Assembly: GCA_026705925.1 (NCBI GenBank)
Contig: JAPOZT010000027.1
Span: 1 to 64,000 of the forward strand
Origin: Gemmatimonadota bacterium
Lineage (GTDB): Bacteria > JAAXHH01
Direction: 5' to 3'
DNA length: 64,000 nt
A program made the position numbers and the translations under genes. Positions 1 through 64,000 of the stretch are shown piece by piece. Numbering within the stretch: position 1 is the stretch's first letter; each line of letters starts with the position of its first letter. Below the pieces are notes generated by a model, which saw only the letters and a list, made by a program, of their open reading frames with translations, had not been told where the DNA came from and searched no databases.

Positions 1-1
1 T

Positions 2-2617
2 CTCCCCCGTGTCATCCATCTCTACTGCCTGCTCGCGCTTCTTGTTATGGTTACCTGCGGCAAGGACAGCCCCACCGGGCCAACCGAACCGGCCAACGTA
101 GTCGTGACGCCCAAAACGGTGACGCTGACCGCGATCGGCCAGACCGTGCAGCTCGACGCGCAGGTGCAGTACGACGCCGGTGCGACCTCGTCGGGACACA
201 CCGTGGTCTGGTTGACCCGGAATCCGTCCGTGGCCTCCGTGACCAGCGGCGGACTCGTCACCGCACTCAGCAATGGCATAGCGGATATCACGGCCACCGC
301 GGGACAGAAGCAGGGCAGGTCCACGATTACCGTATCCCAGGCTGCACGAACGATAACGGTTGAACCTTCGTCGGTAACACTGACCATGGCCGATGAGACC
401 GCCACGCTGAAGGCCTCGGTGCTGGACGAAAACGGCCAGGTCGTCGATGGTGCGGAAGTTAAATGGACGATCAGCGACGATTCCGTGGCGACCGTGAGCG
501 ACGATGGCACGGTCACGGCCGTGCGAAGCGGCAGCGCGGTCGTTACGGCCACCTCCGGTGATGTTTCTGCCCGCGTGACCGTCACCGTATCCATCGATGT
601 CAGCGATCGCACCACGCTCATCGATTTCTACCATGCATTGGACGGTGCGAACTGGGATGAAAGCGTTAACTGGCTGAGTGAAGAACCCTTGACCGAGTGG
701 CACGGCATCACGACCGACGCCAATGGCAGGGTGATCCGGTTGGAGCTGCGAACGAACAGCCTGTCAGGCAGGTTGCCTGAAAACCTGGTCAATCTGTCCC
801 TGCTGAGGGAACTGGACCTGGCGGGCAACCAGGTAACCGGCGCCATTCCAAACTTTCTTTCCCAATTCAACGAGCTCAGAATCCTCGATCTGAGCGCTAA
901 CGAAATAGTGGGATCCGTGCCTGATGAGCTTGCTTTGCTTGCCAACCTGGAGATACTGAACCTGGGGAACAACAATCTTACCGGGTCCATCCCCGCTGAA
1001 CTGGGACAGATGTCCACTCTGACACGGTTGGACATTGGCGGCAACGACCTGACCGGTACGATTCCGCCGGAACTGGGCCGGCTTTCCAGTCTGGAGTACC
1101 TGGAACTGAACCAAAACGAACTGAATGGATCGATTCCTGCCGAACTGGGCGACTTGTCTCGGCTGAAGTTCCTGCATTTGGACACGAATAAACTGACCGG
1201 CCCAATCCCGCCGGAACTGGGTAATCTGGAAAGCCTGGAGTTTTTGAACCTCTGGCGGAACAAGATTACAGGAGAGATTCCGATTGAATTGAGCCAACTG
1301 GAAAACCTGGAACGCATGGATCTGGATGAGAACCAGTTGTCCGGACCGATCCCAACCGAACTGGGACAGTTCCACAATCTCGAGACACTCTACCTCAATT
1401 CCAACAAACTGACGGGCGAGATCCCGACAGTCCTTGGGGAACAACCCAAGCTTCGTCTGTTGAGTCTCTATGGAAACGAGTTGACCGGCGCCATCCCGGT
1501 CGAGTTGAGCCAACTCCCCAATCTCGAGTTTCTTTATCTCCATAACAACGAACTGTCCGGACCCATTCCAGCCGAGTTTGGACAGCTTCAGGATCTTGAG
1601 GAGTTGTATCTACACGGCAACGAATTGTCCGGGGCTGTTCCCTCCGAGTTGGGGCAGCTCAACGACCTGGAAAAATTTTTTCTCTATGGCAATGAGCTCA
1701 CCGGCATGATTCCCGAGGCGTTTTCGGGTCTTTCGGACGTCACCCAGTTCTTCTTTCACGACAATGAAGGGCTGTGCATGCCGAGCGTTCCGGCTTTGCT
1801 GGCCTGGGTTGACGGCCTGGACGAATGGATGGGGTCGCGGTGCGACGAAGCCGGTTTCGCGGAGGGCCTTCTCATGGTGGGCGAGGGCGGCGACCGGTTG
1901 TACAGCCTGAATCCGAATACGGGGGAAGCCAAACCCGTGGGAGAAGCGGAGCGTTTTGACGTCGACGAGTACCAGCCGAACGGTCTGGCCGCCCATCACG
2001 GCGTGTTGTATATGACGGGTGGATGGAACGCGGCACTGTACACGCTCAATCCGGAAACGGGCGTGGCCGCACAGGTCGGCGACGCAGTGGAATTCGGCAT
2101 GGGCGAAACCCAGCCCATGGGTCTGGCGTCCCACAATGGCACGCTGTACATGGCTGGCGGGACCAATGCCAGGCTCTACGCGCTGGATACGGTGACGGGC
2201 AAAGCCACCCCGGTCGGTAATGTCCTGGATTTCGGGGTCGACGAAGACCATCCCTTCGGCCTCGCGTCTCACATGGGCAATCTGTTCATGGTCGGTTACA
2301 GTTCGGCCCGGCTATACGTGTTGAATCCCGCCACCGGAACCGCATCACCCGTTGGCGACGCGGCTGACTTCGGGGTTGGCGAGGATCTGCCGACCGGACT
2401 GACGTCCCACCGAGACGTGTTGTACATGGCCGGCGGATGGACGGCGAAACTGTACACCCTGGATGCGGAGACGGGGATGGCATCTCCAGTCGGAAACACC
2501 GATGAGGAAGTCAATCAGTTCGGCGTTGATGAGGACGCGCCGACCGGGCTGGCCTCGTTGATGCGGGAGGTGTCGGCGCGGAAGGTTGTGCCTGTGGTGA
2601 GGGTGGTGAAGGAGTGA
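2..2617 (+). CDS. Secreted/lipoprotein BIG2 + leucine-rich-repeat + propeller-like repeat protein, 5' end cut by the window
   Basis: The frame is open from base 2 through the first ATG (position 47). It encodes a hydrophobic stretch (YCLLALLVMVTC) that looks like the end of a lipoprotein signal peptide, so the true start is upstream of the window. Counted from the ATG at 47, two BIG2 immunoglobulin-like domains cover about residues 18-95 and 97-180. About 16 plant-type leucine-rich repeats (LTGxIPxELGxLxxLxxL) cover about 190-600. Five tandem repeats of about 48 residues (pattern LYxLNPxTGxAxPVG ... GLASHxGxLYMxGG) fill about 605-845 and resemble propeller blades. Inferred role: cell-surface adhesion or ligand binding. 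The architecture is clear; the ligand is unknown. Confidence 0.85.
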   Translation, partial: LPRVIHLYCLLALLVMVTCGKDSPTGPTEPANVVVTPKTVTLTAIGQTVQLDAQVQYDAGATSSGHTVVWLTRNPSVASVTSGGLVTALSNGIADITATAGQKQGRSTITVSQAARTITVEPSSVTLTMADETATLKASVLDENGQVVDGAEVKWTISDDSVATVSDDGTVTAVRSGSAVVTATSGDVSARVTVTVSIDVSDRTTLIDFYHALDGANWDESVNWLSEEPLTEWHGITTDANGRVIRLELRTNSLSGRLPENLVNLSLLRELDLAGNQVTGAIPNFLSQFNELRILDLSANEIVGSVPDELALLANLEILNLGNNNLTGSIPAELGQMSTLTRLDIGGNDLTGTIPPELGRLSSLEYLELNQNELNGSIPAELGDLSRLKFLHLDTNKLTGPIPPELGNLESLEFLNLWRNKITGEIPIELSQLENLERMDLDENQLSGPIPTELGQFHNLETLYLNSNKLTGEIPTVLGEQPKLRLLSLYGNELTGAIPVELSQLPNLEFLYLHNNELSGPIPAEFGQLQDLEELYLHGNELSGAVPSELGQLNDLEKFFLYGNELTGMIPEAFSGLSDVTQFFFHDNEGLCMPSVPALLAWVDGLDEWMGSRCDEAGFAEGLLMVGEGGDRLYSLNPNTGEAKPVGEAERFDVDEYQPNGLAAHHGVLYMTGGWNAALYTLNPETGVAAQVGDAVEFGMGETQPMGLASHNGTLYMAGGTNARLYALDTVTGKATPVGNVLDFGVDEDHPFGLASHMGNLFMVGYSSARLYVLNPATGTASPVGDAADFGVGEDLPTGLTSHRDVLYMAGGWTAKLYTLDAETGMASPVGNTDEEVNQFGVDEDAPTGLASLMREVSARKVVPVVRVVKE

Positions 2618-2679
2618 GGATGAGGAAGCAGGCATACTGCCGGCGTCCGAAGTGGATAAAAAGGTAAGAGGTTCGGCCG

Positions 2680-3393
2680 ATGAGAAGAAAGTGGGTCTGG
2701 TGGGCAGGTGGCGCTGTACTGGCAGTACTTGTGCTTGCCTACACCGTCTTGTTCTGGTTCGATCCGGCGCGGCGCACGACCGAGCCTGAGTTCTCTGGAT
2801 TGAGCCGAACCGTTTCCGGAAACACGCTTTTATCGGAAAACGATCCACCGGTGCAAATGACTTTCGACGAGCAGTTCGAGTACATCGGGGGACATAAGTT
2901 CATTCTCTACGGCACGGCCGACGTCGAGCAGCACTTCTTCGTTGAAGAACGTCCGGATGGAACCCTGAAAAGCTTTGTCTGGATCCAGTTCGAAGGCTTC
3001 CTGCCCGACAACAACTTCACCTACGACTATTCCGGCTCTCCGTTGCGATTGCAGATCGGGGAATTTGACTTCTATACCGACACCGCGGCCGGTACATCAA
3101 ATCGGTTTTTGCGGCTCGGCTGGCCTGGAACCGACGGTTATCTCGCCCGCAAGTTCGCGGCAGACAAAGGCTATACCATGCCGGACGACTACGCCTACGC
3201 GCGGCTCGTTCACATTCCGGACGACGCAAGCCGCAAAGAACTGTTGATTATCTTCATGGAAGACCTGGCGCCAACAGGCTGGACCGGCGAGTCATTGCGC
3301 GAGGGTGGGGAGCACGAAGAACGCTGGCCTGAGGTCGAGGGTGCTCATCTTGACCGGATCAAGCGGGTGATGTCGCTGACGCGGCCCAGGTAG
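2680..3393 (+). CDS. Membrane-anchored protein of unknown function
   Basis: A 237-residue protein with one N-terminal transmembrane helix (about residues 7-27, GGAVLAVLVLAYTVLFW) preceded by MRRK, consistent with a signal anchor and an exported domain. The remainder is rich in aromatic and acidic residues with no motif I recognise. A segment with HKFILYG and VEQHFFVEE suggests a beta-rich fold. It lies 62 nt after the LRR gene on the same strand and may share its transcript. I do not recognise the family. Confidence 0.65.
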   Translation: MRRKWVWWAGGAVLAVLVLAYTVLFWFDPARRTTEPEFSGLSRTVSGNTLLSENDPPVQMTFDEQFEYIGGHKFILYGTADVEQHFFVEERPDGTLKSFVWIQFEGFLPDNNFTYDYSGSPLRLQIGEFDFYTDTAAGTSNRFLRLGWPGTDGYLARKFAADKGYTMPDDYAYARLVHIPDDASRKELLIIFMEDLAPTGWTGESLREGGEHEERWPEVEGAHLDRIKRVMSLTRPR

Positions 3394-3509
3394 CGCTGAA
3401 GTGGCACAAGTGCTGCATTCTAAGCTTTTGCTTTGGGTATTTAAAACAACGTCTGAAGGCGGTCAATAAGGCGGTATATACAGTATTGATCCCAGGAAGG
3501 AGCCGGGCC

Positions 3510-4459
3510 GTGCGGTCACTGAGTCTTCAGGGCTTGCCTGACAAGAAAAGGCAGAAGGTCCTCGTTCCGGATTGGCCGGACCCGGCAGGCCAACGGGCAA
3601 CGAAGTAAAGACCAGAACGATTTACACGGGAGTGACGAACGGGACGGAACGCAATCAGTTGATTGGCGGAAACTACGCGCCCGACGGCAGCGAACTGCCC
3701 ACCGGGGGCAACGGTTACCAGAACGTAGGGAAAGTCATCGAGGTCGGGCCGGACGTCCGCGAACTGAAGATCGGCGACGTGCTGTTTATGAGTGCGGCCC
3801 ACGCCGAGTATGCCGTGATGCCGGAAGACGGCCTGCTCGTGAGCCTGCCCGATTCGATGGATCTAACAGAGGCCGCCCTGCTAGGCATATGCAGTGTCGC
3901 GATGCGTACCTGCCGCAACGCAGAACTCAGCGTGGGTGAACGCGCGTTGATCGTGGGAGCGGGTATCCTCGGACAAGTCGCCGTGCAGGTCGCCGCCGGC
4001 ATGGGCGCGCGCGCCACGATCTGCGACATCGATGGGGGGCGGCTGACGATCGCGAGGGAGATCGGCGCGGCGGAAGCCGTGCTGGATGTTTTGAGGGAGC
4101 AATGGAATCAGAAAGTCGGTGAGGCCGCTTTTGACGTCGTGATCGATTTTGCCGGCGTTCCCGGTATGGAAGACCAGCTGATTTCCGCATTACGTCCGCA
4201 AGGCAGAGTGCTGTTCATCGCCGGCCGGGACAAAGTGACCTATACCTTCAATCTGGGACAGGGTCGTGAGGTCCGGATAAGGCAGAACAGTCATTTCGAT
4301 CGAGACGACCTACACAATACGTGCCGCCTGGTCGCCAGGGGGTTGATCAAGATCGGGCCGCTGATCCGCGATGTCGTCCCGATCAGCAAAGCCAAAAGGA
4401 TCTACGACACCCTGCGGGACGCCCCCGATCAACTGATGGGAACGGTGTTTGCCTGGTAG
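3510..4459 (+). CDS. MDR (zinc-type alcohol dehydrogenase-like) oxidoreductase with apparent 5' frameshift
   Basis: The long open frame starts at a TTG (3572) with no ribosome-binding site and gives 295 residues, short for the 320-350 usual in this family. A GTG at 3510, 7 nt after a strong AGGAAGGAG (3494-3502), opens a different frame that encodes a plausible N-terminus (MRSLSLQG ... KVLVPDWPDP) and hits TAA at 3606. The body continues from about residue TGNEVKTRTIYTG in the second frame. Joining the two needs a -1 shift near 3580-3605. The Rossmann motif is GAGILGQVAVQVAAGMGA; the catalytic-domain zinc cysteines are not evident. Related to the second MDR gene at 57006-58007. It may be a pseudogene, a sequencing error, or programmed slippage. 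Confidence 0.7.
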
Positions 4460-4611
4460 ATGTGCGAGTATCCTTAAGTACGCGACTTCCGATCGCAGGA
4501 TTTAGACCGGAGAGTCACGCTGCCTCCCCGGTCCGCCAGAGCTGAGTCTTCAGAAAGCACTTGCACAGTGAACGGCTACATCGACCGATTGAACCTGGAG
4601 GATTACCACTG

Positions 4612-4923
4612 ATGACTACCACAGGAATCACTGTAAAAATGACACCGTCCCATCCGGGTGACTTCATTCGTTCAGAGATTATCGAGGAATTGGACCTCAG
4701 TGTCACCAAGGCTGCTGAGATTCTTGGCGTCCGAAGAGCAACACTATCCGCACTGCTGAATAGCAACGCCGCTTTATCGGCGGAGATGGCCCTTCGCATC
4801 GAGAAGGCCTTCGACGTGAACATGGACATGTTGTTGAGGATGCAGGCGTGGTACGACGCTACACAAATGCGTGCTCGCGCAGGAGAGATTAACGTAGAGC
4901 GCTACGAGCACCAGACGGCGTGA
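4612..4923 (+). CDS. higA: HigA-family antitoxin (HTH XRE)
   Basis: A 103-residue protein with the HigA signature: an HPGDFIRSEII N-terminus followed by an XRE helix-turn-helix (LSVTKAAEILGVRRATLSALLN, about residues 30-52) and EMALRIEKAF. The start is ATG 4612, preceded by CTGGAGGA (4595-4602). An earlier in-frame TTG at 4561 has no support. HigA binds and neutralises a HigB ribosome-dependent mRNase and represses the operon. No intact higB precedes it; only a tail-like EDYH-stop overlaps the start as TGATG. It appears to be an orphan antitoxin or the survivor of a decayed module. Confidence 0.85.
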   Translation: MTTTGITVKMTPSHPGDFIRSEIIEELDLSVTKAAEILGVRRATLSALLNSNAALSAEMALRIEKAFDVNMDMLLRMQAWYDATQMRARAGEINVERYEHQTA

Positions 4924-5014
4924 AGTAGTTTTTCTAATGTGGTGATGAGTGCAATTACTTAGCGAGAGGGGATTTTGACTAGTAATGTCGGGGCAGCAAA
5001 ATTCAGGATTACAA

Positions 5015-5086
5015 CTCCTCGGGTTGGATTCGAACCAACAACCTAGTGGTTAACAGCCACCCGCTCTGCCATTGAGCTACCGAGGA
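5015..5086 (-). tRNA. tRNA-Asn (GTT)
   Basis: 72 nt on the minus strand. The 7-bp acceptor stem TCCTCGG/CCGAGGA pairs perfectly, the discriminator is G, the anticodon loop reads CTGTTAA (anticodon GTT), and the T arm carries GGTTCGAATCC. No CCA is encoded. A consensus promoter lies just upstream. Confidence 0.97.
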
Positions 5087-5110
5087 AAATGGCGTTTACA
5101 ACAGCAACGG

Positions 5111-5139
5111 AATATAGAGCGTAGACGCCTTTGTGTCAA
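5111..5139 (-). promoter_or_regulatory. Sigma70 promoter of tRNA-Asn
   Basis: On the minus strand TTGACA (5139-5134), a 17-nt spacer and TATATT (5116-5111) stand about 25 nt before the tRNA 5' end. Only one of twelve hexamer bases departs from consensus. Confidence 0.85.
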
Positions 5140-5150
5140 GTGGTTTGTGG

Positions 5151-6050
5151 TTAATCATCCGCGTTCAGAATCTCGCGGAACATCGCCTCACTGAAGGTTC
5201 CCCGAGCCACCTCGGCTACGGGTCCGGTCAGCGTCAGATTGAACTCCTCATCCACATTGACAAGCACCGCCCCGCCTGGTGATTCCACGCTAACGGGAGA
5301 CGTCACCAGGCCTAGACGCACCGCCGCGCTTGCAGCCGCGCATGCCGAAGATCCGGATGAAGTTGTTTCGCCGACACCGCGTTCCCAGATCAGGATGCGA
5401 ATCTTGCTGGGACCGGTAGGTGCGGCTAATTGAACGTTTATTCGATTGGGGAAGATCGGGTGGGTCTCTAGCGCTGGACACAGCCTAAGCAGGTCGTCGC
5501 GACTCCACTTCCGGTCCTGGGAACGAAACACCACGCAATGAGGATTGCCGACGTTCACGCCGGTGAAAGTCAGCGTTTCCCCGGCGGCCCTGATCGGTTG
5601 CTCGATCAGCTCGTCGACTTCGAGGGTACACGGCAACGTTTCTGGTCTGAACGTTGCCTTGCCCATGTGCACGGTCGCGCCGCATACCGAACCTGCGCCA
5701 TCTTCCGCGTCGCTTTGGCTATGCTGCGTCTCGACGCGTACCGTGCCGCCCCGTGTCTCCACCGTGAACGACTTCTTGCGCGTCCTGCCCGTGGAGTGCA
5801 GGTAGAGGGCAAAAATTCGCAGTCCGTTGCCTGAGGTTTCCGCCTCGCTTCCGTCGGGGTTCCAGATCCGCAGGCCGAAGTCCGCCGAACCAGAATCTTC
5901 AAAGACCAGGATTCCGTCGCTTCCGATACCATTCTGACGATCACAAATCCTGGTGATGCGCGCGGGTGTTAACGCAAAGGTCAGATCATCCGGATCCAGT
6001 ACGATGTATTCATTGCCAAGGCCGTGGCCTTTGAAGTAGCTGTTCGCCAT
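5151..6050 (-). CDS. dapF: Diaminopimelate epimerase-like protein with both catalytic Cys replaced by Ser
   Basis: 299 residues with the full DapF fold signature: two pseudo-symmetric halves, GNEYIVLD near the N-terminus, NPHCVV in the middle and ERGVGE near the C-terminus. DapF interconverts LL- and meso-diaminopimelate with two cysteine acid/bases (Cys73 and Cys217 in E. coli). Here the first motif reads ETSGNGLR instead of MCGNGxR, and the second reads TTSSGSSACA instead of xACGSGACA, so both catalytic positions are Ser. Substrate-binding segments look kept. Encoded 12 nt after the OM barrel gene. Membership of the superfamily is certain; the epimerase activity is open. Confidence 0.85.
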   Translation of the reverse strand: MANSYFKGHGLGNEYIVLDPDDLTFALTPARITRICDRQNGIGSDGILVFEDSGSADFGLRIWNPDGSEAETSGNGLRIFALYLHSTGRTRKKSFTVETRGGTVRVETQHSQSDAEDGAGSVCGATVHMGKATFRPETLPCTLEVDELIEQPIRAAGETLTFTGVNVGNPHCVVFRSQDRKWSRDDLLRLCPALETHPIFPNRINVQLAAPTGPSKIRILIWERGVGETTSSGSSACAAASAAVRLGLVTSPVSVESPGGAVLVNVDEEFNLTLTGPVAEVARGTFSEAMFREILNADD

Positions 6051-6062
6051 GCTCCGTACAAA

Positions 6063-7019
6063 TCAGAAACTGTACATCATGTTCAGACTGACGCCGATCA
6101 TCGAGAGCTCGTCGGTCGAAATGCCGTACATGACGTCGAATCTCCGGCCCACAGACGAGGCATGGCTCCGGAGCTGCGTCCACAGTTCCTCGTCGTCGAA
6201 TTCGCTGAATTTCGACCAGCGGACCTTCGCCCCGATCCCCAGATTTCCGCTGAGGGCGTAATCCACACCCACGACCGCCTGGTAGGCGGTGAGCAGATCG
6301 TTCATCTTGTGGCGGCCGATGGTCGTGGTCCCGGCGAGCCGCGCTTTTCGTTCCGGATGCAGGAAGGTCGAGATCGCGGCCGGGTCGTCATTGCGCTTGA
6401 ATCTTCCGTAGTAGTCGAGCGAAGTGCTGGAAAGCCCCACGCCGACCCCGATGTAGGGCGTGTAAGGCGAGTCGCTCTTGAACTCGTAATACACGTTGGC
6501 AAAGACACTGTGCGAAAGCAGATCTTCCAAGCCGCCGTCGATGATTTCGAGTTCCTGCTGCTGCTTTTCCTGAGTCACCGCATCCAGGATCTGGCCTTCG
6601 CCCTCGCCGCGTGTATAGGTCGTGGTCCGGTAGAGATATTCACCCTCGAACCGCAGGCCGTTCCAGGAGTATCCCAGGGCCAGCACGCTCTGCACGCCAT
6701 CGCCTGCTCCGACTTCGTGCGTCCACTCCGCGGGCGGCGGTGCGCTCGCGCATTCATCCGGCCGTGTTTCGGCGAGCCCCGGATTGGACAGCTTGTCGCA
6801 ACGGGTTCCCCAGTCATTATCCCTGGCGTTAACGGTCAGTCCCGGGGCCACCGCGAACCCCAGGTTGGTCCGCAGATACCAGCCGTTCTGTGCCATGGCC
6901 TGCGCCGATGCCGAGGTGGAGGTCTGCGCGGATACCGGCGTGGTTGCCTGTGCCATTGCCTGTCCGGCGACGGCCACTGCGGCCAGGCACAGGGTCAAAA
7001 CCCCGATTTTGTGTATCAT
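6063..7019 (-). CDS. Outer-membrane beta-barrel protein
   Basis: 318 residues beginning with a Sec signal peptide (GVLTLCLAAVAVAGQAMAQA, cleavage after AMA-QA). Alternating amphipathic strands follow, and the C-terminal MMYSF ends in the aromatic residue typical of BAM substrates. Central strands such as NVYYEFKSDSPYTPYIGVGV are typical of OmpA/opacity-type surface barrels. Upstream neighbour of the dapF-like gene on the same strand (12-nt gap), probably co-transcribed. No specific substrate can be named. Confidence 0.8.
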   Translation of the reverse strand: MIHKIGVLTLCLAAVAVAGQAMAQATTPVSAQTSTSASAQAMAQNGWYLRTNLGFAVAPGLTVNARDNDWGTRCDKLSNPGLAETRPDECASAPPPAEWTHEVGAGDGVQSVLALGYSWNGLRFEGEYLYRTTTYTRGEGEGQILDAVTQEKQQQELEIIDGGLEDLLSHSVFANVYYEFKSDSPYTPYIGVGVGLSSTSLDYYGRFKRNDDPAAISTFLHPERKARLAGTTTIGRHKMNDLLTAYQAVVGVDYALSGNLGIGAKVRWSKFSEFDDEELWTQLRSHASSVGRRFDVMYGISTDELSMIGVSLNMMYSF

Positions 7020-7051
7020 GGTGTGAGCTCCTTACGAAAAGGTTACCATCG

Positions 7052-8221
7052 TCACGCCGCGGTCGGCGCATCCAGGCCGCTTCCGGTTTCCTCGACCACG
7101 AGATCCACCACGGCCCGGAGAGCTTCCTCTTCCGAGTCGCCTTCGAGGCGGCGCAACCGGTAGTGGTCGATCTGGCGGTCCGATCCGGTACCGTACCGGA
7201 TGAGGTCGAGAATGTGGCGCAGTTGTTCCTCGCACTCCAGGGCACGCGCGTCTTCAGACAGCTTATCGACGAGGGCTTCGGCGTACTCGTCGATATCAAG
7301 CCGGCCCGACCCTTCAGTATCCCCCAGGAACGCGACCACGCCGTACCGCTGGGCGAGCCAGCAGTTCTCCTTGATCAGTTCCGTGGGCGGTTCAGGCGGA
7401 AGACGATCTTCCATGTCGAGTCTCAGTAGATACCGCACGAGACAGGTGTAAAGCGCCACCACGCACATGGCGTCGTCCACGGTCTGGCAGATGTCGCAGA
7501 TGCGCAGTTCCAGGGTGGGGAAGGCCCGGGAGGGCCGGATGTCCCACCAGAGCTCGCTGCTGTCCTTGATGAACTCCATCCGCTGGTAATCTTCGACCAG
7601 TTTCTCGAATTCCTCCCAGGAGTGCAGCGGCCCGGGCAGCCCCGTGCGCGGCATGCTGCCGAAGAGGGTCAGGCGGTAGGACTTGAAGCCGGTCTCCCGC
7701 CCGCTGCTGAAGGGCGAGGAAGCCGAGAGCGCGTGGAGCAGCGGCAGGTAGCGGCGCATGGCCGTCATCACCCGGACGCGGCTGCCGCCGTCGCCGAAGC
7801 CCGCGTGGATGTGCATCCCGCCCACGAGCAGTTCCCGGACGGCCTGCTGATAGGTCATGGCGAACTGTTCGTAGCGGCGCCCCGCCGTGACGACCTGGTT
7901 GTGCCAGGCCGCGAAGGGATGGGTGGAGGCGGCCAGCACCGCGGCGCCGTGCTGCGTGGCCGCGTCGATGACGAGGCAGCGGGTCTCGATGAGGGCCGAA
8001 TGGACGTCCGCCACGGACGTGCAGACCCGGGTGGTGGTTTCGATCTGGGACCGGAGGAACTCGGCCACGACCTTGTGATCCGCGCGGTTTTCGTTGCAAT
8101 ACTCGAAGATGCGCGGATCGGGGTCGGGCAGCAGGTCGCGCGTTTCCGGGTCGACCAGGAAGAACTCCTCCTCGACGCCGAGTGTGATGGAGAGGGGGTC
8201 TGCGGTGCTACCTTGTGCCAT
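7052..8221 (-). CDS. Carboxylate-amine ligase, glutamate-cysteine ligase GCS2 family (YbdK type)
   Basis: 389 residues from ATG 8221, which follows CCCGGGAGGAACC; the longer in-frame start at 8278 lacks a ribosome-binding site. The GCS2 hallmarks are present: GVEEEFFLVDP at the N-terminus, the GGMHIHAGF metal/ATP segment and LELRICD late in the protein. YbdK-like enzymes ligate glutamate to an amine donor using ATP, weakly making gamma-glutamylcysteine. It sits 32 nt upstream of the OM barrel and dapF-like genes on the same strand. The physiological substrate is unknown. Confidence 0.85.
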   Translation of the reverse strand: MAQGSTADPLSITLGVEEEFFLVDPETRDLLPDPDPRIFEYCNENRADHKVVAEFLRSQIETTTRVCTSVADVHSALIETRCLVIDAATQHGAAVLAASTHPFAAWHNQVVTAGRRYEQFAMTYQQAVRELLVGGMHIHAGFGDGGSRVRVMTAMRRYLPLLHALSASSPFSSGRETGFKSYRLTLFGSMPRTGLPGPLHSWEEFEKLVEDYQRMEFIKDSSELWWDIRPSRAFPTLELRICDICQTVDDAMCVVALYTCLVRYLLRLDMEDRLPPEPPTELIKENCWLAQRYGVVAFLGDTEGSGRLDIDEYAEALVDKLSEDARALECEEQLRHILDLIRYGTGSDRQIDHYRLRRLEGDSEEEALRAVVDLVVEETGSGLDAPTAA

Positions 8222-8317
8222 GGTTCCTCCCGGGGTGGATTCCGGTGAGATTTTACATGGCGGGAAAGGCATAGTCAACGCGTATCTTGGTTGGAAATTC
8301 GACGGTATCGGCTAAGC

Positions 8318-8578
8318 TCATCGACCCCGGTATGCTTCCTCACGAGTGGCTGCACGTATTACGAGTATGATGAGGTCTTCGTCGCAGACTTCGTAAAGCA
8401 CACGATAATCGCCCACACGGATTCGCCGGATGCCGCGATACTCACCCTTTAAAGATCCGCCGGAGTGAGGATGGTCTTTTAGGTGATCGATCGCACGAAT
8501 GACACGAACACGGTCGTTCGAAGGAATACGAGCCAGCTCTTTAACCGCGCTTTTCTTAATGCGAATCGAGTAGCTCAT
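8318..8578 (-). CDS. RelE/ParE-family toxin
   Basis: 86 residues with the RelE fold pattern: MSYSIRIKKSAVKELARIP at the N-terminus, LKDHPHSGGSLKGEYRGIRRIRVGDYRVLYEV in the core and a basic C-terminus. Conserved arginines (RRIRVGDYRVLY) match RelE-type ribosome-dependent mRNases. Its start overlaps the end of the antitoxin gene by 23 nt in the usual antitoxin-first order. The RelE rather than ParE assignment rests on the motif only. Confidence 0.88.
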   Translation of the reverse strand: MSYSIRIKKSAVKELARIPSNDRVRVIRAIDHLKDHPHSGGSLKGEYRGIRRIRVGDYRVLYEVCDEDLIILVIRAATREEAYRGR

Positions 8579-8777
8579 TTCTGACCTTGTCCCAGTCTAG
8601 CACGGGATCAGAAGGGTCGCGTAGTCTTTCGATCGCTACGCTGAGGTCGCTATAGTCCTCTAGATACCGCTCCAGCGCTTGGCGTACGAGGGCGGCTCTA
8701 CTTCGATTGAGTTCCGCGGCCGCTGCATCAAGTGCTTCGACGAGGTTGTCCGGAACCCTTGCGGTAATTTGACTCAT
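8556..8777 (-). CDS. Ribbon-helix-helix antitoxin
   Basis: 73 residues. The N-terminal beta strand ITARVPDNLVEALDAAA and following helices LNRSRAALVRQALERYL form a CopG/ParD-like ribbon-helix-helix DNA-binding domain. The acidic C-terminal tail (LRDPSDPVLDWDKVRNELL) is the usual toxin-wrapping segment. First gene of the pair with the RelE toxin; a promoter and an inverted repeat precede it. Confidence 0.88.
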   Translation of the reverse strand: MSQITARVPDNLVEALDAAAAELNRSRAALVRQALERYLEDYSDLSVAIERLRDPSDPVLDWDKVRNELLDSH

Positions 8778-8799
8778 GGCAGTACCCTGATTACAAGTG

Positions 8800-8818
8800 A
8801 ACTGAAATAATGTCAGTT
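8800..8818. promoter_or_regulatory. Inverted repeat, probable antitoxin operator
   Basis: AACTGA-N7-TCAGTT between the promoter and the antitoxin ATG. Its position and symmetry fit autoregulation by the ribbon-helix-helix protein; this is inference. Confidence 0.55.
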
Positions 8819-8833
8819 AATTGCATTTGCATT

Positions 8834-8862
8834 ATAGTACGTTAATTCCCTGGGTAAGTCAA
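8834..8862 (-). promoter_or_regulatory. Sigma70 promoter of the RHH/RelE operon
   Basis: Minus-strand TTGACT (8862-8857), 17-nt spacer, TACTAT (8839-8834), with an overlapping TATAAT three bases downstream. Back to back with the plus-strand promoter at 8897. Confidence 0.75.
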
Positions 8863-8896
8863 CAAATCGCCAACCTGGTTTTACTTGCCTATCGGT

Positions 8897-8925
8897 TTGA
8901 CATAGCGAGGTCCAACAAGTAAATT
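8897..8925 (+). promoter_or_regulatory. Sigma70 promoter of the small-protein/nucleotidyltransferase operon
   Basis: TTGACA (8897-8902), 17-nt spacer, TAAATT (8920-8925), about 35 nt before the ATG at 8960. Confidence 0.78.
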
Positions 8926-8959
8926 GAATTGACCCACCAGAGTCGAAGGAGGTCGCTTT

Positions 8960-9154
8960 ATGATTGAGAAAAAAGTACGAAAACGTCCTCTAAATGACAA
9001 AACCGCTGCGGCGGACGATCTTGCCTACTGGATGAGTAAAACACCTGAAGAGCGGGTCGCCGCGGTCGAATACCTCCGAAACCAGTTCTATGGCAATGAA
9101 GGCAGACCCCGATTTCAGCGCGTTGCTCGCATTGTTAAACGCTCATCGCGTTGA
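8960..9154 (+). CDS. Small protein paired with a nucleotidyltransferase
   Basis: 64 residues, strong GGAGG 7 nt before ATG. It is charged, with a helical core AYWMSKTPEERVAAVEYLRNQFYG and a basic tail. Its last 65 nt overlap the start of the next gene in another frame, which indicates translational coupling. Short proteins of this build often stand directly before stand-alone MNT-type nucleotidyltransferases, as in toxin-antitoxin-like pairs. I do not know a specific activity. Confidence 0.7.
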   Translation: MIEKKVRKRPLNDKTAAADDLAYWMSKTPEERVAAVEYLRNQFYGNEGRPRFQRVARIVKRSSR

Positions 9155-9542
9155 GTACATGATCGTCGGTGGACATGCACTGGCCCTTCACGGTTCGCCA
9201 CGGTTCACCGGGGATCTGGATATCTATTACAAAGCGGACGCCGTGAACGCCGAGCGAATGACTGCAGTTATAGCTGAGTTCGGTTTTGGTGATCTGGGAT
9301 TGACAGCGGATGATTTCCTGACAGCCGAATCGGTTCTGCAATTAGGTGTGCCTCCACGGCGATTGGATTTCTTAAACTCACTGACGGGCGTTTCGTGGAA
9401 CGAAGCGTACACTGGGCGAGTAAAGGGTACATACGGTGATATCCAGGTTCATTACATCGGTCGTGACCAACTTATCAAAAACAAGCGGGCAACGGGGAGG
9501 CAACGGGACCTGGCGGACCTTGAGATGCTCGAAGGGATCTGA
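9090..9542 (+). CDS. MNT-type nucleotidyltransferase
   Basis: 150 residues. The pol-beta nucleotidyltransferase signature is complete near the N-terminus: VGGHALALHG then FTGDLDIY, giving the GG...D.D active site, with a third carboxylate likely in RRLDFLN. Proteins of this minimal kind transfer nucleotides to partner toxins or tRNAs. The gene starts inside the upstream small ORF; ATG 9090 lacks a good ribosome-binding site, and ATG 9096 is an alternative. Confidence 0.82.
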   Translation: MAMKADPDFSALLALLNAHRVEYMIVGGHALALHGSPRFTGDLDIYYKADAVNAERMTAVIAEFGFGDLGLTADDFLTAESVLQLGVPPRRLDFLNSLTGVSWNEAYTGRVKGTYGDIQVHYIGRDQLIKNKRATGRQRDLADLEMLEGI

Positions 9543-9596
9543 AGTGGCCTGAACGGGTCTCGATAGGCGCGTTGTAATCCAAAAAAGGAAACCACC

Positions 9597-10160
9597 ATGC
9601 GACGTACATTCTTCCTGATGGCGATACCCTGTTTGCTAGCGATGCCCTTTCTGACGGCCGGCAAAGCGAACGCCCAGGTATCACTTGAAATCGAGGGGCA
9701 TGCGTCTTTCGCCCTGGATGAATTGAGCAGTCTGGCGGACGGAACAGGCGTCGGCGGTCTTGTGGCGATTACCTATCCGATTCAGAATGCCGACATGCTC
9801 AGCCTGGTCGGCAAGATTGGATTCAATCACTATGGCAGCAAGGCGGGCGACGTATTCACTGAAACCGGTTCCCTGATTCCCATTGACTCGCCGTACCAGG
9901 GCATACCGATCACCGTCGGCGCCAGGCTGTATTATGGAGAGCAACGTCCATTCTATGTCGAGGGACTTGTGGGTTTGGAGATTAAGCGGGGCGACCTGGA
10001 CCAGGATACTGAGATAGAATCACTCACGCCACATCCAGTCTTATCCATAGGCGCCGGATACGCTGTCTCACGGAGACTGGCCTTGATCGCATCACTCGGC
10101 ATGAGCAAGGATCTGTGGCGATATGGGAATCTCGGAGTCTCGTATCGTTTCAGGAAGTGA
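9597..10160 (+). CDS. Outer-membrane beta-barrel protein
   Basis: 187 residues, AAGGAAA before the ATG, and a clear Sec signal (FFLMAIPCLLAMPFLTAGKANAQ). Amphipathic strands follow (ARLYYGEQRPFYVEGLVGLE, HPVLSIGAGYAVSRRLALIA), and the C-terminus NLGVSYRFRK is close to the usual aromatic-ended beta signal. A small opacity/OmpA-type barrel. A bidirectional terminator separates it from dnaK. Confidence 0.75.
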   Translation: MRRTFFLMAIPCLLAMPFLTAGKANAQVSLEIEGHASFALDELSSLADGTGVGGLVAITYPIQNADMLSLVGKIGFNHYGSKAGDVFTETGSLIPIDSPYQGIPITVGARLYYGEQRPFYVEGLVGLEIKRGDLDQDTEIESLTPHPVLSIGAGYAVSRRLALIASLGMSKDLWRYGNLGVSYRFRK

Positions 10161-10235
10161 TTGATCGTCGAGGTTGAGCACGCTGTTGCAGCAGTGTGCT
10201 GTTGAGGCAGTGTGCCGCCGAGCGTGCTGCCGACA

Positions 10236-10267
10236 TTCGTGCGCACCATTAGTTCGTGCGCACCATT
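10236..10267. repeat. 15-bp direct repeat containing a palindrome
   Basis: TTCGTGCGCACCATT occurs at 10236-10250 and 10253-10267. Each copy carries the palindrome GTGCGCAC. Looser GCAGTGTGC-like repeats precede it from about 10185. Confidence 0.7.
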
Positions 10268-10288
10268 TGATTGGACACCAACAGAAAA

Positions 10289-10323
10289 ACGCGGGACTCA
10301 CCTCGAGCCCCGCGTTTTTTTTT
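10289..10323. terminator. Bidirectional intrinsic terminator
   Basis: Stem ACGCGGG (10289-10295) / CCCGCGT (10309-10315) with T9 on the plus strand and A5 on the 5' flank. It serves both the OM protein gene and dnaK, which converge here. Confidence 0.85.
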
Positions 10324-10364
10324 CATCCAGGCTGATGAACTTCGGCCCGACCTCGGCCCCGCCC

Positions 10365-12332
<1,968 letters not shown>

Positions 12333-12371
12333 GTGTATTACTCCTTATTTGCTCCTTAGAAACGGGTAAAG

Positions 12372-12420
12372 CCCGCCTCCACGTGGAGACGAGCCGTGCC
12401 CGCTTACGTGATGAGGCGGG
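12372..12420. other. Inverted repeat between hsp20 and dnaK
   Basis: CCCGCCTC (12372-12379) and GAGGCGGG (12413-12420) can form an 8-bp stem with a 33-nt loop. There is no long T run on the minus strand, so attenuation or transcript processing is as likely as termination. Confidence 0.5.
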
Positions 12421-12447
12421 TGCTTCCGCCTCGGGTTCGTCCAGATC

Positions 12448-12870
12448 TCAACCAAAGGTGATCGGAATCTGCCTGGGTTGCGACTCCTTCGACTTCCGCA
12501 GCGTGAGGGTCATGACGCCGTCCTTGTACGTGGCATCGATCGATTCGGTATCCACCGCGTCCGGCACCGGGAATGCGTGCTCGAACTTTCCGCGGGGCCG
12601 CTGCTCCGCTTCGCCGTTGAGGTCGAAGGCACTCTTGCGCTCGCCGCTGATGGTGAGCACGCCCTTCTCCAGATTGACCGACACGTCCTCCGAAGCCACG
12701 CCCGGAAGGTCGATGGCGACCAGGTAGGCGTCCTCGGTCTCATGGGTGTCCACGCGAGGCGACCAGCGGGTCGGGAATCCGGACCGCAGCGGGAACGGCC
12801 GGAACAGGCCGTCCAGTTCGGACCGCAGGTTGTGCAGGTTCGCCAGCGGGAAAATCGTCGTCGCTCTCAT
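12448..12870 (-). CDS. Small heat-shock protein (Hsp20/alpha-crystallin)
   Basis: 140 residues from ATG 12870, which follows AAGGAGGAG; an upstream in-frame start at 12897 is less likely. The alpha-crystallin domain spans about 40-135: ETEDAYLVAIDLPGVASEDV, then GVLTISGER, and the closing strand GVMTLTLRKSKE. An ATP-independent holdase that binds unfolding proteins and passes them to DnaK, encoded directly downstream. Upstream lies an array of 11-bp repeats. Confidence 0.93.
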   Translation of the reverse strand: MRATTIFPLANLHNLRSELDGLFRPFPLRSGFPTRWSPRVDTHETEDAYLVAIDLPGVASEDVSVNLEKGVLTISGERKSAFDLNGEAEQRPRGKFEHAFPVPDAVDTESIDATYKDGVMTLTLRKSKESQPRQIPITFG

Positions 12871-12909
12871 GATGCTCCTCCTTATTAAAGTTACCAACTG
12901 ACCTATTCA

Positions 12910-12953
12910 CAAACTCTTTACAGTCTCTTTACTATCTCTTCGCAATCTCTTTG
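12910..12953. repeat. Four tandem 11-bp repeats upstream of hsp20
   Basis: Units CAAACTCTTTA, CAGTCTCTTTA, CTATCTCTTCG and CAATCTCTTTG lie head to tail with exactly 11-bp period (about one helical turn). They are 40-83 nt before the hsp20 ATG. A row of regulator sites on one DNA face is a natural reading. Confidence 0.75.
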
Positions 12954-13190
12954 ACACCTTTCGGAACCGAATGACCATCCCCGGCGTACATTAGTTTAGA
13001 AACGCAGGCGATGCGGCAGTTCCGTCATCTGAACCATAGATAGCGCAAAGACCGTGCCAGTTCGAAAGGATGCATCCGAAAGAAAGTAAGGGGAACACCG
13101 TAAGTCGTTGAATTTGATCCGGTTAGTTTGAATAAAAAAAGCGCAAGAATTGTACGATAAAAACTGACTAATGTGAGTAAGCGTATATTG

Positions 13191-13240
13191 GATATGCCAA
13201 ATTGGCAGAATATGACAAATTGGCATATCGTGGCTGCCAA
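13191..13240. promoter_or_regulatory. Cluster of TTGGCA boxes before the sigma gene
   Basis: Perfect 10-bp arms GATATGCCAA (13191-13200) and TTGGCATATC (13220-13229), a nested TGCCAA-A-TTGGCA palindrome (13195-13207), and a further TGCCAA at 13235-13240. Four half-sites within 46 nt suggest a multimeric repressor or activator site. Confidence 0.65.
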
Positions 13241-13280
13241 CAATTAAAGTGCAACAGGGCTGGCAGGGAGGTGATTTGGA

Positions 13281-14147
13281 ATGAAACTGACCACAAAGGT
13301 TCAGGTCAGGGATGACGAGTCGCTCGACTTGTACTTGAAAGAGATCGGCGATACGGAACTGCTCACGCCCGAGGATGAGGAGGAACTGGCCCGCCGCATC
13401 CGGGACGGCGACGAGAAGGCGCTGGAGACCATGATTCACGCGAACCTGCGTTTCGTTGTCGTGGTCGCCAAACAGTATCAGAACCAGGGCCTTGCCCTTT
13501 CCGATCTGATCAGCGAGGGGAACATCGGCCTGATGAAAGCCGCGCGCCGTTTCGACGAGAAGAAGGGGTTCAAGTTTATCTCCTACGCCGTCTGGTGGAT
13601 CCGGCAAGCGATCCTCCACGCGCTGGCCGAGCAGGCCCGGCTGATCCGGCTGCCCGTCAACAAGATCGAGGAACTGCGCCGGATCGAGCGATCCATCAAG
13701 AAGCGCGAAGCCGAAATGGCCCAGGCCGGGGAAGTTTCCAGTGACGGCGTCGACGAGGGCGAAGAGCGGAGTTACGGCAAGGGCCGCCATCCCGCCCTGC
13801 CGGAATGGGCAAGCACGCCGCTTTCGCTGGACGCGCCGGTGGGCGACCAGGATGCCTATACCCTGATGGACCGGCTCCGGGACCAGGACAGCAAGATGCC
13901 GGACGATGCACTGCAGGAAGAGTTGCTGCGGACGGAAGTGAGACGTGCGGTTTCGAACCTGACCGATCGCGAGAGCGAGGTGCTGAACCTGTACTTCGGC
14001 CTGAACTCGGACCGGGCGTACACGCTGGAAGAGATCGGGGTCCGATTCGGCCTGACGCGGGAAAGGATCCGCCAGATCAAGCAGAAGGCCATAAACAAGC
14101 TGCGCCATACCCGCCACGGTAGCCGCCTGGCCGCCTACGCGGACTAA
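13281..14147 (+). CDS. rpoD: Sigma70-family RNA polymerase sigma factor, short primary type
   Basis: 288 residues, GGGAGGTG before the ATG. Region 1.2 (DDESLDLYLKEIGDTELLT), region 2 with NLRFVVVVAKQY and the -10 recognition helix FKFISYAVWWIRQAI, and region 4 with TLEEIGVRFGLTRERIRQI are well conserved. Region 1.1 is absent, as in Bacteroidetes RpoD. The segment that should hold region 3 (about residues 130-190) is unusual: the common EPTPEEIA-like helix is missing and a G/E/S-rich linker occupies the space. It directs housekeeping transcription if it is the only sigma70; other copies cannot be excluded. Confidence 0.93.
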   Translation: MKLTTKVQVRDDESLDLYLKEIGDTELLTPEDEEELARRIRDGDEKALETMIHANLRFVVVVAKQYQNQGLALSDLISEGNIGLMKAARRFDEKKGFKFISYAVWWIRQAILHALAEQARLIRLPVNKIEELRRIERSIKKREAEMAQAGEVSSDGVDEGEERSYGKGRHPALPEWASTPLSLDAPVGDQDAYTLMDRLRDQDSKMPDDALQEELLRTEVRRAVSNLTDRESEVLNLYFGLNSDRAYTLEEIGVRFGLTRERIRQIKQKAINKLRHTRHGSRLAAYAD

Positions 14148-14172
14148 AAGCGGTCGACTGCGAGAAGAACTG

Positions 14173-14255
14173 CGGCGTCGCGTGAACTCTTGAACGGACT
14201 AGACACAATCCGTCTGCCATTGCCCCGGCAGGAGTTCACCGGCGCCGTTTTTTTT
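14173..14255 (+). terminator. Intrinsic terminator of the sigma gene
   Basis: Long stem: 14173-14189 pairs with GAGTTCACCGGCGCCG (14232-14247) with one bulge and one G-U pair, followed by T8 (14248-14255). Confidence 0.85.
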
Positions 14256-14260
14256 AAGTT

Positions 14261-14908
14261 TTATTTCTCGCCGCGCTTCTCCCGCTCCATGTACATGTCG
14301 AAGTCCATTTTCTCGTACCATCCTCCTTCGACGAAGCGCAACATGGGTGCGAAGAGATCGGGGTCGTAGTATCCCCTGACGGGCAGGAGGGGGCGGCCTT
14401 CCGAGGTGAGAAACCACGTGGTGGGATAGCTGTTCACCCGGAATATCAGGGCCACCTGGTATTCCGTCAGGGTCCGGCCTTCGATCATCAGCGGTTGGGA
14501 GGACTCCGCGTTCAACTTAACCGGGATGAAGGATTTGCTCAGTTGCTTCAGGACGGCGTCGTCCCGATAGGTCTTCTCGTTCATCCTTCTGCAGTTAGGA
14601 CACCAGTCGGTGTAGAAGTTGACGACGATGAGCTTGCCGGCGTCCTTGGCCAGTGCCAGGGCCCTGTCGAACCGCTGCCAATCGGGTTCTGCCGGTTTTT
14701 CGGTGGCTTCCCCGGCCCCATCGACGGTCGCATCGTCGGGCGCATTTACGGCTCCATCAGTGGTTCCGTTCCCGGCCGATGCAGTTAGCGTGCCGATTGT
14801 CAAACCGAAGACCACGGCCATGAAGGCTACAAAAGTGATGCTTGCCCACCTTTCGGCGATCTGTTTCCTGACCACCGAGTAAAACCTGTCTGTTGCGTCG
14901 GATGTCAT
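14261..14908 (-). CDS. Membrane-anchored thioredoxin-like protein
   Basis: 215 residues from ATG 14908. An N-terminal transmembrane helix (SITFVAFMAVVFGLTIGTLT) is followed by a low-complexity linker and a thioredoxin fold with the redox motif YTDWCPNCRRM. The cis-Pro loop is SYPTTWFL. DUF255/thioredoxin_7-like domains of this type face the periplasm and reduce or form disulfides. The same frame stays open far upstream to 16333 as antisense of the aminotransferase gene, but that part is not credible coding sequence. Confidence 0.85.
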   Translation of the reverse strand: MTSDATDRFYSVVRKQIAERWASITFVAFMAVVFGLTIGTLTASAGNGTTDGAVNAPDDATVDGAGEATEKPAEPDWQRFDRALALAKDAGKLIVVNFYTDWCPNCRRMNEKTYRDDAVLKQLSKSFIPVKLNAESSQPLMIEGRTLTEYQVALIFRVNSYPTTWFLTSEGRPLLPVRGYYDPDLFAPMLRFVEGGWYEKMDFDMYMEREKRGEK

Positions 14909-15172
14909 GACGTGTATCCTGGAGAAGGCGATGCGCTCACCGGATCCTTTCAGCGCTGTTGGTCTTTGGCGTTCCTTCAACCTACTGTTTCCACGCTCAA
15001 TGTCAAGCCGAAACCCCTGCACCGCAACGACGAGATAGGCCTTGTCATCCCCCCTCGCTCCCCGTATTTTTAGGGATTCGTTAACCACGGGACACCTTAG
15101 AATCAACGCATTTCCGAAACCCCGGTGCATCCGGCATTTCTGGTGCACGGCGGTTTCTTCGGGACGACCTCC

Positions 15173-16486
15173 ATGACCATGCTCGAAACAACCTATCGGC
15201 AGGCCTTCGGCCAGTCGGCCGCGCTGTACAAGCGCGCGCTCGAGCGGTTTCCCAACGGGGTGACCCACGACGGCCGTTTCATGCGCCCCTTCCCGGTGTA
15301 TATCGACCGGGCGCAGGGGTCGCGCAAGTGGTCGGTGGAGGGCCGGGAGATCATCGACTACTGGATGGGGCACGGATCCCTGATCCTGGGGCACAGTCAT
15401 CCGGTGATCGTCGAGGCGATCGCGGAGCAGGCGGCCAGGGGCACCCATTACGGCGCCTGCCACGCACTCGAGATCGAATGGGCGGACATGATCCGGCAGC
15501 TCATGCCTTCCGCGGAGACGGTCCGCTTCGTTTCTTCCGGCACCGAGGCCACGCTCATGGCCATCCGGCTGGCGCGGACTTTCACGGGACGGCGCAAGGT
15601 CATCAAGTTCCGGGGCCATTACCACGGCTGGCACGACCAGGTACTGGACGGTGTGGGGCCGGGAAACAAGCAGCCCATGCCGGGCGTGTTGCGGGAGGTG
15701 TTCGATACGCTGATCAGCCTGCCGGAGGTCAACCTGGACCGCGTGGCGGACATCCTCAGGCGCGACAACGACGTCGCCTGCCTCATCCTGGAGCCGACGG
15801 GCGCCATGTTCGGCGGCGTCGAACTGTCCGACGACATCGTCCCGGGCCTGCGGGAGCTCACCGAGCGGCACGGCGTGATCTTCGTCATGGACGAGGTGGT
15901 CACGGGGTTCCGGTGTGCGCCGGGCGGGGCGCAGGAGTACTACGGGGTCCGGCCGGACCTGAGCACGCTGGCCAAGATCGTGGCCGCGGGGCTGAACGGC
16001 GGCGCCCTGGTGGGTCGCGCGGACATCATGGAGTTGCTGGAGCTTCGCGACGACGCGGAGTGGCAGACCGACAAGAAGATGCTGCACTACGGGACCTTCA
16101 ACGCGAACCCCCTTTCCGCGGCTGCGGGCATCGCCATGCTCCGGCGCATCGCCGACGGCCGCGACATCGCCGTGGCCAATGAACGGGCGGCGGAGTTGCG
16201 CACGCGCATGACGGAGGTGCTGGCCGCCAACGGGCTGGACGACTGGCGGGTCTACGGCTCCTTCTCCGGGTTCAAGATCCTGTCGGCCGGAACCGCTACT
16301 GCGGACCGCCGGGGCGACGCGGACATGCTGCACGCCATACGCCAGGCGCTGCTCCTGAACGGCGTGGACTGCATGGGGGTCGACGGGCTCACTTCATCGG
16401 TCCATACCGCTGAGGACGTGGAACGCACGGCCGAGGCCTTTGACCGCGCGATCTCACTGCTTAAGCGGGACGGGATAGTCCCTTGA
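15173..16486 (+). CDS. Class III PLP-dependent aminotransferase (glutamate-1-semialdehyde aminomutase-like)
   Basis: About 437 residues from ATG 15173 (15179 is also possible; neither has a strong ribosome-binding site). Motifs: SSGTEATLMAIRLAR binds the cofactor phosphate, FRGHYHGWHD, the cofactor aspartate in FVMDEVVTGFR, and the Schiff-base lysine in STLAKIVAAGLNGG. The sequence resembles GSA aminomutase, but no tetrapyrrole genes are nearby, so a catabolic omega-aminotransferase is as likely. Confidence 0.88.
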   Translation: MTMLETTYRQAFGQSAALYKRALERFPNGVTHDGRFMRPFPVYIDRAQGSRKWSVEGREIIDYWMGHGSLILGHSHPVIVEAIAEQAARGTHYGACHALEIEWADMIRQLMPSAETVRFVSSGTEATLMAIRLARTFTGRRKVIKFRGHYHGWHDQVLDGVGPGNKQPMPGVLREVFDTLISLPEVNLDRVADILRRDNDVACLILEPTGAMFGGVELSDDIVPGLRELTERHGVIFVMDEVVTGFRCAPGGAQEYYGVRPDLSTLAKIVAAGLNGGALVGRADIMELLELRDDAEWQTDKKMLHYGTFNANPLSAAAGIAMLRRIADGRDIAVANERAAELRTRMTEVLAANGLDDWRVYGSFSGFKILSAGTATADRRGDADMLHAIRQALLLNGVDCMGVDGLTSSVHTAEDVERTAEAFDRAISLLKRDGIVP

Positions 16487-16511
16487 CAGCGGGGATAATC
16501 CCTTGACAGCG
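16472..16511 (+). repeat. Tandem 20-bp duplication overlapping the aminotransferase stop codon
   Basis: GGGATARTCCCTTGACAGCG occurs twice with a 20-bp period and one mismatch. Copy one contains the gene's TGA; both copies carry TTGACA, and the second (16503) may serve as the -35 box of tpx. Confidence 0.7.
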
Positions 16512-16531
16512 GGGGGGCCGGCGCGTAGGTT
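16503..16531 (+). promoter_or_regulatory. Possible promoter of tpx
   Basis: TTGACA (16503-16508), a 17-nt GC-rich spacer, and a weak TAGGTT (16526-16531) about 75 nt before the tpx ATG. Confidence 0.4.
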
Positions 16532-16602
16532 GCGCCGGTGCTTTGCAGGCCCTTTCCATTTAACGATTAGAACAGACGATTCGAACAAGGAGAATAGACA
16601 TC

Positions 16603-17121
16603 ATGGCGACTGAAAGAGCCGGCGCGGCGACCTTTCAAGGCAATGGACTGACCCTGGTGGGCGACGAGGTGAAGGTGGGAGACGCGGCACCGGACTTTTC
16701 CGTGCTCGCTGACGACCTTTCCGCCGTCACGCTGGCGAGTTATGAGGGCAAGGTGAAGGTCATCTGCCTCGTGCCGTCCCTCGACACACCGGTCTGCGAC
16801 ACCGAAATCCGCCGGTTCAACCAGGAAGCCGCGGGCCTCGGCGACAACGTGGCGGTGCTGGCGGTCAGCACGGACCTGCCCTTCGCCCAGAAGCGCTGGT
16901 GCGGCGATGCGGGCGCCGACAACGTAACGGCGCTGTCCGACCACCGCGACACTTCCCTGGGCGTGGCCTACGGCGCCGTGATCAAGGAACTGCGCCTGCT
17001 GGCGCGCGCCGTCTTCGTCATCGACGCTTCCGACACGGTGCGGTACGCGGAGTACGTGACGGAAATCACCGAGGAACCGGATTACGACGCCGCCCTGGCG
17101 GCCGCCCGCGCCGCCGTCTGA
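16603..17121 (+). CDS. tpx: Thiol peroxidase (atypical 2-Cys peroxiredoxin)
   Basis: 172 residues, AAGGAG before the ATG. The Tpx signatures are present: peroxidatic Cys in PSLDTPVCDTEIRRFN (about residue 66) and the resolving Cys in QKRWCGDAGADN (about residue 101), with the conserved Thr and Arg of peroxiredoxins. It reduces hydrogen and alkyl peroxides with thioredoxin. The UPF0173 gene follows after 16 nt and is probably co-transcribed. Confidence 0.96.
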   Translation: MATERAGAATFQGNGLTLVGDEVKVGDAAPDFSVLADDLSAVTLASYEGKVKVICLVPSLDTPVCDTEIRRFNQEAAGLGDNVAVLAVSTDLPFAQKRWCGDAGADNVTALSDHRDTSLGVAYGAVIKELRLLARAVFVIDASDTVRYAEYVTEITEEPDYDAALAAARAAV

Positions 17122-17137
17122 TCGAGGTACTCTAGCC

Positions 17138-17824
17138 ATGGCTGAACTCACCTATCACGCACACGCCAGCTACTCGCTGTCGGACGGCAGCCACGACCTG
17201 CTGTTCGATCCCTTCATCACGGGCAATCCGTTAGCGACGATATCAGCGGACGACCTGAATCCCGACTACATCCTGCTGACCCACGGACACGGCGACCACA
17301 TCGGCGACGCGGTGCCCATCGCCCGGCGCAGCGGGGCGACGATCATCGCCTCCTTCGAACTCGCCAACTACTGCGAGGCCCAGGGCGCCGAGACGCACGA
17401 CCTGGGGATCGGCGGTGCGTATACCTTTCCCTTCGGACGGGTGAAGCTCACGCAGGCGACCCACAGCTCATCGATCACCGCGGACGACGGGACCATCGTG
17501 TACCTGGGCAATCCGGCGGGCATCATCGTGCGTTTCGACGGGAAGACGATCTACAACACGGGCGACACGGGGCTCTTCGGCGACATGGCCCTGATCGGCC
17601 GCCTCGAGAAGCCGGACGTGGTGATCATGCCCATCGGGGACAACTACACCATGGGGATCGACGACGCCGTGGAAGCGGTGCGGATGATCGGCGCCGGCAC
17701 CGTGATCCCGGTCCACTACAACACCTTCCCGGTGATCGAGCAGGACCCGACTGAGTTCGTCGACAAGGTGGGCGACCTGGCCCGCTGCGTCGTGCTGAAG
17801 CCGGGCGAGTCGGTCGAGTTGTAG
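17138..17824 (+). CDS. UPF0173 metal-dependent hydrolase (metallo-beta-lactamase fold)
   Basis: 228 residues. The metal-binding THGHGDHIGD motif is near residue 48, further ligands lie in ATHSSS and NTGDTGLFGDM, and the closing histidine is in VIPVHYNTFP. Length and motifs match the UPF0173 (YtkL-like) family, whose substrates are unestablished. Second gene of the tpx unit. Confidence 0.93.
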   Translation: MAELTYHAHASYSLSDGSHDLLFDPFITGNPLATISADDLNPDYILLTHGHGDHIGDAVPIARRSGATIIASFELANYCEAQGAETHDLGIGGAYTFPFGRVKLTQATHSSSITADDGTIVYLGNPAGIIVRFDGKTIYNTGDTGLFGDMALIGRLEKPDVVIMPIGDNYTMGIDDAVEAVRMIGAGTVIPVHYNTFPVIEQDPTEFVDKVGDLARCVVLKPGESVEL

Positions 17825-17908
17825 CCGAGTCGAGTTGTAGGCGAGTCGGTTATCCAGGGATCGTCGCGGCTCGTCAGCCGAACAGACAAGCATGCCGCGC
17901 CGCCATAC

Positions 17909-18745
17909 TCATTGAAGCCGCCTCAGCCGCATGGCCATCATGGGCGGTGTTTCCCTGAAGTTCGCCCAGGACAACTCGCGGTCGGCTTCCACGCTTTCGT
18001 CGAAGGCGCGTTCCTCCAGGCCGTCCAGCACGAATCCCGCTTCGAAACAGGCGGCCAGCAGTGCGGACAGGGGCCGGTGAAAGATCAGGTTGGGCACGGG
18101 CTGACCCACGATGGCCAGTCCCTCGAAGGGCTGCGGCGTCAGATAACGGTCGATCTTGATTCCGACTTTCTGGATCATTCTCCCATCCTGGTCTACCTGT
18201 TCCGCATACCGAACGGCGTAGGGCGCCTGGAAGCACGGGTGCGTGAGGCTGAAGACGAAAACGCCGCCCGGTTTGAGGAGGCCGTGAACGGCGGCGAACA
18301 TCGGTCCGATTTCGGCCATGTCCATGACGGCCATGTTGGATACCACCGCATCGAAGCTATTCCTCCCCAGTCCTTCCAACGCCTTCGTATCCGTCACGTC
18401 GATCACGCGGTAGTCGATATCGCCCGCGGTTTCGTTTTCTGATGCGCCGGTTCCATGGCCACCCGAACGATTCCGCGCTTTTTCGATCATCCCGGCGCTT
18501 CCATCGATCGCCGTGACCCGTGCGCCCAGCCCGGCGAGAAAACGCGAGAAGTTCCCGTTCCCGCAGGCGATATCGAGCACTTCGTCCCCGGCCTTCACGT
18601 CCAGCAGCCTTTCCATGGCAGGCCGCACCAGCAGGTTGTGGAAATCGTTGCTGTGTTCGCCCATGTAATCGTCCCAGAACCCGGCGTTCAGGTTCCATCT
18701 GCTCTGCGCGTCGCCTGCCAGTTCCGGCCAGTCTGACGTGGGCAT
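17909..18745 (-). CDS. Class I SAM-dependent methyltransferase
   Basis: 278 residues. Motif I VLDIACGNGNFSRFLAGLGA, acidic motif AIDGSAGMIEKA, the adenine-side FDAVVSNMAVMDM, and LLKPGGVFVFSLTHP mark a Rossmann methyltransferase of the Methyltransf_11/25 kind. The acceptor cannot be predicted. Convergent with the UPF0173 gene; the start ATG follows AAAGGAGCC. Confidence 0.9.
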   Translation of the reverse strand: MPTSDWPELAGDAQSRWNLNAGFWDDYMGEHSNDFHNLLVRPAMERLLDVKAGDEVLDIACGNGNFSRFLAGLGARVTAIDGSAGMIEKARNRSGGHGTGASENETAGDIDYRVIDVTDTKALEGLGRNSFDAVVSNMAVMDMAEIGPMFAAVHGLLKPGGVFVFSLTHPCFQAPYAVRYAEQVDQDGRMIQKVGIKIDRYLTPQPFEGLAIVGQPVPNLIFHRPLSALLAACFEAGFVLDGLEERAFDESVEADRELSWANFRETPPMMAMRLRRLQ

Positions 18746-18919
18746 GTCGGCTCCTTTAGGATAAATGACTCATTAAAAACTAACGTAGAGTGTACAACGT
18801 AAGCATGAATCTGTTCGAGCATATCACTTCAAATCCGGCTATTTTGAAAAGGACAATAGGGTCCACATCGAGAACCTAAAAAGGTACAGTTGGAAGTGAA
18901 TTCAGGAGGAGACCTGATT

Positions 18920-19528
18920 GTGTCTGAGGAGATTTTCGATTACTATGAGATAGACGGCCTTTACCATTTCACCCATGTACATCACGTACAGTCGATATTC
19001 AAAAACGGACTGCGTTCACACAACAATTCGCACGAACTTGGCTTGGTTCGAAACGACATTTCCAATCCAGAAGTACAGAGGCTAAGGTCACAGCGCAGCA
19101 TAGGAGGAAGGCCGTTACATGACTACGTACCTCTGTATTTCAATCCAAGAAACGCAATGTTGTTCGACGTATTTAGGAATCACACGCTGGTTGACATCGC
19201 TATAATCCGGCTACCTCGCAATCTATTGCTGCAAAAAGGGGTATGGTTCACTGACGGTAATGCTGCAAACACGCCTACGATTTCGTACGACCGGTTGGAG
19301 GACCTTAACAAACTAGATTGGGAGTGTATTCAGGCGGAATATTGGACAGAATACGAAGATGGCAAAAGAAAATGTATGGCGGAGATTTTGGTACCAGACA
19401 TGATTTCCGCGAACTACATCCAAAGAAAGTCGTACCTTTTTGTTGAAAACCAGGAGACACAGAACCGAATAGAAGCTATTCTTCCGAACGCACGTGTGGC
19501 TGTCGACGAGGACAAGTTCTTCACTTGA
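18920..19528 (+). CDS. darT: DarT DNA ADP-ribosyltransferase toxin
   Basis: About 202 residues from GTG 18920, 8 nt after AGGAGGAG (the in-frame TTG 18890 has no site). The DarT (DUF4433) signatures are all present: LYHFTHVHHVQSIFKNGLRS, VPLYFNPRNAML with the catalytic/NAD-binding Arg, and MAEILVPDMI with the catalytic Glu. DarT adds ADP-ribose to thymidine (or guanosine) in single-stranded DNA. The macrodomain antitoxin gene follows after 90 nt. Codon use is AT-richer than neighbouring genes, which fits horizontal acquisition. Confidence 0.93.
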   Translation: MSEEIFDYYEIDGLYHFTHVHHVQSIFKNGLRSHNNSHELGLVRNDISNPEVQRLRSQRSIGGRPLHDYVPLYFNPRNAMLFDVFRNHTLVDIAIIRLPRNLLLQKGVWFTDGNAANTPTISYDRLEDLNKLDWECIQAEYWTEYEDGKRKCMAEILVPDMISANYIQRKSYLFVENQETQNRIEAILPNARVAVDEDKFFT

Positions 19529-19618
19529 TTTGACCGTCGCTTTAAATTTAAGGAAGATTGCCTCGGAGTTCGAGACCCTACTTGATCTTGCAGAAGGCCA
19601 CGAACAAGGGTAGATGTC

Positions 19619-20392
19619 ATGACAAACAGTGATGGTACAGGCCCAAATTTCTCCGATACCAAGCCTCAGGGTGTCAGAGTCGAGTACGGCAATATATTCA
19701 CCAGCAATTGCCAGACTTTGGTGAACACAGTCAATTGCCAGGGAGTCATGGGAGCCGGTATCGCATTGGAGTTCAAGCTGCGCTTGCCGGATATGTTCGA
19801 GCAATATGTAGATAAGTGCAAGAAAGGGGAAATCGATATCGGCAAGTCGTGGTTGTACAAACCGCCGCTAGGCACCCGCGAGGGTCGATGGGTGCTCAAC
19901 TTTCCAACGAAACACCATTGGCGGTATCCGTCCCGGTTTCAATATCTGAGAGCCGGCCTCGAAGAATTCCTCCTTACATACAGGGAAAAGGGGATTGAAT
20001 CAATTGCTTTTCCTGTGCTCGGTGCATCCAATGGTGGTCTCGACGAGGATGAATCACTGTCCGTAATGCAAAGTTACTTAGAACAGTGCGAAATCCCGGT
20101 GGAAATATACAAGTACGATCCCACGGCGTTAGATGATCTCTACCGGGAATTTCAGCAGAAACTGGTGCCTTTTCGTGACAAGTCTTTCCTGGCAAAAAGT
20201 ATGGGCGTAAGGGTTGATCGCTTGAATAACGTGTTGAACGTTCTGCAACAGGCCGACAGCTCCATTAATTCCCTCAGCCAACTAGCTACGGTACCGGGCA
20301 TCGGATCGAAAACATTGGAAAAATGCTTCCGCTACGTCATGGATGCGCCAGCGCGTAGCCTGGTTGCCGAGCAATCCTCTTTGTTTGATTAA
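19619..20392 (+). CDS. darG: DarG macrodomain antitoxin
   Basis: 257 residues. The N-terminal macrodomain (about 18-160) carries VNTVNCQGVMGAGIALEFK, the NFPTKHHWR loop with the catalytic Lys of DarG, and FPVLGASNGGL. It removes ADP-ribose from DNA. The C-terminal 90 residues, including TVPGIGSKTLEKCFRYV (a helix-hairpin-helix-like stretch), are the toxin-binding or DNA-contact part. Partner of the preceding DarT. Confidence 0.93.
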   Translation: MTNSDGTGPNFSDTKPQGVRVEYGNIFTSNCQTLVNTVNCQGVMGAGIALEFKLRLPDMFEQYVDKCKKGEIDIGKSWLYKPPLGTREGRWVLNFPTKHHWRYPSRFQYLRAGLEEFLLTYREKGIESIAFPVLGASNGGLDEDESLSVMQSYLEQCEIPVEIYKYDPTALDDLYREFQQKLVPFRDKSFLAKSMGVRVDRLNNVLNVLQQADSSINSLSQLATVPGIGSKTLEKCFRYVMDAPARSLVAEQSSLFD

Positions 20393-20421
20393 GGCTTCAG
20401 AATCCTACCGAGGCTATCCCG

Positions 20422-21249
20422 CTACTCAAACACCCGCATGGGCGGATCTTCCACTTGCAGGCCGTGTTCCGCCGCCCAAGCGCGCAGGGGCACGTCGTCA
20501 CCCTCCCAGGGCCGGCAGAAGAGCTGCGCGGTGATGGGATCCATGCCCGCGAGCACATCATCGGGCGGCGTCGGATGTTGCTGGGCCCACCAGCGGTAGG
20601 CGTAACTGATGAGCAGGACCTTTGTGGTGTTCCCGGTGAAATTGACCCCGGGCGTGTGGTAGATGCTCGTGCTGAAGATGTAGGCGTCTCCCGCCTTGAG
20701 GGCCGGCTCGACGAACTTCGGCGGGTCCAGTGTATCCTTTTTGAACCGCAGGGCCTCGTTCAGTCTGTGGCTGCCGGGCACGAGCATGGTCGCACCCGCG
20801 TCCGGCGACGGAAAGTCGGTCAGGCAATAGCCGACGCGGACCGCCACCGTCCCTCGTATGGGATGATCCGGCCTGAAGTTATTCAGGTCTCGGTGCCAGT
20901 TCCTGAAGGACCGGCCGTCGCCGTCGGGATAGATCGGTTCGTCGGAGGCCGGCTGGGGATACTTGTAGATGAGATGCCCCCGCATCATATGGATGTCATG
21001 GGTGAGCAGTTGCACCACGAGGGGTACTGTGCGGCTGTTCGTGGTGAGTTCCACCAAGGCGTCCTCTTCGTACAGATCTATGTACCGGTTGGCGTAGTAG
21101 TTGTGTATGGGACCCGCCGTCTCCATGAACCGGTCGCCCACGGCTACGACCCGGTTTCTCAGTTCGTCGTCGAGGGCGTACTTGACAATCAGGTAACCGT
21201 GTTCCCGGAAGTGATCCCGCTGCTCGGAAGTTAGGGGTGTGAACTCCAT
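20422..21249 (-). CDS. Phytanoyl-CoA dioxygenase (PhyH) family oxygenase
   Basis: 275 residues from ATG 21249, preceded by AAGGAAAC. The Fe(II)/2-oxoglutarate site is seen as NWHRDLNNF (His-x-Asp) and a distal His with a 2-oxoglutarate-binding residue after IYHTPGVNFTGNTTK. The N-terminus LTSEQRDHFREHGYLIVKY is the usual PhyH opening. Substrates of environmental PhyH proteins are mostly unknown. Divergent from the ammonium transporter. Confidence 0.9.
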   Translation of the reverse strand: MEFTPLTSEQRDHFREHGYLIVKYALDDELRNRVVAVGDRFMETAGPIHNYYANRYIDLYEEDALVELTTNSRTVPLVVQLLTHDIHMMRGHLIYKYPQPASDEPIYPDGDGRSFRNWHRDLNNFRPDHPIRGTVAVRVGYCLTDFPSPDAGATMLVPGSHRLNEALRFKKDTLDPPKFVEPALKAGDAYIFSTSIYHTPGVNFTGNTTKVLLISYAYRWWAQQHPTPPDDVLAGMDPITAQLFCRPWEGDDVPLRAWAAEHGLQVEDPPMRVFE

Positions 21250-21514
21250 GTTGTTTCCTTGGAAGATGTCGGAGGAATACGGGTGGCAAGGGCAAATATA
21301 GAAGCCGGCACGCGGATCGTCAATATCCAGCGTCCCGCGACGCTCCACACCAGGCTGCGCTACTTCGATAAGCGCCAGGCGTTTTTTTCACATTCCACCA
21401 CATTTTACAAGGATTTAACCTCCGGGTAATATGCCTGTAACAGATGGGGACTATATTGGAAACTCAGTTTCAAAAGAACCGTTTCCAATCCATCACAACA
21501 GGGAGGTTTTCCGT

Positions 21515-22816
21515 ATGTCCCTTAGCGGCATATTACGTATCACCGCGTGCATGGCACTTGCGGTACCCGGCGCGGCTTTCGCGCAGGAAGAGGCTGCGGC
21601 CCCAGCGGCCGTGCTGAATTCCGGAGATACCGCCTGGATGCTCGTCAGCTGCGCCCTGGTGCTGCTCATGTTGCCCGGCCTGGCCATGTTCTACGGCGGG
21701 CTCACGCGCACCCGGAACGTACTGGGCACCATGATGCACAGTTTCGCGGCCATGGGCATCATGGGCGTGCAATGGGTGATCTTCGGATTTGCCCTGGCCT
21801 TCGGCGCAAGCGCGATCATACCGGGCGTCCTCGGCTGGAGCTCCGACTACTTCCTGCTGGGCGGCGTCGATCCCGGAACCCTCTGGGACGGAACGAACAT
21901 CCCCACGTACCTGTTCGCCATGTTCCAGGGCATGTTCGCCATCATCACCCCCGCCCTGATCGCCGGGGCCATCGCCGAACGCGTGAAGTTCGGCGCCTAC
22001 TGCCTGCTGATCCTGCTCTGGGGTTTCGTGGTGTACGAACCCCTGTGCTACATGGTGTGGAACGCGGACGGCATGCTCTTCAAGGACGGCGCCATTGACT
22101 TCGCCGGCGGCACGGTGGTGCACATATCTTCCGGCGTGGCGGGCCTGGTGGCCGCCATGGTGCTCGGCCCCCGTCTCGGCTATCCCGGACGGGCCATGAA
22201 GCCCAACAACCTGACCATGACCCTCATCGGCGCGGGCCTGCTCTGGATCGGCTGGTTCGGCTTCAACGCCGGTTCCGCCGTGTCCGCCGGAGAAACGGCC
22301 GTCCAGGCCCTGACGGTGACCCAGATCTCCGCCGCCGCGGGCGCCGTGGGCTGGATCGTTACGGAGCTGATCCATCATGGCAGGGCCTCGAGCCTCGGCA
22401 TCGTTTCCGGCATCCTGGCCGGCCTCGTCGCCATTACGCCGGCCGCCGGCAGCGTGACCCCGGCCTGGGCCCTGGTCTTCGGCTTCGGTGCCGCCGTGGT
22501 CTGCTTCCTGATGGTGCAGCTCAAGGGCAAGCTGGGCTACGACGATACGCTCGACGTCTTCGCCATCCACGGCATCGGCGGCATGTTCGGCGCATTGCTC
22601 GTCGGCCTGGTCGCCACAGACGTCGGCGGTTGGTCGCAATTCCTGATCCAGATCAAGGGCGTGGTCATCGCCATCGCGCTGTCGGCCGTCGGTACGGGCG
22701 TCCTCGTGTGGCTGATCGACCGGACGATCGGGCTCCGCGCCACGGACGAGGATCAGCTGGTCGGCCTGGACCACTCCCAGCACGGGGAGGATGGTTACGG
22801 ACTGACTCATCTGTAG
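21515..22816 (+). CDS. amt: Ammonium transporter Amt
   Basis: 433 residues from ATG 21515 (GGGAGG 9 nt upstream) with a cleavable signal peptide ending AFAQE, as in many Amt proteins, and eleven transmembrane helices. Landmarks: FYGGLTRTRNVLGTMMHSFA, the twin pore histidines in GTVVHISSGVAGLV and FAIHGIGGMFGAL, and the Asp of IDFAGG. It conducts ammonium into the cytoplasm. A PII gene follows, the classic Amt-GlnK arrangement. Confidence 0.97.
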   Translation: MSLSGILRITACMALAVPGAAFAQEEAAAPAAVLNSGDTAWMLVSCALVLLMLPGLAMFYGGLTRTRNVLGTMMHSFAAMGIMGVQWVIFGFALAFGASAIIPGVLGWSSDYFLLGGVDPGTLWDGTNIPTYLFAMFQGMFAIITPALIAGAIAERVKFGAYCLLILLWGFVVYEPLCYMVWNADGMLFKDGAIDFAGGTVVHISSGVAGLVAAMVLGPRLGYPGRAMKPNNLTMTLIGAGLLWIGWFGFNAGSAVSAGETAVQALTVTQISAAAGAVGWIVTELIHHGRASSLGIVSGILAGLVAITPAAGSVTPAWALVFGFGAAVVCFLMVQLKGKLGYDDTLDVFAIHGIGGMFGALLVGLVATDVGGWSQFLIQIKGVVIAIALSAVGTGVLVWLIDRTIGLRATDEDQLVGLDHSQHGEDGYGLTHL

Positions 22817-22893
22817 CCGACCACGCTGAGGTCACGGGCCGGGAACAGGCTCGAATCTATCATTAGACCATTACTTCAGGAGTCGTCAGACCT

Positions 22894-23238
22894 ATGAAAC
22901 TAATCGTAGCCATCATCAGACCGGAGAAGCTCGACGACGTCCGGAATGCGCTCGACGAGAAAGGCATCCCCGGCATGACCCTGTCCAGGGTGTCGGGGCA
23001 TGGCCGCACCGCCCATCGCACGGGGCTTTACCGGGGACAGGAGATCGACATCCCCCTCGCGGCCAAGATACGTATGGAAATCGCCGTCACCAACGATCAG
23101 AAAGACGAGATCGTGGACGTGATCTGGAAGGCCGCCAGGTCGGGCGGCGACCGGACGGGAGACGGCAAGATATTCGTCGTGCCTGTCGAAGAGAGCATCC
23201 GCATCAGCAGCGGGGAACGCGGCGAGGACGCGGTGTAG
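22894..23238 (+). CDS. glnK: PII nitrogen regulatory protein (GlnK-like)
   Basis: 114 residues. MKLIVAIIRPEKLDDVRNAL, VSGHGRTA and the C-terminal GDGKIFVVPVEESIRISSGERGEDA are PII signatures. The T-loop reads LYRGQEIDIPLAAKIRM: the position of Tyr51, uridylylated in enteric PII, is not Tyr. It probably plugs the preceding Amt in response to ATP/ADP and 2-oxoglutarate, without uridylylation at Tyr51. A terminator follows. Confidence 0.94.
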   Translation: MKLIVAIIRPEKLDDVRNALDEKGIPGMTLSRVSGHGRTAHRTGLYRGQEIDIPLAAKIRMEIAVTNDQKDEIVDVIWKAARSGGDRTGDGKIFVVPVEESIRISSGERGEDAV

Positions 23239-23296
23239 GGGCGCGCCCTGCCCACTGTGTTGGGGAGTGGAGTAGTTTGTTCGTGCGTAAGTAATG

Positions 23297-23336
23297 ACCG
23301 CCGGTCCGGTGGCGCCATCGGGCCGGCGGTTTTTCT
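23297..23336 (+). terminator. Intrinsic terminator of the amt-glnK unit
   Basis: Stem starting ACCGCCGG (23297-23304) and ending CCGGCGGT (23323-23330), imperfect in the middle, followed by T5. Confidence 0.82.
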
Positions 23337-23374
23337 TCTCTAAGACGGTAGTCTTCTCGTCGCTGTGCCGGGCA

Positions 23375-23938
23375 TTACCCCGGACCGTTCAATGGAAGGA
23401 TGACATTTACCAGTACCCACCGAAGTCCGTTACCCTCAAAGACTATTTCAATCTCATCGCCTTTTACATTCTTGGTCTGAATAACCAGCGAGAAGGACCT
23501 AAGACCCCTGTCAATCACGTAATCCTCTTGATCCAGGATTCTTGCCCCGATTGAACCTGATAAAGCTGTGAAGGGGAGATCAGCATTATCGGGAACATCC
23601 ACCTTGGAAGCCATTCGGACTAATCCGGCTGGCGTGACATAGACATCGATCAGTCTATCGACGATAGGTCCCGTCAATGCCATACCTGCAACAGCTTCGG
23701 GTCTACCATATTCAACTGCCCATCTATCCATCCCAGACTTAAGTTGATCCTTCAGATTCTCCCGCAAGACGGGGAAATCTATCATTTCACCCAGTGCCTG
23801 CTCATCGGCATCAACGATCGCCGCTTTCAAATTGCGAACCGCAAAGTAGGGAGACGTAAACCAGTACGCTCCAATAGCAATGATAACAAGAACACATAAA
23901 ACATCGATCATTTTCCTTCTTGTAAGAAATCCAGGCAT
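23375..23938 (-). CDS. DUF2939 family membrane-anchored protein
   Basis: 187 residues. One N-terminal transmembrane helix (IDVLCVLVIIAIGAYWFT) is followed by the DUF2939 pattern SPYFAVRNLKAAIVDADEQALGEMIDFPVLRENLK. The family is periplasmic with unknown function. Monocistronic in appearance, convergent with glnK. Confidence 0.75.
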   Translation of the reverse strand: MPGFLTRRKMIDVLCVLVIIAIGAYWFTSPYFAVRNLKAAIVDADEQALGEMIDFPVLRENLKDQLKSGMDRWAVEYGRPEAVAGMALTGPIVDRLIDVYVTPAGLVRMASKVDVPDNADLPFTALSGSIGARILDQEDYVIDRGLRSFSLVIQTKNVKGDEIEIVFEGNGLRWVLVNVILPLNGPG

Positions 23939-24043
23939 GATTTGAACCTCCGGTAAGCTGAGTGAGTTTGTTCAAACAAAGGTCACGGCTGATTCAGTCC
24001 AAGTCAATAAACCCTATTATCATGAACCATTTCCGATGACTGA

Positions 24044-25090
24044 TTAAACTCCCGTCGACGGCTTCAGGTCCCTACGCTTGAAGAGCCAGAATGAACCACC
24101 CCAGAATACGACGATGTAAGCCAGGATGGGCAGGAAAGTAGAAAGGAAGTCCCTGAGGTAGTTGTAAATCTCAGAGAGGTTATTCAATGCCGGGAATTCC
24201 AGGCTTGCCATCCACAGCGGGGTATTGACTGAGATCAAGATCCGGGCCGCGTCCGGTCCCAGATATGAGCCTATGATCCACCTGAGTATCGACTCGCTTA
24301 TATAGAACACCACCGAAATCACAATACCCGATGACGCCGATGAGGTCAATACCGCGAAGAAAGTACCCAGGATGATGTAGGGCAGCATCATGTACATTGA
24401 CTTGACTACGTCCGCTCCCGGTCTTAGCCACTGCATTACATCGGTCGAGATACCAGTACCCGCCATTGTGTACGTAATGATCAGGCTGCTGATGCCCATA
24501 AACAGGATTACAGCCAGGTGTCCGATACCGACCACGGCCAGGAGGCCGAGGACTTTCGCTGCCAGAAATCGTCCGCGTCCACACCCCTTTGCGAGGACCT
24601 GCCGCGCTGTTCCCCAGGTGTATTCGACCCCAATTGCCATGGCTGCCAGGATCATGACGAACAAGTATCCCAAAGTGCCGAACATATTAATGCCGTAAGA
24701 CAGGCTGCCTGGCAGCGTAGCGTTGTTGAGAAAGTTCGTACGCGCAAAATCGTACATGCCGAGCAACGCCGGGCATCGGTCTCTGAGCGATTCTACTTCC
24801 TGAAGTGCTGCTTGCCGGAATTCGGTAGGTATCCCGGACAGCCTGGATTCAACCAGTCCGTCTCTGATGTCCAGGCAGGATATGCTTATGGTGGAATGTT
24901 CGCCCTCCTCGTTGGCGGGTCCCGCCTGAACTGCTATCCGTCCGGGGTCTGCGTTGCTATACATTTGGTACTCAGTTAATAGCCTCAATTGAGAAGACAA
25001 CACGATGAACGCCAGAAAAACCCACGGCATCCACCTTCGTCGAAGCTTGATCACTTCCCAACGCGCCATGCGCAGGGTCTGTCGTATCAT
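24044..25090 (-). CDS. ABC-2 type transporter permease
   Basis: 348 residues with six predicted membrane segments (LGYLFVMILAAMAIGVEYTW, LLAVVGIGHLAVILFMGISS, MLPYIILGTFFAVLTSSAS, ILAYIVVFWGGSFWLFK among them) and one large loop after the first helix. The EYTWGTARQVLAKG motif is typical of ABC-2 exporters of the bacitracin/CcmB-like type. The ATG overlaps the stop of the ATPase gene (ATGA), so the two are co-translated. Confidence 0.88.
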   Translation of the reverse strand: MIRQTLRMARWEVIKLRRRWMPWVFLAFIVLSSQLRLLTEYQMYSNADPGRIAVQAGPANEEGEHSTISISCLDIRDGLVESRLSGIPTEFRQAALQEVESLRDRCPALLGMYDFARTNFLNNATLPGSLSYGINMFGTLGYLFVMILAAMAIGVEYTWGTARQVLAKGCGRGRFLAAKVLGLLAVVGIGHLAVILFMGISSLIITYTMAGTGISTDVMQWLRPGADVVKSMYMMLPYIILGTFFAVLTSSASSGIVISVVFYISESILRWIIGSYLGPDAARILISVNTPLWMASLEFPALNNLSEIYNYLRDFLSTFLPILAYIVVFWGGSFWLFKRRDLKPSTGV

Positions 25091-26016
25091 GCTGTGTCCC
25101 CGTTCGCGTCATCCGTAATCTTGAAATAGTACTCCTCCAGCGACACGTGGCCTAAGGTCATTTCCGCGACATACACGGCCGACCGGCTGAGGACCTCGGA
25201 AAGCTCAGATGACCGTAGCGTCGGCGCCGACACCAGAATTGACTCGCCCTTCGAGTTCAAATCTGTTACCCAGTTCAGCTTCGATAGAATCTCAATTGCC
25301 TTCGCGTTGTCGGTAGTACGAAGCAGGATCGTTTCCCCTGCCAGAGACCGGACCAACTCATCGACTCTACCCTGGACCACGAGCCTGCCGTGCGAGAGTA
25401 TGGCCACGCTGTCACACACCTGTTCGACTTCGTGCAGCAGATGGCTGGAAAGCAGCACGGTACGTTCTCCGTCACCTAGGCTGCGTATCAATTCACGTAC
25501 TTCGGCCATGCCGTCCGGGTCCATCCCGTTGGTAGGTTCGTCCAGGATCAGGAGATCGGGATCGCCCAGGAGGACATAGGCCAGTCCCAACCGCTGTTTC
25601 ATTCCGAGAGAGTAGGTCTGAAACCGGTCTTTCCCTCGTCCGTCAAGCCCTACTTTTTCCAGTAAAGTATCCAGTTCGACCGAATCGCCATTGCCGGATA
25701 TCTCCTGGAAGAATGCGAGGTTGTCACGTCCCGTAAGATGTGGATAGAAGGATGGGAATTCCACGATGGCGCCTGTTCGGGTGAGTGCTTCCCTATGCGG
25801 TTTTCTTCCTCCAAACAGACTGAAACGTCCTGCGGACGGCCTGACGAGTCCAAGCAGCATGCCCATCGTCGTCGTCTTGCCGGAACCGTTCGGACCCAGC
25901 AGTCCGAATACATGACCACGCGGGACCTCCAGCGACAGATCGTTCACGGCCAGAATGTCGCCATAACGCTTGGTGAGTGATTCGGTTTTTATGACAAGGT
26001 CGTTGGAAGCCATCAT
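25087..26016 (-). CDS. ABC-2 type transporter ATP-binding protein
   Basis: 309 residues. Walker A GPNGSGKTTT, Q-loop region, signature YSLGMKQRLGLAYVLLG, Walker B LLILDEPTNGMD and the switch His in LLSSHLLHEVEQV are all intact. Such CcmA/BcrA-type ATPases drive export of lipids, peptides or antibiotics. The C-terminal 90 residues form the extra domain common in this group. Operon with the permease. Confidence 0.94.
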   Translation of the reverse strand: MMASNDLVIKTESLTKRYGDILAVNDLSLEVPRGHVFGLLGPNGSGKTTTMGMLLGLVRPSAGRFSLFGGRKPHREALTRTGAIVEFPSFYPHLTGRDNLAFFQEISGNGDSVELDTLLEKVGLDGRGKDRFQTYSLGMKQRLGLAYVLLGDPDLLILDEPTNGMDPDGMAEVRELIRSLGDGERTVLLSSHLLHEVEQVCDSVAILSHGRLVVQGRVDELVRSLAGETILLRTTDNAKAIEILSKLNWVTDLNSKGESILVSAPTLRSSELSEVLSRSAVYVAEMTLGHVSLEEYYFKITDDANGDTA

Positions 26017-26221
26017 AATCTTCAGACTGCTTTAGGATTGAAATTGTTACAATCCTGTCAGGAATATGCACAATCGGTGGTGGTTACGATGTGGTGTTCG
26101 CGAGCCAAATGGCAAAGTAAGTTCACGCAGCTACTTGGAATCCATCATCGAGTCGCTGTCCCGCTGAGTAGTGAGGAAATTGGATCTGGAGAAACCTGAG
26201 TTGTCGTAATGTAGAGGGATA

Positions 26222-27010
26222 CTACAGCACTTCCGCCCGTGCCCTGAGTTCGTCCAAACCCGCCGTCATGGCCTGAAGGCGCGGGCTTTCCGACCGCATG
26301 ATCCGTTCGTGGGGTTCCAGGGTGTAGGGACTGAAGCGCTTGATGGACGCCAGGTGGGCGTCCGTAGTGGGACGGGCTGCGTACTTGAGGGCGACATAGC
26401 GCCTTCGCCCGGCCTTGCCGTAGACGGCGTGGTAGAGACTCTGGCTGAAGACGACCGCGTCGCCGGGGTCCGTCTCGAGGGGATGACAGGGGACCTCGCT
26501 GCCCTGAGATCCGAAGAAGGCCGGATCGTCGAGTCCGTGCCGCTGCTGGAACGGGGCGAGTTCCTCGTGGAAGGGAGATCGGTGTGAGCCGGGTATGACA
26601 CGCAGCGCGCCCGTGTCCTTCCGCATAGGGTCCAGGTACATCATGATCTTGATGCGCAGGTAACCGAGTTCCTGCGGTCCGGGCCGGTCCGCGTGCCAGT
26701 GATGGAAGGGCCGCCGGGTCATGGTGCCCTGCACGCCCTCGGACCCCGACCAGATCATGTTCTGGCCGAGCAGCTGCGCCATGGGCGTATAGAAACGGTC
26801 GTCCTCGATCATGGGCAGAGCGGCCGGGCGCAACTCCAGGAACGGCGCGATGGACACGTGCTCATCCTCCGTGGGCTGATGTCCCAGTTCCGCCGTCCAA
26901 ATTTCGTCCCCCAGGCGCCCCAGTTCTTCGGTTTCCGCCATATTTAATACCTGCCTCAGTAAGATAAACCCAAACACCCTGAAATGATGGATCTGGTCTT
27001 CCGTCAGCAT
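26222..27010 (-). CDS. Phytanoyl-CoA dioxygenase (PhyH) family oxygenase
   Basis: 262 residues. Fe(II) ligands HHWHADRPG (His-x-Asp) and the distal His with Arg in SLYHAVYGKAGRRRYVALKY are present; the N-terminus is LTEDQIHHFRVFGFILLRQV. Second PhyH enzyme of the window and only distantly similar to the first. Substrate unknown. Confidence 0.9.
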   Translation of the reverse strand: MLTEDQIHHFRVFGFILLRQVLNMAETEELGRLGDEIWTAELGHQPTEDEHVSIAPFLELRPAALPMIEDDRFYTPMAQLLGQNMIWSGSEGVQGTMTRRPFHHWHADRPGPQELGYLRIKIMMYLDPMRKDTGALRVIPGSHRSPFHEELAPFQQRHGLDDPAFFGSQGSEVPCHPLETDPGDAVVFSQSLYHAVYGKAGRRRYVALKYAARPTTDAHLASIKRFSPYTLEPHERIMRSESPRLQAMTAGLDELRARAEVL

Positions 27011-27280
27011 GGCGGGATTCCTGCCTGATGGTGGTTTACGTGGCAGCGCGATGTCGCACCGCGTTATGCCGCAAGAAGGTCTTGAACAATAGCCGTATCC
27101 TTAATAACATGGGTGCATTGCGAACCGCAAGACTAATTCAGCCAGGCACGAGACTTGTGCGGCGCGAGCTGCCCTTGCGCAGCGTGCGCTGTTCTGGCGC
27201 GGTGCGGCCTGCCCTTGCACGGCACAACTTGCCGATGCGCCGCGTGCTTGCACGGCTTGACCGTCCTATGCACGGCCAAC

Positions 27281-27751
27281 ATGACACAGGATCAAATGAC
27301 CATGGCCCTTACCGAAGGAAAAACCGTAAACGGCAAGAAGGACGGATACTGGGTCACTTATTACGCCAACGGTAACAAGCGCAGCGAAGGCAACTACCGA
27401 ATGGGCGTGAAGGACGGGAACTGGATCCAGTACTACGGCAATGGCAACAAGAAGAGCGAAGGACGGTTCAGGAACGGCCTCAATGAGGGCTGGTACGTCT
27501 GCTGGCACGAGAACGGAACCAAACAGTGGGAAGGCGACTATGGGCCCCACGTGGGCAAGTCGTATGACGGCAAGAAAGAAGGTCGTTGGCAGTGTTACTC
27601 GGCAAAGGACGGCGAGACCGTGTGGCGCATCATCGATTACAAGCACGGAACGCGTACGCGTCCCGATGTACACCCCCTCGGACCGTGTTTAATGTGCGGA
27701 GATCCCATCCACGATCTCGATACGGACAGGTGTCCGACGTGCGCGCATTGA
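27281..27751 (+). CDS. MORN/YwqK-like repeat protein with C-terminal zinc ribbon
   Basis: About 156 residues from ATG 27281; the longer frame from 27155 runs through a Cys/Arg-rich low-complexity stretch without a ribosome-binding site and is probably not translated. Four to five MORN-2 type repeats (GYWVTYYANGNKRSEGNY, GNWIQYYGNGNKKSEGRF, GWYVCWHENGTKQWEGDY) are followed by a zinc ribbon with CLMCGD and CPTC. Repeats of this kind bind partners; the ribbon suggests a structural zinc. Function unknown. Confidence 0.78.
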   Translation: MTQDQMTMALTEGKTVNGKKDGYWVTYYANGNKRSEGNYRMGVKDGNWIQYYGNGNKKSEGRFRNGLNEGWYVCWHENGTKQWEGDYGPHVGKSYDGKKEGRWQCYSAKDGETVWRIIDYKHGTRTRPDVHPLGPCLMCGDPIHDLDTDRCPTCAH

Positions 27752-27835
27752 CTTTGAGAACGCCGTTTCAGGACACCGATCGTCCGGTTACCCGCGCCGT
27801 GCCAAACTGACTCCACCTGAAGGGACCACCCGCCC

Positions 27836-29215
27836 GTGAAACCCCGGATGACGCGCCGCGCATTCCTCCAGTCGTCTACCGCCGCGGGCCTGGGCCTGAT
27901 GGCCGGCTGCAACCCGGCGCCGTCGCCCGGCGTCATCTTCAAGGGATGGGTGTACGAACCCGACCTGGTCCGGGAGAACCTCGACTACTTCGAACGGCAG
28001 ACCGGCATCCGGGTGGACTATAACGCCGTATCGGGAAACTACCACGACAAGATGGTGGCGCTGCACGTGGGCGGAGCGCCCATGGAATGCTGCTACGTCC
28101 GCGATGACGATTTCGCCGAGTGGGTCGAGGCTGGCTGGCTGCGTCCCTGCGACGACCTCCTGGACGCGGATCCCGAAACGTCGGCGACGACCGCGGACCT
28201 CTTCTCCTACAACCTGTCATCCATGACCTACGGCGGCGAACGCTACGGGCTGCCGTACTACACCGACTTCAACATCTGGATCTACAACGCGCCCATGCTC
28301 GAGGCGGCTGGGTTCGATGCACCTGCCCGCACGCTGGACGAACTGACCGAGCAGGCTGTCAAGGTCCGGGAGGCCCGGGTCCGCACGCCCACCGGGGACC
28401 TCATAGAATATCCGATCATGCTGAACTTCCGGCAGAGCGTGCTGGGTTTTCTCGACTGGTGGACGCTGAACTACGCCAGCGAGGCGACGCTGTTCGACGA
28501 TGACCTCAACCCCACGTTCCCGGACGACGAGGACCGACGGGCAGAGACCATCCTGCAGTGGCTCACCGACGGCATCCACCGTCACCGCATCATCTCCCCC
28601 TCGTCGCTCACCGCGGGGCAGATGCGCGACCACGTCGCCAGCGGCCGCCAAGTCTACGGCATCCTCAACAAGTACGACCTGGAGTACGTGAACAACCGCC
28701 GGAACTCTGCGGCCGCGGACGACGAGCTGAAGCGGCGGGGATCCGACGCGCAGCATGCGAAGGTGTACCGGATGGCGCCGGTGCCGTCGATCTCGGCGGA
28801 ACAGAACGGCACCCTGGGATGGACGCGCATGTACTGCCTGACGTCGCGTTGCCGGGAAGACCGGATGCAGGACGCCTGGGCGCTGATGAAGTTCCTGGGC
28901 GCGAAAGACGCGGCCGGGGAGTACTACACGGCGCGGCGCTGGTTCCGCTTGCGGGGACTGGGCTTCGCCTACCGGTCGCTGCTGGACGATCCTGACATCG
29001 TCGCCCAGACGGAGGAGTGGGGCGAAATCGACAAGGTCCGGGAGCAGTCCCGCCACGTCCGGCCGCGGGAGAACATCAAGGCGCCGTGGTTCCCCGATTT
29101 CAAGATCTACTACCAGCCGGAAATCCAGAAGGTTCTCCTTGGACAGCAGTCCGCCCGCGACGGACTCGGCAAGATCGCGCAGCGCTGCCGCCAGCTGATC
29201 GCGGATTGGAGCTGA
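27836..29215 (+). CDS. ABC sugar transporter substrate-binding protein (Tat-type lipoprotein)
   Basis: 459 residues. The N-terminus combines a twin-arginine motif (MTRRAFLQSSTAAG) with a lipobox (GLMAGC), so it is probably exported folded and then lipidated. The body fits family-1 extracellular solute-binding proteins for sugars (YGLPYYTDFNIWIYN, MKFLGAKDAAGEYY). First gene of a four-gene importer with two permeases and an ATPase. Confidence 0.88.
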   Translation: MKPRMTRRAFLQSSTAAGLGLMAGCNPAPSPGVIFKGWVYEPDLVRENLDYFERQTGIRVDYNAVSGNYHDKMVALHVGGAPMECCYVRDDDFAEWVEAGWLRPCDDLLDADPETSATTADLFSYNLSSMTYGGERYGLPYYTDFNIWIYNAPMLEAAGFDAPARTLDELTEQAVKVREARVRTPTGDLIEYPIMLNFRQSVLGFLDWWTLNYASEATLFDDDLNPTFPDDEDRRAETILQWLTDGIHRHRIISPSSLTAGQMRDHVASGRQVYGILNKYDLEYVNNRRNSAAADDELKRRGSDAQHAKVYRMAPVPSISAEQNGTLGWTRMYCLTSRCREDRMQDAWALMKFLGAKDAAGEYYTARRWFRLRGLGFAYRSLLDDPDIVAQTEEWGEIDKVREQSRHVRPRENIKAPWFPDFKIYYQPEIQKVLLGQQSARDGLGKIAQRCRQLIADWS

Positions 29216-29225
29216 ACACGCAGAT

Positions 29226-30155
29226 ATGACCGTACTGAGACCCTCTCTACTCATGACGCGGACGCGGGACTTCCTGCCCCTGCTGCTGAACCTGCCGGCG
29301 GTGATCCTGCTTGTCGCCTTTATCGCCTATCCCATCGGCATCTCCTTCTGGATGAGCCTGCACCGGTACAACCTGCGGCGGCCCGACCAGGTGTATTTCC
29401 ACGGCCTGGAGAACTATGCGACCATCCTCGCGAGCCCCGAGTTCTGGAACGCCCTGTGGATCTCGTTGTACTTCACCTTCATGGCGGTCCTATTGGTCAT
29501 CGTGATCGCCATGGCCATCGCCCTGCTGCTCCACGAGTCCTTCCGCGGCCGCGGCGTCGTGCGTGCCTTGCTGCTCATTCCCTGGGCCATTCCGGGTGTG
29601 GTCAACGGCCTGATGTGGGTGGGGTTGCTCGGGGACTACGGCGCCTTCAACGCCATGCTGGAGGATACGGTCGCCACCGTCAACTACCTGTTCGGTATCA
29701 ACATTGTATATACAGGTATGGCGTCACCCTTCGTGGCGCTGAACGCCGCCATCGGCGCCCACGTGTGGCGGAGCGTGCCCTTCGCCTGCATCATCTTCCT
29801 GGCGGCCATCCAGGCCATTCCGACCGAGCAGTACCGGGCCGCCCGGGTGGACGGCGCTACGTCGTGGAACCGCTTCCGCTTCATCACGCTGCCCTGGCTG
29901 TACCACGCCGTGCTCGTCGTCGCCATCTTCGAGACCATGAACGGCTTCCGGGCCTTCGACCTGATCTACGCGCTCACGGGCGGCGGACCCGGCGACGCGA
30001 CCCACGTGATCGCCTGGCAGACCTACAAGGAGGCCTTCGCCCGCCTCGATTTCGGCGGGGCGAACGCCTATTCCTACCTGATCACGCTCATCACCATGAC
30101 CCTGGCCATCATCTACATCCGGCTGCTTTACCGCCGCGGACTCGTCCAGGGATAG
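29226..30155 (+). CDS. ABC sugar transporter permease, MalF/UgpA type
   Basis: 309 residues with six transmembrane helices and the EAA loop EQYRAARVDGATSWNRFRFITLPWL, which contacts the ATPase. It begins 10 nt after the binding-protein gene. Confidence 0.92.
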   Translation: MTVLRPSLLMTRTRDFLPLLLNLPAVILLVAFIAYPIGISFWMSLHRYNLRRPDQVYFHGLENYATILASPEFWNALWISLYFTFMAVLLVIVIAMAIALLLHESFRGRGVVRALLLIPWAIPGVVNGLMWVGLLGDYGAFNAMLEDTVATVNYLFGINIVYTGMASPFVALNAAIGAHVWRSVPFACIIFLAAIQAIPTEQYRAARVDGATSWNRFRFITLPWLYHAVLVVAIFETMNGFRAFDLIYALTGGGPGDATHVIAWQTYKEAFARLDFGGANAYSYLITLITMTLAIIYIRLLYRRGLVQG

Positions 30156-30164
30156 GGGATCATC

Positions 30165-31010
30165 ATGTGGCGACGCGCCTCGCTCTACATCTACGCTTTG
30201 GTGGCCGTGATCTACCTGACCCTGCCCTTCGCCTGGGTGGCGGCCGTCAGCTTCATGCCCGAACGGGAGGTGACGCAGCAGCACTGGTGGCCCGAGGAGC
30301 CCACCATCGGCAACTACAGCCTCTATTTCGACGTGGAAGGCCGGACGGCGGACGTGGGCGCCGCCATCGCCCGGCAGTTCCCCCGGGCCATCGTCAACAG
30401 CCTGATCATCGGCACCGCTGTGATGCTCCTGAACCTGACCTGCGGTTCCCTGGCGGCCTATGCCCTGTCGCGCCTGCCGTTCCGGGGCAACCTGCTGCTC
30501 CTGCTGTTCTATCTCGGATCGCGAAGCGTGCCCGGCGTGGCCATCATGATCCCCATGTACCTGCTGATGCGGAGCTACGGACTCCTGGACACGCACCTGT
30601 CGGTGATCCTGTCCCACACGACCTTTACCCTGCCCTTCACCATCTGGATCCTGAAGGGCTATTTCCAGACCGTGCCCCTGGACCTGGAACGGGCCGCGCG
30701 GGTCGACGGCTGCACGCCGCTGGGTGCGTTGCTGCGGGTGTTTCTGCCGGTAACGACGCCGGGACTGGTCGCCGTGGGCATCTTCGCCTTCATCGCGTCC
30801 TGGGGAGAATTCCTGTTCGCCCTGCTCTTCACCACCACGATCGCGTCGAGGCCGGTGACGGTCCTGGCATCGGATTTTGCACAGGAACTGGGGGTGCCCT
30901 TCACCGTCATCGCCGCGGGCGGCGTGCTGGTCATCCTCCTGCCCCTGGTCCTGTCCTTCATCTTCCAGCGGCTCATCATCCAGGGTATCGGTGGGTCAGT
31001 GACGGGGTAG
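30165..31010 (+). CDS. ABC sugar transporter permease, MalG/UgpE type
   Basis: 281 residues, six transmembrane helices, with the EAA motif at LERAARVDGCTPLGALLRVFLP. The long periplasmic loop after helix one is typical of MalG-like subunits. Starts 9 nt after the MalF-type gene; together they form the channel. Confidence 0.92.
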   Translation: MWRRASLYIYALVAVIYLTLPFAWVAAVSFMPEREVTQQHWWPEEPTIGNYSLYFDVEGRTADVGAAIARQFPRAIVNSLIIGTAVMLLNLTCGSLAAYALSRLPFRGNLLLLLFYLGSRSVPGVAIMIPMYLLMRSYGLLDTHLSVILSHTTFTLPFTIWILKGYFQTVPLDLERAARVDGCTPLGALLRVFLPVTTPGLVAVGIFAFIASWGEFLFALLFTTTIASRPVTVLASDFAQELGVPFTVIAAGGVLVILLPLVLSFIFQRLIIQGIGGSVTG

Positions 31011-31081
31011 GCGGTCGATCGGGAAAACAGATTGTCAGATGATCCCGCGGCCGGTTCATCGTTCATTGAGGAGTAAATACG

Positions 31082-32215
31082 TTGGCACGAGTTCGGTTGA
31101 AAAACCTTACGAAACACTTCGGCGACGTGGTGGCCGTGGACGACGTCACGCTCGACATCGCGGACCGCGAGTTCCTGACGCTCCTGGGTCCCTCGGGTTG
31201 CGGCAAGACCACGCTGCTCAACATGATCGCCGGGCTGGAATCGCCCACGGTGGGCGAGGTGTGGTTCGACGACCGGAACGTGACGGCCGTGGCGCCCGAG
31301 CGTCGGGACATCGCCATGGTATTCCAGACCTACGCCCTCTATCCCCACATGAGCGTCTTCGACAACGTCGCTTTTGGTCTCAAGATGCGCGGCGTGCCCG
31401 CGGAGGATCGAAAACGACTCGTGCTGGAAGCGTCAAAGACCATGGAGATCGAACACCTGCTGGACCGCAAGCCCCGTGCGCTCAGCGGCGGCCAGCGGCA
31501 GCGGGTCGCCCTGGCCCGCGCCATCGTACGCGATCCGGGCGTGTTCCTCCTCGACGAACCGCTGTCCAACCTTGACGCGCAGCTTCGCGTCGTGATGCGC
31601 ACGGAACTGAAACGCCTCCACGGCGAGCTCGATATGACCTTCGTCTACGTCACCCACGACCAGGCCGAATCGCTCATCCTCTCCGACCGGATCGTGGTCA
31701 TGAAGGACGGGCAGATCCAGCAGATCGGCACCCCCGAGACCATCTATGACAGCCCCGCCAACACCTTCGTGGCCGGGTTCGTAGGGAGTCCGCCCATCAA
31801 CCTGCTGAAGGGCACGCTGGAGCAGTCGGCCGGTGGCGCCTGGCGGGTGGTCGGCAAAGGTTTCGGGTGTGACGTGGCTGCTTCTATAGTCGAACAGATG
31901 GAAACGCCAGAAGGGCGGGAGGTATACCTGGGCGTTCGGGCTGAGGATATTGGGGTCGGCGAGGTGCTGGCTGAGGGATCTACCAGCGGGAAAAGTAACG
32001 TGGATCTCACTGACATTCGCGCCACAGTCGTCGTGCGCGAACCCATGGGCAGCGACCTTTACCTGACGGTTGATGTCGGAGGCAGCAACGTCAAGGTGCG
32101 CACCCGGCCGGACGTTCGTTTCGACCGGGGCGATAGCGTCGAACTCTCCTTCGACCCGAAGAAGATCCATTTGTTCGAGAGAGAATCGGGGGAATCGCTA
32201 GTTCCTGATCGCTGA
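31082..32215 (+). CDS. ABC sugar transporter ATPase (MalK/UgpC type)
   Basis: 377 residues, TTG start 8 nt after GAGGAG. Walker [10 protein letters not shown], signature [15 protein letters not shown], Walker [13 protein letters not shown], switch His in VTHDQAES. The C-terminal 140 residues carry the TOBE/OB regulatory domain of MalK-like ATPases ([13 protein letters not shown]). Completes the importer begun at 27836. Confidence 0.95.
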
Positions 32216-32284
32216 TCCTGGGGAGTCCGGCCTAAGCGTCCTCTCGCGCATTTTCTTGTCCCGATCCAAAACACGAGGTGAGAA

Positions 32285-32704
32285 ATGACCGCAACATCAC
32301 AGCGCGTATTGGTGTTACTGGCTTGGGCTTGTACAGGTTGCTGGCTGATCTATTGCCTGATGCTCAGGAGCCAGTTGCCCGCTGACATGGCCATTCAGTT
32401 CAGCCTGGACGGCGACCCGAACCTGTGGCTGAGACGCGAGATGTTTATATTGGTTACCGTCCTGTTGATCGCTGTCGATGCCGGAATCTTCCATCGCATG
32501 GTCAGCCAGGTCGGTGACGCATTAACTTCAGTGGTTGTTTACGTTTTCTTTCTGTTCTACGGGGGTGTGATCGGTGTATTCTGGGAGGTCCTGGCGTTTA
32601 ATCTGACTGATTCACCCATCCAATGGCTTTGGATCGGCGCATTCGCTGTCGTATCGGGTCTAATTACCTTGGTGGTCGATATGGCGGGGAGGATGTCAAA
32701 ATGA
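32285..32704 (+). CDS. DUF1648-like membrane protein
   Basis: 139 residues with four transmembrane helices. The first loop, LRSQLPADMAIQFSLDGDPNLWLRR, matches the DUF1648 pattern (LPxxIPxHFxxxGxPD). It ends with ATGA overlapping the start of the PH-domain gene. DUF1648 proteins often accompany SdpI-like or PH membrane proteins; function unknown. Confidence 0.75.
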   Translation: MTATSQRVLVLLAWACTGCWLIYCLMLRSQLPADMAIQFSLDGDPNLWLRREMFILVTVLLIAVDAGIFHRMVSQVGDALTSVVVYVFFLFYGGVIGVFWEVLAFNLTDSPIQWLWIGAFAVVSGLITLVVDMAGRMSK

Positions 32705-33204
32705 GATTCGGTGCACCCTGGAGTACGTCTGTAAAAACAATCACGATACTGGTAATCGTGACACTCGGATTCGTAGTGATTGTTGGGATATCCCTGTTGG
32801 AGGATGCTGGATCCGGTTCAAGCATCCTGATTGTTCTGTCTACAATCGTAATGCCCGTACTGACCCTTATCGCGTCGGCAATCTGGATGATCCGGCGCTA
32901 CGTCATAGAAGGCGAGACACTGCAGGTTCAACGCCTGGGATGGCAGTCGAAACTGGACTTGAAGGAACTGGAATCCGTGGAGGTGGATCCAGAGGCGATG
33001 GACAAATCTCTCAGGACATTCGGAGTCGGCGGGTTATTCTGTTTCTGCGGCAGGTTCCGAAACAAGAAACTAGGTGCCTATCGCGCCTATGCGACCGACC
33101 CGAAGCGGTCCGTCGTTATGAAGTTTAGAGACCGGACCGTCGTAGTCTCTCCGGACAGGCCGGATGATTTCGTCGCCAGCGTCAAAGAGCGGACCGGGCT
33201 ATAG
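32701..33204 (+). CDS. Membrane protein with bacterial PH domain
   Basis: 167 residues from ATG 32701 (overlapping the previous stop; an in-frame start at 32623 would overlap the neighbour deeply). Two transmembrane helices (TITILVIVTLGFVVIVGISL, IVMPVLTLIASAIWMI) precede a PH-like domain with YVIEGETLQVQRLGW and VVMKFRDRTVVVSPDRPDDFV. Pair with the DUF1648 gene. Confidence 0.72.
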   Translation: MRFGAPWSTSVKTITILVIVTLGFVVIVGISLLEDAGSGSSILIVLSTIVMPVLTLIASAIWMIRRYVIEGETLQVQRLGWQSKLDLKELESVEVDPEAMDKSLRTFGVGGLFCFCGRFRNKKLGAYRAYATDPKRSVVMKFRDRTVVVSPDRPDDFVASVKERTGL

Positions 33205-33274
33205 GAAACCGGTGCCGTCTCTGCATCCGATTTCCGGCTCCGCATCCGACCCGTCAGGTCGCTCCATTTAACCC

Positions 33275-34102
33275 TCAATACTTCTGCTCATCCGGCGCAT
33301 TTGGCTGGCCCGGATGGGATCCGCCCGCGTTCTTGGCCGTGTTCCCGCCGTCCAGCGGCATCATCGCCCCGGTGACCCAGCTCGAGGCGTCGGAGGCGAG
33401 GAAGATGGCCAGGCCCTGGATGTCTTCCGATTTTCCCAGGCGGCCGATGGGGATGCCCCGCAGGTAGGTGTCGCCCAGCTTGGCGTCGGCGTCGATGCGT
33501 TTGCTCAGGCCTTCGTTCATGATCTGGGCGCATACGATGGCGTTGACGCGTACGCCCTTGCTGCTCCATTCGGTGCTCATCTCCCGCGTCATCTGCGCCA
33601 CGCCGCCCATGGCGATGCTGTAGGACATGTGGCCGCGGCCGAGGGCCGACAGCCCGGCGATGGACACGATGTTGATGATGCTGCCCCGTCCGGCCTCGAT
33701 CATGCGCTTCGCGCCTTCCTGGCAGCAGACGTACCTTCCGACGACCAGGGTGTTCAGGGTCTGGATGAGCCCGGCTTCGGTGATTTCCAGGGGCAGTTGA
33801 TTGATCCCGCCTTCCCCGGCGATGTTGGCCAGTACGTCGATGCGTCCGTAGGATTCGTCCAGCTTCGCGAACATCTTGCGGATCTGTGCGCCGTTGGAGA
33901 CGTCGCAAACCACCGGCTCCGCGCGCCGGCCCCGGCGTTCGATCTCCCGGACCGTATCCTGCATGCCTTCTTCATTGATATCGGCCAGCATGAGATCCGC
34001 GCCCGACTCGGCATAGGCGATGGACGTCGCCCTGCCCATGCCGGCGGCGGCACCGGAGACCAGGGCCACGCGTCCGCTCAGGTCGAATAATGGATGAGAC
34101 AT
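33275..34102 (-). CDS. Short-chain dehydrogenase/reductase (SDR)
   Basis: 275 residues from ATG 34102 after GGAGGAGTAGCC. The nucleotide-binding motif is GAAAGMGRA, with NIAGEGG, the catalytic Ser in [10 protein letters not shown] and the Tyr-xxx-Lys region in MSYSIAMGG, where the Lys position reads Met (YSIAMG instead of YSxSKG). The C-terminal [12 protein letters not shown] is typical. The altered catalytic Lys makes oxidoreductase activity uncertain. Divergent from uvrB. Confidence 0.88.
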
Positions 34103-34208
34103 GGCTACTCCTCCTTTGCATTTGAGGCTACTTCGGCATATATTATATGGGTCGTTGTACCTATTTATCCAGTCGAAATTACGGCCAGTTATCTCGACGG
34201 ACTTGCGA

Positions 34209-36191
34209 ATGCCTCCCTTCACTGTCGTCTCCGATTACGAACCCAGGGGTGATCAGCCCAGGGCGATCGAGGAACTCGTCCAGGGCGTGCACCGGGGGGA
34301 CAGGCACCAGTGCCTTCTCGGCATCACGGGCAGCGGCAAGACCTACACCATGGCCCAGGTCATTGCCGAGTTGCAGAAGCCGACTCTGGTCATTTCGCCG
34401 AACAAGACCCTGGCCGCTCAGCTTTACGGCGAGTTCAAGGGGTTCTTCCCGAAGAACGCCGTCGAGTACTTCATCAGCTACTACGACTACTACCAGCCGG
34501 AAGCGTACATGCCGGTGACGGATACCTATATCGAGAAGGATTCGTCCGTCAACGAGGACCTGGACAAGCTCCGGCTGCGGGCGACGAGCGCGCTGCTGGA
34601 ACGGCGGGACGTGGTGATCGTGGCGTCCGTTTCTTCGATTTACAGCCTGGGATCGCCCGACGAGTGGAAGGAGTTCATCCTCCTCGTGGACCGGGGCGAG
34701 GCGTATGAGCGGGACATGATCATGCGCAAGCTGATCGACATGCACTACAACCGGAACGATTACGATTTCGCACGGGGCACGTTCCGCGTGCGGGGCGACA
34801 CCCTCGACATCCTGCCCGCGGACCAGGAGAAGGGCATCCGCATCGAGATGTTCGGCAACGAGGTCGACCGCATTACCGAGTTTGATCCTCTTACGGGCGA
34901 GGTGCTGGCCGAACGGGACCGCATCGCCGTCTACCCTGCCCGTCACTTCGTCACCACGGCGCCGCGCCTGGACCAGGCCATGAAGGCCATCGAGGAGGAA
35001 CTGGACGAACGGCTTCGGGTGCTGTACGACGAGAACAAGCTCCTCGAGGCCCAGCGGCTGGAACAGCGCACGCGGTTCGACCTGGAGATGATGCGGGAGA
35101 TCGGGTTCTGCGCCGGCATCGAGAACTACTCCATGCACCTGTCGGGCCGGTCCCCGGGCGAGCGTCCCTTCTGCCTCTTCGACTTCTTCCCCAACGATTT
35201 CCTGCTGGTCATCGACGAGTCTCACGTCTCCCTGCCCCAGCTACGGGCCATGTACAATGGCGACCGTTCGCGGAAGACCACGCTGGTGGAGCACGGATTC
35301 CGCCTGCCGTCGGCGCTGGACAATCGGCCGCTGACCTTCGAGGAATTCGAGACGATGGTCAACCAGGTGATCTACGTATCGGCCACGCCGGCCGACTACG
35401 AGCTGAGCCAGTGCCAGGGCGTCGTGGTCGAACAGATCATCCGGCCCACGGGGCTGATGGACCCCGAGATCAGCGTGCAGCCCGTGGAGAACCAGATGGA
35501 CGATCTCCTGACCCGGATCCGGGAGCGCGCGGACCGGCAGGAGCGGGTGCTCGTGACGACGCTGACCAAGCGGATGGCTGAAGACCTGACCGACTATCTC
35601 AGGCAGCTGAACGTGCGGGTGCGCTATCTCCATTCCACCATCGATTCCATCGAGCGCGTCGAGATCCTGCGCGACCTGCGCCTCGGCAAGTTCGACGTGC
35701 TCGTGGGCATCAACCTCCTCCGCGAGGGGCTCGACCTGCCCGAGGTCTCCCTGGTCGCCATCCTGGACGCGGACAAGGAGGGGTTCCTCCGGTCGGAACG
35801 CTCGCTGATCCAGACGGCGGGACGGGCGGCGCGGAACGTGCGCGGCGAGGTGATCTTCTACGCCGACAACATCACCGATTCCATGCGGCGGGCCATGGAA
35901 GAGACGAACCGCCGACGGGTGCTGCAGCAGGAGTACAACGAACTGAACGGGATCGAGCCCGAAACCGTGTACAAGTCCATCGAGGAGATCATCAAAACCA
36001 CGGCCGTGGCCGATGTGAAAGCTGTGGACGACGACATGCCGATCCTGAACACCATCGCGAAGATGGACCAGAGCACCGTAGTGGAGGAACTCAAATCCGC
36101 CATGTACGAGGCCGCCGCCAACCTGGAGTTCGAGAAGGCGGCCAGGCTACGCGACGAGATCAACCGGCTGGAGTCCCAACCCACGAAATGA
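34209..36191 (+). CDS. uvrB: Excinuclease ABC subunit B
   Basis: 660 residues from ATG 34209; an open frame upstream to 34101 lies across the promoter area. [12 protein letters not shown], Walker [10 protein letters not shown], the beta-hairpin [16 protein letters not shown] box [18 protein letters not shown], motif V-VI ([23 protein letters not shown]) and a C-terminal UVR domain are all present. It verifies DNA damage and loads UvrC in nucleotide excision repair. Confidence 0.97.
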
Positions 36192-36278
36192 GGCGGGCCG
36201 TTGCCTGCCGGGTCGGTTCGCTCGCCGTATCGCCGGTGACAAACCCTTTCGGGCCGGCCGTGACCCGTCCGACTTCTC

Positions 36279-37001
36279 ATGCTCCTACCTCTCCAGGCTG
36301 AAAGCCCGTCCTATGGCCGGCCCGTGATCACCTACGGGCTGCTCGCGGCCAACGTGGCCGTCTTCCTGTTCCAGTTCGTCCTGGGACCGGTGGGCGAACA
36401 GATCTTCATCTTCAAGACCGCGGCCATTCCCTTAGAACTGACCCATTTCGTCGACCGGAACAAGATACCCATTCCGGGCACCTCCCTGCTTTACCCGGAC
36501 GCCCTCGTGCCCTTCCCCCTGACCCTGTTCACGGCCATGTTCGTCCACGGGGGGTTCATGCACCTCGCCGGCAACATGCTGTACCTGTGGATCTTCGGCA
36601 ACAGCGTGGAAAGCGCCATGGGCGCGGGCCGCTACCTGCTCTTCTACCTCCTGACCGGCCTGTGCGCTACCATGGTGCACGTGGTATCCGAGCCCGATTC
36701 CGCCATCCCGATGATCGGCGCCAGCGGGGCGATCGCGGGTATCCTGGGCGCCTACTTCATCCTGTATCCCAGGGCCTACATCAAGACCTTCGTCCTGCTG
36801 TTCATCTTCATCCAGATCATCCACGTGCCCGCCATCATCGTACTCGGGATCTGGTTCCTGCGACAGATCCTGGGCATCGGCAGCGACGGCGTGGCCTGGT
36901 ACGCCCATATCGGGGGATTCCTCGTCGGCATGGTCCTCGTGCGGCGCTTCCTGCAGCGGCGGCCCCGAACGATTCATATCCGTCCGGGGGGCGAGTGGTG
37001 A
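36279..37001 (+). CDS. Rhomboid family intramembrane serine protease
   Basis: 240 residues with six or seven transmembrane helices. Catalytic Ser in MIGASGAIAGILGAYF and the partner His in HIGGFLVGMVLVRR; the structural motif FVHGGFMHLAGNMLYLWIFG is conserved. It cleaves membrane proteins within the bilayer. Its stop overlaps the GTG start of the YqeC-like gene. Confidence 0.93.
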   Translation: MLLPLQAESPSYGRPVITYGLLAANVAVFLFQFVLGPVGEQIFIFKTAAIPLELTHFVDRNKIPIPGTSLLYPDALVPFPLTLFTAMFVHGGFMHLAGNMLYLWIFGNSVESAMGAGRYLLFYLLTGLCATMVHVVSEPDSAIPMIGASGAIAGILGAYFILYPRAYIKTFVLLFIFIQIIHVPAIIVLGIWFLRQILGIGSDGVAWYAHIGGFLVGMVLVRRFLQRRPRTIHIRPGGEW

Positions 37002-37777
37002 GCGGACCGGCGGTGGAAACACCCTTTCTCGACACGTTCGGGATTCGCCGGGGAGATGCCGTGGCCATCGTCGGCAGCGGCGGCAAGGCCACGCTGATGT
37101 ACCGGCTGGCCGGCGAGGCCGTCGATCGAGGTTACGCCGTCATCACCACGTCCACCACGCACCTGCATCCGCCGACGTCGAAGCAGACGCGCGGGTTCTA
37201 CGTGACCACCGAAACGCCGGACTGGCCGCAGTTGATTCCCCCTGAACTGAAAACGCGCCGACACGTGACCGTCCTCGGCGCCCGGCCCCGGCCCGACAAG
37301 CTCAAGGGGCTGGACGCGGATGAACTGGAGAAGTTGCGGGAGGTCTGCGCGCCCGACCTGCTGCTCATGAAGGCCGACGGCGCCCGGGCCCGGCTGTTCA
37401 AGGCGCCCGGGGACCATGAGCCCGTGGTGCCGGCGGGGACGACGCGGGGCGTGGTCGTCGCCAGCCTGAAGTCCGTCGGCATCCCGCTGGACGAGCGGCA
37501 GGTGCACCGGCCGGAGCGCGTGGGCCGTTTGACCGGGTTGAGACAGGACGAACCGGTAACGCCCGAAGTCATCGCTGGCGTCGTAAGTCATCCCGAGGCG
37601 TACCGACGGGCCTTTCCGGAATCCGTACCCCTTTCCCTGTACCTCTCCTGCGCAGGTGACGAGGAGAGCCGGGACCTGGCCCGGCAAATCGTCGCGGCCG
37701 TGCCCGGTTCGGTTTTCGAAGGCGTTTACTGCGGAGATATACAGCGGTCGCGGGCACAGGTGTTACGGCTTGCCTGA
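36998..37777 (+). CDS. yqeC: YqeC-like putative selenium/molybdenum hydroxylase maturation protein
   Basis: 259 residues from GTG 36998, overlapping the rhomboid stop by three bases. The P-loop-like IVGSGGKATLM opens the protein; YAVITTSTTHLHPP, LLLMKADGARARLFKAPGDHEPVVP and the end segment YLSCAGDEE match YqeC of the SelU/YqeC selenium-cofactor group. The Walker A lysine is followed by Ala-Thr rather than the Thr-Thr commonly seen. No molybdenum hydroxylase is nearby, so its client is unknown. Confidence 0.78.
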   Translation: MSGPAVETPFLDTFGIRRGDAVAIVGSGGKATLMYRLAGEAVDRGYAVITTSTTHLHPPTSKQTRGFYVTTETPDWPQLIPPELKTRRHVTVLGARPRPDKLKGLDADELEKLREVCAPDLLLMKADGARARLFKAPGDHEPVVPAGTTRGVVVASLKSVGIPLDERQVHRPERVGRLTGLRQDEPVTPEVIAGVVSHPEAYRRAFPESVPLSLYLSCAGDEESRDLARQIVAAVPGSVFEGVYCGDIQRSRAQVLRLA

Positions 37778-37933
37778 CCTGGGTTGAGGGCCCCGGCGCT
37801 CCGCCAGAACTGCGTTGACACTCGGTGCCCGCCGTGGTACTTTCTAGCCAAGTCCCGGGGCATCCCGGGTTCCAAGAAACGGAGCGTCGCGGCGAAGGTT
37901 ACGTGGGATGACCAGAGCATACAGAGGATCGTA

Positions 37934-38986
37934 ATGAAGACGCGATTGCGCTTTTTAACTTTAGTTCTGTGCGCAGCCGTTTTCACGAGCGCGGTCGTCC
38001 TCGCCTGGGGCTGTGGCGGCGGTGATCCGGACCGGCGTGTCGTGACGGTCTATTCGCCCCACGGCAAGCCGATCCTGCCCGAGTTCGAAAAGCTCTTCGA
38101 GGCCGCCCATCCCGATGTGGACGTCCGTTGGCTCGACATGGGCTCGCAGGACGTGCTCGACCGGGTGCGCTCGGAGCGGACCAATCCCCAGGGCGACGTC
38201 TGGTGGGGCGCGCCGGCGACCAACTTCATCCAGGCTGCCGACGAGGGCCTGTTGAGTCCCTACCGGCCGACCTGGGCGGACGCCCTGCTTCCCGAGTTCA
38301 GGGACGAGGAAGACCGGTGGTACGGCACGGCGCAGCTGATACCGGTCATCGCCTTCAACAACCTCGAGCTGACGAAGGAGACGGCGCCCGCAGACTGGGA
38401 CGAACTCCTCGACCCCCGGTGGCGTGACCTGATCGTGATCCGGTACCCGCTCGCGTCCGGCACGATGCGGACGGTCTACTCGGGGATGATCTGGCGCACG
38501 TACCAGGACACCCGGGTTCCCGATGCGGGGTACGCGTGGCTCACGCGGCTCGATGCCAACACGAAGGACTACGCCGCCGATCCGAACATGATGTTCCAGA
38601 AGCTCGCCCGGAAGGAAGGGCTGGTGTCCATCTGGCTGATGAGCGACATCATGATGCAGGTGGACCGGTACGGATATCCCTTCGATTTCGTGGTGCCGAG
38701 GAGCGGCGCGCCCGTGCTGACCGACGGCATCGCGCTGATCGCCAATGGCAAGAACCCCGACGACGCCCGGCTCTTCTACGAATTTGTCACCAACGTGGAT
38801 CACACCGTCCTTCAGGCCGCGGAGTACTACCGGATCCCGACCCGGGGCGATATCCCGAAAGACCGCCTGCCCGCGTGGATGGCCGATCTCTCCGTCGCCC
38901 CCTTCGACATCGACTGGAAGGTCTTCTCCGAACAGTCCAGCACCTGGATGAAGTACTGGGACGACAACATCAAGGACCGGGGATAG
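37934..38986 (+). CDS. ABC transporter substrate-binding protein, Fe3+/polyamine type (lipoprotein)
   Basis: 350 residues from ATG 37934. The signal peptide ends in a lipobox-like VLAWGC. VVTVYSPHGKPILPEFEKLFE at the N-terminus, WWGAPATNFIQAADEGLL and WYGTAQLIPVIAFNN are typical of family-1 binding proteins of the AfuA/FbpA group. First gene of an importer with an ATPase and a fused permease. The ligand could be iron, thiamine, phosphonate or an organic acid. Confidence 0.86.
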   Translation: MKTRLRFLTLVLCAAVFTSAVVLAWGCGGGDPDRRVVTVYSPHGKPILPEFEKLFEAAHPDVDVRWLDMGSQDVLDRVRSERTNPQGDVWWGAPATNFIQAADEGLLSPYRPTWADALLPEFRDEEDRWYGTAQLIPVIAFNNLELTKETAPADWDELLDPRWRDLIVIRYPLASGTMRTVYSGMIWRTYQDTRVPDAGYAWLTRLDANTKDYAADPNMMFQKLARKEGLVSIWLMSDIMMQVDRYGYPFDFVVPRSGAPVLTDGIALIANGKNPDDARLFYEFVTNVDHTVLQAAEYYRIPTRGDIPKDRLPAWMADLSVAPFDIDWKVFSEQSSTWMKYWDDNIKDRG

Positions 38987-39034
38987 CTTCTTACGCCTGC
39001 CGCGCCCCCGGCGCTCCGTTACCGATCTCCGCCC

Positions 39035-40147
39035 ATGGCCCAGGTCACCCTCAATCGCCTCACCAAGCACTTCGATGACACCCCGGTCGTGAAGGGCATC
39101 AGCCTGACGGTGGCCGACGGCGAGTTTTTCAGCCTGCTGGGACCGAGCGGTTGCGGCAAGACGACCATCCTCCGTATGATCGCCGGGTTCATCTTCCCCA
39201 CCTCCGGCACCGTGCTCTTCGACGACCAGGACGTCACCCACGTGCCCGCCAACCGGCGGAACACCGGGATGGTGTTTCAAAACTACGCCCTCTTTCCCCA
39301 CATGACCGTCTTCGAGAACGTGGCCTTCGGCCTGCGCACCCGCAAGGTGGCTGCAACCGAGACCAGGGATCGCGTGGCGCGGGCCCTCGACCTGGTGGGA
39401 CTGGCCGGGCTGGAACAGCGTCCCGTGCCTCAGTTGTCCGGCGGACAGCAGCAGCGGGTGGCCCTCGCGCGGGCCGTGGTCATCGAACCCGACCTGCTGC
39501 TCCTCGATGAGCCGCTGTCCAACCTGGACGCCAAGCTGCGGGAAGAAACCCGGGACCAGATCCGGGAGCTGCAGACCAAGCTGGGCATCACGGCCATCTA
39601 CGTCACCCACGACCAGGAGGAAGCGTTGGCCGTTTCCGACCGGATCGCGGTCATGGAGGAGGGTGTGTGCCGGCAGCTGGACCGCCCCGACGCGATCTAC
39701 CGCAGGCCGGCCAACCGGTTCGTGGCCGCCTTCATGGGCAACATGAACCTCTGGGAAGGCGTGCTGGAGACGGACGGGGGAAGGACGGTTTTCCGGCACG
39801 CGAGCGGACTGGCCGTCGACTTGTCCGCACCTCGCTCGTCACCCGCGCCGACCGATGACGACGCGCCGGCTGAGGACGTCGCCCCGTCGTTTGATTCCGA
39901 TGGTCCGGTTTATCTGGCCCTCCATCCCCAGGCCGCGAGGTTGACCGAAGACGAGGCTGAAGGCACGGTGGGTGGCGTCGTGACCACCCGGCGTTTCAAG
40001 GGCGCGACGGTCGAGTTCACCGTCGATGCCGGAGGAGTCGCCATTCAGATCGTGGAGAACGCGGAAGGTCCCATGGCCGCGCGACAACCCGGCGATGCGG
40101 TGCGCGTCCGCATCCCCGGCGACCAGGCGATCATCCTGAGAGACTGA
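39035..40147 (+). CDS. ABC transporter ATPase (FbpC/PotA type)
   Basis: 370 residues. Walker [10 protein letters not shown], signature [15 protein letters not shown], Walker [13 protein letters not shown], switch His in VTHDQEEA, then a TOBE domain at the C-terminus (VTTRRFKGATVEFTVDAGG). Lies between the binding protein and the permease. Confidence 0.93.
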   Translation: MAQVTLNRLTKHFDDTPVVKGISLTVADGEFFSLLGPSGCGKTTILRMIAGFIFPTSGTVLFDDQDVTHVPANRRNTGMVFQNYALFPHMTVFENVAFGLRTRKVAATETRDRVARALDLVGLAGLEQRPVPQLSGGQQQRVALARAVVIEPDLLLLDEPLSNLDAKLREETRDQIRELQTKLGITAIYVTHDQEEALAVSDRIAVMEEGVCRQLDRPDAIYRRPANRFVAAFMGNMNLWEGVLETDGGRTVFRHASGLAVDLSAPRSSPAPTDDDAPAEDVAPSFDSDGPVYLALHPQAARLTEDEAEGTVGGVVTTRRFKGATVEFTVDAGGVAIQIVENAEGPMAARQPGDAVRVRIPGDQAIILRD

Positions 40148-40155
40148 ACCGGACC

Positions 40156-41850
40156 ATGAACCTGTACGCCCTCCTCCGGCAACCCCGCACCCTCGTCTTC
40201 GTCCCCCTGGGATTCATCCTGCTAGGATACATCGTCTATCCGGCCGCCCTCGTCCTGTGGGAGAGCCTTTTCCGGGAAGGGCAGTTCGGGTTTGGCAATT
40301 ACGGGGAGTTCTTCGATCCGGACAGCCCGTCCTACATGGAAGGCCTCTTCAACAGCGTCATGGTCTCCGTGGGCAGCGTGCTGCTTTCGGCCCTCATCGG
40401 CGTCCCCCTGGCCCTCATCTTCACCCACTACGAGTTTCCCGGGCGGTCCGTGTTTTCCGCGCTGGCCATCCTGCCCATCGTCCTCCCGCCGCTGGTGGGC
40501 GTGCTCGCCTTCCTGTTTCTCTACAGCGAAAGCGGCATGGTCCCGCGACTCATCCAGGCGGCCCTGGGACTGGAGCGGCCGCCCTTCTCGCTGAACGGGG
40601 TGTGGGCCGTGCTGCTCGTGCACGGCTACACCATGTACGTCTTCTTCTACCTCTTCACCTCGGCGGCGCTTCGGGGCATCGATCCCGCGGTCATGGAAGC
40701 GGCCCGCAACCTGGGCGCGTCGTCCTGGTTCAGTTTCCGGACCGTCACCCTGCCGCTGCTCACGCCCGCCATGGTGGGGGCGACGCTCCTGGTCTTCATG
40801 ACTTCCATGAACTCCTTCAGCGCACCCTTCATCTTCGCGGGCGGATTCCGCTTCCTGAGCCTCAACATCTACACGTCCAAGCTGAACGGCGACATGGCCA
40901 TGGCCGTCACGCAGACCGTGGTCCTCTCCGCCTTCTCCATCGCCTTTCTGTTCTGGATGCGCCGTTACGAGGGGCGGCGGCAGTACGCCATGAGCACCAA
41001 AGGCACGGCGAACGTCCGTCGCGAGATCCGGGGACGCTGGGCGCGCCTGCTCGCGGGCGCCGCGGGGATCGCCATGGTAGTGGTGCTCCTGCTGCCCCAC
41101 CTGACCATCCTCCTGCTGTCCTTCGTTCAGGACGGCACGTGGACCCACCAGATCCTGCCCCAGGTCTATACTTCGGACAACTACGGCCGCCTCTTCCAGG
41201 ATCCCACCTTCTGGGAACCGATCCGGAACAGCCTGAACATGGCGGTGGTTTCCACGGCGGCCGACGTGGCGATCGGCGTTACCGCGGCCTACCTGGTCGT
41301 CAAGGGCACGTTCCGGGGGCGCAAGCTGCTCGATGCCCTCGTGATGGTGCCATGGGCCCTGCCCGGCACGGTGGTGGCCATAAACCTGATCGTCGCCTTC
41401 AGCCAGGGCACGCCCTTCAGCTTCGGACAGGTGCTGGTGGGTTCCTTCTGGCTCCTGCCCATCGCGTACTTCGTCCGCCACCTGCCCATCGTGTTCCGGG
41501 CGTCCTCGGCGGCCTTCAGGCAGCTGGACGACTCCCTGGAGGAGGCGGCGCGCAACCTGGGCGCCGGGTGGTTCTACGCTTTCCGTCGGGTCACCCTGCC
41601 CCTCATCGGCCCGGGCGTGCTCGCCGGCACGCTGCTGGCCTTCGTCACCGCCCTGGGTGAATTCGTGGCCTCCATCCTGCTCTACGTCTACGACAACCGG
41701 CCCATCGCCATGGAGATCCTGTCTCACCTGCGCCAGTTCAACATCGGCAGCGCCGCGGCCTACGCCGTCCTGCTCCTGCTCCTCGTATCCGTCGTACTGC
41801 TGGGTTCCAACTACTTATCCCGCGGCTCGGCGCAGCGAAGCCTTTCATGA
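40156..41850 (+). CDS. ABC transporter permease, fused double unit (FbpB type)
   Basis: 564 residues with about twelve transmembrane helices: two BPD_transp_1 domains in one chain. Each has an EAA loop: VMEAARNLGASSWFSFRTVTLPLL in the first and LEEAARNLGAGWFYAFRRVTLPLI in the second, so no separate partner permease is needed. This fusion is normal for iron and thiamine importers. Begins 8 nt after the ATPase gene. Confidence 0.94.
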   Translation: MNLYALLRQPRTLVFVPLGFILLGYIVYPAALVLWESLFREGQFGFGNYGEFFDPDSPSYMEGLFNSVMVSVGSVLLSALIGVPLALIFTHYEFPGRSVFSALAILPIVLPPLVGVLAFLFLYSESGMVPRLIQAALGLERPPFSLNGVWAVLLVHGYTMYVFFYLFTSAALRGIDPAVMEAARNLGASSWFSFRTVTLPLLTPAMVGATLLVFMTSMNSFSAPFIFAGGFRFLSLNIYTSKLNGDMAMAVTQTVVLSAFSIAFLFWMRRYEGRRQYAMSTKGTANVRREIRGRWARLLAGAAGIAMVVVLLLPHLTILLLSFVQDGTWTHQILPQVYTSDNYGRLFQDPTFWEPIRNSLNMAVVSTAADVAIGVTAAYLVVKGTFRGRKLLDALVMVPWALPGTVVAINLIVAFSQGTPFSFGQVLVGSFWLLPIAYFVRHLPIVFRASSAAFRQLDDSLEEAARNLGAGWFYAFRRVTLPLIGPGVLAGTLLAFVTALGEFVASILLYVYDNRPIAMEILSHLRQFNIGSAAAYAVLLLLLVSVVLLGSNYLSRGSAQRSLS

Positions 41851-41918
41851 CCCGTCATGCAGACGCTTCCCATGCAGACGCCCCCATGACCCCTGCCACC
41901 CGGAGTCTTACGTAACCC

Positions 41919-43061
41919 GTGCTCAAGCGTTCCGACTACTTCCTGTTCACTTCCGCTTTCGTCATGGACTTCTGCACGGGCCTGGTGTCCTTCGCAGTGC
42001 CGCTCAGGGCCCTTGACATGGGCGCTTCTGTGGTGGAACTCGGGTTCATTGGCACCGCGGGCTCCCTCAGCTTCACCCTGGCCTGCACCTTCACGGGCAA
42101 ACTGGCCGACCGCTTCGACCGGCGCCGGATCCTGGCCATCGCCTCCGGGTTGACCGCACTGGTATTCGGCATGCTCTTCCTGGCGGTGAATTACTGGATG
42201 CTGCTCGCGGGCACGGCCATGGGCTGGGGACTGCTGGCCCTCTTCTGGCCGTCGGTGCAGGCGATGCTGGCCGAGGGCCGCAGCCGGACACAGCTGGTCA
42301 AGACCCTCGGCACGTTCAACATGTTCTGGACCATGGGATTCATGCTGGGCCCGTTGGCGGGGGGCTATCTCTACCTTGTCGGTCCATCCGTGCCCTTTGC
42401 CACCGGCACGATCGGCATGGTCCTGCTCACGCTGGCGATCACGTTTCTGCGCTTCCGGTCCGTCACAACGCAGGATGAGGATACGGCAGAGGAGGCACAG
42501 GGACGCTCGCGCGAGGACACGGCGCGCTTCCGCTGGATCGCCTGGACGGCCAATTTCACGGCATTCTTCATGATCGGCATGCTCAACAACCAGTTCCCCA
42601 AGCTCGCCACCGAACTCCTCATCCGGCCCGATACGCTCGGCATATTGCTCGCCATCCCGCGGCTCCTGCAGATGACGGTCTTCCTCATCGCGCGGTTCAC
42701 CACCTGGTGGCAGTTCCGCCTCAGGCCCCTCGTCATTCCCCAGATTGCCGCCGTAGCCGGCATGATTGTCGTCGCGACCCAGGATGCCACCGTGGTGCTG
42801 GCCTTCGCCTTCGGGACCGTCGGGTTGTTGGTCGGCGCCGCTTTTTCGGCCAGCCAGTTCTATTCCTTCTTCCAGGAGGAACGAAAGGGGGAAAAGGGCG
42901 CGCGCAACGAGATGATCGTCGGCATGGGCATGGTATCCGGACCGCTGGTAGGCGGCCTGCTGGCGCAACTCATCGGATTGCGCATGCCCTACGTGCTGTG
43001 CTGTATCGTGCTGATCGCGGGAATGATCGTCGAATACCGGTGGTACCGGAAGCGGGATTAG
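41919..43061 (+). CDS. Major facilitator superfamily transporter
   Basis: 380 residues from GTG 41919 (no good ribosome-binding site). About eleven transmembrane helices and the inter-helix motif GKLADRFDRRRIL (MFS motif A) in the first half. The substrate cannot be told. Next to the Fe3+-type importer, 68 nt downstream. Confidence 0.85.
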   Translation: MLKRSDYFLFTSAFVMDFCTGLVSFAVPLRALDMGASVVELGFIGTAGSLSFTLACTFTGKLADRFDRRRILAIASGLTALVFGMLFLAVNYWMLLAGTAMGWGLLALFWPSVQAMLAEGRSRTQLVKTLGTFNMFWTMGFMLGPLAGGYLYLVGPSVPFATGTIGMVLLTLAITFLRFRSVTTQDEDTAEEAQGRSREDTARFRWIAWTANFTAFFMIGMLNNQFPKLATELLIRPDTLGILLAIPRLLQMTVFLIARFTTWWQFRLRPLVIPQIAAVAGMIVVATQDATVVLAFAFGTVGLLVGAAFSASQFYSFFQEERKGEKGARNEMIVGMGMVSGPLVGGLLAQLIGLRMPYVLCCIVLIAGMIVEYRWYRKRD

Positions 43062-43192
43062 GGATCGGGATCAGGGGCTGTTTGAATGCCCCAATCGCTA
43101 TCCATTAAAAAAGATGCCGAGATGTCTTCGCTCAAATCTGACTAATCCGTAAACAGTCCGATTTACCGCATTCACCCGATGCAGGAGACGCC

Positions 43193-43759
43193 GTGTCTTA
43201 TAATCCCATTGATACCCACGCCACAGTTCGCGAATTCGAAGCCGCGGGTATCGAGACGAAGCAGGCGGAAGCCATCGTCAAGGCGATGACGTGGAGCCGG
43301 AACGACCTGGTGACGAAGACGGATCTTTCTGGATTCGCGACGAAGGCAGACCTGGAGCGATTTGCCACAAAGGAAGATCTGACCGGGTTCGCAACGAAGG
43401 CAGATCTGGAGCGATTCGCGACCAAAGAGGATCTGGAGGAACTGAAAACTCGATTGGATGCTCTAAGCGCGAAGATGGAGCGATTCGCCACCAAGGAAGA
43501 TTTGAAGCGATTTGCGACGAAGGAGGATCTGGAGGAACTTAAATCGCGTGTTGATTCGTTAAGTGCGAAGATGGAGCTTTTCGTTACGAAGGAAGAATCG
43601 AAGCGATTTGCCACGAAGGATGATCTGGTTGTTTTGAGGGCCGAAATGGCCGCGATGAAATCGGACCTTGTAAAGCAGATCAGCAGCGCCGTCAACAAGA
43701 TGATGATATGTATGATCAGCATGTCCGCGCTGATCGTGGGTTTGTTGAAATACCTTTGA
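43193..43759 (+). CDS. Coiled-coil repeat protein with C-terminal membrane anchor (DUF1640-like)
   Basis: 188 residues from GTG 43193, AGGAG five bases upstream. The middle consists of FATKxDLxx nine-residue repeats (at least six), alternating with the longer unit LEELKxRxDxLSAKM, predicting a long coiled coil. It ends in a single transmembrane segment (MMICMISMSALIVGLLKYL). The shape resembles DUF1640/CCDC90-type proteins. Repeat-copy DNA is nearly identical, so the array can expand or contract. Function unknown. Confidence 0.75.
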   Translation: MSYNPIDTHATVREFEAAGIETKQAEAIVKAMTWSRNDLVTKTDLSGFATKADLERFATKEDLTGFATKADLERFATKEDLEELKTRLDALSAKMERFATKEDLKRFATKEDLEELKSRVDSLSAKMELFVTKEESKRFATKDDLVVLRAEMAAMKSDLVKQISSAVNKMMICMISMSALIVGLLKYL

Positions 43760-43833
43760 TCGCCTATGGGCATCCACCCTCGAGTAGGCCACCAACGAGC
43801 CGCCAAGGGCAGTAGGGCAATGGAAAACGCCGG

Positions 43834-44289
43834 CTATTCTTCGGCGATCCGCTTGATCTCGGCCAGCCCCTTGGGCCAGGTCTCGTTGAAGTACTCCACG
43901 TAGTCGTTGAACGTGTCCGTTTCAACGGTCAGGTGGGTACCGCCTTCCACGTCCTTCAGCGTGTAGTTCTCGAAGGCCGGCGTCCATGATTTCACCTCGT
44001 CGCTATCCGTGTCCTCCACGCCATTGACAATATACCCGAGATGCCGTATGGACATGAACTCGTAGGGCCGGTTTACGTCGATCATGCTGATCATGCCGTC
44101 GTTGCCCGCATTCAGGAACCGGATTTCACTGCCTTCGTTCCAGTCCCCGACAAAGTAGGACCCCTCGGCGAACAGGCTCGTCCACTTCCGAAAAGATTCG
44201 TCCTCGAACAGGGCTTGCCACACCTGTTCCCTCGAAGCGTCTATCGTAATCGTGTAACGAAGTTTTTCAGTGGCGTTTTGTTCTGACAT
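43834..44289 (-). CDS. SRPBCC (AHSA1/START-like) domain protein
   Basis: 151 residues. The opening strand LRYTITIDASREQVWQALFEDESFRKW and the closing helix YFNETWPKGLAEIKRIAE are hallmarks of the SRPBCC hydrophobic-cavity fold (activator of Hsp90 ATPase-like). Ligand unknown. Ends of neighbouring genes converge on both sides. Confidence 0.88.
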   Translation of the reverse strand: MSEQNATEKLRYTITIDASREQVWQALFEDESFRKWTSLFAEGSYFVGDWNEGSEIRFLNAGNDGMISMIDVNRPYEFMSIRHLGYIVNGVEDTDSDEVKSWTPAFENYTLKDVEGGTHLTVETDTFNDYVEYFNETWPKGLAEIKRIAEE

Positions 44290-44389
44290 CGCTCTACCCC
44301 TTCTCCAGGTTTGTTTTCTCTGTTGTGCTGTTTACTTACCAAGTCCGTTTTCGCCAACCACCTCACGCTTCTTCTTGCGTCATCGGTGT

Positions 44390-45898
44390 TTATCCTTGAC
44401 TAACCGCCGCCTGTTCGACCACCTCCGGCAGGCGCACCAGAGACTTTTCCAAACGGTCGACACACGCCGCTTTCCCCAGGACGACGATCAAATGGAACAG
44501 TGAAGGTCCGGCCATTTCCCCGGTCAGCGCCAGGCGGCAGGGATGGATGAACTGGGCCGCCTTCAATCCTTCCCGTTCCGACAGGTTCCGGACGACCTCC
44601 TCCACCGCTTCTGTGTCGAATGCTGCAAGCGCGGCGAATTCGTCGCGAAGCCAGCGGATCCGCGCTGCCACGGCGTCCGAATCCTTCGACCAGTGCTTCC
44701 GGACGGCCTTTGGATTATATCCGAAGTCGTCCGTGAAGAAGAACCTGCCCTGGACCGCGAAATCGGCCAGCGTGCGGCAACGTTCCCGCAGCAGGCCGAC
44801 GACCTCCATCGCGTAGTCGTTGTCTACGGCCCGACCGCGCGAAAGCCCGTCGTCCTGTCCGCCCGGTTCTTCGTCGCCGATGAGTCCCGCGCGTACGAGA
44901 AACGGCTTCGCTAGCGTCCATAACTCCTCGTTGGACAGGGCCATGATGTGCTGGCCGTTGAGCCACTCGAACTTGCGCAGATCGAAGACGGTGTCCCGCT
45001 TGTGGACCTGGTCCAGGGAGAACCGCTCCATGAGCTCGGCGCGGGTGAAGAACTCCTGGTCGTCGCCGGTCTGCCACCCGAGCAGCGAGAGGAAGTTGAC
45101 CACGGCGTCGGACAGGTAGCCGGCGTCGCGGTATTCGGAGACGGACACGGCGCCGTGGCGCTTCGACAGCTTCTTCTTGTCCTCCCCCAGGATGCTGGGC
45201 AGATGGGCGAACTCGGGCAACTCGGCGCCCAGGGCCCGGAACAGGTGGATATGCTTGGTGGTGTTGGTGACGTGGTCGATGCCGCGAATGACGTGAGACA
45301 CGTTCATGTCCACGTCGTCGGCCACCACGGCCAGGTGGTACAGGGGCGTGCCGTTGGACCGTACGATGACGAAATCGTCGATGGTCTCGTTATCCACCGC
45401 GATTTCACCCAGTATCCGGTCCTGGAATACGGTCTTCCCTTCTGGGATCTTGAGCCGGATGACCGGCTTGCGGCCCTCCGCCTCCAGGGCGTGCGCCTCG
45501 CCATCGGTGATGTCCGCGTAGCGGCGGTCGTTCCGCCAGGACCGGCCCTCCGCGAGGGCTTCCTTCTTTTTCGCTTCCAGCTCTTCGGGCAGATAGTAGC
45601 ACTGGTAGGCCTTGCCGCTATCGACCAGTGCCCGGGCCCGGGCGACATGCCGGTCGAAACGCTGGGACTGATAGACCACCTCTTCGTCCCAGTCCACGCC
45701 CATCCACTCCAACACCTCGAATATGGCATCGACCCACTCGGGGCGGGAACGGGCGGTGTCGGTGTCTTCGATGCGCAGGAGGAAGCGGCCCTTCTCCCTG
45801 CGGGCGAAGAGCCAGTTGAACAGGCCCGTGTGGGCGCTGCCGATGTGGAGCAGTCCGGTGGGGCTGGGGGCGAAGCGAACGCGTACGGGGCGGGACAT
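44390..45898 (-). CDS. gltX: Glutamyl-tRNA synthetase
   Basis: 502 residues. Class I signatures HIGSAHTGLFNWLFAR (HIGH) and KKLSKRHGAVS (KMSKS) are intact, with RIEDTD and the LYHLAVVADDVDM segment typical of GluRS. It charges tRNA-Glu (and tRNA-Gln in organisms lacking GlnRS). Six nt downstream of the DUF3566-like gene, so probably one transcript. Confidence 0.97.
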   Translation of the reverse strand: MSRPVRVRFAPSPTGLLHIGSAHTGLFNWLFARREKGRFLLRIEDTDTARSRPEWVDAIFEVLEWMGVDWDEEVVYQSQRFDRHVARARALVDSGKAYQCYYLPEELEAKKKEALAEGRSWRNDRRYADITDGEAHALEAEGRKPVIRLKIPEGKTVFQDRILGEIAVDNETIDDFVIVRSNGTPLYHLAVVADDVDMNVSHVIRGIDHVTNTTKHIHLFRALGAELPEFAHLPSILGEDKKKLSKRHGAVSVSEYRDAGYLSDAVVNFLSLLGWQTGDDQEFFTRAELMERFSLDQVHKRDTVFDLRKFEWLNGQHIMALSNEELWTLAKPFLVRAGLIGDEEPGGQDDGLSRGRAVDNDYAMEVVGLLRERCRTLADFAVQGRFFFTDDFGYNPKAVRKHWSKDSDAVAARIRWLRDEFAALAAFDTEAVEEVVRNLSEREGLKAAQFIHPCRLALTGEMAGPSLFHLIVVLGKAACVDRLEKSLVRLPEVVEQAAVSQG

Positions 45899-45904
45899 GG
45901 GTCG

Positions 45905-46360
45905 TCAGGATGCCTGGGGATCTGACCCACCGGCGTCTGCCGTCGAGGTCGAAGCATCGGAGGCGTCGGGAGGCGTGGTGTCTGCCGGTGCGGCTGCTGT
46001 TGCGGCAGCTGGAGCGGGTATGACGGAAGGCGGTGGTTCCAGGGTCATGGTCACCCCGCCCATCGCTCCGGCCAGCAGATTATACAACCAGGTGCCCAGC
46101 GAGACCACCAGGGCGCCGAGCACAGCGTACAGCAGGGTTAGCACAATCCAGGCTACGACCGCGATCAAGCCCGTGGCGCCCACGATATAACCCATCTCGT
46201 CGGGCATCCCTTCAGACATCCCCGCCATGCCAATAAAACTCGCCATCAACGTAATCGCCACGGCGTAAAGCGCTCCGATAACGAATCCCACGGCGCCTGC
46301 GATTAGAAAGGTGATCTTGCACGCGGACCATGGGTCGATTCGCTTCAGCTCGTACCTCAT
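45905..46360 (-). CDS. DUF3566-like membrane protein
   Basis: 151 residues from ATG 46360; a longer in-frame start would run into the tRNA-Ser gene. MRYELKRIDPWSACKITFLIAG, two or three transmembrane helices and YNLLAGAMGGVTMTLE match DUF3566-type proteins. The Ala/Pro/Thr-rich C-terminal tail (about 40 residues) is disordered. First gene of a unit with gltX. Confidence 0.72.
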   Translation of the reverse strand: MRYELKRIDPWSACKITFLIAGAVGFVIGALYAVAITLMASFIGMAGMSEGMPDEMGYIVGATGLIAVVAWIVLTLLYAVLGALVVSLGTWLYNLLAGAMGGVTMTLEPPPSVIPAPAAATAAAPADTTPPDASDASTSTADAGGSDPQAS

Positions 46361-46471
46361 AGGTGGTACTCCAGGTAGCATTACGTGGAAGGGGCTTCCG
46401 GAACTTCCGGCTCGGCCCGGAACCCAATGACGGCCGCCATGCCGCCAAAAAAAAGGCGATTTGACTACGAA

Positions 46472-46559
46472 CGGAGAGGGAGGGATTCGAACCCTCGGTA
46501 GGTTTTTGACCCACAATCGCTTAGCAGGCGATCCGATTCAGCCACTCTCGCACCTCTCC
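46472..46559 (-). tRNA. tRNA-Ser (GCT)
   Basis: 88 nt with a long variable arm. Acceptor stem GGAGAGG/CCTCTCC is fully paired, discriminator G, anticodon GCT within CTGCTAA. T arm GGTTCGAATCC. No encoded CCA. Downstream is a T8 run flanked by CGCC/GGCG. Confidence 0.96.
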
Positions 46560-46582
46560 CAAGAGATTTCCGCACCGCTGGA

Positions 46583-46669
46583 CGGTGGGGGTGGGATTCG
46601 AACCCACGGTACCCGCAAAGGTACAACGGTTTTCAAGACCGTCTCTTTCGGCCACTCAGACACCCCACC
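46583..46669 (-). tRNA. tRNA-Ser (TGA)
   Basis: 87 nt with a long variable arm. Acceptor GGTGGGG/CCCCACC, discriminator G, anticodon TGA within CTTGAAA. Directly upstream of tRNA-Ser(GCT), separated by 23 nt, so the two are probably one transcript. Confidence 0.96.
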
Positions 46670-46776
46670 TGACAGGCGGCAATATAGGCCGATGAAGCGA
46701 CGGGTGTCAATCTAAAACAGCGGCCGGAACCGCCTTAGGCGCCCCGGAAGGCACGTCCTTCGGCTTCCCGGAGCGC

Positions 46777-46805
46777 TTGACCTGGTTTACAGGTCCCTTT
46801 AGTAT
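46777..46805 (+). promoter_or_regulatory. Promoter of the secreted protein gene
   Basis: TTGACC (46777-46782), 17-nt spacer, TAGTAT (46800-46805), 33 nt before the ATG at 46838. Confidence 0.65.
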
Positions 46806-46837
46806 ATATTTTAAACCATTTACCGGAGACAAGTACC

Positions 46838-48151
46838 ATGAAACAGCGAATCTGCCGGCTCACTGGTTACGTGCTGTTCTCCCTGTTTGTCGTGACGTAC
46901 CCGGCTTCCCACTATGCATCGCCAAATGAATCTACGAACGAGGGCAGCTCATTCCCTGGCGATGAAGACTGTTACGCGGAGATCGCGTCCATCGACTTCG
47001 GGGACTCGAGCGAGAAGCTCGAGAACAACCGGTTCCGCCATGTCTTCCAGTATATCGACACGTATCCTTACTTTCGGCGGGTCAGCGACGTGTACTTGGG
47101 TATCGAGACCGTTCGCTACTTTCCGAATTCGATCCGGCCGAACCGGTCCTACTGGAGATTCGTGAACGGAAGAAAGGGCGTCGGCGCCGAGGGACATTAC
47201 TCGCTCATCCACGACTTTCGCGGCGAAGCGAATGTCCTGGGCGTCGCCGTCGGTGTGAATGTGGCCGACGAGTTCGCGTTCTTCCTCTACGACCGGGACA
47301 GCGATACGAACGCCAGTCACCATGCGCACGGCGTGAAGGAGGGCCTGCTCGACGTGATGACGACCATCGAAAACAAGGCGGAATTCATCAACGTGGAGAA
47401 GGCGTCGAGCTGGCGCATCGGTACCAATACGAAGCTCCGAGCGTGGAGTTCGCGCTTCGTGGATTCGGACGGCGATTGGAACGAAGGGATTTACTCGAAC
47501 AAGTTGTTCAGGACGTTGTACTTCATCAAAAGTCAGGTGACCGTCGCGGGCGTCGAGCGTGAAGTGAACAAGATCTGCAGGCTTGCCTGGTCTCCCGTGG
47601 CGATAACGAATTCAGACAATCTTGTACCGGCCATCGAGGCGGAACTGGCGCGCCGGGCGGACCGGATTCACGCGTTGCGGATCGTCAACAATGAAGTGCC
47701 GGCATCGCGTGCGGATTGGAGGTCCGCTTTCAACAGCTTAAGACCCGAGACGTTCATTCATGTGCTGACGGTCCCGAGGAGTCATTCCGGCGACTTCGGC
47801 GTGAGCACTGAAGTCGGTGAAATCGCGATCACCTTTACGCGCGACCCTTACAGCGACCAGATCCACTACCGCCCAGAAAAGGTGTGGAGGTCGGACGGAG
47901 CACAGCACAACTCCGGATTGTATCACTTCGACATTCAGGGACGTCTGTCCGTCGACGGACGGGACCTTGGATGGATCATCGACGCCAGGATCGGTACCTA
48001 CTGGCGGTGCTGCGACGAGAACACCTACAATCTGAAGCACCAGAAGTTCGGGATGCAGTGGAGGAATGTCGACAGGGATGACTACCGTATGCGATGCGGG
48101 TCCGAGGAGTGCCAGGTGTTCGTCAGGAAGGGGATCCTGTGGTTACGCTGA
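46838..48151 (+). CDS. Secreted protein of unknown function
   Basis: 437 residues with a Sec signal peptide (LTGYVLFSLFVVTYPASHYA). No family recognised. Cysteines are few and lie near the ends: one near residue 45, one in EVNKICRLAW, a YWRCCDENTY pair and a RCGSEECQVF pair, suggesting disulfides. Own promoter, monocistronic. An exported role is well supported; the activity is not. Confidence 0.7.
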   Translation: MKQRICRLTGYVLFSLFVVTYPASHYASPNESTNEGSSFPGDEDCYAEIASIDFGDSSEKLENNRFRHVFQYIDTYPYFRRVSDVYLGIETVRYFPNSIRPNRSYWRFVNGRKGVGAEGHYSLIHDFRGEANVLGVAVGVNVADEFAFFLYDRDSDTNASHHAHGVKEGLLDVMTTIENKAEFINVEKASSWRIGTNTKLRAWSSRFVDSDGDWNEGIYSNKLFRTLYFIKSQVTVAGVEREVNKICRLAWSPVAITNSDNLVPAIEAELARRADRIHALRIVNNEVPASRADWRSAFNSLRPETFIHVLTVPRSHSGDFGVSTEVGEIAITFTRDPYSDQIHYRPEKVWRSDGAQHNSGLYHFDIQGRLSVDGRDLGWIIDARIGTYWRCCDENTYNLKHQKFGMQWRNVDRDDYRMRCGSEECQVFVRKGILWLR

Positions 48152-48172
48152 GATCCCCATTGTGAATACTAC

Positions 48173-48499
48173 TCAGCCGGATCTCTCAATCAATCGCATC
48201 AGATTCGACACATGATCCTTCAGGCGGCGTCTGCCCTCGTCTGTGAGCTGGTACCAGGTCACGGGCCGCCTGTCCCTGAATGTCTTTTCGATCGTCAGGT
48301 ATCCGGCGTCCTCGAGCTTGCGCAGGTGCGTACCGATGCTTCCGTCCTTTTCATCAAGTACCTGCTTCAGACGGCTGAAGGACATCATTTCGTGTTTAGA
48401 CAGAAGTACGCAGATAGCGAGACGGACCCGGTGCTCAAGGAGGCCCGCCAGTGCTTCAAGTTCCTGCACGGAGGAAATGTCGGGATCAGTCGGTGGCAT
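48173..48499 (-). CDS. Winged-helix transcriptional regulator (HTH_34/MarR-like)
   Basis: 108 residues from ATG 48499, which follows AGGGGTAAATCTG and lies inside the end of the upstream gene. LEHRVRLAICVLLSKHEMMSFSRLKQVLDEKDGSIGTHLRKLEDAGYLTIEK is a winged-helix DNA-binding domain. Pairs of a small regulator and a membrane protein are usual for this family. It probably regulates its own operon. Confidence 0.88.
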   Translation of the reverse strand: MPPTDPDISSVQELEALAGLLEHRVRLAICVLLSKHEMMSFSRLKQVLDEKDGSIGTHLRKLEDAGYLTIEKTFRDRRPVTWYQLTDEGRRRLKDHVSNLMRLIERSG

Positions 48500-49055
48500 C
48501 AGATTTACCCCTGCCATGAAAAGCTGCCGCAAAAAGAGCTCCGGCAATGACGACCCCCGAGGCGGTCGAACCATAGCCAGGAAGGTACAGGATGATGGGG
48601 AAACAGATCCCTATCAATATGCCGACCGGTACAAGCCGCCGATCCAGGTGCAAGCCAGCATAAAAGTAGGAAAGGGCAAGCAGAAGCACCGAGAGGGCGC
48701 CCATGCCGGAACCTGTTAACTTCCCGCCCGAGACCAGCATCCCTACGAGCACACACGCGACTACATAAGCCAGCCAGTGTTTCACCCACCGCATCCCTAT
48801 TTCCATGTCCGCCTGGCCGATGCGTGCGCTGGTCCGTGAGCCTAGCCACATGGACAGGAGGAATCCGACTGGCGTTGCGATCCACCAGTACCAACCTATC
48901 CAACTTTTGTCATCCACGAAATCTCTTAAGGGTAAACCGATGAGTATGATGACTGCCCAAAGTACATAAACCGAACGGAAGGGGACGTTTTCCGATCGGT
49001 CCGTCGCGGCACGGACGTAAGCCACGTCTTCCCTCAGTTTATCGATGTTTGTCAT
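48486..49055 (-). CDS. Multipass membrane protein paired with a winged-helix regulator
   Basis: 189 residues from ATG 49055, after AAGGAGAAC. A soluble N-terminal 25 residues precedes five or six transmembrane helices (VLWAVIILIGLPL, YWWIATPVGFLLSMW and others), which matches membrane proteins found before HTH_34 regulators. Stop overlaps the regulator start by 14 nt. No transport signature seen. Confidence 0.78.
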   Translation of the reverse strand: MTNIDKLREDVAYVRAATDRSENVPFRSVYVLWAVIILIGLPLRDFVDDKSWIGWYWWIATPVGFLLSMWLGSRTSARIGQADMEIGMRWVKHWLAYVVACVLVGMLVSGGKLTGSGMGALSVLLLALSYFYAGLHLDRRLVPVGILIGICFPIILYLPGYGSTASGVVIAGALFAAAFHGRGKSDATD

Positions 49056-49268
49056 GATGTTCTCCTTAACAATGAGTACTATGAACAAGAGATTACTCTG
49101 AAATATAGAGTATACGGCCGCTTATGTCAACAGAAAATCGAAGTACGCTGAGTTTTATAGGGAAATGAGAGGGATTCGAAGTCGTCGCTTACCCGGTGCA
49201 CCGGTAGGTTGATGCGCTGGCCAAACCCAGCATATAACCTGTTGGCCGGATGCGAGTTATGTGCCTTG

Positions 49269-51104
49269 CTACACCCGTACCGTCAGCCCGTCGTGGAGGG
49301 CTGTGCGGTAGGCTTTAAGGGCTGGAACGAAGCCCATGAGGAACCCGGCCGTCACCACGGCGCCCATGAAGAGCAGCTCGACGGAGCCGGGGGGGCGTAT
49401 AGGGATGAAGAGCCCTACCTGCGATTCGACGAGGGACTGTCCGATTGAGAGCAATACATACACCAGGGCCAATCCGGCGAGGGCTCCTGCCGCGGCCAGG
49501 CAGGCCGATTCGAGCACCAGCAGGGCGACGATCCGGTTGGGACCGGCTCCGACGGCGCGCAGGATCGCCATCTCCCGGCGGCGCTCGTTGAGCGACGTGT
49601 AGAGCGAGACCAACATGCCCAGCAGCCCTACCAATACAACGAAGATGGTCACCAGCCGCAGGCCGGTCTCGGCGTAACCCAGGCTCCGCCACATCTCGTT
49701 CAGGGCGACTCCGGGGATCACGGCCATCATCGGTTCGTCTTCGAAGTCGTTGATCTCGCGCTGAAGCATGAGTACATCCCGGCGGTCGGTCGTACCCACG
49801 AAGAACGAGGTCACCTGTGTAACTTCGACATCTTCAATCGAGAGATCCGCTTCGCCGTGTGCGTGCCCGTCGTCCGCGGCTGCCGTCTCTGACTCGTCGT
49901 CGTGCGCGTGGTCGTCGTCCATCGGGGCCGCCTCGGCCTCCTCCTCGTGGTCGTGCCCGTCGTCCGCGGCTGCCGTCTCTGACTCGTCGTCGTGCTCATG
50001 GTCGTCGTCCATCGGGGCCGCCTCGGCCTCCTCCTCGTGGTCGTGTCCGTCGTCCTCAGCAGTCGTCTCCGTCTCCTCCTCGTGTGCGTGTCCGTCGTCC
50101 GCGACAGCTATCTCTTCCGCTTCATCGTGGACGTGCGCGTCGTCCGCGACAGCTATCTCTTCCGCTTCATCGTGGACGTGCGCGTCGTCTGCGGCAGCCG
50201 CCTCGGCCTCCTCCTCGTGTGCGTGCCCGTCGTCTACCGGGGCCGCTTGCGCTTCCTCCCCGTGGTCGTGTCCGTCGTCCGCGGATGCCACTTCAGCCTC
50301 TTCGTCATGTACGTGGTCATCGTCTGCGGCAGCCGCCTCGGCCTCCTCCTCGTGTGTGTGCCCGTCTTCCACCGGGGCCGACTCTTCCGCTTCCTCGTGC
50401 ACATGACCGTCGTCCGCCGGGGCCTCCGCATCATCGTGGACGTGCCCATCGTCCGACGACGCACCTTCCTCCAGATGGATAGCCTCCATACCCTCGAGGG
50501 TCACGTAGAGAGCGCGGTCCACGGGGGTGAATGTCTTGGCGAGAACGCCCACTACCGTAAAAGGCATGTGGTCGTGGACCAGGAAGCCCACCTCGCCGAT
50601 CCCGTGCGTCACCGCGATCTCGTCGCCCAGCTCGTAGTTCAACTCTTCCGCCACGTCCGCGCCCAGGGTCACGTCGTACAAGCCTTCGCTCGCCCGGCCT
50701 TCAGCCAGTGCGATTTCCTGGCCTCCGCGGTAGCGGTAGCGGTGATAGAAGTCGTCATTCGTTCCGATGACCCGGAATCCTCGGTGGCTGTCCCCCAGGC
50801 TGTAGGGGATGGTCCATTCGACGGCCGGATGATCCGCCCACTGCCGGTAGGCCTCCCACGAAACGTTCTCCGTCGGCGCGCCCATGCCGAAGACCGAATA
50901 CAGCAGCAACTGGATCGTGCCGCCCTTGGTACCCACGATCAGGTCGGTCTGGCTGATGGTGTTGGAGAAGCTCTCGCGCATGCCCACACGAACGTTCTCC
51001 ACGCCGATCAGGAGGGCGACGCTGAGGGCGATGGAGCCCACTGTAAGCGAGGTGCTGAAGGCACGGTTGCGGAGCGACTTGAGCGCGAGGTCCAAAACCA
51101 GCAT
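49269..51104 (-). CDS. MacB/FtsX-type ABC permease with a large His/Asp/Glu-rich insertion
   Basis: 611 residues. N-terminal membrane helix (LTVGSIALSVALLIGVE), a MacB-like periplasmic domain, and three C-terminal helices with the FtsX motif (NERRREMAILRAVGAGPNRI). Residues about 216-418 are an inserted repeat region with 14 copies of D-x-H-x-H-[DEG] at 14-16 residue intervals, e.g. DDGHVHDDAEAPADDGHVHE. Such runs bind zinc or other divalent metals. It overlaps the ATPase gene by one base. With the DUF3299 gene next door it resembles the zinc-regulated Pseudomonas PA4063-PA4066 cluster; zinc involvement is inferred, not shown. Confidence 0.9.
   Translation of the reverse strand: MLVLDLALKSLRNRAFSTSLTVGSIALSVALLIGVENVRVGMRESFSNTISQTDLIVGTKGGTIQLLLYSVFGMGAPTENVSWEAYRQWADHPAVEWTIPYSLGDSHRGFRVIGTNDDFYHRYRYRGGQEIALAEGRASEGLYDVTLGADVAEELNYELGDEIAVTHGIGEVGFLVHDHMPFTVVGVLAKTFTPVDRALYVTLEGMEAIHLEEGASSDDGHVHDDAEAPADDGHVHEEAEESAPVEDGHTHEEEAEAAAADDDHVHDEEAEVASADDGHDHGEEAQAAPVDDGHAHEEEAEAAAADDAHVHDEAEEIAVADDAHVHDEAEEIAVADDGHAHEEETETTAEDDGHDHEEEAEAAPMDDDHEHDDESETAAADDGHDHEEEAEAAPMDDDHAHDDESETAAADDGHAHGEADLSIEDVEVTQVTSFFVGTTDRRDVLMLQREINDFEDEPMMAVIPGVALNEMWRSLGYAETGLRLVTIFVVLVGLLGMLVSLYTSLNERRREMAILRAVGAGPNRIVALLVLESACLAAAGALAGLALVYVLLSIGQSLVESQVGLFIPIRPPGSVELLFMGAVVTAGFLMGFVPALKAYRTALHDGLTVRV
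49850..50456. repeat. Coding tandem repeats of the His-rich insertion
   Basis: Units of about 48 nt, several nearly identical; two blocks of about 100 nt (near 49860-50040) and two 48-nt blocks (near 50100-50190) differ by a few bases. This signals recent unequal exchange within the gene. Confidence 0.8.
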
Positions 51105-51787
51105 CAGAGCACCGCCTTGTTGACGTCAGGGAGCGAGATGGTACGGGAGAACATGCCTTCCAGGGCACGGTCGTGGCTCACGAACACCAGCGTTGCTCCG
51201 GCGCGCTCGCACTCCTGGAAGAGCAGTTCGAGGAAGTCCTCGCGGCGGTCGAAGTCAAGAGAGGAGGTCGGCTCATCAGCGACGATGAGCTCCGGCGCCC
51301 CAATGAGCGCGCGACAGGCCGCCACCCGCTGTTGCTGGCCCACCGAGAGTTCGGTCACCGGCTTGTTCAGCAGATCGCCGATATGGAGATGACCGGCCAG
51401 CAGCGCGGCGGACTCCTTCACGCCCGCGCCGTCCAGCCGGGCCCGGCGCCCCGCGTGCATGCGCACGGGCAGGATGATGTTGTCGAGCACCGACAGGTAG
51501 GGGATGAGGTTGAACATCTGGAAGACATAACCGATGTGCTCCGCCCGGAAGGCGTCCCGCTGCGCGCCTGAAAGTGAGCCGAGGTCCTCGCCCAGCACCT
51601 TGACCTCGCCCTCGTTCGCTTCCAGGACCCCCGCCAGCACACCGAGCAGCGTGGTCTTGCCGCTGCCGCTGGGACCGAACAGGAACGCGCGCGTCCCCCG
51701 TTCGAGGGTCAGCTCGGGAATGTCCAGTACCCAGGGTCCGCCGCCGTAACGGAAGCGAAGGTTTCGGATGTCGATGGCTAGGCTCAT
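51104..51787 (-). CDS. LolD/MacB-type ABC ATPase
   Basis: 227 residues. Walker A GPSGSGKTT, signature ELSVGQQQRVAACRAL (LSVGQ in place of LSGGQ), Walker B LIVADEPTSSLD and a switch His in FVSHDRALE. Typical of the MacB/LolD/FtsE family. Partner of the permease that follows, with which it shares one base. Confidence 0.93.
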   Translation of the reverse strand: MSLAIDIRNLRFRYGGGPWVLDIPELTLERGTRAFLFGPSGSGKTTLLGVLAGVLEANEGEVKVLGEDLGSLSGAQRDAFRAEHIGYVFQMFNLIPYLSVLDNIILPVRMHAGRRARLDGAGVKESAALLAGHLHIGDLLNKPVTELSVGQQQRVAACRALIGAPELIVADEPTSSLDFDRREDFLELLFQECERAGATLVFVSHDRALEGMFSRTISLPDVNKAVL

Positions 51788-51946
51788 CTATGACATATTC
51801 CTGTGTAACGTAGCTCCACAAAAACCGCGCGTCCTCGGCTCAAGCGAGTGCGCGCACTGAGTGGAAGCCGGCGTCCTGGTCGTGTCGTATGGGCGTCCAC
51901 GTCGTACGTCTGCCGCGCCGCGCCATACAGGAGACCGCATCTCGGA

Positions 51947-52474
51947 TCAGTACTCGTACGGATAGACCCGCTTTCCGGTGATGGTGAAGCCTACGTAGCC
52001 GTACACGCTCTTGGTCATCTCGATCTTGATAACGCCTTCGACCCACACCGGGTTCCACCCGTTCAAAAACGCCCATTTGTCCTTTTCCATCTCGATGTAG
52101 ATAAGCTGGTTAGGCGGGGGCGGCGGCGTGTGGATGCAGGCGCCGACATAGGGAACGAGGAGGAACTCCGTTACCGAGGACGCCCAGTCTTCAAGCGGTA
52201 CCGCAAATCCGGGGACCTTGACGAGTTTGCCGTCGAGTTCCGCCAACTCCTTGCCCGGCTTGCCGGTGCGGTAGTCGAGGCTGGCCAGGAGGTGCCATCC
52301 CACCTTGACGGGCTCGTTGGCCGGTGCGTCCGGCGGTGCGTCCGGCGGTGCGCCGACCGGAGGCCCCGGAGCAGGCTTCGGAGAGGCCTTCGGGGATTCG
52401 CGCACAACGCTGAGGGACACCACGACCAGCAATGCGACGGAAATAAAGAGTAGTTTGCGGCTGACGCCGATCAT
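51947..52474 (-). CDS. DUF3299 exported protein
   Basis: 175 residues from ATG 52474; the longer in-frame start at 52624 would overlap the divergent gene. N-terminal signal anchor (LLFISVALLVVVSLSVV), a Pro/Ala-rich linker, then the DUF3299 core: KVPGFAVPLEDWASSVTEFLLVPYVGACIHTPPPPPNQ, with its conserved Cys-x-His. In Pseudomonas DUF3299 genes sit beside zinc-regulated ABC genes, as here. Upstream of the ATPase on the same strand. Confidence 0.85.
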   Translation of the reverse strand: MIGVSRKLLFISVALLVVVSLSVVRESPKASPKPAPGPPVGAPPDAPPDAPANEPVKVGWHLLASLDYRTGKPGKELAELDGKLVKVPGFAVPLEDWASSVTEFLLVPYVGACIHTPPPPPNQLIYIEMEKDKWAFLNGWNPVWVEGVIKIEMTKSVYGYVGFTITGKRVYPYEY

Positions 52475-52578
52475 TGTAAAACCCCGGTGGTGAGGTCTTC
52501 CGTTCGATATATATAGCATTCGGCCAACTGTTGGCAATATAAATGTATATGCACCGTTCAACTCGTTTACTGTTTGCA

Positions 52579-53442
52579 ATGAAAAAACGTATCCGCCATT
52601 TCCATCAGATCCTTCTTCCGGCAATCGCGCTTCTGTCGTTTGCGACCACCGGATGCGACAAGCCGACGTCCAGCGTCTTCAGCGAACTGCAGATCCGGTT
52701 GGCGGCGCAATCACCGAACCAGCAGCACGTTGGATCCGTCGTCGTGCGATTCTCCGAGATGGCGGTACGCTCCTCCGCGAACAGCGAGTACGGAACCCCC
52801 GGCACCGTGCCGCACACGATCGACCTGGCCGAACTCGGCGGGAGCACAACCCGAATCCTGGATGTGTTTTCCGTGGCCGAAGGCAGATACGACGCGGTAC
52901 GGCTCAAGCTCGACGGCGCAACCGTGACGCTGACGAACGGTTCACAGTTCAGCGAGGTGTTCTCGCCACCGCTCAATGTGGAGATCGTCGTCCAGGGATC
53001 TAACCCCGTAGTCGTCGAGCAAAATCGTAAAGCCGATGCGGTCATCGATTTTGACCCGATGCGATCGATCACTCTCGAAGGGGACACGCGGCAGGTCCAC
53101 GCCATCACCGGTTTCAGGATTCGGCCCGAGGCCCGGTTGGTGGACCTGGCGAGTTCGGGCCAGGTCTCCGGTACCGTCAAGCACGATAACGGCACGCCCG
53201 CGGTCCTCCGGGACGACGTGCTTTTGCCCGGTTATCCGGTGACCCTCTTCCAACCCGGTGGGACGGATTCGGTGACGGTCCGTACCAATGACGCCGGCCG
53301 GTACTCCGCTTTCTTCATGCCGGCTGGATCATACGCCCTGAACGTCCCCCAGACCGAAGAAACCGAGGCCTGGTCATCGGAGAACGTCGAGGTGACGACC
53401 GCCAGTACCACCCGCCAAGATATCGTCCTCACCAGGCGCTGA
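52579..53442 (+). CDS. DUF4382-type lipoprotein
   Basis: About 287 residues from ATG 52579. The signal peptide ends with the lipobox FATTGC. The domain after it (LQIRLAAQSPNQQHVGSVVVRFSEMAVRS ... GRYDAVRLKLDGATVTLTNG) is DUF4382, and a C-terminal carboxypeptidase-like beta-sandwich (VSGTVKHDNGTPAV, DAGRYSAFFMPAGSYALNV) follows. Divergent from the DUF3299/ABC genes, 104 nt apart. Outer-membrane-anchored; function unknown. Confidence 0.78.
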   Translation: MKKRIRHFHQILLPAIALLSFATTGCDKPTSSVFSELQIRLAAQSPNQQHVGSVVVRFSEMAVRSSANSEYGTPGTVPHTIDLAELGGSTTRILDVFSVAEGRYDAVRLKLDGATVTLTNGSQFSEVFSPPLNVEIVVQGSNPVVVEQNRKADAVIDFDPMRSITLEGDTRQVHAITGFRIRPEARLVDLASSGQVSGTVKHDNGTPAVLRDDVLLPGYPVTLFQPGGTDSVTVRTNDAGRYSAFFMPAGSYALNVPQTEETEAWSSENVEVTTASTTRQDIVLTRR

Positions 53443-53604
53443 CATCGCGGCCGGGCGGGAAATGAAGCCTTGACGATACAGGGGCCGGCCTGCACATTCT
53501 TTTTCTGTTTTCAGGTAAAAAAACCGGCCCGAATGTGCTCGATTCCGATGCCGTGGTCCGATGTCGCGGCCCGGTGCGTTTTCACTGCGTGGAAAGGGCG
53601 TTTG

Positions 53605-54621
53605 ATGGCTTTTTACATGTACCTGTCCATCACCGGCGAGGATAAAATCGCCCTTTACGAAATGGACCCGGACAGCGGTGGATTGACCTTCAGGGAAGAT
53701 TTCGCCGCGGGCGCCGGCGTGATGCCCCTGGTGGTGGATGACGGCCTTGAACGTCTGTACGCCGGATTGCGCGGAGAACCGTCGGTACAGACCTACAGCC
53801 TGGATCGAAGAACGGGCGGCATCACACTGCTGGGTACCACGCCTTTCGACTGGGACACGACGTACATGTCCCTGGACAACACCGGCCGATTCCTGCTGTC
53901 GGCTTCCAACGGGCACGCCGTGGCGGGCGTCCATGCCATCGGTGAGGACGGCATCGTCCAGAAGGCGCCGGTGGACCGGCAAGAGACGGCGCGGGGCGCC
54001 CACTACATCCAGACCGACCGTTCGAACCGTTTCGCCTTCGTGCCCCACGTGTCCGAATCGAACATGATCTGCCAGTTCAAGTTCGACGAGCACACCGGCA
54101 GGCTGATACCGAACGATCCGCCCCGGATGGAGCAGCCCCCGGATACCGAGCCGCGGCATTATTGCCACCATCCCACGCTGGATGTGCTATACGTAGACAA
54201 CGAGAAGGCAAGCAGCGTGACGGCCTACCGGTTCGATCCGGACCGGGGGACGCTGGAAGCGATGCAGACGGTGTCGACGTTGCCCGCGGATTTCACCGGC
54301 GAGAACACCTGCGCGCAGTTCCATATCCATCCAACGGGCCGATTCATATACGTGAGCAACCGGGGCCATGACAGCATTGCCGGATTCGCGATCGACCTGG
54401 ACTCCGGGCTGCTGCGTGCCATCGGACATGCGCCGACCGAGAAGACGCCCCGCGCCTTCAACCTGGACCCGCAGGGCCGGTTTCTTTACGCCGCGGGACA
54501 GGCAGACGGAAGACTGGCGTCCTACCGAGTCGACCAGGACACGGGCGCGCTTGCGCCGCTCGATGTGTATGACGTGGGACCTTCTCCGGCCTGGGTGATG
54601 GTCCTGGACATGGATGCATGA
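53605..54621 (+). CDS. Lactonase-family seven-bladed beta-propeller protein
   Basis: 338 residues from ATG 53605. Repeating blades with the 6-phosphogluconolactonase/YbhE pattern: DPDSGGLTFRE, HYIQTDRSNRFAFVPHVSES, FHIHPTGRFIYVSNRGHDSIAGF, FNLDPQGRFLYAAGQADGRLASY. Such proteins hydrolyse sugar lactones. No pentose-phosphate neighbours, so the substrate is open. Possibly starts the operon with the amidohydrolase gene 51 nt later. Confidence 0.88.
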   Translation: MAFYMYLSITGEDKIALYEMDPDSGGLTFREDFAAGAGVMPLVVDDGLERLYAGLRGEPSVQTYSLDRRTGGITLLGTTPFDWDTTYMSLDNTGRFLLSASNGHAVAGVHAIGEDGIVQKAPVDRQETARGAHYIQTDRSNRFAFVPHVSESNMICQFKFDEHTGRLIPNDPPRMEQPPDTEPRHYCHHPTLDVLYVDNEKASSVTAYRFDPDRGTLEAMQTVSTLPADFTGENTCAQFHIHPTGRFIYVSNRGHDSIAGFAIDLDSGLLRAIGHAPTEKTPRAFNLDPQGRFLYAAGQADGRLASYRVDQDTGALAPLDVYDVGPSPAWVMVLDMDA

Positions 54622-54672
54622 GGCCGGTTCGGCCGGACTGCGCACCGTTCATCGGACTGACGGGAGTAAGCC

Positions 54673-56049
54673 ATGGCTTCCACCTTTGATTTTCTCGTAA
54701 CCAACGGCCTGGTCGTAAACCAGGAAGGCGTGACCGCCGCCACGATCGCCGTCAGGGACGGACGCATCGCGGGCGTGCTCGAACCCGACGCCCGGCCCGA
54801 AAGCGCCCGGCAGATTTCCGCGAAGGGCCTGCACGTGCTGCCCGGGCTGATCGATCCCCACGTACACCTCCGGTCGCCGGGCCATGAAGAGCGGGAAGAC
54901 CCCGTCTCCGGCACGAGCGCCGCGGCCGCCGGCGGCATCACGACCCTGCTCGAGATGCCCATCTCTCCGGTTGCCGCCAGTTCCGCCGAGGGCGTCCGCA
55001 AGCGGGGCGAGGCCATCGGCGCGCATGCGCTGATCGATTTCGGCCTCTACGGCGCGGCCGGCCATCAGAACGTGGACCTCATCGCCGAAGTGGCCGAAGC
55101 GGGCGCCGTGGCCTTCAAGACCTTCCTGACCGCGCCGCCGACCCATCGCGAGGGCGAGTTCTTCGGCCTGTGGTGCCTGGACTACTCGCTGCTGCGGGAC
55201 GTCATGGCCGCCACGGCCGCCACGGGCCTGCGCCACAGCTTCCACTGCGAGAACTGGCCCATGATCGAGACGCTCATCGCCCGGCTGTCCGCCCAGGGCC
55301 GCAACGATGGTCTGGCCCACGCGGAAAGCCGGCCCTCCATCGTGGAAGACACCTCGGTAGCCATCATGATGAGCCTGGCCGCCGAGGCGGGCGGTCCGGT
55401 GGAAGTCGTGCACCTGTCGAGCCCCCGGGCCGCGCAGATGGTGAAGGAGGCCAAGGCGCGGGGCCTCGACGTCATCGCCGAGACCTGTCCCCAGTACCTC
55501 TTCCTGACCGACCAGGTCCTGGCCGCGCACCGCGGCTTCGCCAAGTGCAACCCGGCCCTGCGGCCGGCCGAAGAGGTCGAAGCACTCTGGTCCTACCTGC
55601 ACGACGGCACCCTGGAGTTCGTCGGCAGCGACCATTCCCCCTTCCGGCCGGAAGAGAAGGAAGGGGAGGACATCTTCGCAATTCCGCCCGGCCTGCCGGG
55701 CCTGGAATCCATGGCGCCCCTGATGCTTACCGCGGTCAACGACGGCCGGCTGTCGATCACCGACCTGGTACGGCTGATGTCAACCCGCCAGGCCGAGATC
55801 TTCCGGCTTCCCGGCAAGGGACGCATCGCCATAGGAAACGATGCCGATCTCACCTTCGTGGACCTGGACGCGCGGTGGACCTTCGACCGGAACCAGTGCT
55901 TCACCAAGGCCAGGGACGTCATGCGCATCGTCCACGGCATGCCCATGAAGGGCCGTGTCCAGCGTACCATGGTGCGTGGGGAGACGGTGTACGAGGACGG
56001 CAAGATCACGGGCCGGCCCGGTTACGGCCGGTGGCTGAAACCCAACTGA
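54673..56049 (+). CDS. Cyclic amidohydrolase (dihydroorotase/allantoinase family)
   Basis: 458 residues, GGGAG before the ATG. Metal site: GLIDPHVHLRSPG (His-x-His), carboxylated Lys in VAFKTFLTAPP, His in SFHCENWPM and VVHLSSPRAA, and Asp in VGSDHSPF. The composition matches dihydroorotase/allantoinase, but no pyrimidine genes are near. Together with the lyase gene that follows after 15 nt it suggests degradation of a cyclic amide or imide compound. Confidence 0.9.
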   Translation: MASTFDFLVTNGLVVNQEGVTAATIAVRDGRIAGVLEPDARPESARQISAKGLHVLPGLIDPHVHLRSPGHEEREDPVSGTSAAAAGGITTLLEMPISPVAASSAEGVRKRGEAIGAHALIDFGLYGAAGHQNVDLIAEVAEAGAVAFKTFLTAPPTHREGEFFGLWCLDYSLLRDVMAATAATGLRHSFHCENWPMIETLIARLSAQGRNDGLAHAESRPSIVEDTSVAIMMSLAAEAGGPVEVVHLSSPRAAQMVKEAKARGLDVIAETCPQYLFLTDQVLAAHRGFAKCNPALRPAEEVEALWSYLHDGTLEFVGSDHSPFRPEEKEGEDIFAIPPGLPGLESMAPLMLTAVNDGRLSITDLVRLMSTRQAEIFRLPGKGRIAIGNDADLTFVDLDARWTFDRNQCFTKARDVMRIVHGMPMKGRVQRTMVRGETVYEDGKITGRPGYGRWLKPN

Positions 56050-56064
56050 CCGAAAGGACAAGGC

Positions 56065-56958
56065 ATGGCAGTTCCAGACCCCAGGGGCGTGTATACCATC
56101 GCTCCGACGCCCTTCGAAGAAGACGGCAGCCTGGATACGGGCAGCCTCTCGACCCTGACCAATTTCCTCATCGATTTGGGGATCGACGGGATCACCGTCC
56201 TGGGCGTCATGGGCGAAACCAGCAAACTGGTCGAAGCCGAACGGGACCGGGTCATCGCCGGCGTGGTCGAAGCCGCCGCGGGCCGGATCCCGGTCTGCGC
56301 CGGAACCAGCCACACGGGGACGGACGGTTGCGTCGCGCTCAGCCGGCGGGCCGAGGAACTGGGCGCTTCCTCGCTCATGGTGGCGCCGCCGAAGCTGGCC
56401 AAGGGCACGGACGAAGCCCTGCTCGCCCACTACCTCAAGGTGGCCGACGCCGTATCCATACCCCTCGTGATCCAGGACCATCCCACCAGCAGCGGCGTCC
56501 AGATGAGCATCGAGTTTATCGCGACCGTCGCCGACCGGTCTCCGCAATGCCGCTTTCTCAAGCTGGAAGAAGAACCGTCGCCGCGCAAGGCCAGCCAGGT
56601 GCTCGCGGCCAACCCCGGCGTGGAGATCTTCGGCGGCCTGGGCGGAGTCATGCTTCTGGAGGAACTGCGCCACGGGTGCATGGGCACCATGACCGGCTTC
56701 GCCTATCCCGATATCCTGAAGGACATCCACACGAAGTACATGTCCGGCGACATCGACGGCGCCACCGAGACCTTCTACAAGTACTGTCCCCTGATCCGCT
56801 TCGAGGGCCAGCCCGGTATCGGGTTATCCATCCGCAAGAACGTCTACCAGCGGCGCGGCGCCATCAAGACCGCCCGGGCGCGCCAGCCCTTCGTCCCCCT
56901 GGACGACGGGACCCTGGCGGACCTGAACGATCTGCTGACGAGACTCGGATTGGAGTGA
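56065..56958 (+). CDS. DHDPS/NAL-family aldolase-lyase
   Basis: 297 residues with the TIM-barrel family pattern. The Schiff-base Lys stands in CRFLKLEEEPS. The usual GTTGE loop reads GVMGETSKL, and the Tyr-bearing YNxPxRT strand reads VIQDHPTSSG, so the proton-relay Tyr of DHDPS is missing. It is therefore unlikely to be the lysine-pathway enzyme; a catabolic 2-oxo-acid aldolase or dehydratase is likely. Confidence 0.88.
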   Translation: MAVPDPRGVYTIAPTPFEEDGSLDTGSLSTLTNFLIDLGIDGITVLGVMGETSKLVEAERDRVIAGVVEAAAGRIPVCAGTSHTGTDGCVALSRRAEELGASSLMVAPPKLAKGTDEALLAHYLKVADAVSIPLVIQDHPTSSGVQMSIEFIATVADRSPQCRFLKLEEEPSPRKASQVLAANPGVEIFGGLGGVMLLEELRHGCMGTMTGFAYPDILKDIHTKYMSGDIDGATETFYKYCPLIRFEGQPGIGLSIRKNVYQRRGAIKTARARQPFVPLDDGTLADLNDLLTRLGLE

Positions 56959-57005
56959 TCGAATAGGGTCCGCGAGGACGGCGGCGCGGACGGCGGAGCG
57001 GTCAC

Positions 57006-58007
57006 TCAATCCTCCCAGTCGAGCAGGACTCCTAACGCTTCACCCGGTTTCTGGTATAGCAGCGCGAAGGCGTCTGCCGCCTGGTGCCAGGGGAAACGGT
57101 GCGTAGTCATACGTTCGGTCCGGATCGCGCCCGAGGCGAGGAGTTCCATGGCGCGGCGGGACTGGCGGGCACCCGCGCACGTCCGAAAGTACCCTCCCAG
57201 TATTTTGCGCCCCTGGATCTTGTTCGAAGGCAGCGAAAGCGGCTGGTCCTCGTACAGTCCGATCAGGTGCATCAGTCCGCCAAGGGCCAGCATGTCGAGG
57301 CCCTGCCCGAAGGCGGCCGGGCCCGCGGGACCGCCCACGGCGTAGACCACGATGTCGGCGCCGAGGCCGTTCGTCAGGCGCTTCACGGCCCTGACGGGAT
57401 CTTCCTCGCGGGCGTTGATCACCGTGTCGGCGCCGCATTCCGCCGCCATGGCGCACCGGTTGGCCAGCGCGTCCACGGCCACCACCCTGCCCACGCCATT
57501 CGCCTTGATGACCTGGAGGATCAGGTTGCCCACGAGACCCTGGCCGAGTACGACCACGGTGTCCCGGGGCTGGATATCCTCCACCTCCACCCAGGTGACC
57601 GCACCCGCCGTCAGCGGATAGTACGGTGCGCGGTCGAAGGAGAGGTCCGCCGGCATGGGCATGACGACGGTCTGGTCCCACGGATAGACGAGCCGGGCCG
57701 GCCGGACCACGTACTGGGCGTGAGGCGCAAGGGCGACGACGCGGTCGCCGGTTTCCAGGTGTTCAACCCCTTGCCCCAGCGCATCCACCGTCCCCGCCAT
57801 GGAATAGCCCATGATGTCCGGGCTCACCGCATTTTCCCGCGTGTACCGGCCGCCGAGTTCGGAACCCCGGCTGATGAGGCTGCACGCCGCCTTGATCCGG
57901 ATCTCTCCGGGACCGGGTTCGGGAATCGGTACTTCCTCGAGCTCGATCCGGTGGAGCCCTTCGGGCTTGATGACCTGTTTCATGGTTGAAGTTTTCTTTT
58001 TCGTCAT
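57006..58007 (-). CDS. MDR zinc-type alcohol dehydrogenase-like oxidoreductase
   Basis: 333 residues from ATG 58007 (a TTG three codons before is also possible). PGPGEIRIKAACSLISRGSELGGRYT opens the catalytic domain, and VVVLGQGLVGNLILQVIKANG is the Rossmann motif. The catalytic zinc Cys/His set of ADH is not evident. Same subfamily as the broken gene at 3510. Ten nt downstream of the PH-domain gene. Confidence 0.9.
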   Translation of the reverse strand: MTKKKTSTMKQVIKPEGLHRIELEEVPIPEPGPGEIRIKAACSLISRGSELGGRYTRENAVSPDIMGYSMAGTVDALGQGVEHLETGDRVVALAPHAQYVVRPARLVYPWDQTVVMPMPADLSFDRAPYYPLTAGAVTWVEVEDIQPRDTVVVLGQGLVGNLILQVIKANGVGRVVAVDALANRCAMAAECGADTVINAREEDPVRAVKRLTNGLGADIVVYAVGGPAGPAAFGQGLDMLALGGLMHLIGLYEDQPLSLPSNKIQGRKILGGYFRTCAGARQSRRAMELLASGAIRTERMTTHRFPWHQAADAFALLYQKPGEALGVLLDWED

Positions 58008-58016
58008 ACCCACCAA

Positions 58017-58394
58017 TCAATCCAATGTGAACTTCGCCAGGGTCCTTTGAACGTCGGTTACGTCAATCCCCTTTTTGAACTCTTTCTTAACGGGCAATTC
58101 GTTACCTGAAATCCATACCTTCATCTCGGCGTCAAGATCAATCCGCCCCGCAGTCTCGAACGAAAAATGGGTGATCGACTTATACGGGATGGAGTGGTAT
58201 TCCGTCTTTTTACCGGATATCCCCTGTTTATCCACCATGATCAATCGCCGGTCCGTGAAAGCAAACAGGTCTCTGACCAGCTTGAAGACCCTGACCAGTT
58301 TCTCTTCCTCTATCAGTATCTGCGAGAACTCCTTTTCCATCTCTTCAATTTCAACTTCCGAAGCGTTGCCCATGACGGCGTTCAGAATCGACAC
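58017..58394 (-). CDS. Bacterial PH domain protein (PF08000/bPH_1 type)
   Basis: 125 residues, GTG start after AGGGAGG. FAFTDRRLIMVDKQGISGKKTEYHSIPYKSITHFSFETAG is the typical PH core of YvbH-like small cytoplasmic proteins. Upstream of the MDR gene in the same direction. Function unknown. Confidence 0.85.
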   Translation of the reverse strand: MSILNAVMGNASEVEIEEMEKEFSQILIEEEKLVRVFKLVRDLFAFTDRRLIMVDKQGISGKKTEYHSIPYKSITHFSFETAGRIDLDAEMKVWISGNELPVKKEFKKGIDVTDVQRTLAKFTLD

Positions 58395-58461
58395 AATGCC
58401 TCCCTATGGTTTCTACCTGTGGATTCTTCCGAATGGTTTCTACCGATCTGCGCTACCCGGG

Positions 58462-58520
58462 TTCTACCCGAACGGTCCTGATTCTACCCGAATAGTCCTG
58501 ATTCTTCCAGAACAGTAATG
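58462..58520. repeat. Three 20-bp tandem repeats between mazF and the PH gene
   Basis: TTCTACCCGAACGGTCCTGA (58462-58481), TTCTACCCGAATAGTCCTGA (58482-58501) and a degenerate third unit (58502-58520). Similar partial TTCTACC and TTCTTCC copies precede it from about 58410. Confidence 0.75.
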
Positions 58521-58539
58521 CCGGCAAATCGGCAGTCCG

Positions 58540-58896
58540 TCAAGACCGGTCTTCCTCGTCCAGCAGCGCTGCGGCCTTTCGCAGGACGTCTTCCATGGCT
58601 TCGGCGGGCAGTGCGCAGATCCGCACCACGCCGCCGGACCGCCAGTCCACGCTTTCCAACTGGTCGGCCAGGATGATCCCGGTTGCCGGCAGCCCCGCGG
58701 GGATCGCGACTTCGAACGGATACCCCTTCTCCTCGTCGGTAATCGGGCAGAAGAGGGCCAGGCCGGCCCTGCGGTTATAGGCCTCGGGCGAAACCGTGAT
58801 GGCGGGCCGCCCGGAAGGCAGGTAGGTGCCCTTCCCCGACCTGGAATAGATCCACACGATCTCACCCCGAACCGGTACGTAGCTTGATGTAGCCAT
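58540..58896 (-). CDS. mazF: MazF-family endoribonuclease toxin
   Basis: 118 residues. VPVRGEIVWIYSR, then GRPAITVSPEAYNRRAGLALFCPIT and the Thr/Ser-rich middle, ending in LEDV-like helices, follow the PemK/MazF fold. It cleaves mRNA at specific sites. Twenty-four nt downstream of mazE. Confidence 0.92.
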   Translation of the reverse strand: MATSSYVPVRGEIVWIYSRSGKGTYLPSGRPAITVSPEAYNRRAGLALFCPITDEEKGYPFEVAIPAGLPATGIILADQLESVDWRSGGVVRICALPAEAMEDVLRKAAALLDEEDRS

Positions 58897-58920
58897 TATT
58901 CGTCTCCTTGTATCTCGCCT

Positions 58921-59148
58921 TCAGCGATGGCCGCCGATGCTGATTCTGCCGTGCAGGTTGCGTTTCGAGATGCCCGGCAGCAGGTCGGGAAGTTTGAACC
59001 GGGTCCGTTCCAGCGGGACCAGGGTCAGTTCCTTGCCCCGGAGCACGAGTACTACCGGCGAATCGTCCCGGACACCCATCTGGACGGCGACCGGTTTCGG
59101 GATGCGCAGCGCCAGGCTGTTGCCCCATTTCTTCACGCGGGATTTCAT
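58921..59148 (-). CDS. mazE: MazE-family antitoxin
   Basis: 75 residues from ATG 59148, AGGAGG before it (a longer in-frame start at 59193 is not needed). MKSRVKKWGNSLALRIPKPVA is the AbrB/MazE swapped-hairpin DNA-binding domain; the tail wraps MazF. Confidence 0.92.
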   Translation of the reverse strand: MKSRVKKWGNSLALRIPKPVAVQMGVRDDSPVVLVLRGKELTLVPLERTRFKLPDLLPGISKRNLHGRISIGGHR

Positions 59149-59290
59149 GCGAGCCTCCTGTATAAATGATGTAGATGCCTCGTTTAGACACACCGCCGAA
59201 GGGTGTATCTACCCTGGTTCGTTAATTGATTAGTCGAGGCATTTGCTGGAGTCTCGACTGAATAGAAAACGGATACAAGAATCCCCGCTG

Positions 59291-59319
59291 TTGACATGAA
59301 CCCATTATGTGCATATATT
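59291..59319 (+). promoter_or_regulatory. Promoter of the solitary hicB
   Basis: TTGACA (59291-59296), 17-nt spacer, TATATT (59314-59319), one base off full consensus. Confidence 0.85.
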
Positions 59320-59325
59320 TGCACA
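59308..59325. promoter_or_regulatory. Operator-like palindrome over the -10 box of hicB
   Basis: TGTGCA-TATATT-TGCACA: perfect 6-bp arms whose centre is exactly the -10 box. A bound regulator would shut the promoter directly; HicB itself is the natural candidate. Confidence 0.7.
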
Positions 59326-59358
59326 AATAGGAAGAAGTATACTACAGGAGGAATAGAG

Positions 59359-59760
59359 GTGCTTAAAAATGACTCAGTTCGATATCCTGCATTAATCGAT
59401 GGCGAAAAAGGTGCCTATGGCGTGGCTTTCCCCGATCTTCCGGGCATCGTTGCCATGGGAGATACCATAGACAAGGCCCTGATGAACGCGGAAGAAGCAC
59501 TCAGGGATTATGCGATCGAAACCGAAATGGACGGCGATGCGATCGTGCAGCCTTGCGAACTGGACGAAGTCGTGGTTGAACCGGGCCAGATACTGACGGC
59601 CGTTCCACTGATTCGTCAATCCGGTCGAAGCGTACGCATACATATGGCCATCAACGAGGGCGTGGCCGTTTTCATAGACAGCGAGGCGAATCGGCGAGGA
59701 ATGACACGTACCGCTTACGTGGAATGGATGGCGCGGCGTATCGCCATGATGGGTGGATAA
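59359..59760 (+). CDS. hicB: HicB-family antitoxin without a HicA partner
   Basis: 133 residues from GTG 59359, after AGGAGGAATAGAG. The HicB partial RNase-H fold is seen in VRYPALIDGEKGAYGVAFPDLPGIVAMGDTIDKALMNAEEAL, followed by a C-terminal ribbon-helix-helix-like part (GVAVFIDSEANRRGMTRTAYVEWM). No hicA lies on either side. It could regulate other HicA toxins or be an orphan repressor. Confidence 0.88.
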   Translation: MLKNDSVRYPALIDGEKGAYGVAFPDLPGIVAMGDTIDKALMNAEEALRDYAIETEMDGDAIVQPCELDEVVVEPGQILTAVPLIRQSGRSVRIHMAINEGVAVFIDSEANRRGMTRTAYVEWMARRIAMMGG

Positions 59761-59766
59761 GGCAGG

Positions 59767-60711
59767 TTACTGTATCGTCTTCCGCAGCGTATACCGTCCC
59801 GGTTCGGGGACGTACCCCAGTTTGCGATTGAGCGCCAGCATGGGGCTGTTCATTGAATCGTTGTGCGTGCTGATCGATCGTGCGCCCTGGCTTCGTGCGT
59901 AGCGTATCGCGGCGAGCTTCAGCGCCAGGGCGATACGTCGCCGGCGGTATGACCGGTTCACCCCGGTGTGCACGTTGAAAGCCTCATGCACCTCCGGGTA
60001 GAGCCGGACGGCACAGATCCCGACCCAACGATCGCCGTCGGCCGCGAATAACTGGCCGTCCGGACGGTACCAGCCCGACTCGTAGACCCACTCGTTGAAT
60101 TCCTCGAAGGACAGTCCGGGTTCCGTCCAACCCGGCACGTCCCTGTCGGTAGTCGCATTGACTTCGTAGAGTTTCCTGCGCGCTTCTGGCGTATCTCCGT
60201 AATCTGCAAGGGAGTGTATCCGTATACCCGATGCCGCATGGTCCTCGGTGAACTGCGCATAGGGTGAGTCGTCGAATTGCTCCAGGTCCAGGCTCGACTG
60301 AAACAGATGCCGGTCGCGCTCGAATCCCCGACGCCTTGCGAAGGCCTGCGAAACGGCGCAGTCGTCCCGGACCTCGCTGGTCACCGTGCCGGCGTTGTGG
60401 TGCTTCAGAAACGCCAGCATGTCCGAGTATAGTGCTGCGCCGATACCCCGTCCGCGCCACGCCGGCGCCACCCCTGCCCAGGCGTAGAACTGTTCTTTCG
60501 GATCCCAGGTCTCGTGGACCGACACCGCGTAGCCTACCACGGCATCCTCTCCGTCTACGGCGACCCGGCGATAGCTGATTCTGCCCGGCGTATCGTGGGT
60601 CAACCACTCGTGCACAGTCTCCACGGATACGGGATTCTGTTCGAAGGCATTGACGACGGCAGCGATGCCGGATTCATCGGCGGAAGGAAGGGCGGGGCGG
60701 AGGTGGAACAT
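59767..60711 (-). CDS. GNAT acetyltransferase with two GNAT domains
   Basis: 314 residues. Acetyl-CoA motif A twice: AWAGVAPAWRGRGIGAALYS and the second, degenerate copy HTGVNRSYRRRRIALALKLAA. The second copy lacks the Q/RxxGxG/A pattern, so it may be structural. Acceptor unknown. Embedded among toxin-antitoxin modules. Confidence 0.88.
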   Translation of the reverse strand: MFHLRPALPSADESGIAAVVNAFEQNPVSVETVHEWLTHDTPGRISYRRVAVDGEDAVVGYAVSVHETWDPKEQFYAWAGVAPAWRGRGIGAALYSDMLAFLKHHNAGTVTSEVRDDCAVSQAFARRRGFERDRHLFQSSLDLEQFDDSPYAQFTEDHAASGIRIHSLADYGDTPEARRKLYEVNATTDRDVPGWTEPGLSFEEFNEWVYESGWYRPDGQLFAADGDRWVGICAVRLYPEVHEAFNVHTGVNRSYRRRRIALALKLAAIRYARSQGARSISTHNDSMNSPMLALNRKLGYVPEPGRYTLRKTIQ

Positions 60712-60742
60712 CTCGAGTGACTACAGATTACATCAACGAAGA

Positions 60743-60982
60743 TCAGGCGTCCTGATAAGCATCCAGAAACTCCTGTCTGGTAATTCGAGCTTGTGTGCAG
60801 ATACGGCGTAATGTAGAGGATTTGATCTTACGGTGATTTGGCATGGTCAATGGAGTGCGTGTTCCATCGGGGTTATTTCTGACCATTGAGATATGATTGC
60901 CTTCACGAACGATTTTGAAACCCAGCTTCTCTAGTGCTTTTGTCACCCGTAGGCGAGGTGCGTCGACAGGAAAGACCGCCAT
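60743..60982 (-). CDS. hicA: HicA-family mRNA interferase toxin
   Basis: 79 residues. The double-stranded-RNA-binding-like fold with the catalytic His in VREGNHISMVRN, then the closing strand and helix (IKSSTLRRICTQARITRQEFL). The ATG shares one base with the hicB stop (TGATG). Confidence 0.93.
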   Translation of the reverse strand: MAVFPVDAPRLRVTKALEKLGFKIVREGNHISMVRNNPDGTRTPLTMPNHRKIKSSTLRRICTQARITRQEFLDAYQDA

Positions 60983-61206
60983 CAGTCCGCAAGTTCCGTA
61001 TCTGTTACGTAAGCACTGATGACCTCAGAGTCATCTTCAAATGCTTCCGACCCGAAGCTTTCGATATGAAACTCGATGGCGGATGTCACATCCTTTAACG
61101 CATCCTCATATGTATTTCCCTGACCCACAACGACTCCGGCGAGTCCCAATGGATACGCAACGAAACCGTCAACATGTTCTTCAACAATGATTTTTAATCT
61201 ACGCAT
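60982..61206 (-). CDS. hicB: HicB-family antitoxin
   Basis: 74 residues from ATG 61206 (ATG 61230 is also possible; neither has a strong ribosome-binding site). LKIIVEEHVDGFVAYPLGLAGVVVGQGNTYEDALKDV is the HicB fold. No C-terminal DNA-binding domain, so autoregulation would need another factor. First gene of the hicBA pair. Confidence 0.9.
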   Translation of the reverse strand: MRRLKIIVEEHVDGFVAYPLGLAGVVVGQGNTYEDALKDVTSAIEFHIESFGSEAFEDDSEVISAYVTDTELAD

Positions 61207-61370
61207 TGCAATCTCGCTTTTCCTATGCATGGCTTGTTTCTTGGAATATCATCTCCACAACATAACAAACAGACGGAATCGCATCATATCTCGCCAATTA
61301 AAACATAATCGGGAGCTTAGTCAATTGGCACTCCGACACGAAAACACGATACTTAGCCGACAGACAGGCC

Positions 61371-63281
61371 CTACACCAGCACCCCGGGCATGGGCTTGAA
61401 CTGGCAGGCTTCGACGAAGACCTCGAAGAAGTCGGGGGTGGTCTCGAGTTCGACGTGCTCGATGTCCTTGACCAGCGCCTCCAGCTCCGCGCGTCGGGAG
61501 CGGGACAGGAGGATCTCCCGGGCGCCCTGGACGGCGGCGTTGCCGACCTTGACGATACGGTCCCCGGGCACGGGGGCCAGGAAACCGATGTCGATGGCGT
61601 TGCGCACGTCCACGTAGTTGGCGAATCCCCCGGCGAGGAAGAGGCGGTCCACGTCGCCGGGCGCGACACCGAACGTACGCAGCACGATGTACTGGCCGCA
61701 GTAGTTGGCGGCCTTGGCCTGGGCGAGGTTGCTGGCGTCCTGCCGGGACAGGGTGATACCTGACTCGGCCACGACGTCCACTTCGAACTGTTTCCGATCG
61801 GAAAACACGCCCTTCGGGCTCATCATGCCGTGGCGGCGCAGTTCGGCGAGGAGGTCGATCAGTCCAGAGCCGCAGATGCCCTGGGGCGCGGTATCGCCGA
61901 TGGTGCTCCAGGCAAACCGCTCATCTTCCCATTTCAGCGATTCGATGGCGCCCTCGTAGCCCGGCATGCCGTATTGGATGCCGCCGCCCTCGAAGGCGGG
62001 TCCGGCGGGACACGAAGCCGTGATCATGCGCCCGTTTCCCGCCACGACCACTTCGGTGTTGGTGCCCACGTCCACCAGCATGGATACGCCCGGCTGCGCG
62101 GCCAGTTCGACGGTCGCCAGGTCGGCCGCCACGTCGCCGCCCACGTGGCTGGCGATGAGGGGCATACCGTAGACCCGGGCCTTCGGATTGGCCCGGAGCC
62201 CCAGGCGGCGCGTGCCGATGGTGAGCGCCGTGGTCTCCCGCTCGCCTGCGAGGTATTCGTTTTCGATCTGTGACTTGTAGGGCTTCTGGCCGATGCTCTG
62301 CACGTCGAGCCGGAAGAAAAGGTCCCGCATGGTGGCGTTGCCCGCCACGACGATCTCGTAGATCTCCTGCCGCACCGTGCCCGTGCGCTCGCACCAGTCC
62401 ATGATCTCGTGGTTGACGGCGTTGATGATGGCGTTCCACAGTTCATCCTCGAAGGCGCCGTCGTAGGAGATGCGGTGCATCACGTCGCTGCCGCCGAAGC
62501 GCTGGGGGTTCTCGAAGGAGCAGACGTGCACGCTCTTGCCGGTCTCGAGGTCCACGAAGTCCATGACCACCGTGGTCGTGCCCAGGTCGATCGCGAGCCC
62601 GTAGACGTGTCCGCGGTACTGGTCCACCTGCTCGCCGTCGTAGAAGACGTCATCGCCCCGCCGGGTGACCACGGGGTCGAGCGCCGTCTCCTTTTCTTCG
62701 GTAATGGTCAGGATCTTGGGCGTACGCCGCAATGGTGCGAAGGCAACGTCCACGTTCGGGTCGATAACGCGGGCCTGGCAGGCGAGGCGGTAGTTCTCAC
62801 GCAGGAAGGACTCCGGTTTCGTCCGGGGTGCCAGCCCTTCCATCCCTTGCTGGATTTCCACAATGCATTCGTGGCAGATGCCGTTGCGAAAACAGGACGT
62901 GGGCACCTGCACGGCGAGGTCGTCGGCGTAGTCGAAGATGGACTTTCCGATGACCGCGGGTTGGGTCGTCGTGCCGTCGGTCACCGATCCGCCGGTCACC
63001 GAGCCACCAGCCGGATCCGCGGAAATGTCCAAAGGCGCTTCCTCCGTCTCCCAGGCGCGGCGGTAGTCGAGCTTGTCGTCGCCGCCGCACACGAGCAGTC
63101 CGCCGGCTTCCCGGGGTTTGCGCTGGTTGCGGCACCCGAACCGGGCGGTGCACTCGTCGAAGCGGTTCTTGTAGGGGCAGCGGTAGGTGGCTTGCTCGGT
63201 CGCATGGGCCATCATGTCCTTGAAGATGGCCGTGATGCGGTCCAGCCGCTCCTGGTACGCCGCCTTGTCGATCTTTTTCAT
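61371..63281 (-). CDS. Corrinoid activation/reductive protein (ASKHA, RACo-like) with 2Fe-2S domain
   Basis: About 636 residues from ATG 63281; an ATG at 63362 lies within tandem repeats and would add 27 residues. A Cys-rich leader (YRCPYKNRFDECTARFGC) precedes a 2Fe-2S ferredoxin domain (SCFRNGICHECIVEI ... LACQ). The ASKHA ATPase follows, with LAIDLGTTTVVMDFVDL, VVAGNATMRDL, LVDVGTNTE and GSGLIDLLAEL. RACo-type proteins reduce inactive Co(II) corrinoids with ATP. Directly downstream of the corrinoid protein, its likely client. Confidence 0.92.
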   Translation of the reverse strand: MKKIDKAAYQERLDRITAIFKDMMAHATEQATYRCPYKNRFDECTARFGCRNQRKPREAGGLLVCGGDDKLDYRRAWETEEAPLDISADPAGGSVTGGSVTDGTTTQPAVIGKSIFDYADDLAVQVPTSCFRNGICHECIVEIQQGMEGLAPRTKPESFLRENYRLACQARVIDPNVDVAFAPLRRTPKILTITEEKETALDPVVTRRGDDVFYDGEQVDQYRGHVYGLAIDLGTTTVVMDFVDLETGKSVHVCSFENPQRFGGSDVMHRISYDGAFEDELWNAIINAVNHEIMDWCERTGTVRQEIYEIVVAGNATMRDLFFRLDVQSIGQKPYKSQIENEYLAGERETTALTIGTRRLGLRANPKARVYGMPLIASHVGGDVAADLATVELAAQPGVSMLVDVGTNTEVVVAGNGRMITASCPAGPAFEGGGIQYGMPGYEGAIESLKWEDERFAWSTIGDTAPQGICGSGLIDLLAELRRHGMMSPKGVFSDRKQFEVDVVAESGITLSRQDASNLAQAKAANYCGQYIVLRTFGVAPGDVDRLFLAGGFANYVDVRNAIDIGFLAPVPGDRIVKVGNAAVQGAREILLSRSRRAELEALVKDIEHVELETTPDFFEVFVEACQFKPMPGVLV

Positions 63282-63326
63282 GGGAGAATTCAGGGGAGGC
63301 GGCCGACCGGCCAAGTCGCGCCACAG

Positions 63327-63419
63327 CTCATCGGTTGTTCCGCGCTTTGGCCGGCCGCTCATCGGTCTTTCCGCGCTTTGGCCGGCCGCTCATCGGTCGT
63401 TCCGCGCTTTGGCCGGCCG
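63327..63419. repeat. Three 31-bp tandem repeats between corrinoid protein and activase
   Basis: Exactly three 31-bp units (63327-63357, 63358-63388, 63389-63419) sharing CTCATCGGT and GGCCGGCCG ends, differing only in a few bases near unit position 10. They end at the corrinoid protein stop codon. Each unit on the minus strand has GACCGATGAG and the palindrome GGCCGGCC. Confidence 0.85.
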
Positions 63420-64000
63420 TCAGGCTTCCTGTTCCTGCTTAAGCTCTAGGAGGAGCTGCTGGGCCAGTTCCACGCAGCCCACCGCGTCCTCGGCGGTGCC
63501 GTCGGCGCCCATATCGTCGGCGAACTCCTGGGTGACCGACGCGCCGCCCACCATGATCTTGACGTCCTCTCGCATGTCGTTGTCGATGAAGGCGTCGATG
63601 GTCTTGCCCATGTTGGGCATGGTCGTGGTGAGCAGGGCCGACATGCCCAGCAGGGGCGCTTCATGCTCCTCCACCGCGTCCATGAACTCGTCCTCGGATG
63701 TGTCCACCCCCAGGTCGTGGACCACGAACCCGGCGCCGCGCAGCATCATGATGCACAGGTTCTTGCCGATGTCGTGGAGGTCGCCCTTGACCGTGCCCAT
63801 GATGACAGTGCCGACAGGTTCGATGCCCGATGCGGAGAGAATGGGCTCGATGTGGGCCATCCCGGCCTTCATGGCCCGGGCGCAGGCGAGGACTTCCGGG
63901 ACGAAGATGAAGTTCTCCCGGAACTTGATGCCCACGACGCTCATTCCGGCGATCAGGCCGTCGTCCATCACCTCCAGCGCCTCGACTCCGTCGTCCAGCG
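63420..64000 (-). CDS. Corrinoid-binding methyl-transfer protein (MtaC/MtbC-like), cut by the right window edge
   Basis: The frame stays open to base 64000 beyond the GTG at 63971. The visible part contains the helical cap domain tail (VMDDGLIAGMSVVGIKFRENFIFVPEVLACARAM) and the B12-binding Rossmann domain with KGDLHDIGKNL (Asp-x-His-xx-Gly; the His coordinates cobalt) and GMSALLTTTMPNM. It shuttles methyl groups between a substrate methyltransferase and an acceptor. The methyltransferase should lie to the right of the window. Confidence 0.93.
   Translation of the reverse strand, partial: LDDGVEALEVMDDGLIAGMSVVGIKFRENFIFVPEVLACARAMKAGMAHIEPILSASGIEPVGTVIMGTVKGDLHDIGKNLCIMMLRGAGFVVHDLGVDTSEDEFMDAVEEHEAPLLGMSALLTTTMPNMGKTIDAFIDNDMREDVKIMVGGASVTQEFADDMGADGTAEDAVGCVELAQQLLLELKQEQEA

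Follow-up and report, generated by a model that had tools for sequence, protein, structure and literature searches.

A permease gene in the window (the whole stretch of 64,000 nucleotides analysed here) encodes a long belt of His, Asp and Glu residues and lies beside the genes for an ABC ATPase and a DUF3299 protein (Table 1), which raises the question of what a belt of this kind does inside a transporter and whether it takes the place of a separate metal-binding protein. The comparison that suggests itself is the Zrg system. In Vibrio cholerae, growth by way of the operon under zinc limitation depends on ZrgA, whose unstructured His loop is reported to add mostly weak zinc sites and not to be essential (PMC9820375). 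In V. parahaemolyticus the zrgABCDE genes are reported to be upregulated 76- to 206-fold under zinc limitation (PMC9817125).

Table 1. Features of the putative transporter cluster, with their positions in the window
Feature	Position	Strand	Basis
ZrgB-like type VII (MacB/FtsX) permease, 611 aa	49269..51104	-	MacB_PCD and FtsX over cut-off
His/Asp/Glu belt, 14 DxHxH[DEG] units	49854..50450	-	motif count, DNA tandem repeat, low pLDDT
ZrgC-like ABC ATPase, 227 aa	51104..51787	-	PF00005, E 1.5e-28
ZrgE-like DUF3299 protein, 175 aa	51947..52474	-	PF11736, E 8.7e-34
Upstream region, promoter-like TTGCCA-N16-TATATA	52475..52542	-	alignment of genus loci by eye

The permease frame is free of internal stops, and its translation matches MacB_PCD at residues 18-208 and FtsX at residues 484-601, both above the Pfam cut-offs. 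In the periplasmic part of this FtsX-like permease an earlier note, made from the DNA alone, had counted fourteen D-x-H-x-H-[DEG] repeats, and both the number and the position were confirmed: the units start at residues 219, 232, 247 and onward to 412, spaced by 13 residues once, at the first step, and then by 15 residues twelve times. The segment 215-425 contains 28 His, 44 Asp and 45 Glu. The 220-residue loop has 14 HxH motifs; when its residues were shuffled 10,000 times, the motif appeared 3.4 times on average and never as often as 14 times. The coding DNA is itself a tandem repeat (49856-50417, period 45/90, 72% matches), and the belt has probably grown by duplication of its units, as this repeat suggests.

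In the AlphaFold model (mean pLDDT 72.3, pTM 0.62) the core of the permease lies mostly at pLDDT 76-97, with values below 50 for nearly all residues from 230 to 415, and the belt is accordingly predicted to be a single disordered loop of the periplasmic domain, flanked by a helix (203-216) and a strand (433-438). A Foldseek search with this model gave LolCDE and MacB as top matches and HrtBA from rank 19, and a profile search at 1e-10 found no solved structure of this permease family. We also considered the belt as the counterpart of the hook of LolC, which we take to be its residues 167-179; a low-confidence hhalign alignment places these at about permease residues 168-180, clearly ahead of the belt, and the idea was therefore rejected. 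In LolE the hook is placed at P171-P182 (PMC11671585).

As the earlier note had stated, the permease adjoins an ATPase and a DUF3299 gene, which Pfam matches and gene coordinates bear out; the ATPase stop codon overlaps the permease ATG by one base. The ATPase resembles FtsE, YbbA, DevA and LolD, yet scores under the cut-off of each NCBIfam model listed (25 of 181 families), and it is 44-54% identical to the ATPases of four Zrg clusters from plasmid records. Against the NCBIfam MacB model (cut-off 966) the ATPase reaches 102.5 bits and the permease 18.2, and instead of the MacB-type single chain of ATPase and permease there are two separate genes. The LolCDE equivalog models likewise score below their cut-offs (LolD 140 bits against 307.75, LolCE 37.5 against 362.45), and as to a MacA adaptor, none of the eight window proteins scanned with Pfam matched an adaptor family. 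The DUF3299 protein consists of an N-terminal hydrophobic segment, a Pro-rich linker and a DUF3299 domain with GACIHTPPPPPNQ, and phmmer matches it to 4hsp (E 7.1e-24), the structure of PA4066 (PMC8561739). DUF3299 is present in all twelve genus genomes; since it also stands beside distant, belt-free permeases of only about 30% identity (L028, L029), it is by itself no mark of zinc.

The permease is 51-55% identical in its N part and 43-48% in its C part to four proteobacterial ZrgB-type permeases from the plasmid-record clusters, whose genes lie downstream of ZrgA and are flanked by those for an ATPase and a DUF3299 protein. In one of these, a Pseudomonas plasmid copy (L039; 54.5% identity across the N part), the corresponding loop has 29 residues and no HxH. 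By these homologies the window cluster is a ZrgBCE-type cluster. Kinship with PA4063-PA4066 had been proposed beforehand and holds for permease, ATPase and DUF3299 protein alike; to call the zinc-handling system undescribed was too strong, because the cluster is a variant of the Zrg system. With the Vibrio clusters (ZrgA = PF10986, ZrgB permease, ZrgC ATPase, ZrgE = DUF3299) it has in common that homologues of ZrgB, ZrgC and ZrgE are encoded together; it differs in lacking ZrgA, in carrying a belt in the permease and in having the DUF3299 gene first, whereas in Vibrio it is last. P. aeruginosa PA4063-PA4066 shares the three families as well, but there the His-rich part is a separate protein of the ZrgA family. 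What is new is the position of the His-rich element inside the permease, the transporter system itself being already known; no His-rich loop in a Zrg permease was found among the titles and abstracts listed from the open-licence PMC literature.

Control by Zur, for which the earlier note had suggested a search, drew no support from the sequence. The Zur-like pattern GTTATnnnATAAC, allowing up to 2 mismatches, matches 6 times in the whole window against 6.85 expected and nowhere between the start codon of the DUF3299 protein (52474) and 53230, the closest match lying 757 bases past that start, within a divergent gene. No Fur-family gene was found in four of the nine genus genomes searched, three of these four being 96-98% complete; the other five have one, and in a homologous Phaeobacter cluster a Fur-family gene stands before ZrgA. 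The promoter-like sequence in front of the cluster, aligned by eye and absent from the output of the automatic scan, is kept in 7 of 11 aligned genus loci. An inverted repeat in its spacer, GCCAAnnnTTGGC, is perfect in four of these seven and imperfect in three, and was set aside because it is missing in the other four of the 11 loci.

Within the genus, a long loop rich in His is present in all nine complete permeases, its HxH count ranging from 2 to 23; a tenth (L020) runs off its contig within the belt, and three loci that end before the permease (L016, L026, L027) were left out of the counts. ZrgA (PF10986) is over cut-off in none of the 12 genomes, the window genome and 11 mates, the sole sub-threshold match being in G011 (E 4.8e-4, 21.6 bits against 27.4). 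The earlier note's idea of a His-rich element incorporated in the permease, in place of a separate protein, is supported.

The same pattern was followed across 245 related permeases. A pattern search of genome contigs gave at least 586 matches; 572 of these 586 were confirmed as relatives, and the best 80 were kept. As they were ranked against a query with a belt in its first row, belts may be over-represented. ZrgA was called adjacent when a match lay no more than 3.5 kb from the permease and the stretch extended for 1.2 kb or more to each side. Its state was taken from our own profile (built on L039-L042, of which three were Pfam-checked) for rows with ZrgA inside the locus and from genome-wide PF10986 searches for the remaining rows, including 91 of 99 further genomes, the other eight having fragmentary or distant permeases. 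Left out of the counts were L046 (same genome as L023), six incomplete permeases (L020, L059, L079, L204, L252, L253), L254-L262 (fragments, or distant at about 30% identity) and three weak matches of 71 (G502, G591, G651).

Where the loop holds at least three HxH, ZrgA is adjacent in 0 of 26 cases (4 more being undeterminable) and missing from the genome in 26 of 30; where it holds fewer, ZrgA is adjacent in 117 of 205, and 164 of 214 genomes carry it. In the closest clade (47 permeases), ZrgA occurs in 0 of 21 genomes with a loop above 40 aa and in 21 of 26 with a short loop. L166, which belongs to the belt clade, has a loop of 30 residues, SDDEHDHEHPVD, and ZrgA in its genome; four genomes (G534, G584, G633, G515) combine a belt with a ZrgA elsewhere, and L119 has two HxH in its loop with ZrgA present. 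The 50 of 214 belt-free genomes that also have no ZrgA indicate that ZrgA is dispensable for other reasons or was missed in incomplete genomes, which those reached through loci may include. Homologues with similar neighbours and no repeats, which the earlier note had named as a case against its proposal, do exist (L048, L050, L053 and others); since ZrgA lies elsewhere in those genomes, they become support. After correction for kinship the link keeps its direction and is not significant: among 10 independent pairs on supported branches (at least three HxH) ZrgA changed oppositely in 4.2, in the same sense in 0.1 and not at all in 5.7 (median p 0.125), and for adjacent ZrgA the corresponding figures are 1.6 opposite and 0.0 same of 8 pairs (median p 0.5).

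From the build of the transporter, its relation to the Zrg family, the lack of ZrgA and the repeated, separate appearance of arms at one loop, we favour, at a probability of roughly 0.55, a Zrg-type zinc transporter that works without a separate ZrgA and whose permease collects metal with a His/Asp/Glu arm of its own. The collector would be the disordered arm, which extends from a loop in the periplasmic domain of the permease. Zinc or similar ions would bind weakly and exchangeably, one to each DxHxH[DE] unit; the arm would thereby concentrate periplasmic metal on the transporter, which in turn would drive it onward through ATP-powered movement of its periplasmic domains. Zinc as the metal, its binding by the arm and its transport are inferred, import being the direction read for Vibrio Zrg. 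The pattern is best read as a transfer of ZrgA's zinc-collecting role to the permease; as the His loop is not essential in V. cholerae ZrgA, a His arm alone need not replace the folded zinc sites of that protein.

The arm might instead be a metal buffer or sensor, which loads in a metal-rich periplasm and slows or stops the transporter, or which simply stores zinc. Weak sites of PA4063 have been proposed as a concentration sensor and the loaded His loop of ZnuA as an inhibitor of transport (PMC8561739), and the spread of HxH numbers within one genus is what a capacity trait would give; by itself this explanation leaves the coincidence of belts with missing ZrgA unaccounted for, and we regard it as rather unlikely. 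Still less probable is an exporter of a metal complex or metallophore, in which the belt would strip or capture periplasmic metal. The fold found by Foldseek is that of the exporters and extractors LolCDE, MacB and HrtBA, of which MacB and HrtBA export their substrates, and the homologous ATPase and permease of P. aeruginosa (PA4064/PA4065) have been read as a pyochelin-cobalt exporter (PMC11481552), but for Vibrio Zrg the data have been interpreted as import (PMC9820375, PMC9817125).

If the belt had nothing to do with metal and were a neutral expansion of low-complexity sequence in a surface loop that tolerates it, with a ZrgA pattern that follows kinship, this would fit the tandem repeat in the DNA, the fast variation in length and the non-significant corrected test. 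Many Gemmatimonadota-side genomes moreover carry Pro/Met-rich arms in this very loop, which thus tolerates arms of other kinds. Parsimony nevertheless places about eight belt gains at this one loop; they fall in Alphaproteobacteria, Verrucomicrobiota and genomes on the Gemmatimonadota side, the present genus among them, and have His in common and units of different sequence (DDGHxHDE; EHEHEHEH; GHDHGxHEGHE). The density of HxH motifs per 1000 residues is 24.8 in the loops, against 5.9 for loops without belts and 0.43 for the remaining protein, and is thus about 58-fold higher in loops than in the permease core. Units chosen by their His being circular for amino-acid conservation, we used spacer-defined units instead, and found His at the first position in 99 of 113 and at the second in 101 of 113, with the middle residue varying; several of the 15 exceptions are landmarks slipped by one residue. 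The His codons mix CAC and CAT (33 CAT of 196 in 98 units chosen by their His). Taken against these observations, a purely neutral origin appears improbable.

The favoured transporter with a built-in collector has partial parallels elsewhere. In the anglerases Ang-1 and Ang-2 a metal-catching periplasmic part is likewise fused to a permease, there as a separate domain with an N-terminal His on HupE/UreJ-2 permeases (PMC12537917), unlike the disordered repeat within a loop of a type VII ABC permease described here. ZnuA of a zinc uptake system has its His-rich loop in the binding protein (PMC8561739), not in the permease. LolCDE-LolA, FtsEX-EnvC, MacAB-TolC and YbbAP-TesA share the fold and work with a periplasmic partner (PMC7668044, PMC12646458), whereas in the window system the partner element is apparently built in. 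In general terms, zinc ABC systems may several times independently have exchanged a soluble metal-binding protein for a disordered poly-His arm on one loop of their type VII permease, giving an importer or extractor with its substrate trap in cis, in a three-gene module that moved between phyla; we put this forward tentatively, as somewhat less likely than not to hold in full.

The finding bears on the way in which zinc could be moved by a MacB-like four-helix permease and on what ZrgA does for such a permease, questions that become testable because there are natural versions without ZrgA, with countable likely binding units in the permease. If the favoured reading is true, a metal-binding function can shift between partner proteins by the growth of repeats; provided that the tree is correct, a small transport module has also crossed phyla.

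Translation of the permease gene of the window and its Pfam domains placed 14 D-x-H-x-H-[DEG] units between MacB_PCD and FtsX, with unit starts from residue 219 to residue 412, a first interval of 13 residues and twelve further intervals of 15. The 220-residue loop holds 14 HxH motifs compared to a mean of 3.4 in shuffles of its own residues, none of which (0/10,000) reached 14, and the underlying DNA is a tandem repeat with a period of 45/90. Together these analyses confirm the 14-unit repeat belt described in the earlier note. In the AlphaFold model (50 rows; mean pLDDT 72.3, pTM 0.62) the permease core is confident, most ten-residue blocks having a pLDDT of 76-97, and the belt is predicted to be disordered (pLDDT below 50 for nearly all of residues 230-415), flanked by a helix (203-216) and a strand (433-438). 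Foldseek retrieved LolCDE and MacB as the best solved folds and, from rank 19 on, the heme exporter HrtBA, at TM-scores that are low for this model with the loop included (at most 0.42 by query and 0.52 by target). Two more tandem arrays are present in the window, at 43388-43628 (96 bp x 2.5) and 63326-63419 (31 bp x 3). The DNA for a Pro-rich linker of the DUF3299 protein contains a 12-bp repeat (52322-52352); in genome G011 (locus L016, 11050-11769) the linker is expanded into a long VDAPPVGAPP-like array.

Genes of the three-gene module in the window
Gene	Position	Strand	Remarks
DUF3299	52474-51947	minus	
ABC ATPase	51787-51104	minus	
Permease	51104-49269	minus	611 codons read through; MacB_PCD and FtsX over Pfam cut-offs

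The kinship with PA4063-PA4066 that had been guessed beforehand proved right. Over its N part, the permease shares 54.5% identity with a Pseudomonas plasmid permease and 51-53% with Sulfitobacter, Aeromonas and Phaeobacter copies; over its C part it shares 43-48% with these four; next among the plasmid matches listed are Ruegeria (45%) and then the remaining listed matches (26-33%). Three annotated clusters share the order DUF2796 (ZrgA, PF10986) - ATPase - permease - DUF3299, preceded in Phaeobacter by a Fur-family gene. Because of these identities and this gene order, the module can be assigned by sequence to the Zrg type, as ZrgBCE. In the literature the same system goes by ZrgABCDE for Vibrio and by PA4063-PA4066 for Pseudomonas (PMC9820375, PMC9817125, PMC8561739, PMC11481552) and is read in conflicting ways, as a zinc importer in Vibrio (PMC9820375, PMC9817125) and as a MacB-type exporter of pyochelin-cobalt in Pseudomonas (PMC11481552). 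Unlike these systems, that of the window has its His-rich element in cis, and none of the 12 genomes of its genus gave a ZrgA match over cut-off. DUF3299 itself is broader than Zrg, since loci L028 and L029 pair it with beltless permeases only about 30% identical.

Zur control of the module was not borne out: a Zur-like box was not found near the DUF3299 start, upstream of which TTGCCA-N16-TATATA is kept, by eye, in 7 of 11 genus loci. One Fur-family gene is present in the window genome, and none was found in G003, G004, G005 and G007 among the nine genus genomes searched. Directly upstream of the module, loci L045, L048 and L187 hold an M20-type amidohydrolase-like gene (M20_dimer in L045, the only one of the three scanned), whereas in the window's genus the module faces a DUF4382 gene instead, so that its control has probably been rewired. 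On the 3' side of the permease, a pair encoding a membrane protein and a winged-helix (HTH_34) regulator (49088-48173, minus strand), preceded by a promoter-like TTGACA-17-TATATT site (49130-49102, minus strand), is found in 6 of 12 genus loci compared and appears to be a unit of its own.

The window genome (3.77 Mb, 38 contigs) was compared within a set of 16 genomes of its phylum, 12 of these in its own genus. DUF3299 occurs in 12/12 genus genomes and was not found in the four others, two of which are 97-99% complete; one genus member has a second, cut copy at a contig edge (L027/L015, G002:C32). Ten of the 12 genus loci compared keep the divergent DUF4382 gene, a lactonase gene and the gene that comes next. 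The flanks of nine complete genus permeases are 88-99% identical to those of the window, yet their loops hold from 2 to 23 HxH. The closest relatives outside the genus (best 80 of at least 572, a selection in which belts may be over-represented) come from records titled Gemmatimonadales, Gemmatimonadetes and similar; the nearest include belts (L045, L047, L051) and 30-residue loops (L048, L050, L053 and others). In the permease tree the genus is nested in a belt-bearing clade (SH-aLRT 96) that is otherwise Gemmatimonadota-side, i.e. drawn from the phylum of G059, the genome of L045. Its members fall at two separate points there: L024 and L025 join L166 (SH-aLRT 84) and the others join L164 (86), the deeper branches within the clade being weak (16 and 74). 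This placement suggests, with moderate support, that the module was transferred into the genus. Judging by their names, several of these bins presumably derive from sponges.

Among 25 relative genomes, ZrgA was present in 14: eleven whose loop lacks HxH (L048, L050, L052, L053, L057, L058, L062, L084, L105, L111, L118) and three with an HxH-bearing loop (L049 and L055 with a single HTH each, L119 with two HxH). The four belt-bearing genomes (L045, L046, L047, L051) all lacked it, as did five with short loops of 1-2 HxH (L054, L056, L060, L087 and L103, the last from a record titled Verrucomicrobiales), L059 (broken permease) and L065 (loop without HxH). The set was enlarged to 245 permeases by 91 Gemmatimonadota-side genomes, 88 of which have a complete permease, and by a further 67, of which 66 belong to the order that includes Marinicauda (Alphaproteobacteria; NCBI order Maricaulales) and one to the phylum of L103. 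Judged by the handles, each permease comes from a different genome or plasmid record. With at least three HxH (30 rows), ZrgA was adjacent in 0/26 determinable cases and absent from the genome in 26/30, the four exceptions (G534, G584, G633, G515) keeping it elsewhere; with fewer than three, it was adjacent in 117/205 and in the genome in 164/214. With at least one HxH it was adjacent in 1/66 (L319) and in the genome in 21/75, compared to 116/165 and 147/169 with none.

On the permease tree (quick IQ-TREE), used to correct for kinship, belt state changes 11 times, which parsimony with L124 as root resolves into 8 gains and 3 losses. Five of the gains comprise only genomes without ZrgA; in a sixth, a large clade of 22, all lack it except L166, itself fallen below three HxH; two (L322/L325/L327 and L332) have ZrgA in the genome. 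When ten independent pairs were drawn on supported branches, ZrgA was opposite to the belt in 4.2, the same in 0.1 and equal in 5.7 (median p 0.125), eight pairs for adjacent ZrgA gave 1.6 vs 0.0 (median p 0.5), and an earlier run of 178 rows had the same direction (median p 0.5). The direction is steady, yet the link is not significant, the informative pairs being too few.

Unit sequence varies from one gain to the next, with DDGHxHDEE in the window clade, EHEHEHEH in both G575 and G515 and GHDHGxHEGHE in G852 (72 His in 229 residues), yet the position is always the one permease loop. The belt of G852 (L333, phylum of L103) is the longest by motif count (32 HxH), in a genome without ZrgA. HxH density per 1000 residues is 24.8 in all loops, 5.9 in beltless loops and 0.43 elsewhere in the permease. 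Of 113 spacer-picked units from 21 permeases, 99 have His at the first place and 101 have it at the second, and the middle place is free (A, V, D, H, T, G or E). Belts separately built, chemically alike and at one site argue for selection for metal binding. Against this, many Gemmatimonadota-side genomes have Pro/Met-rich arms in that loop; a count over the tabulated loops gives 34 of this kind (at least 36 residues, below 8% His), 23 with one HxH and 11 without any. Many of the loci L206-L253 carry such arms, for example (PGAEPPPGTPMVMPG)n, and a good part end in EHDHGDD or similar.

What is new is a form of Zrg that usually lacks ZrgA and has its His-rich element in cis, an element that would, from the permease tree, have been gained about eight times.
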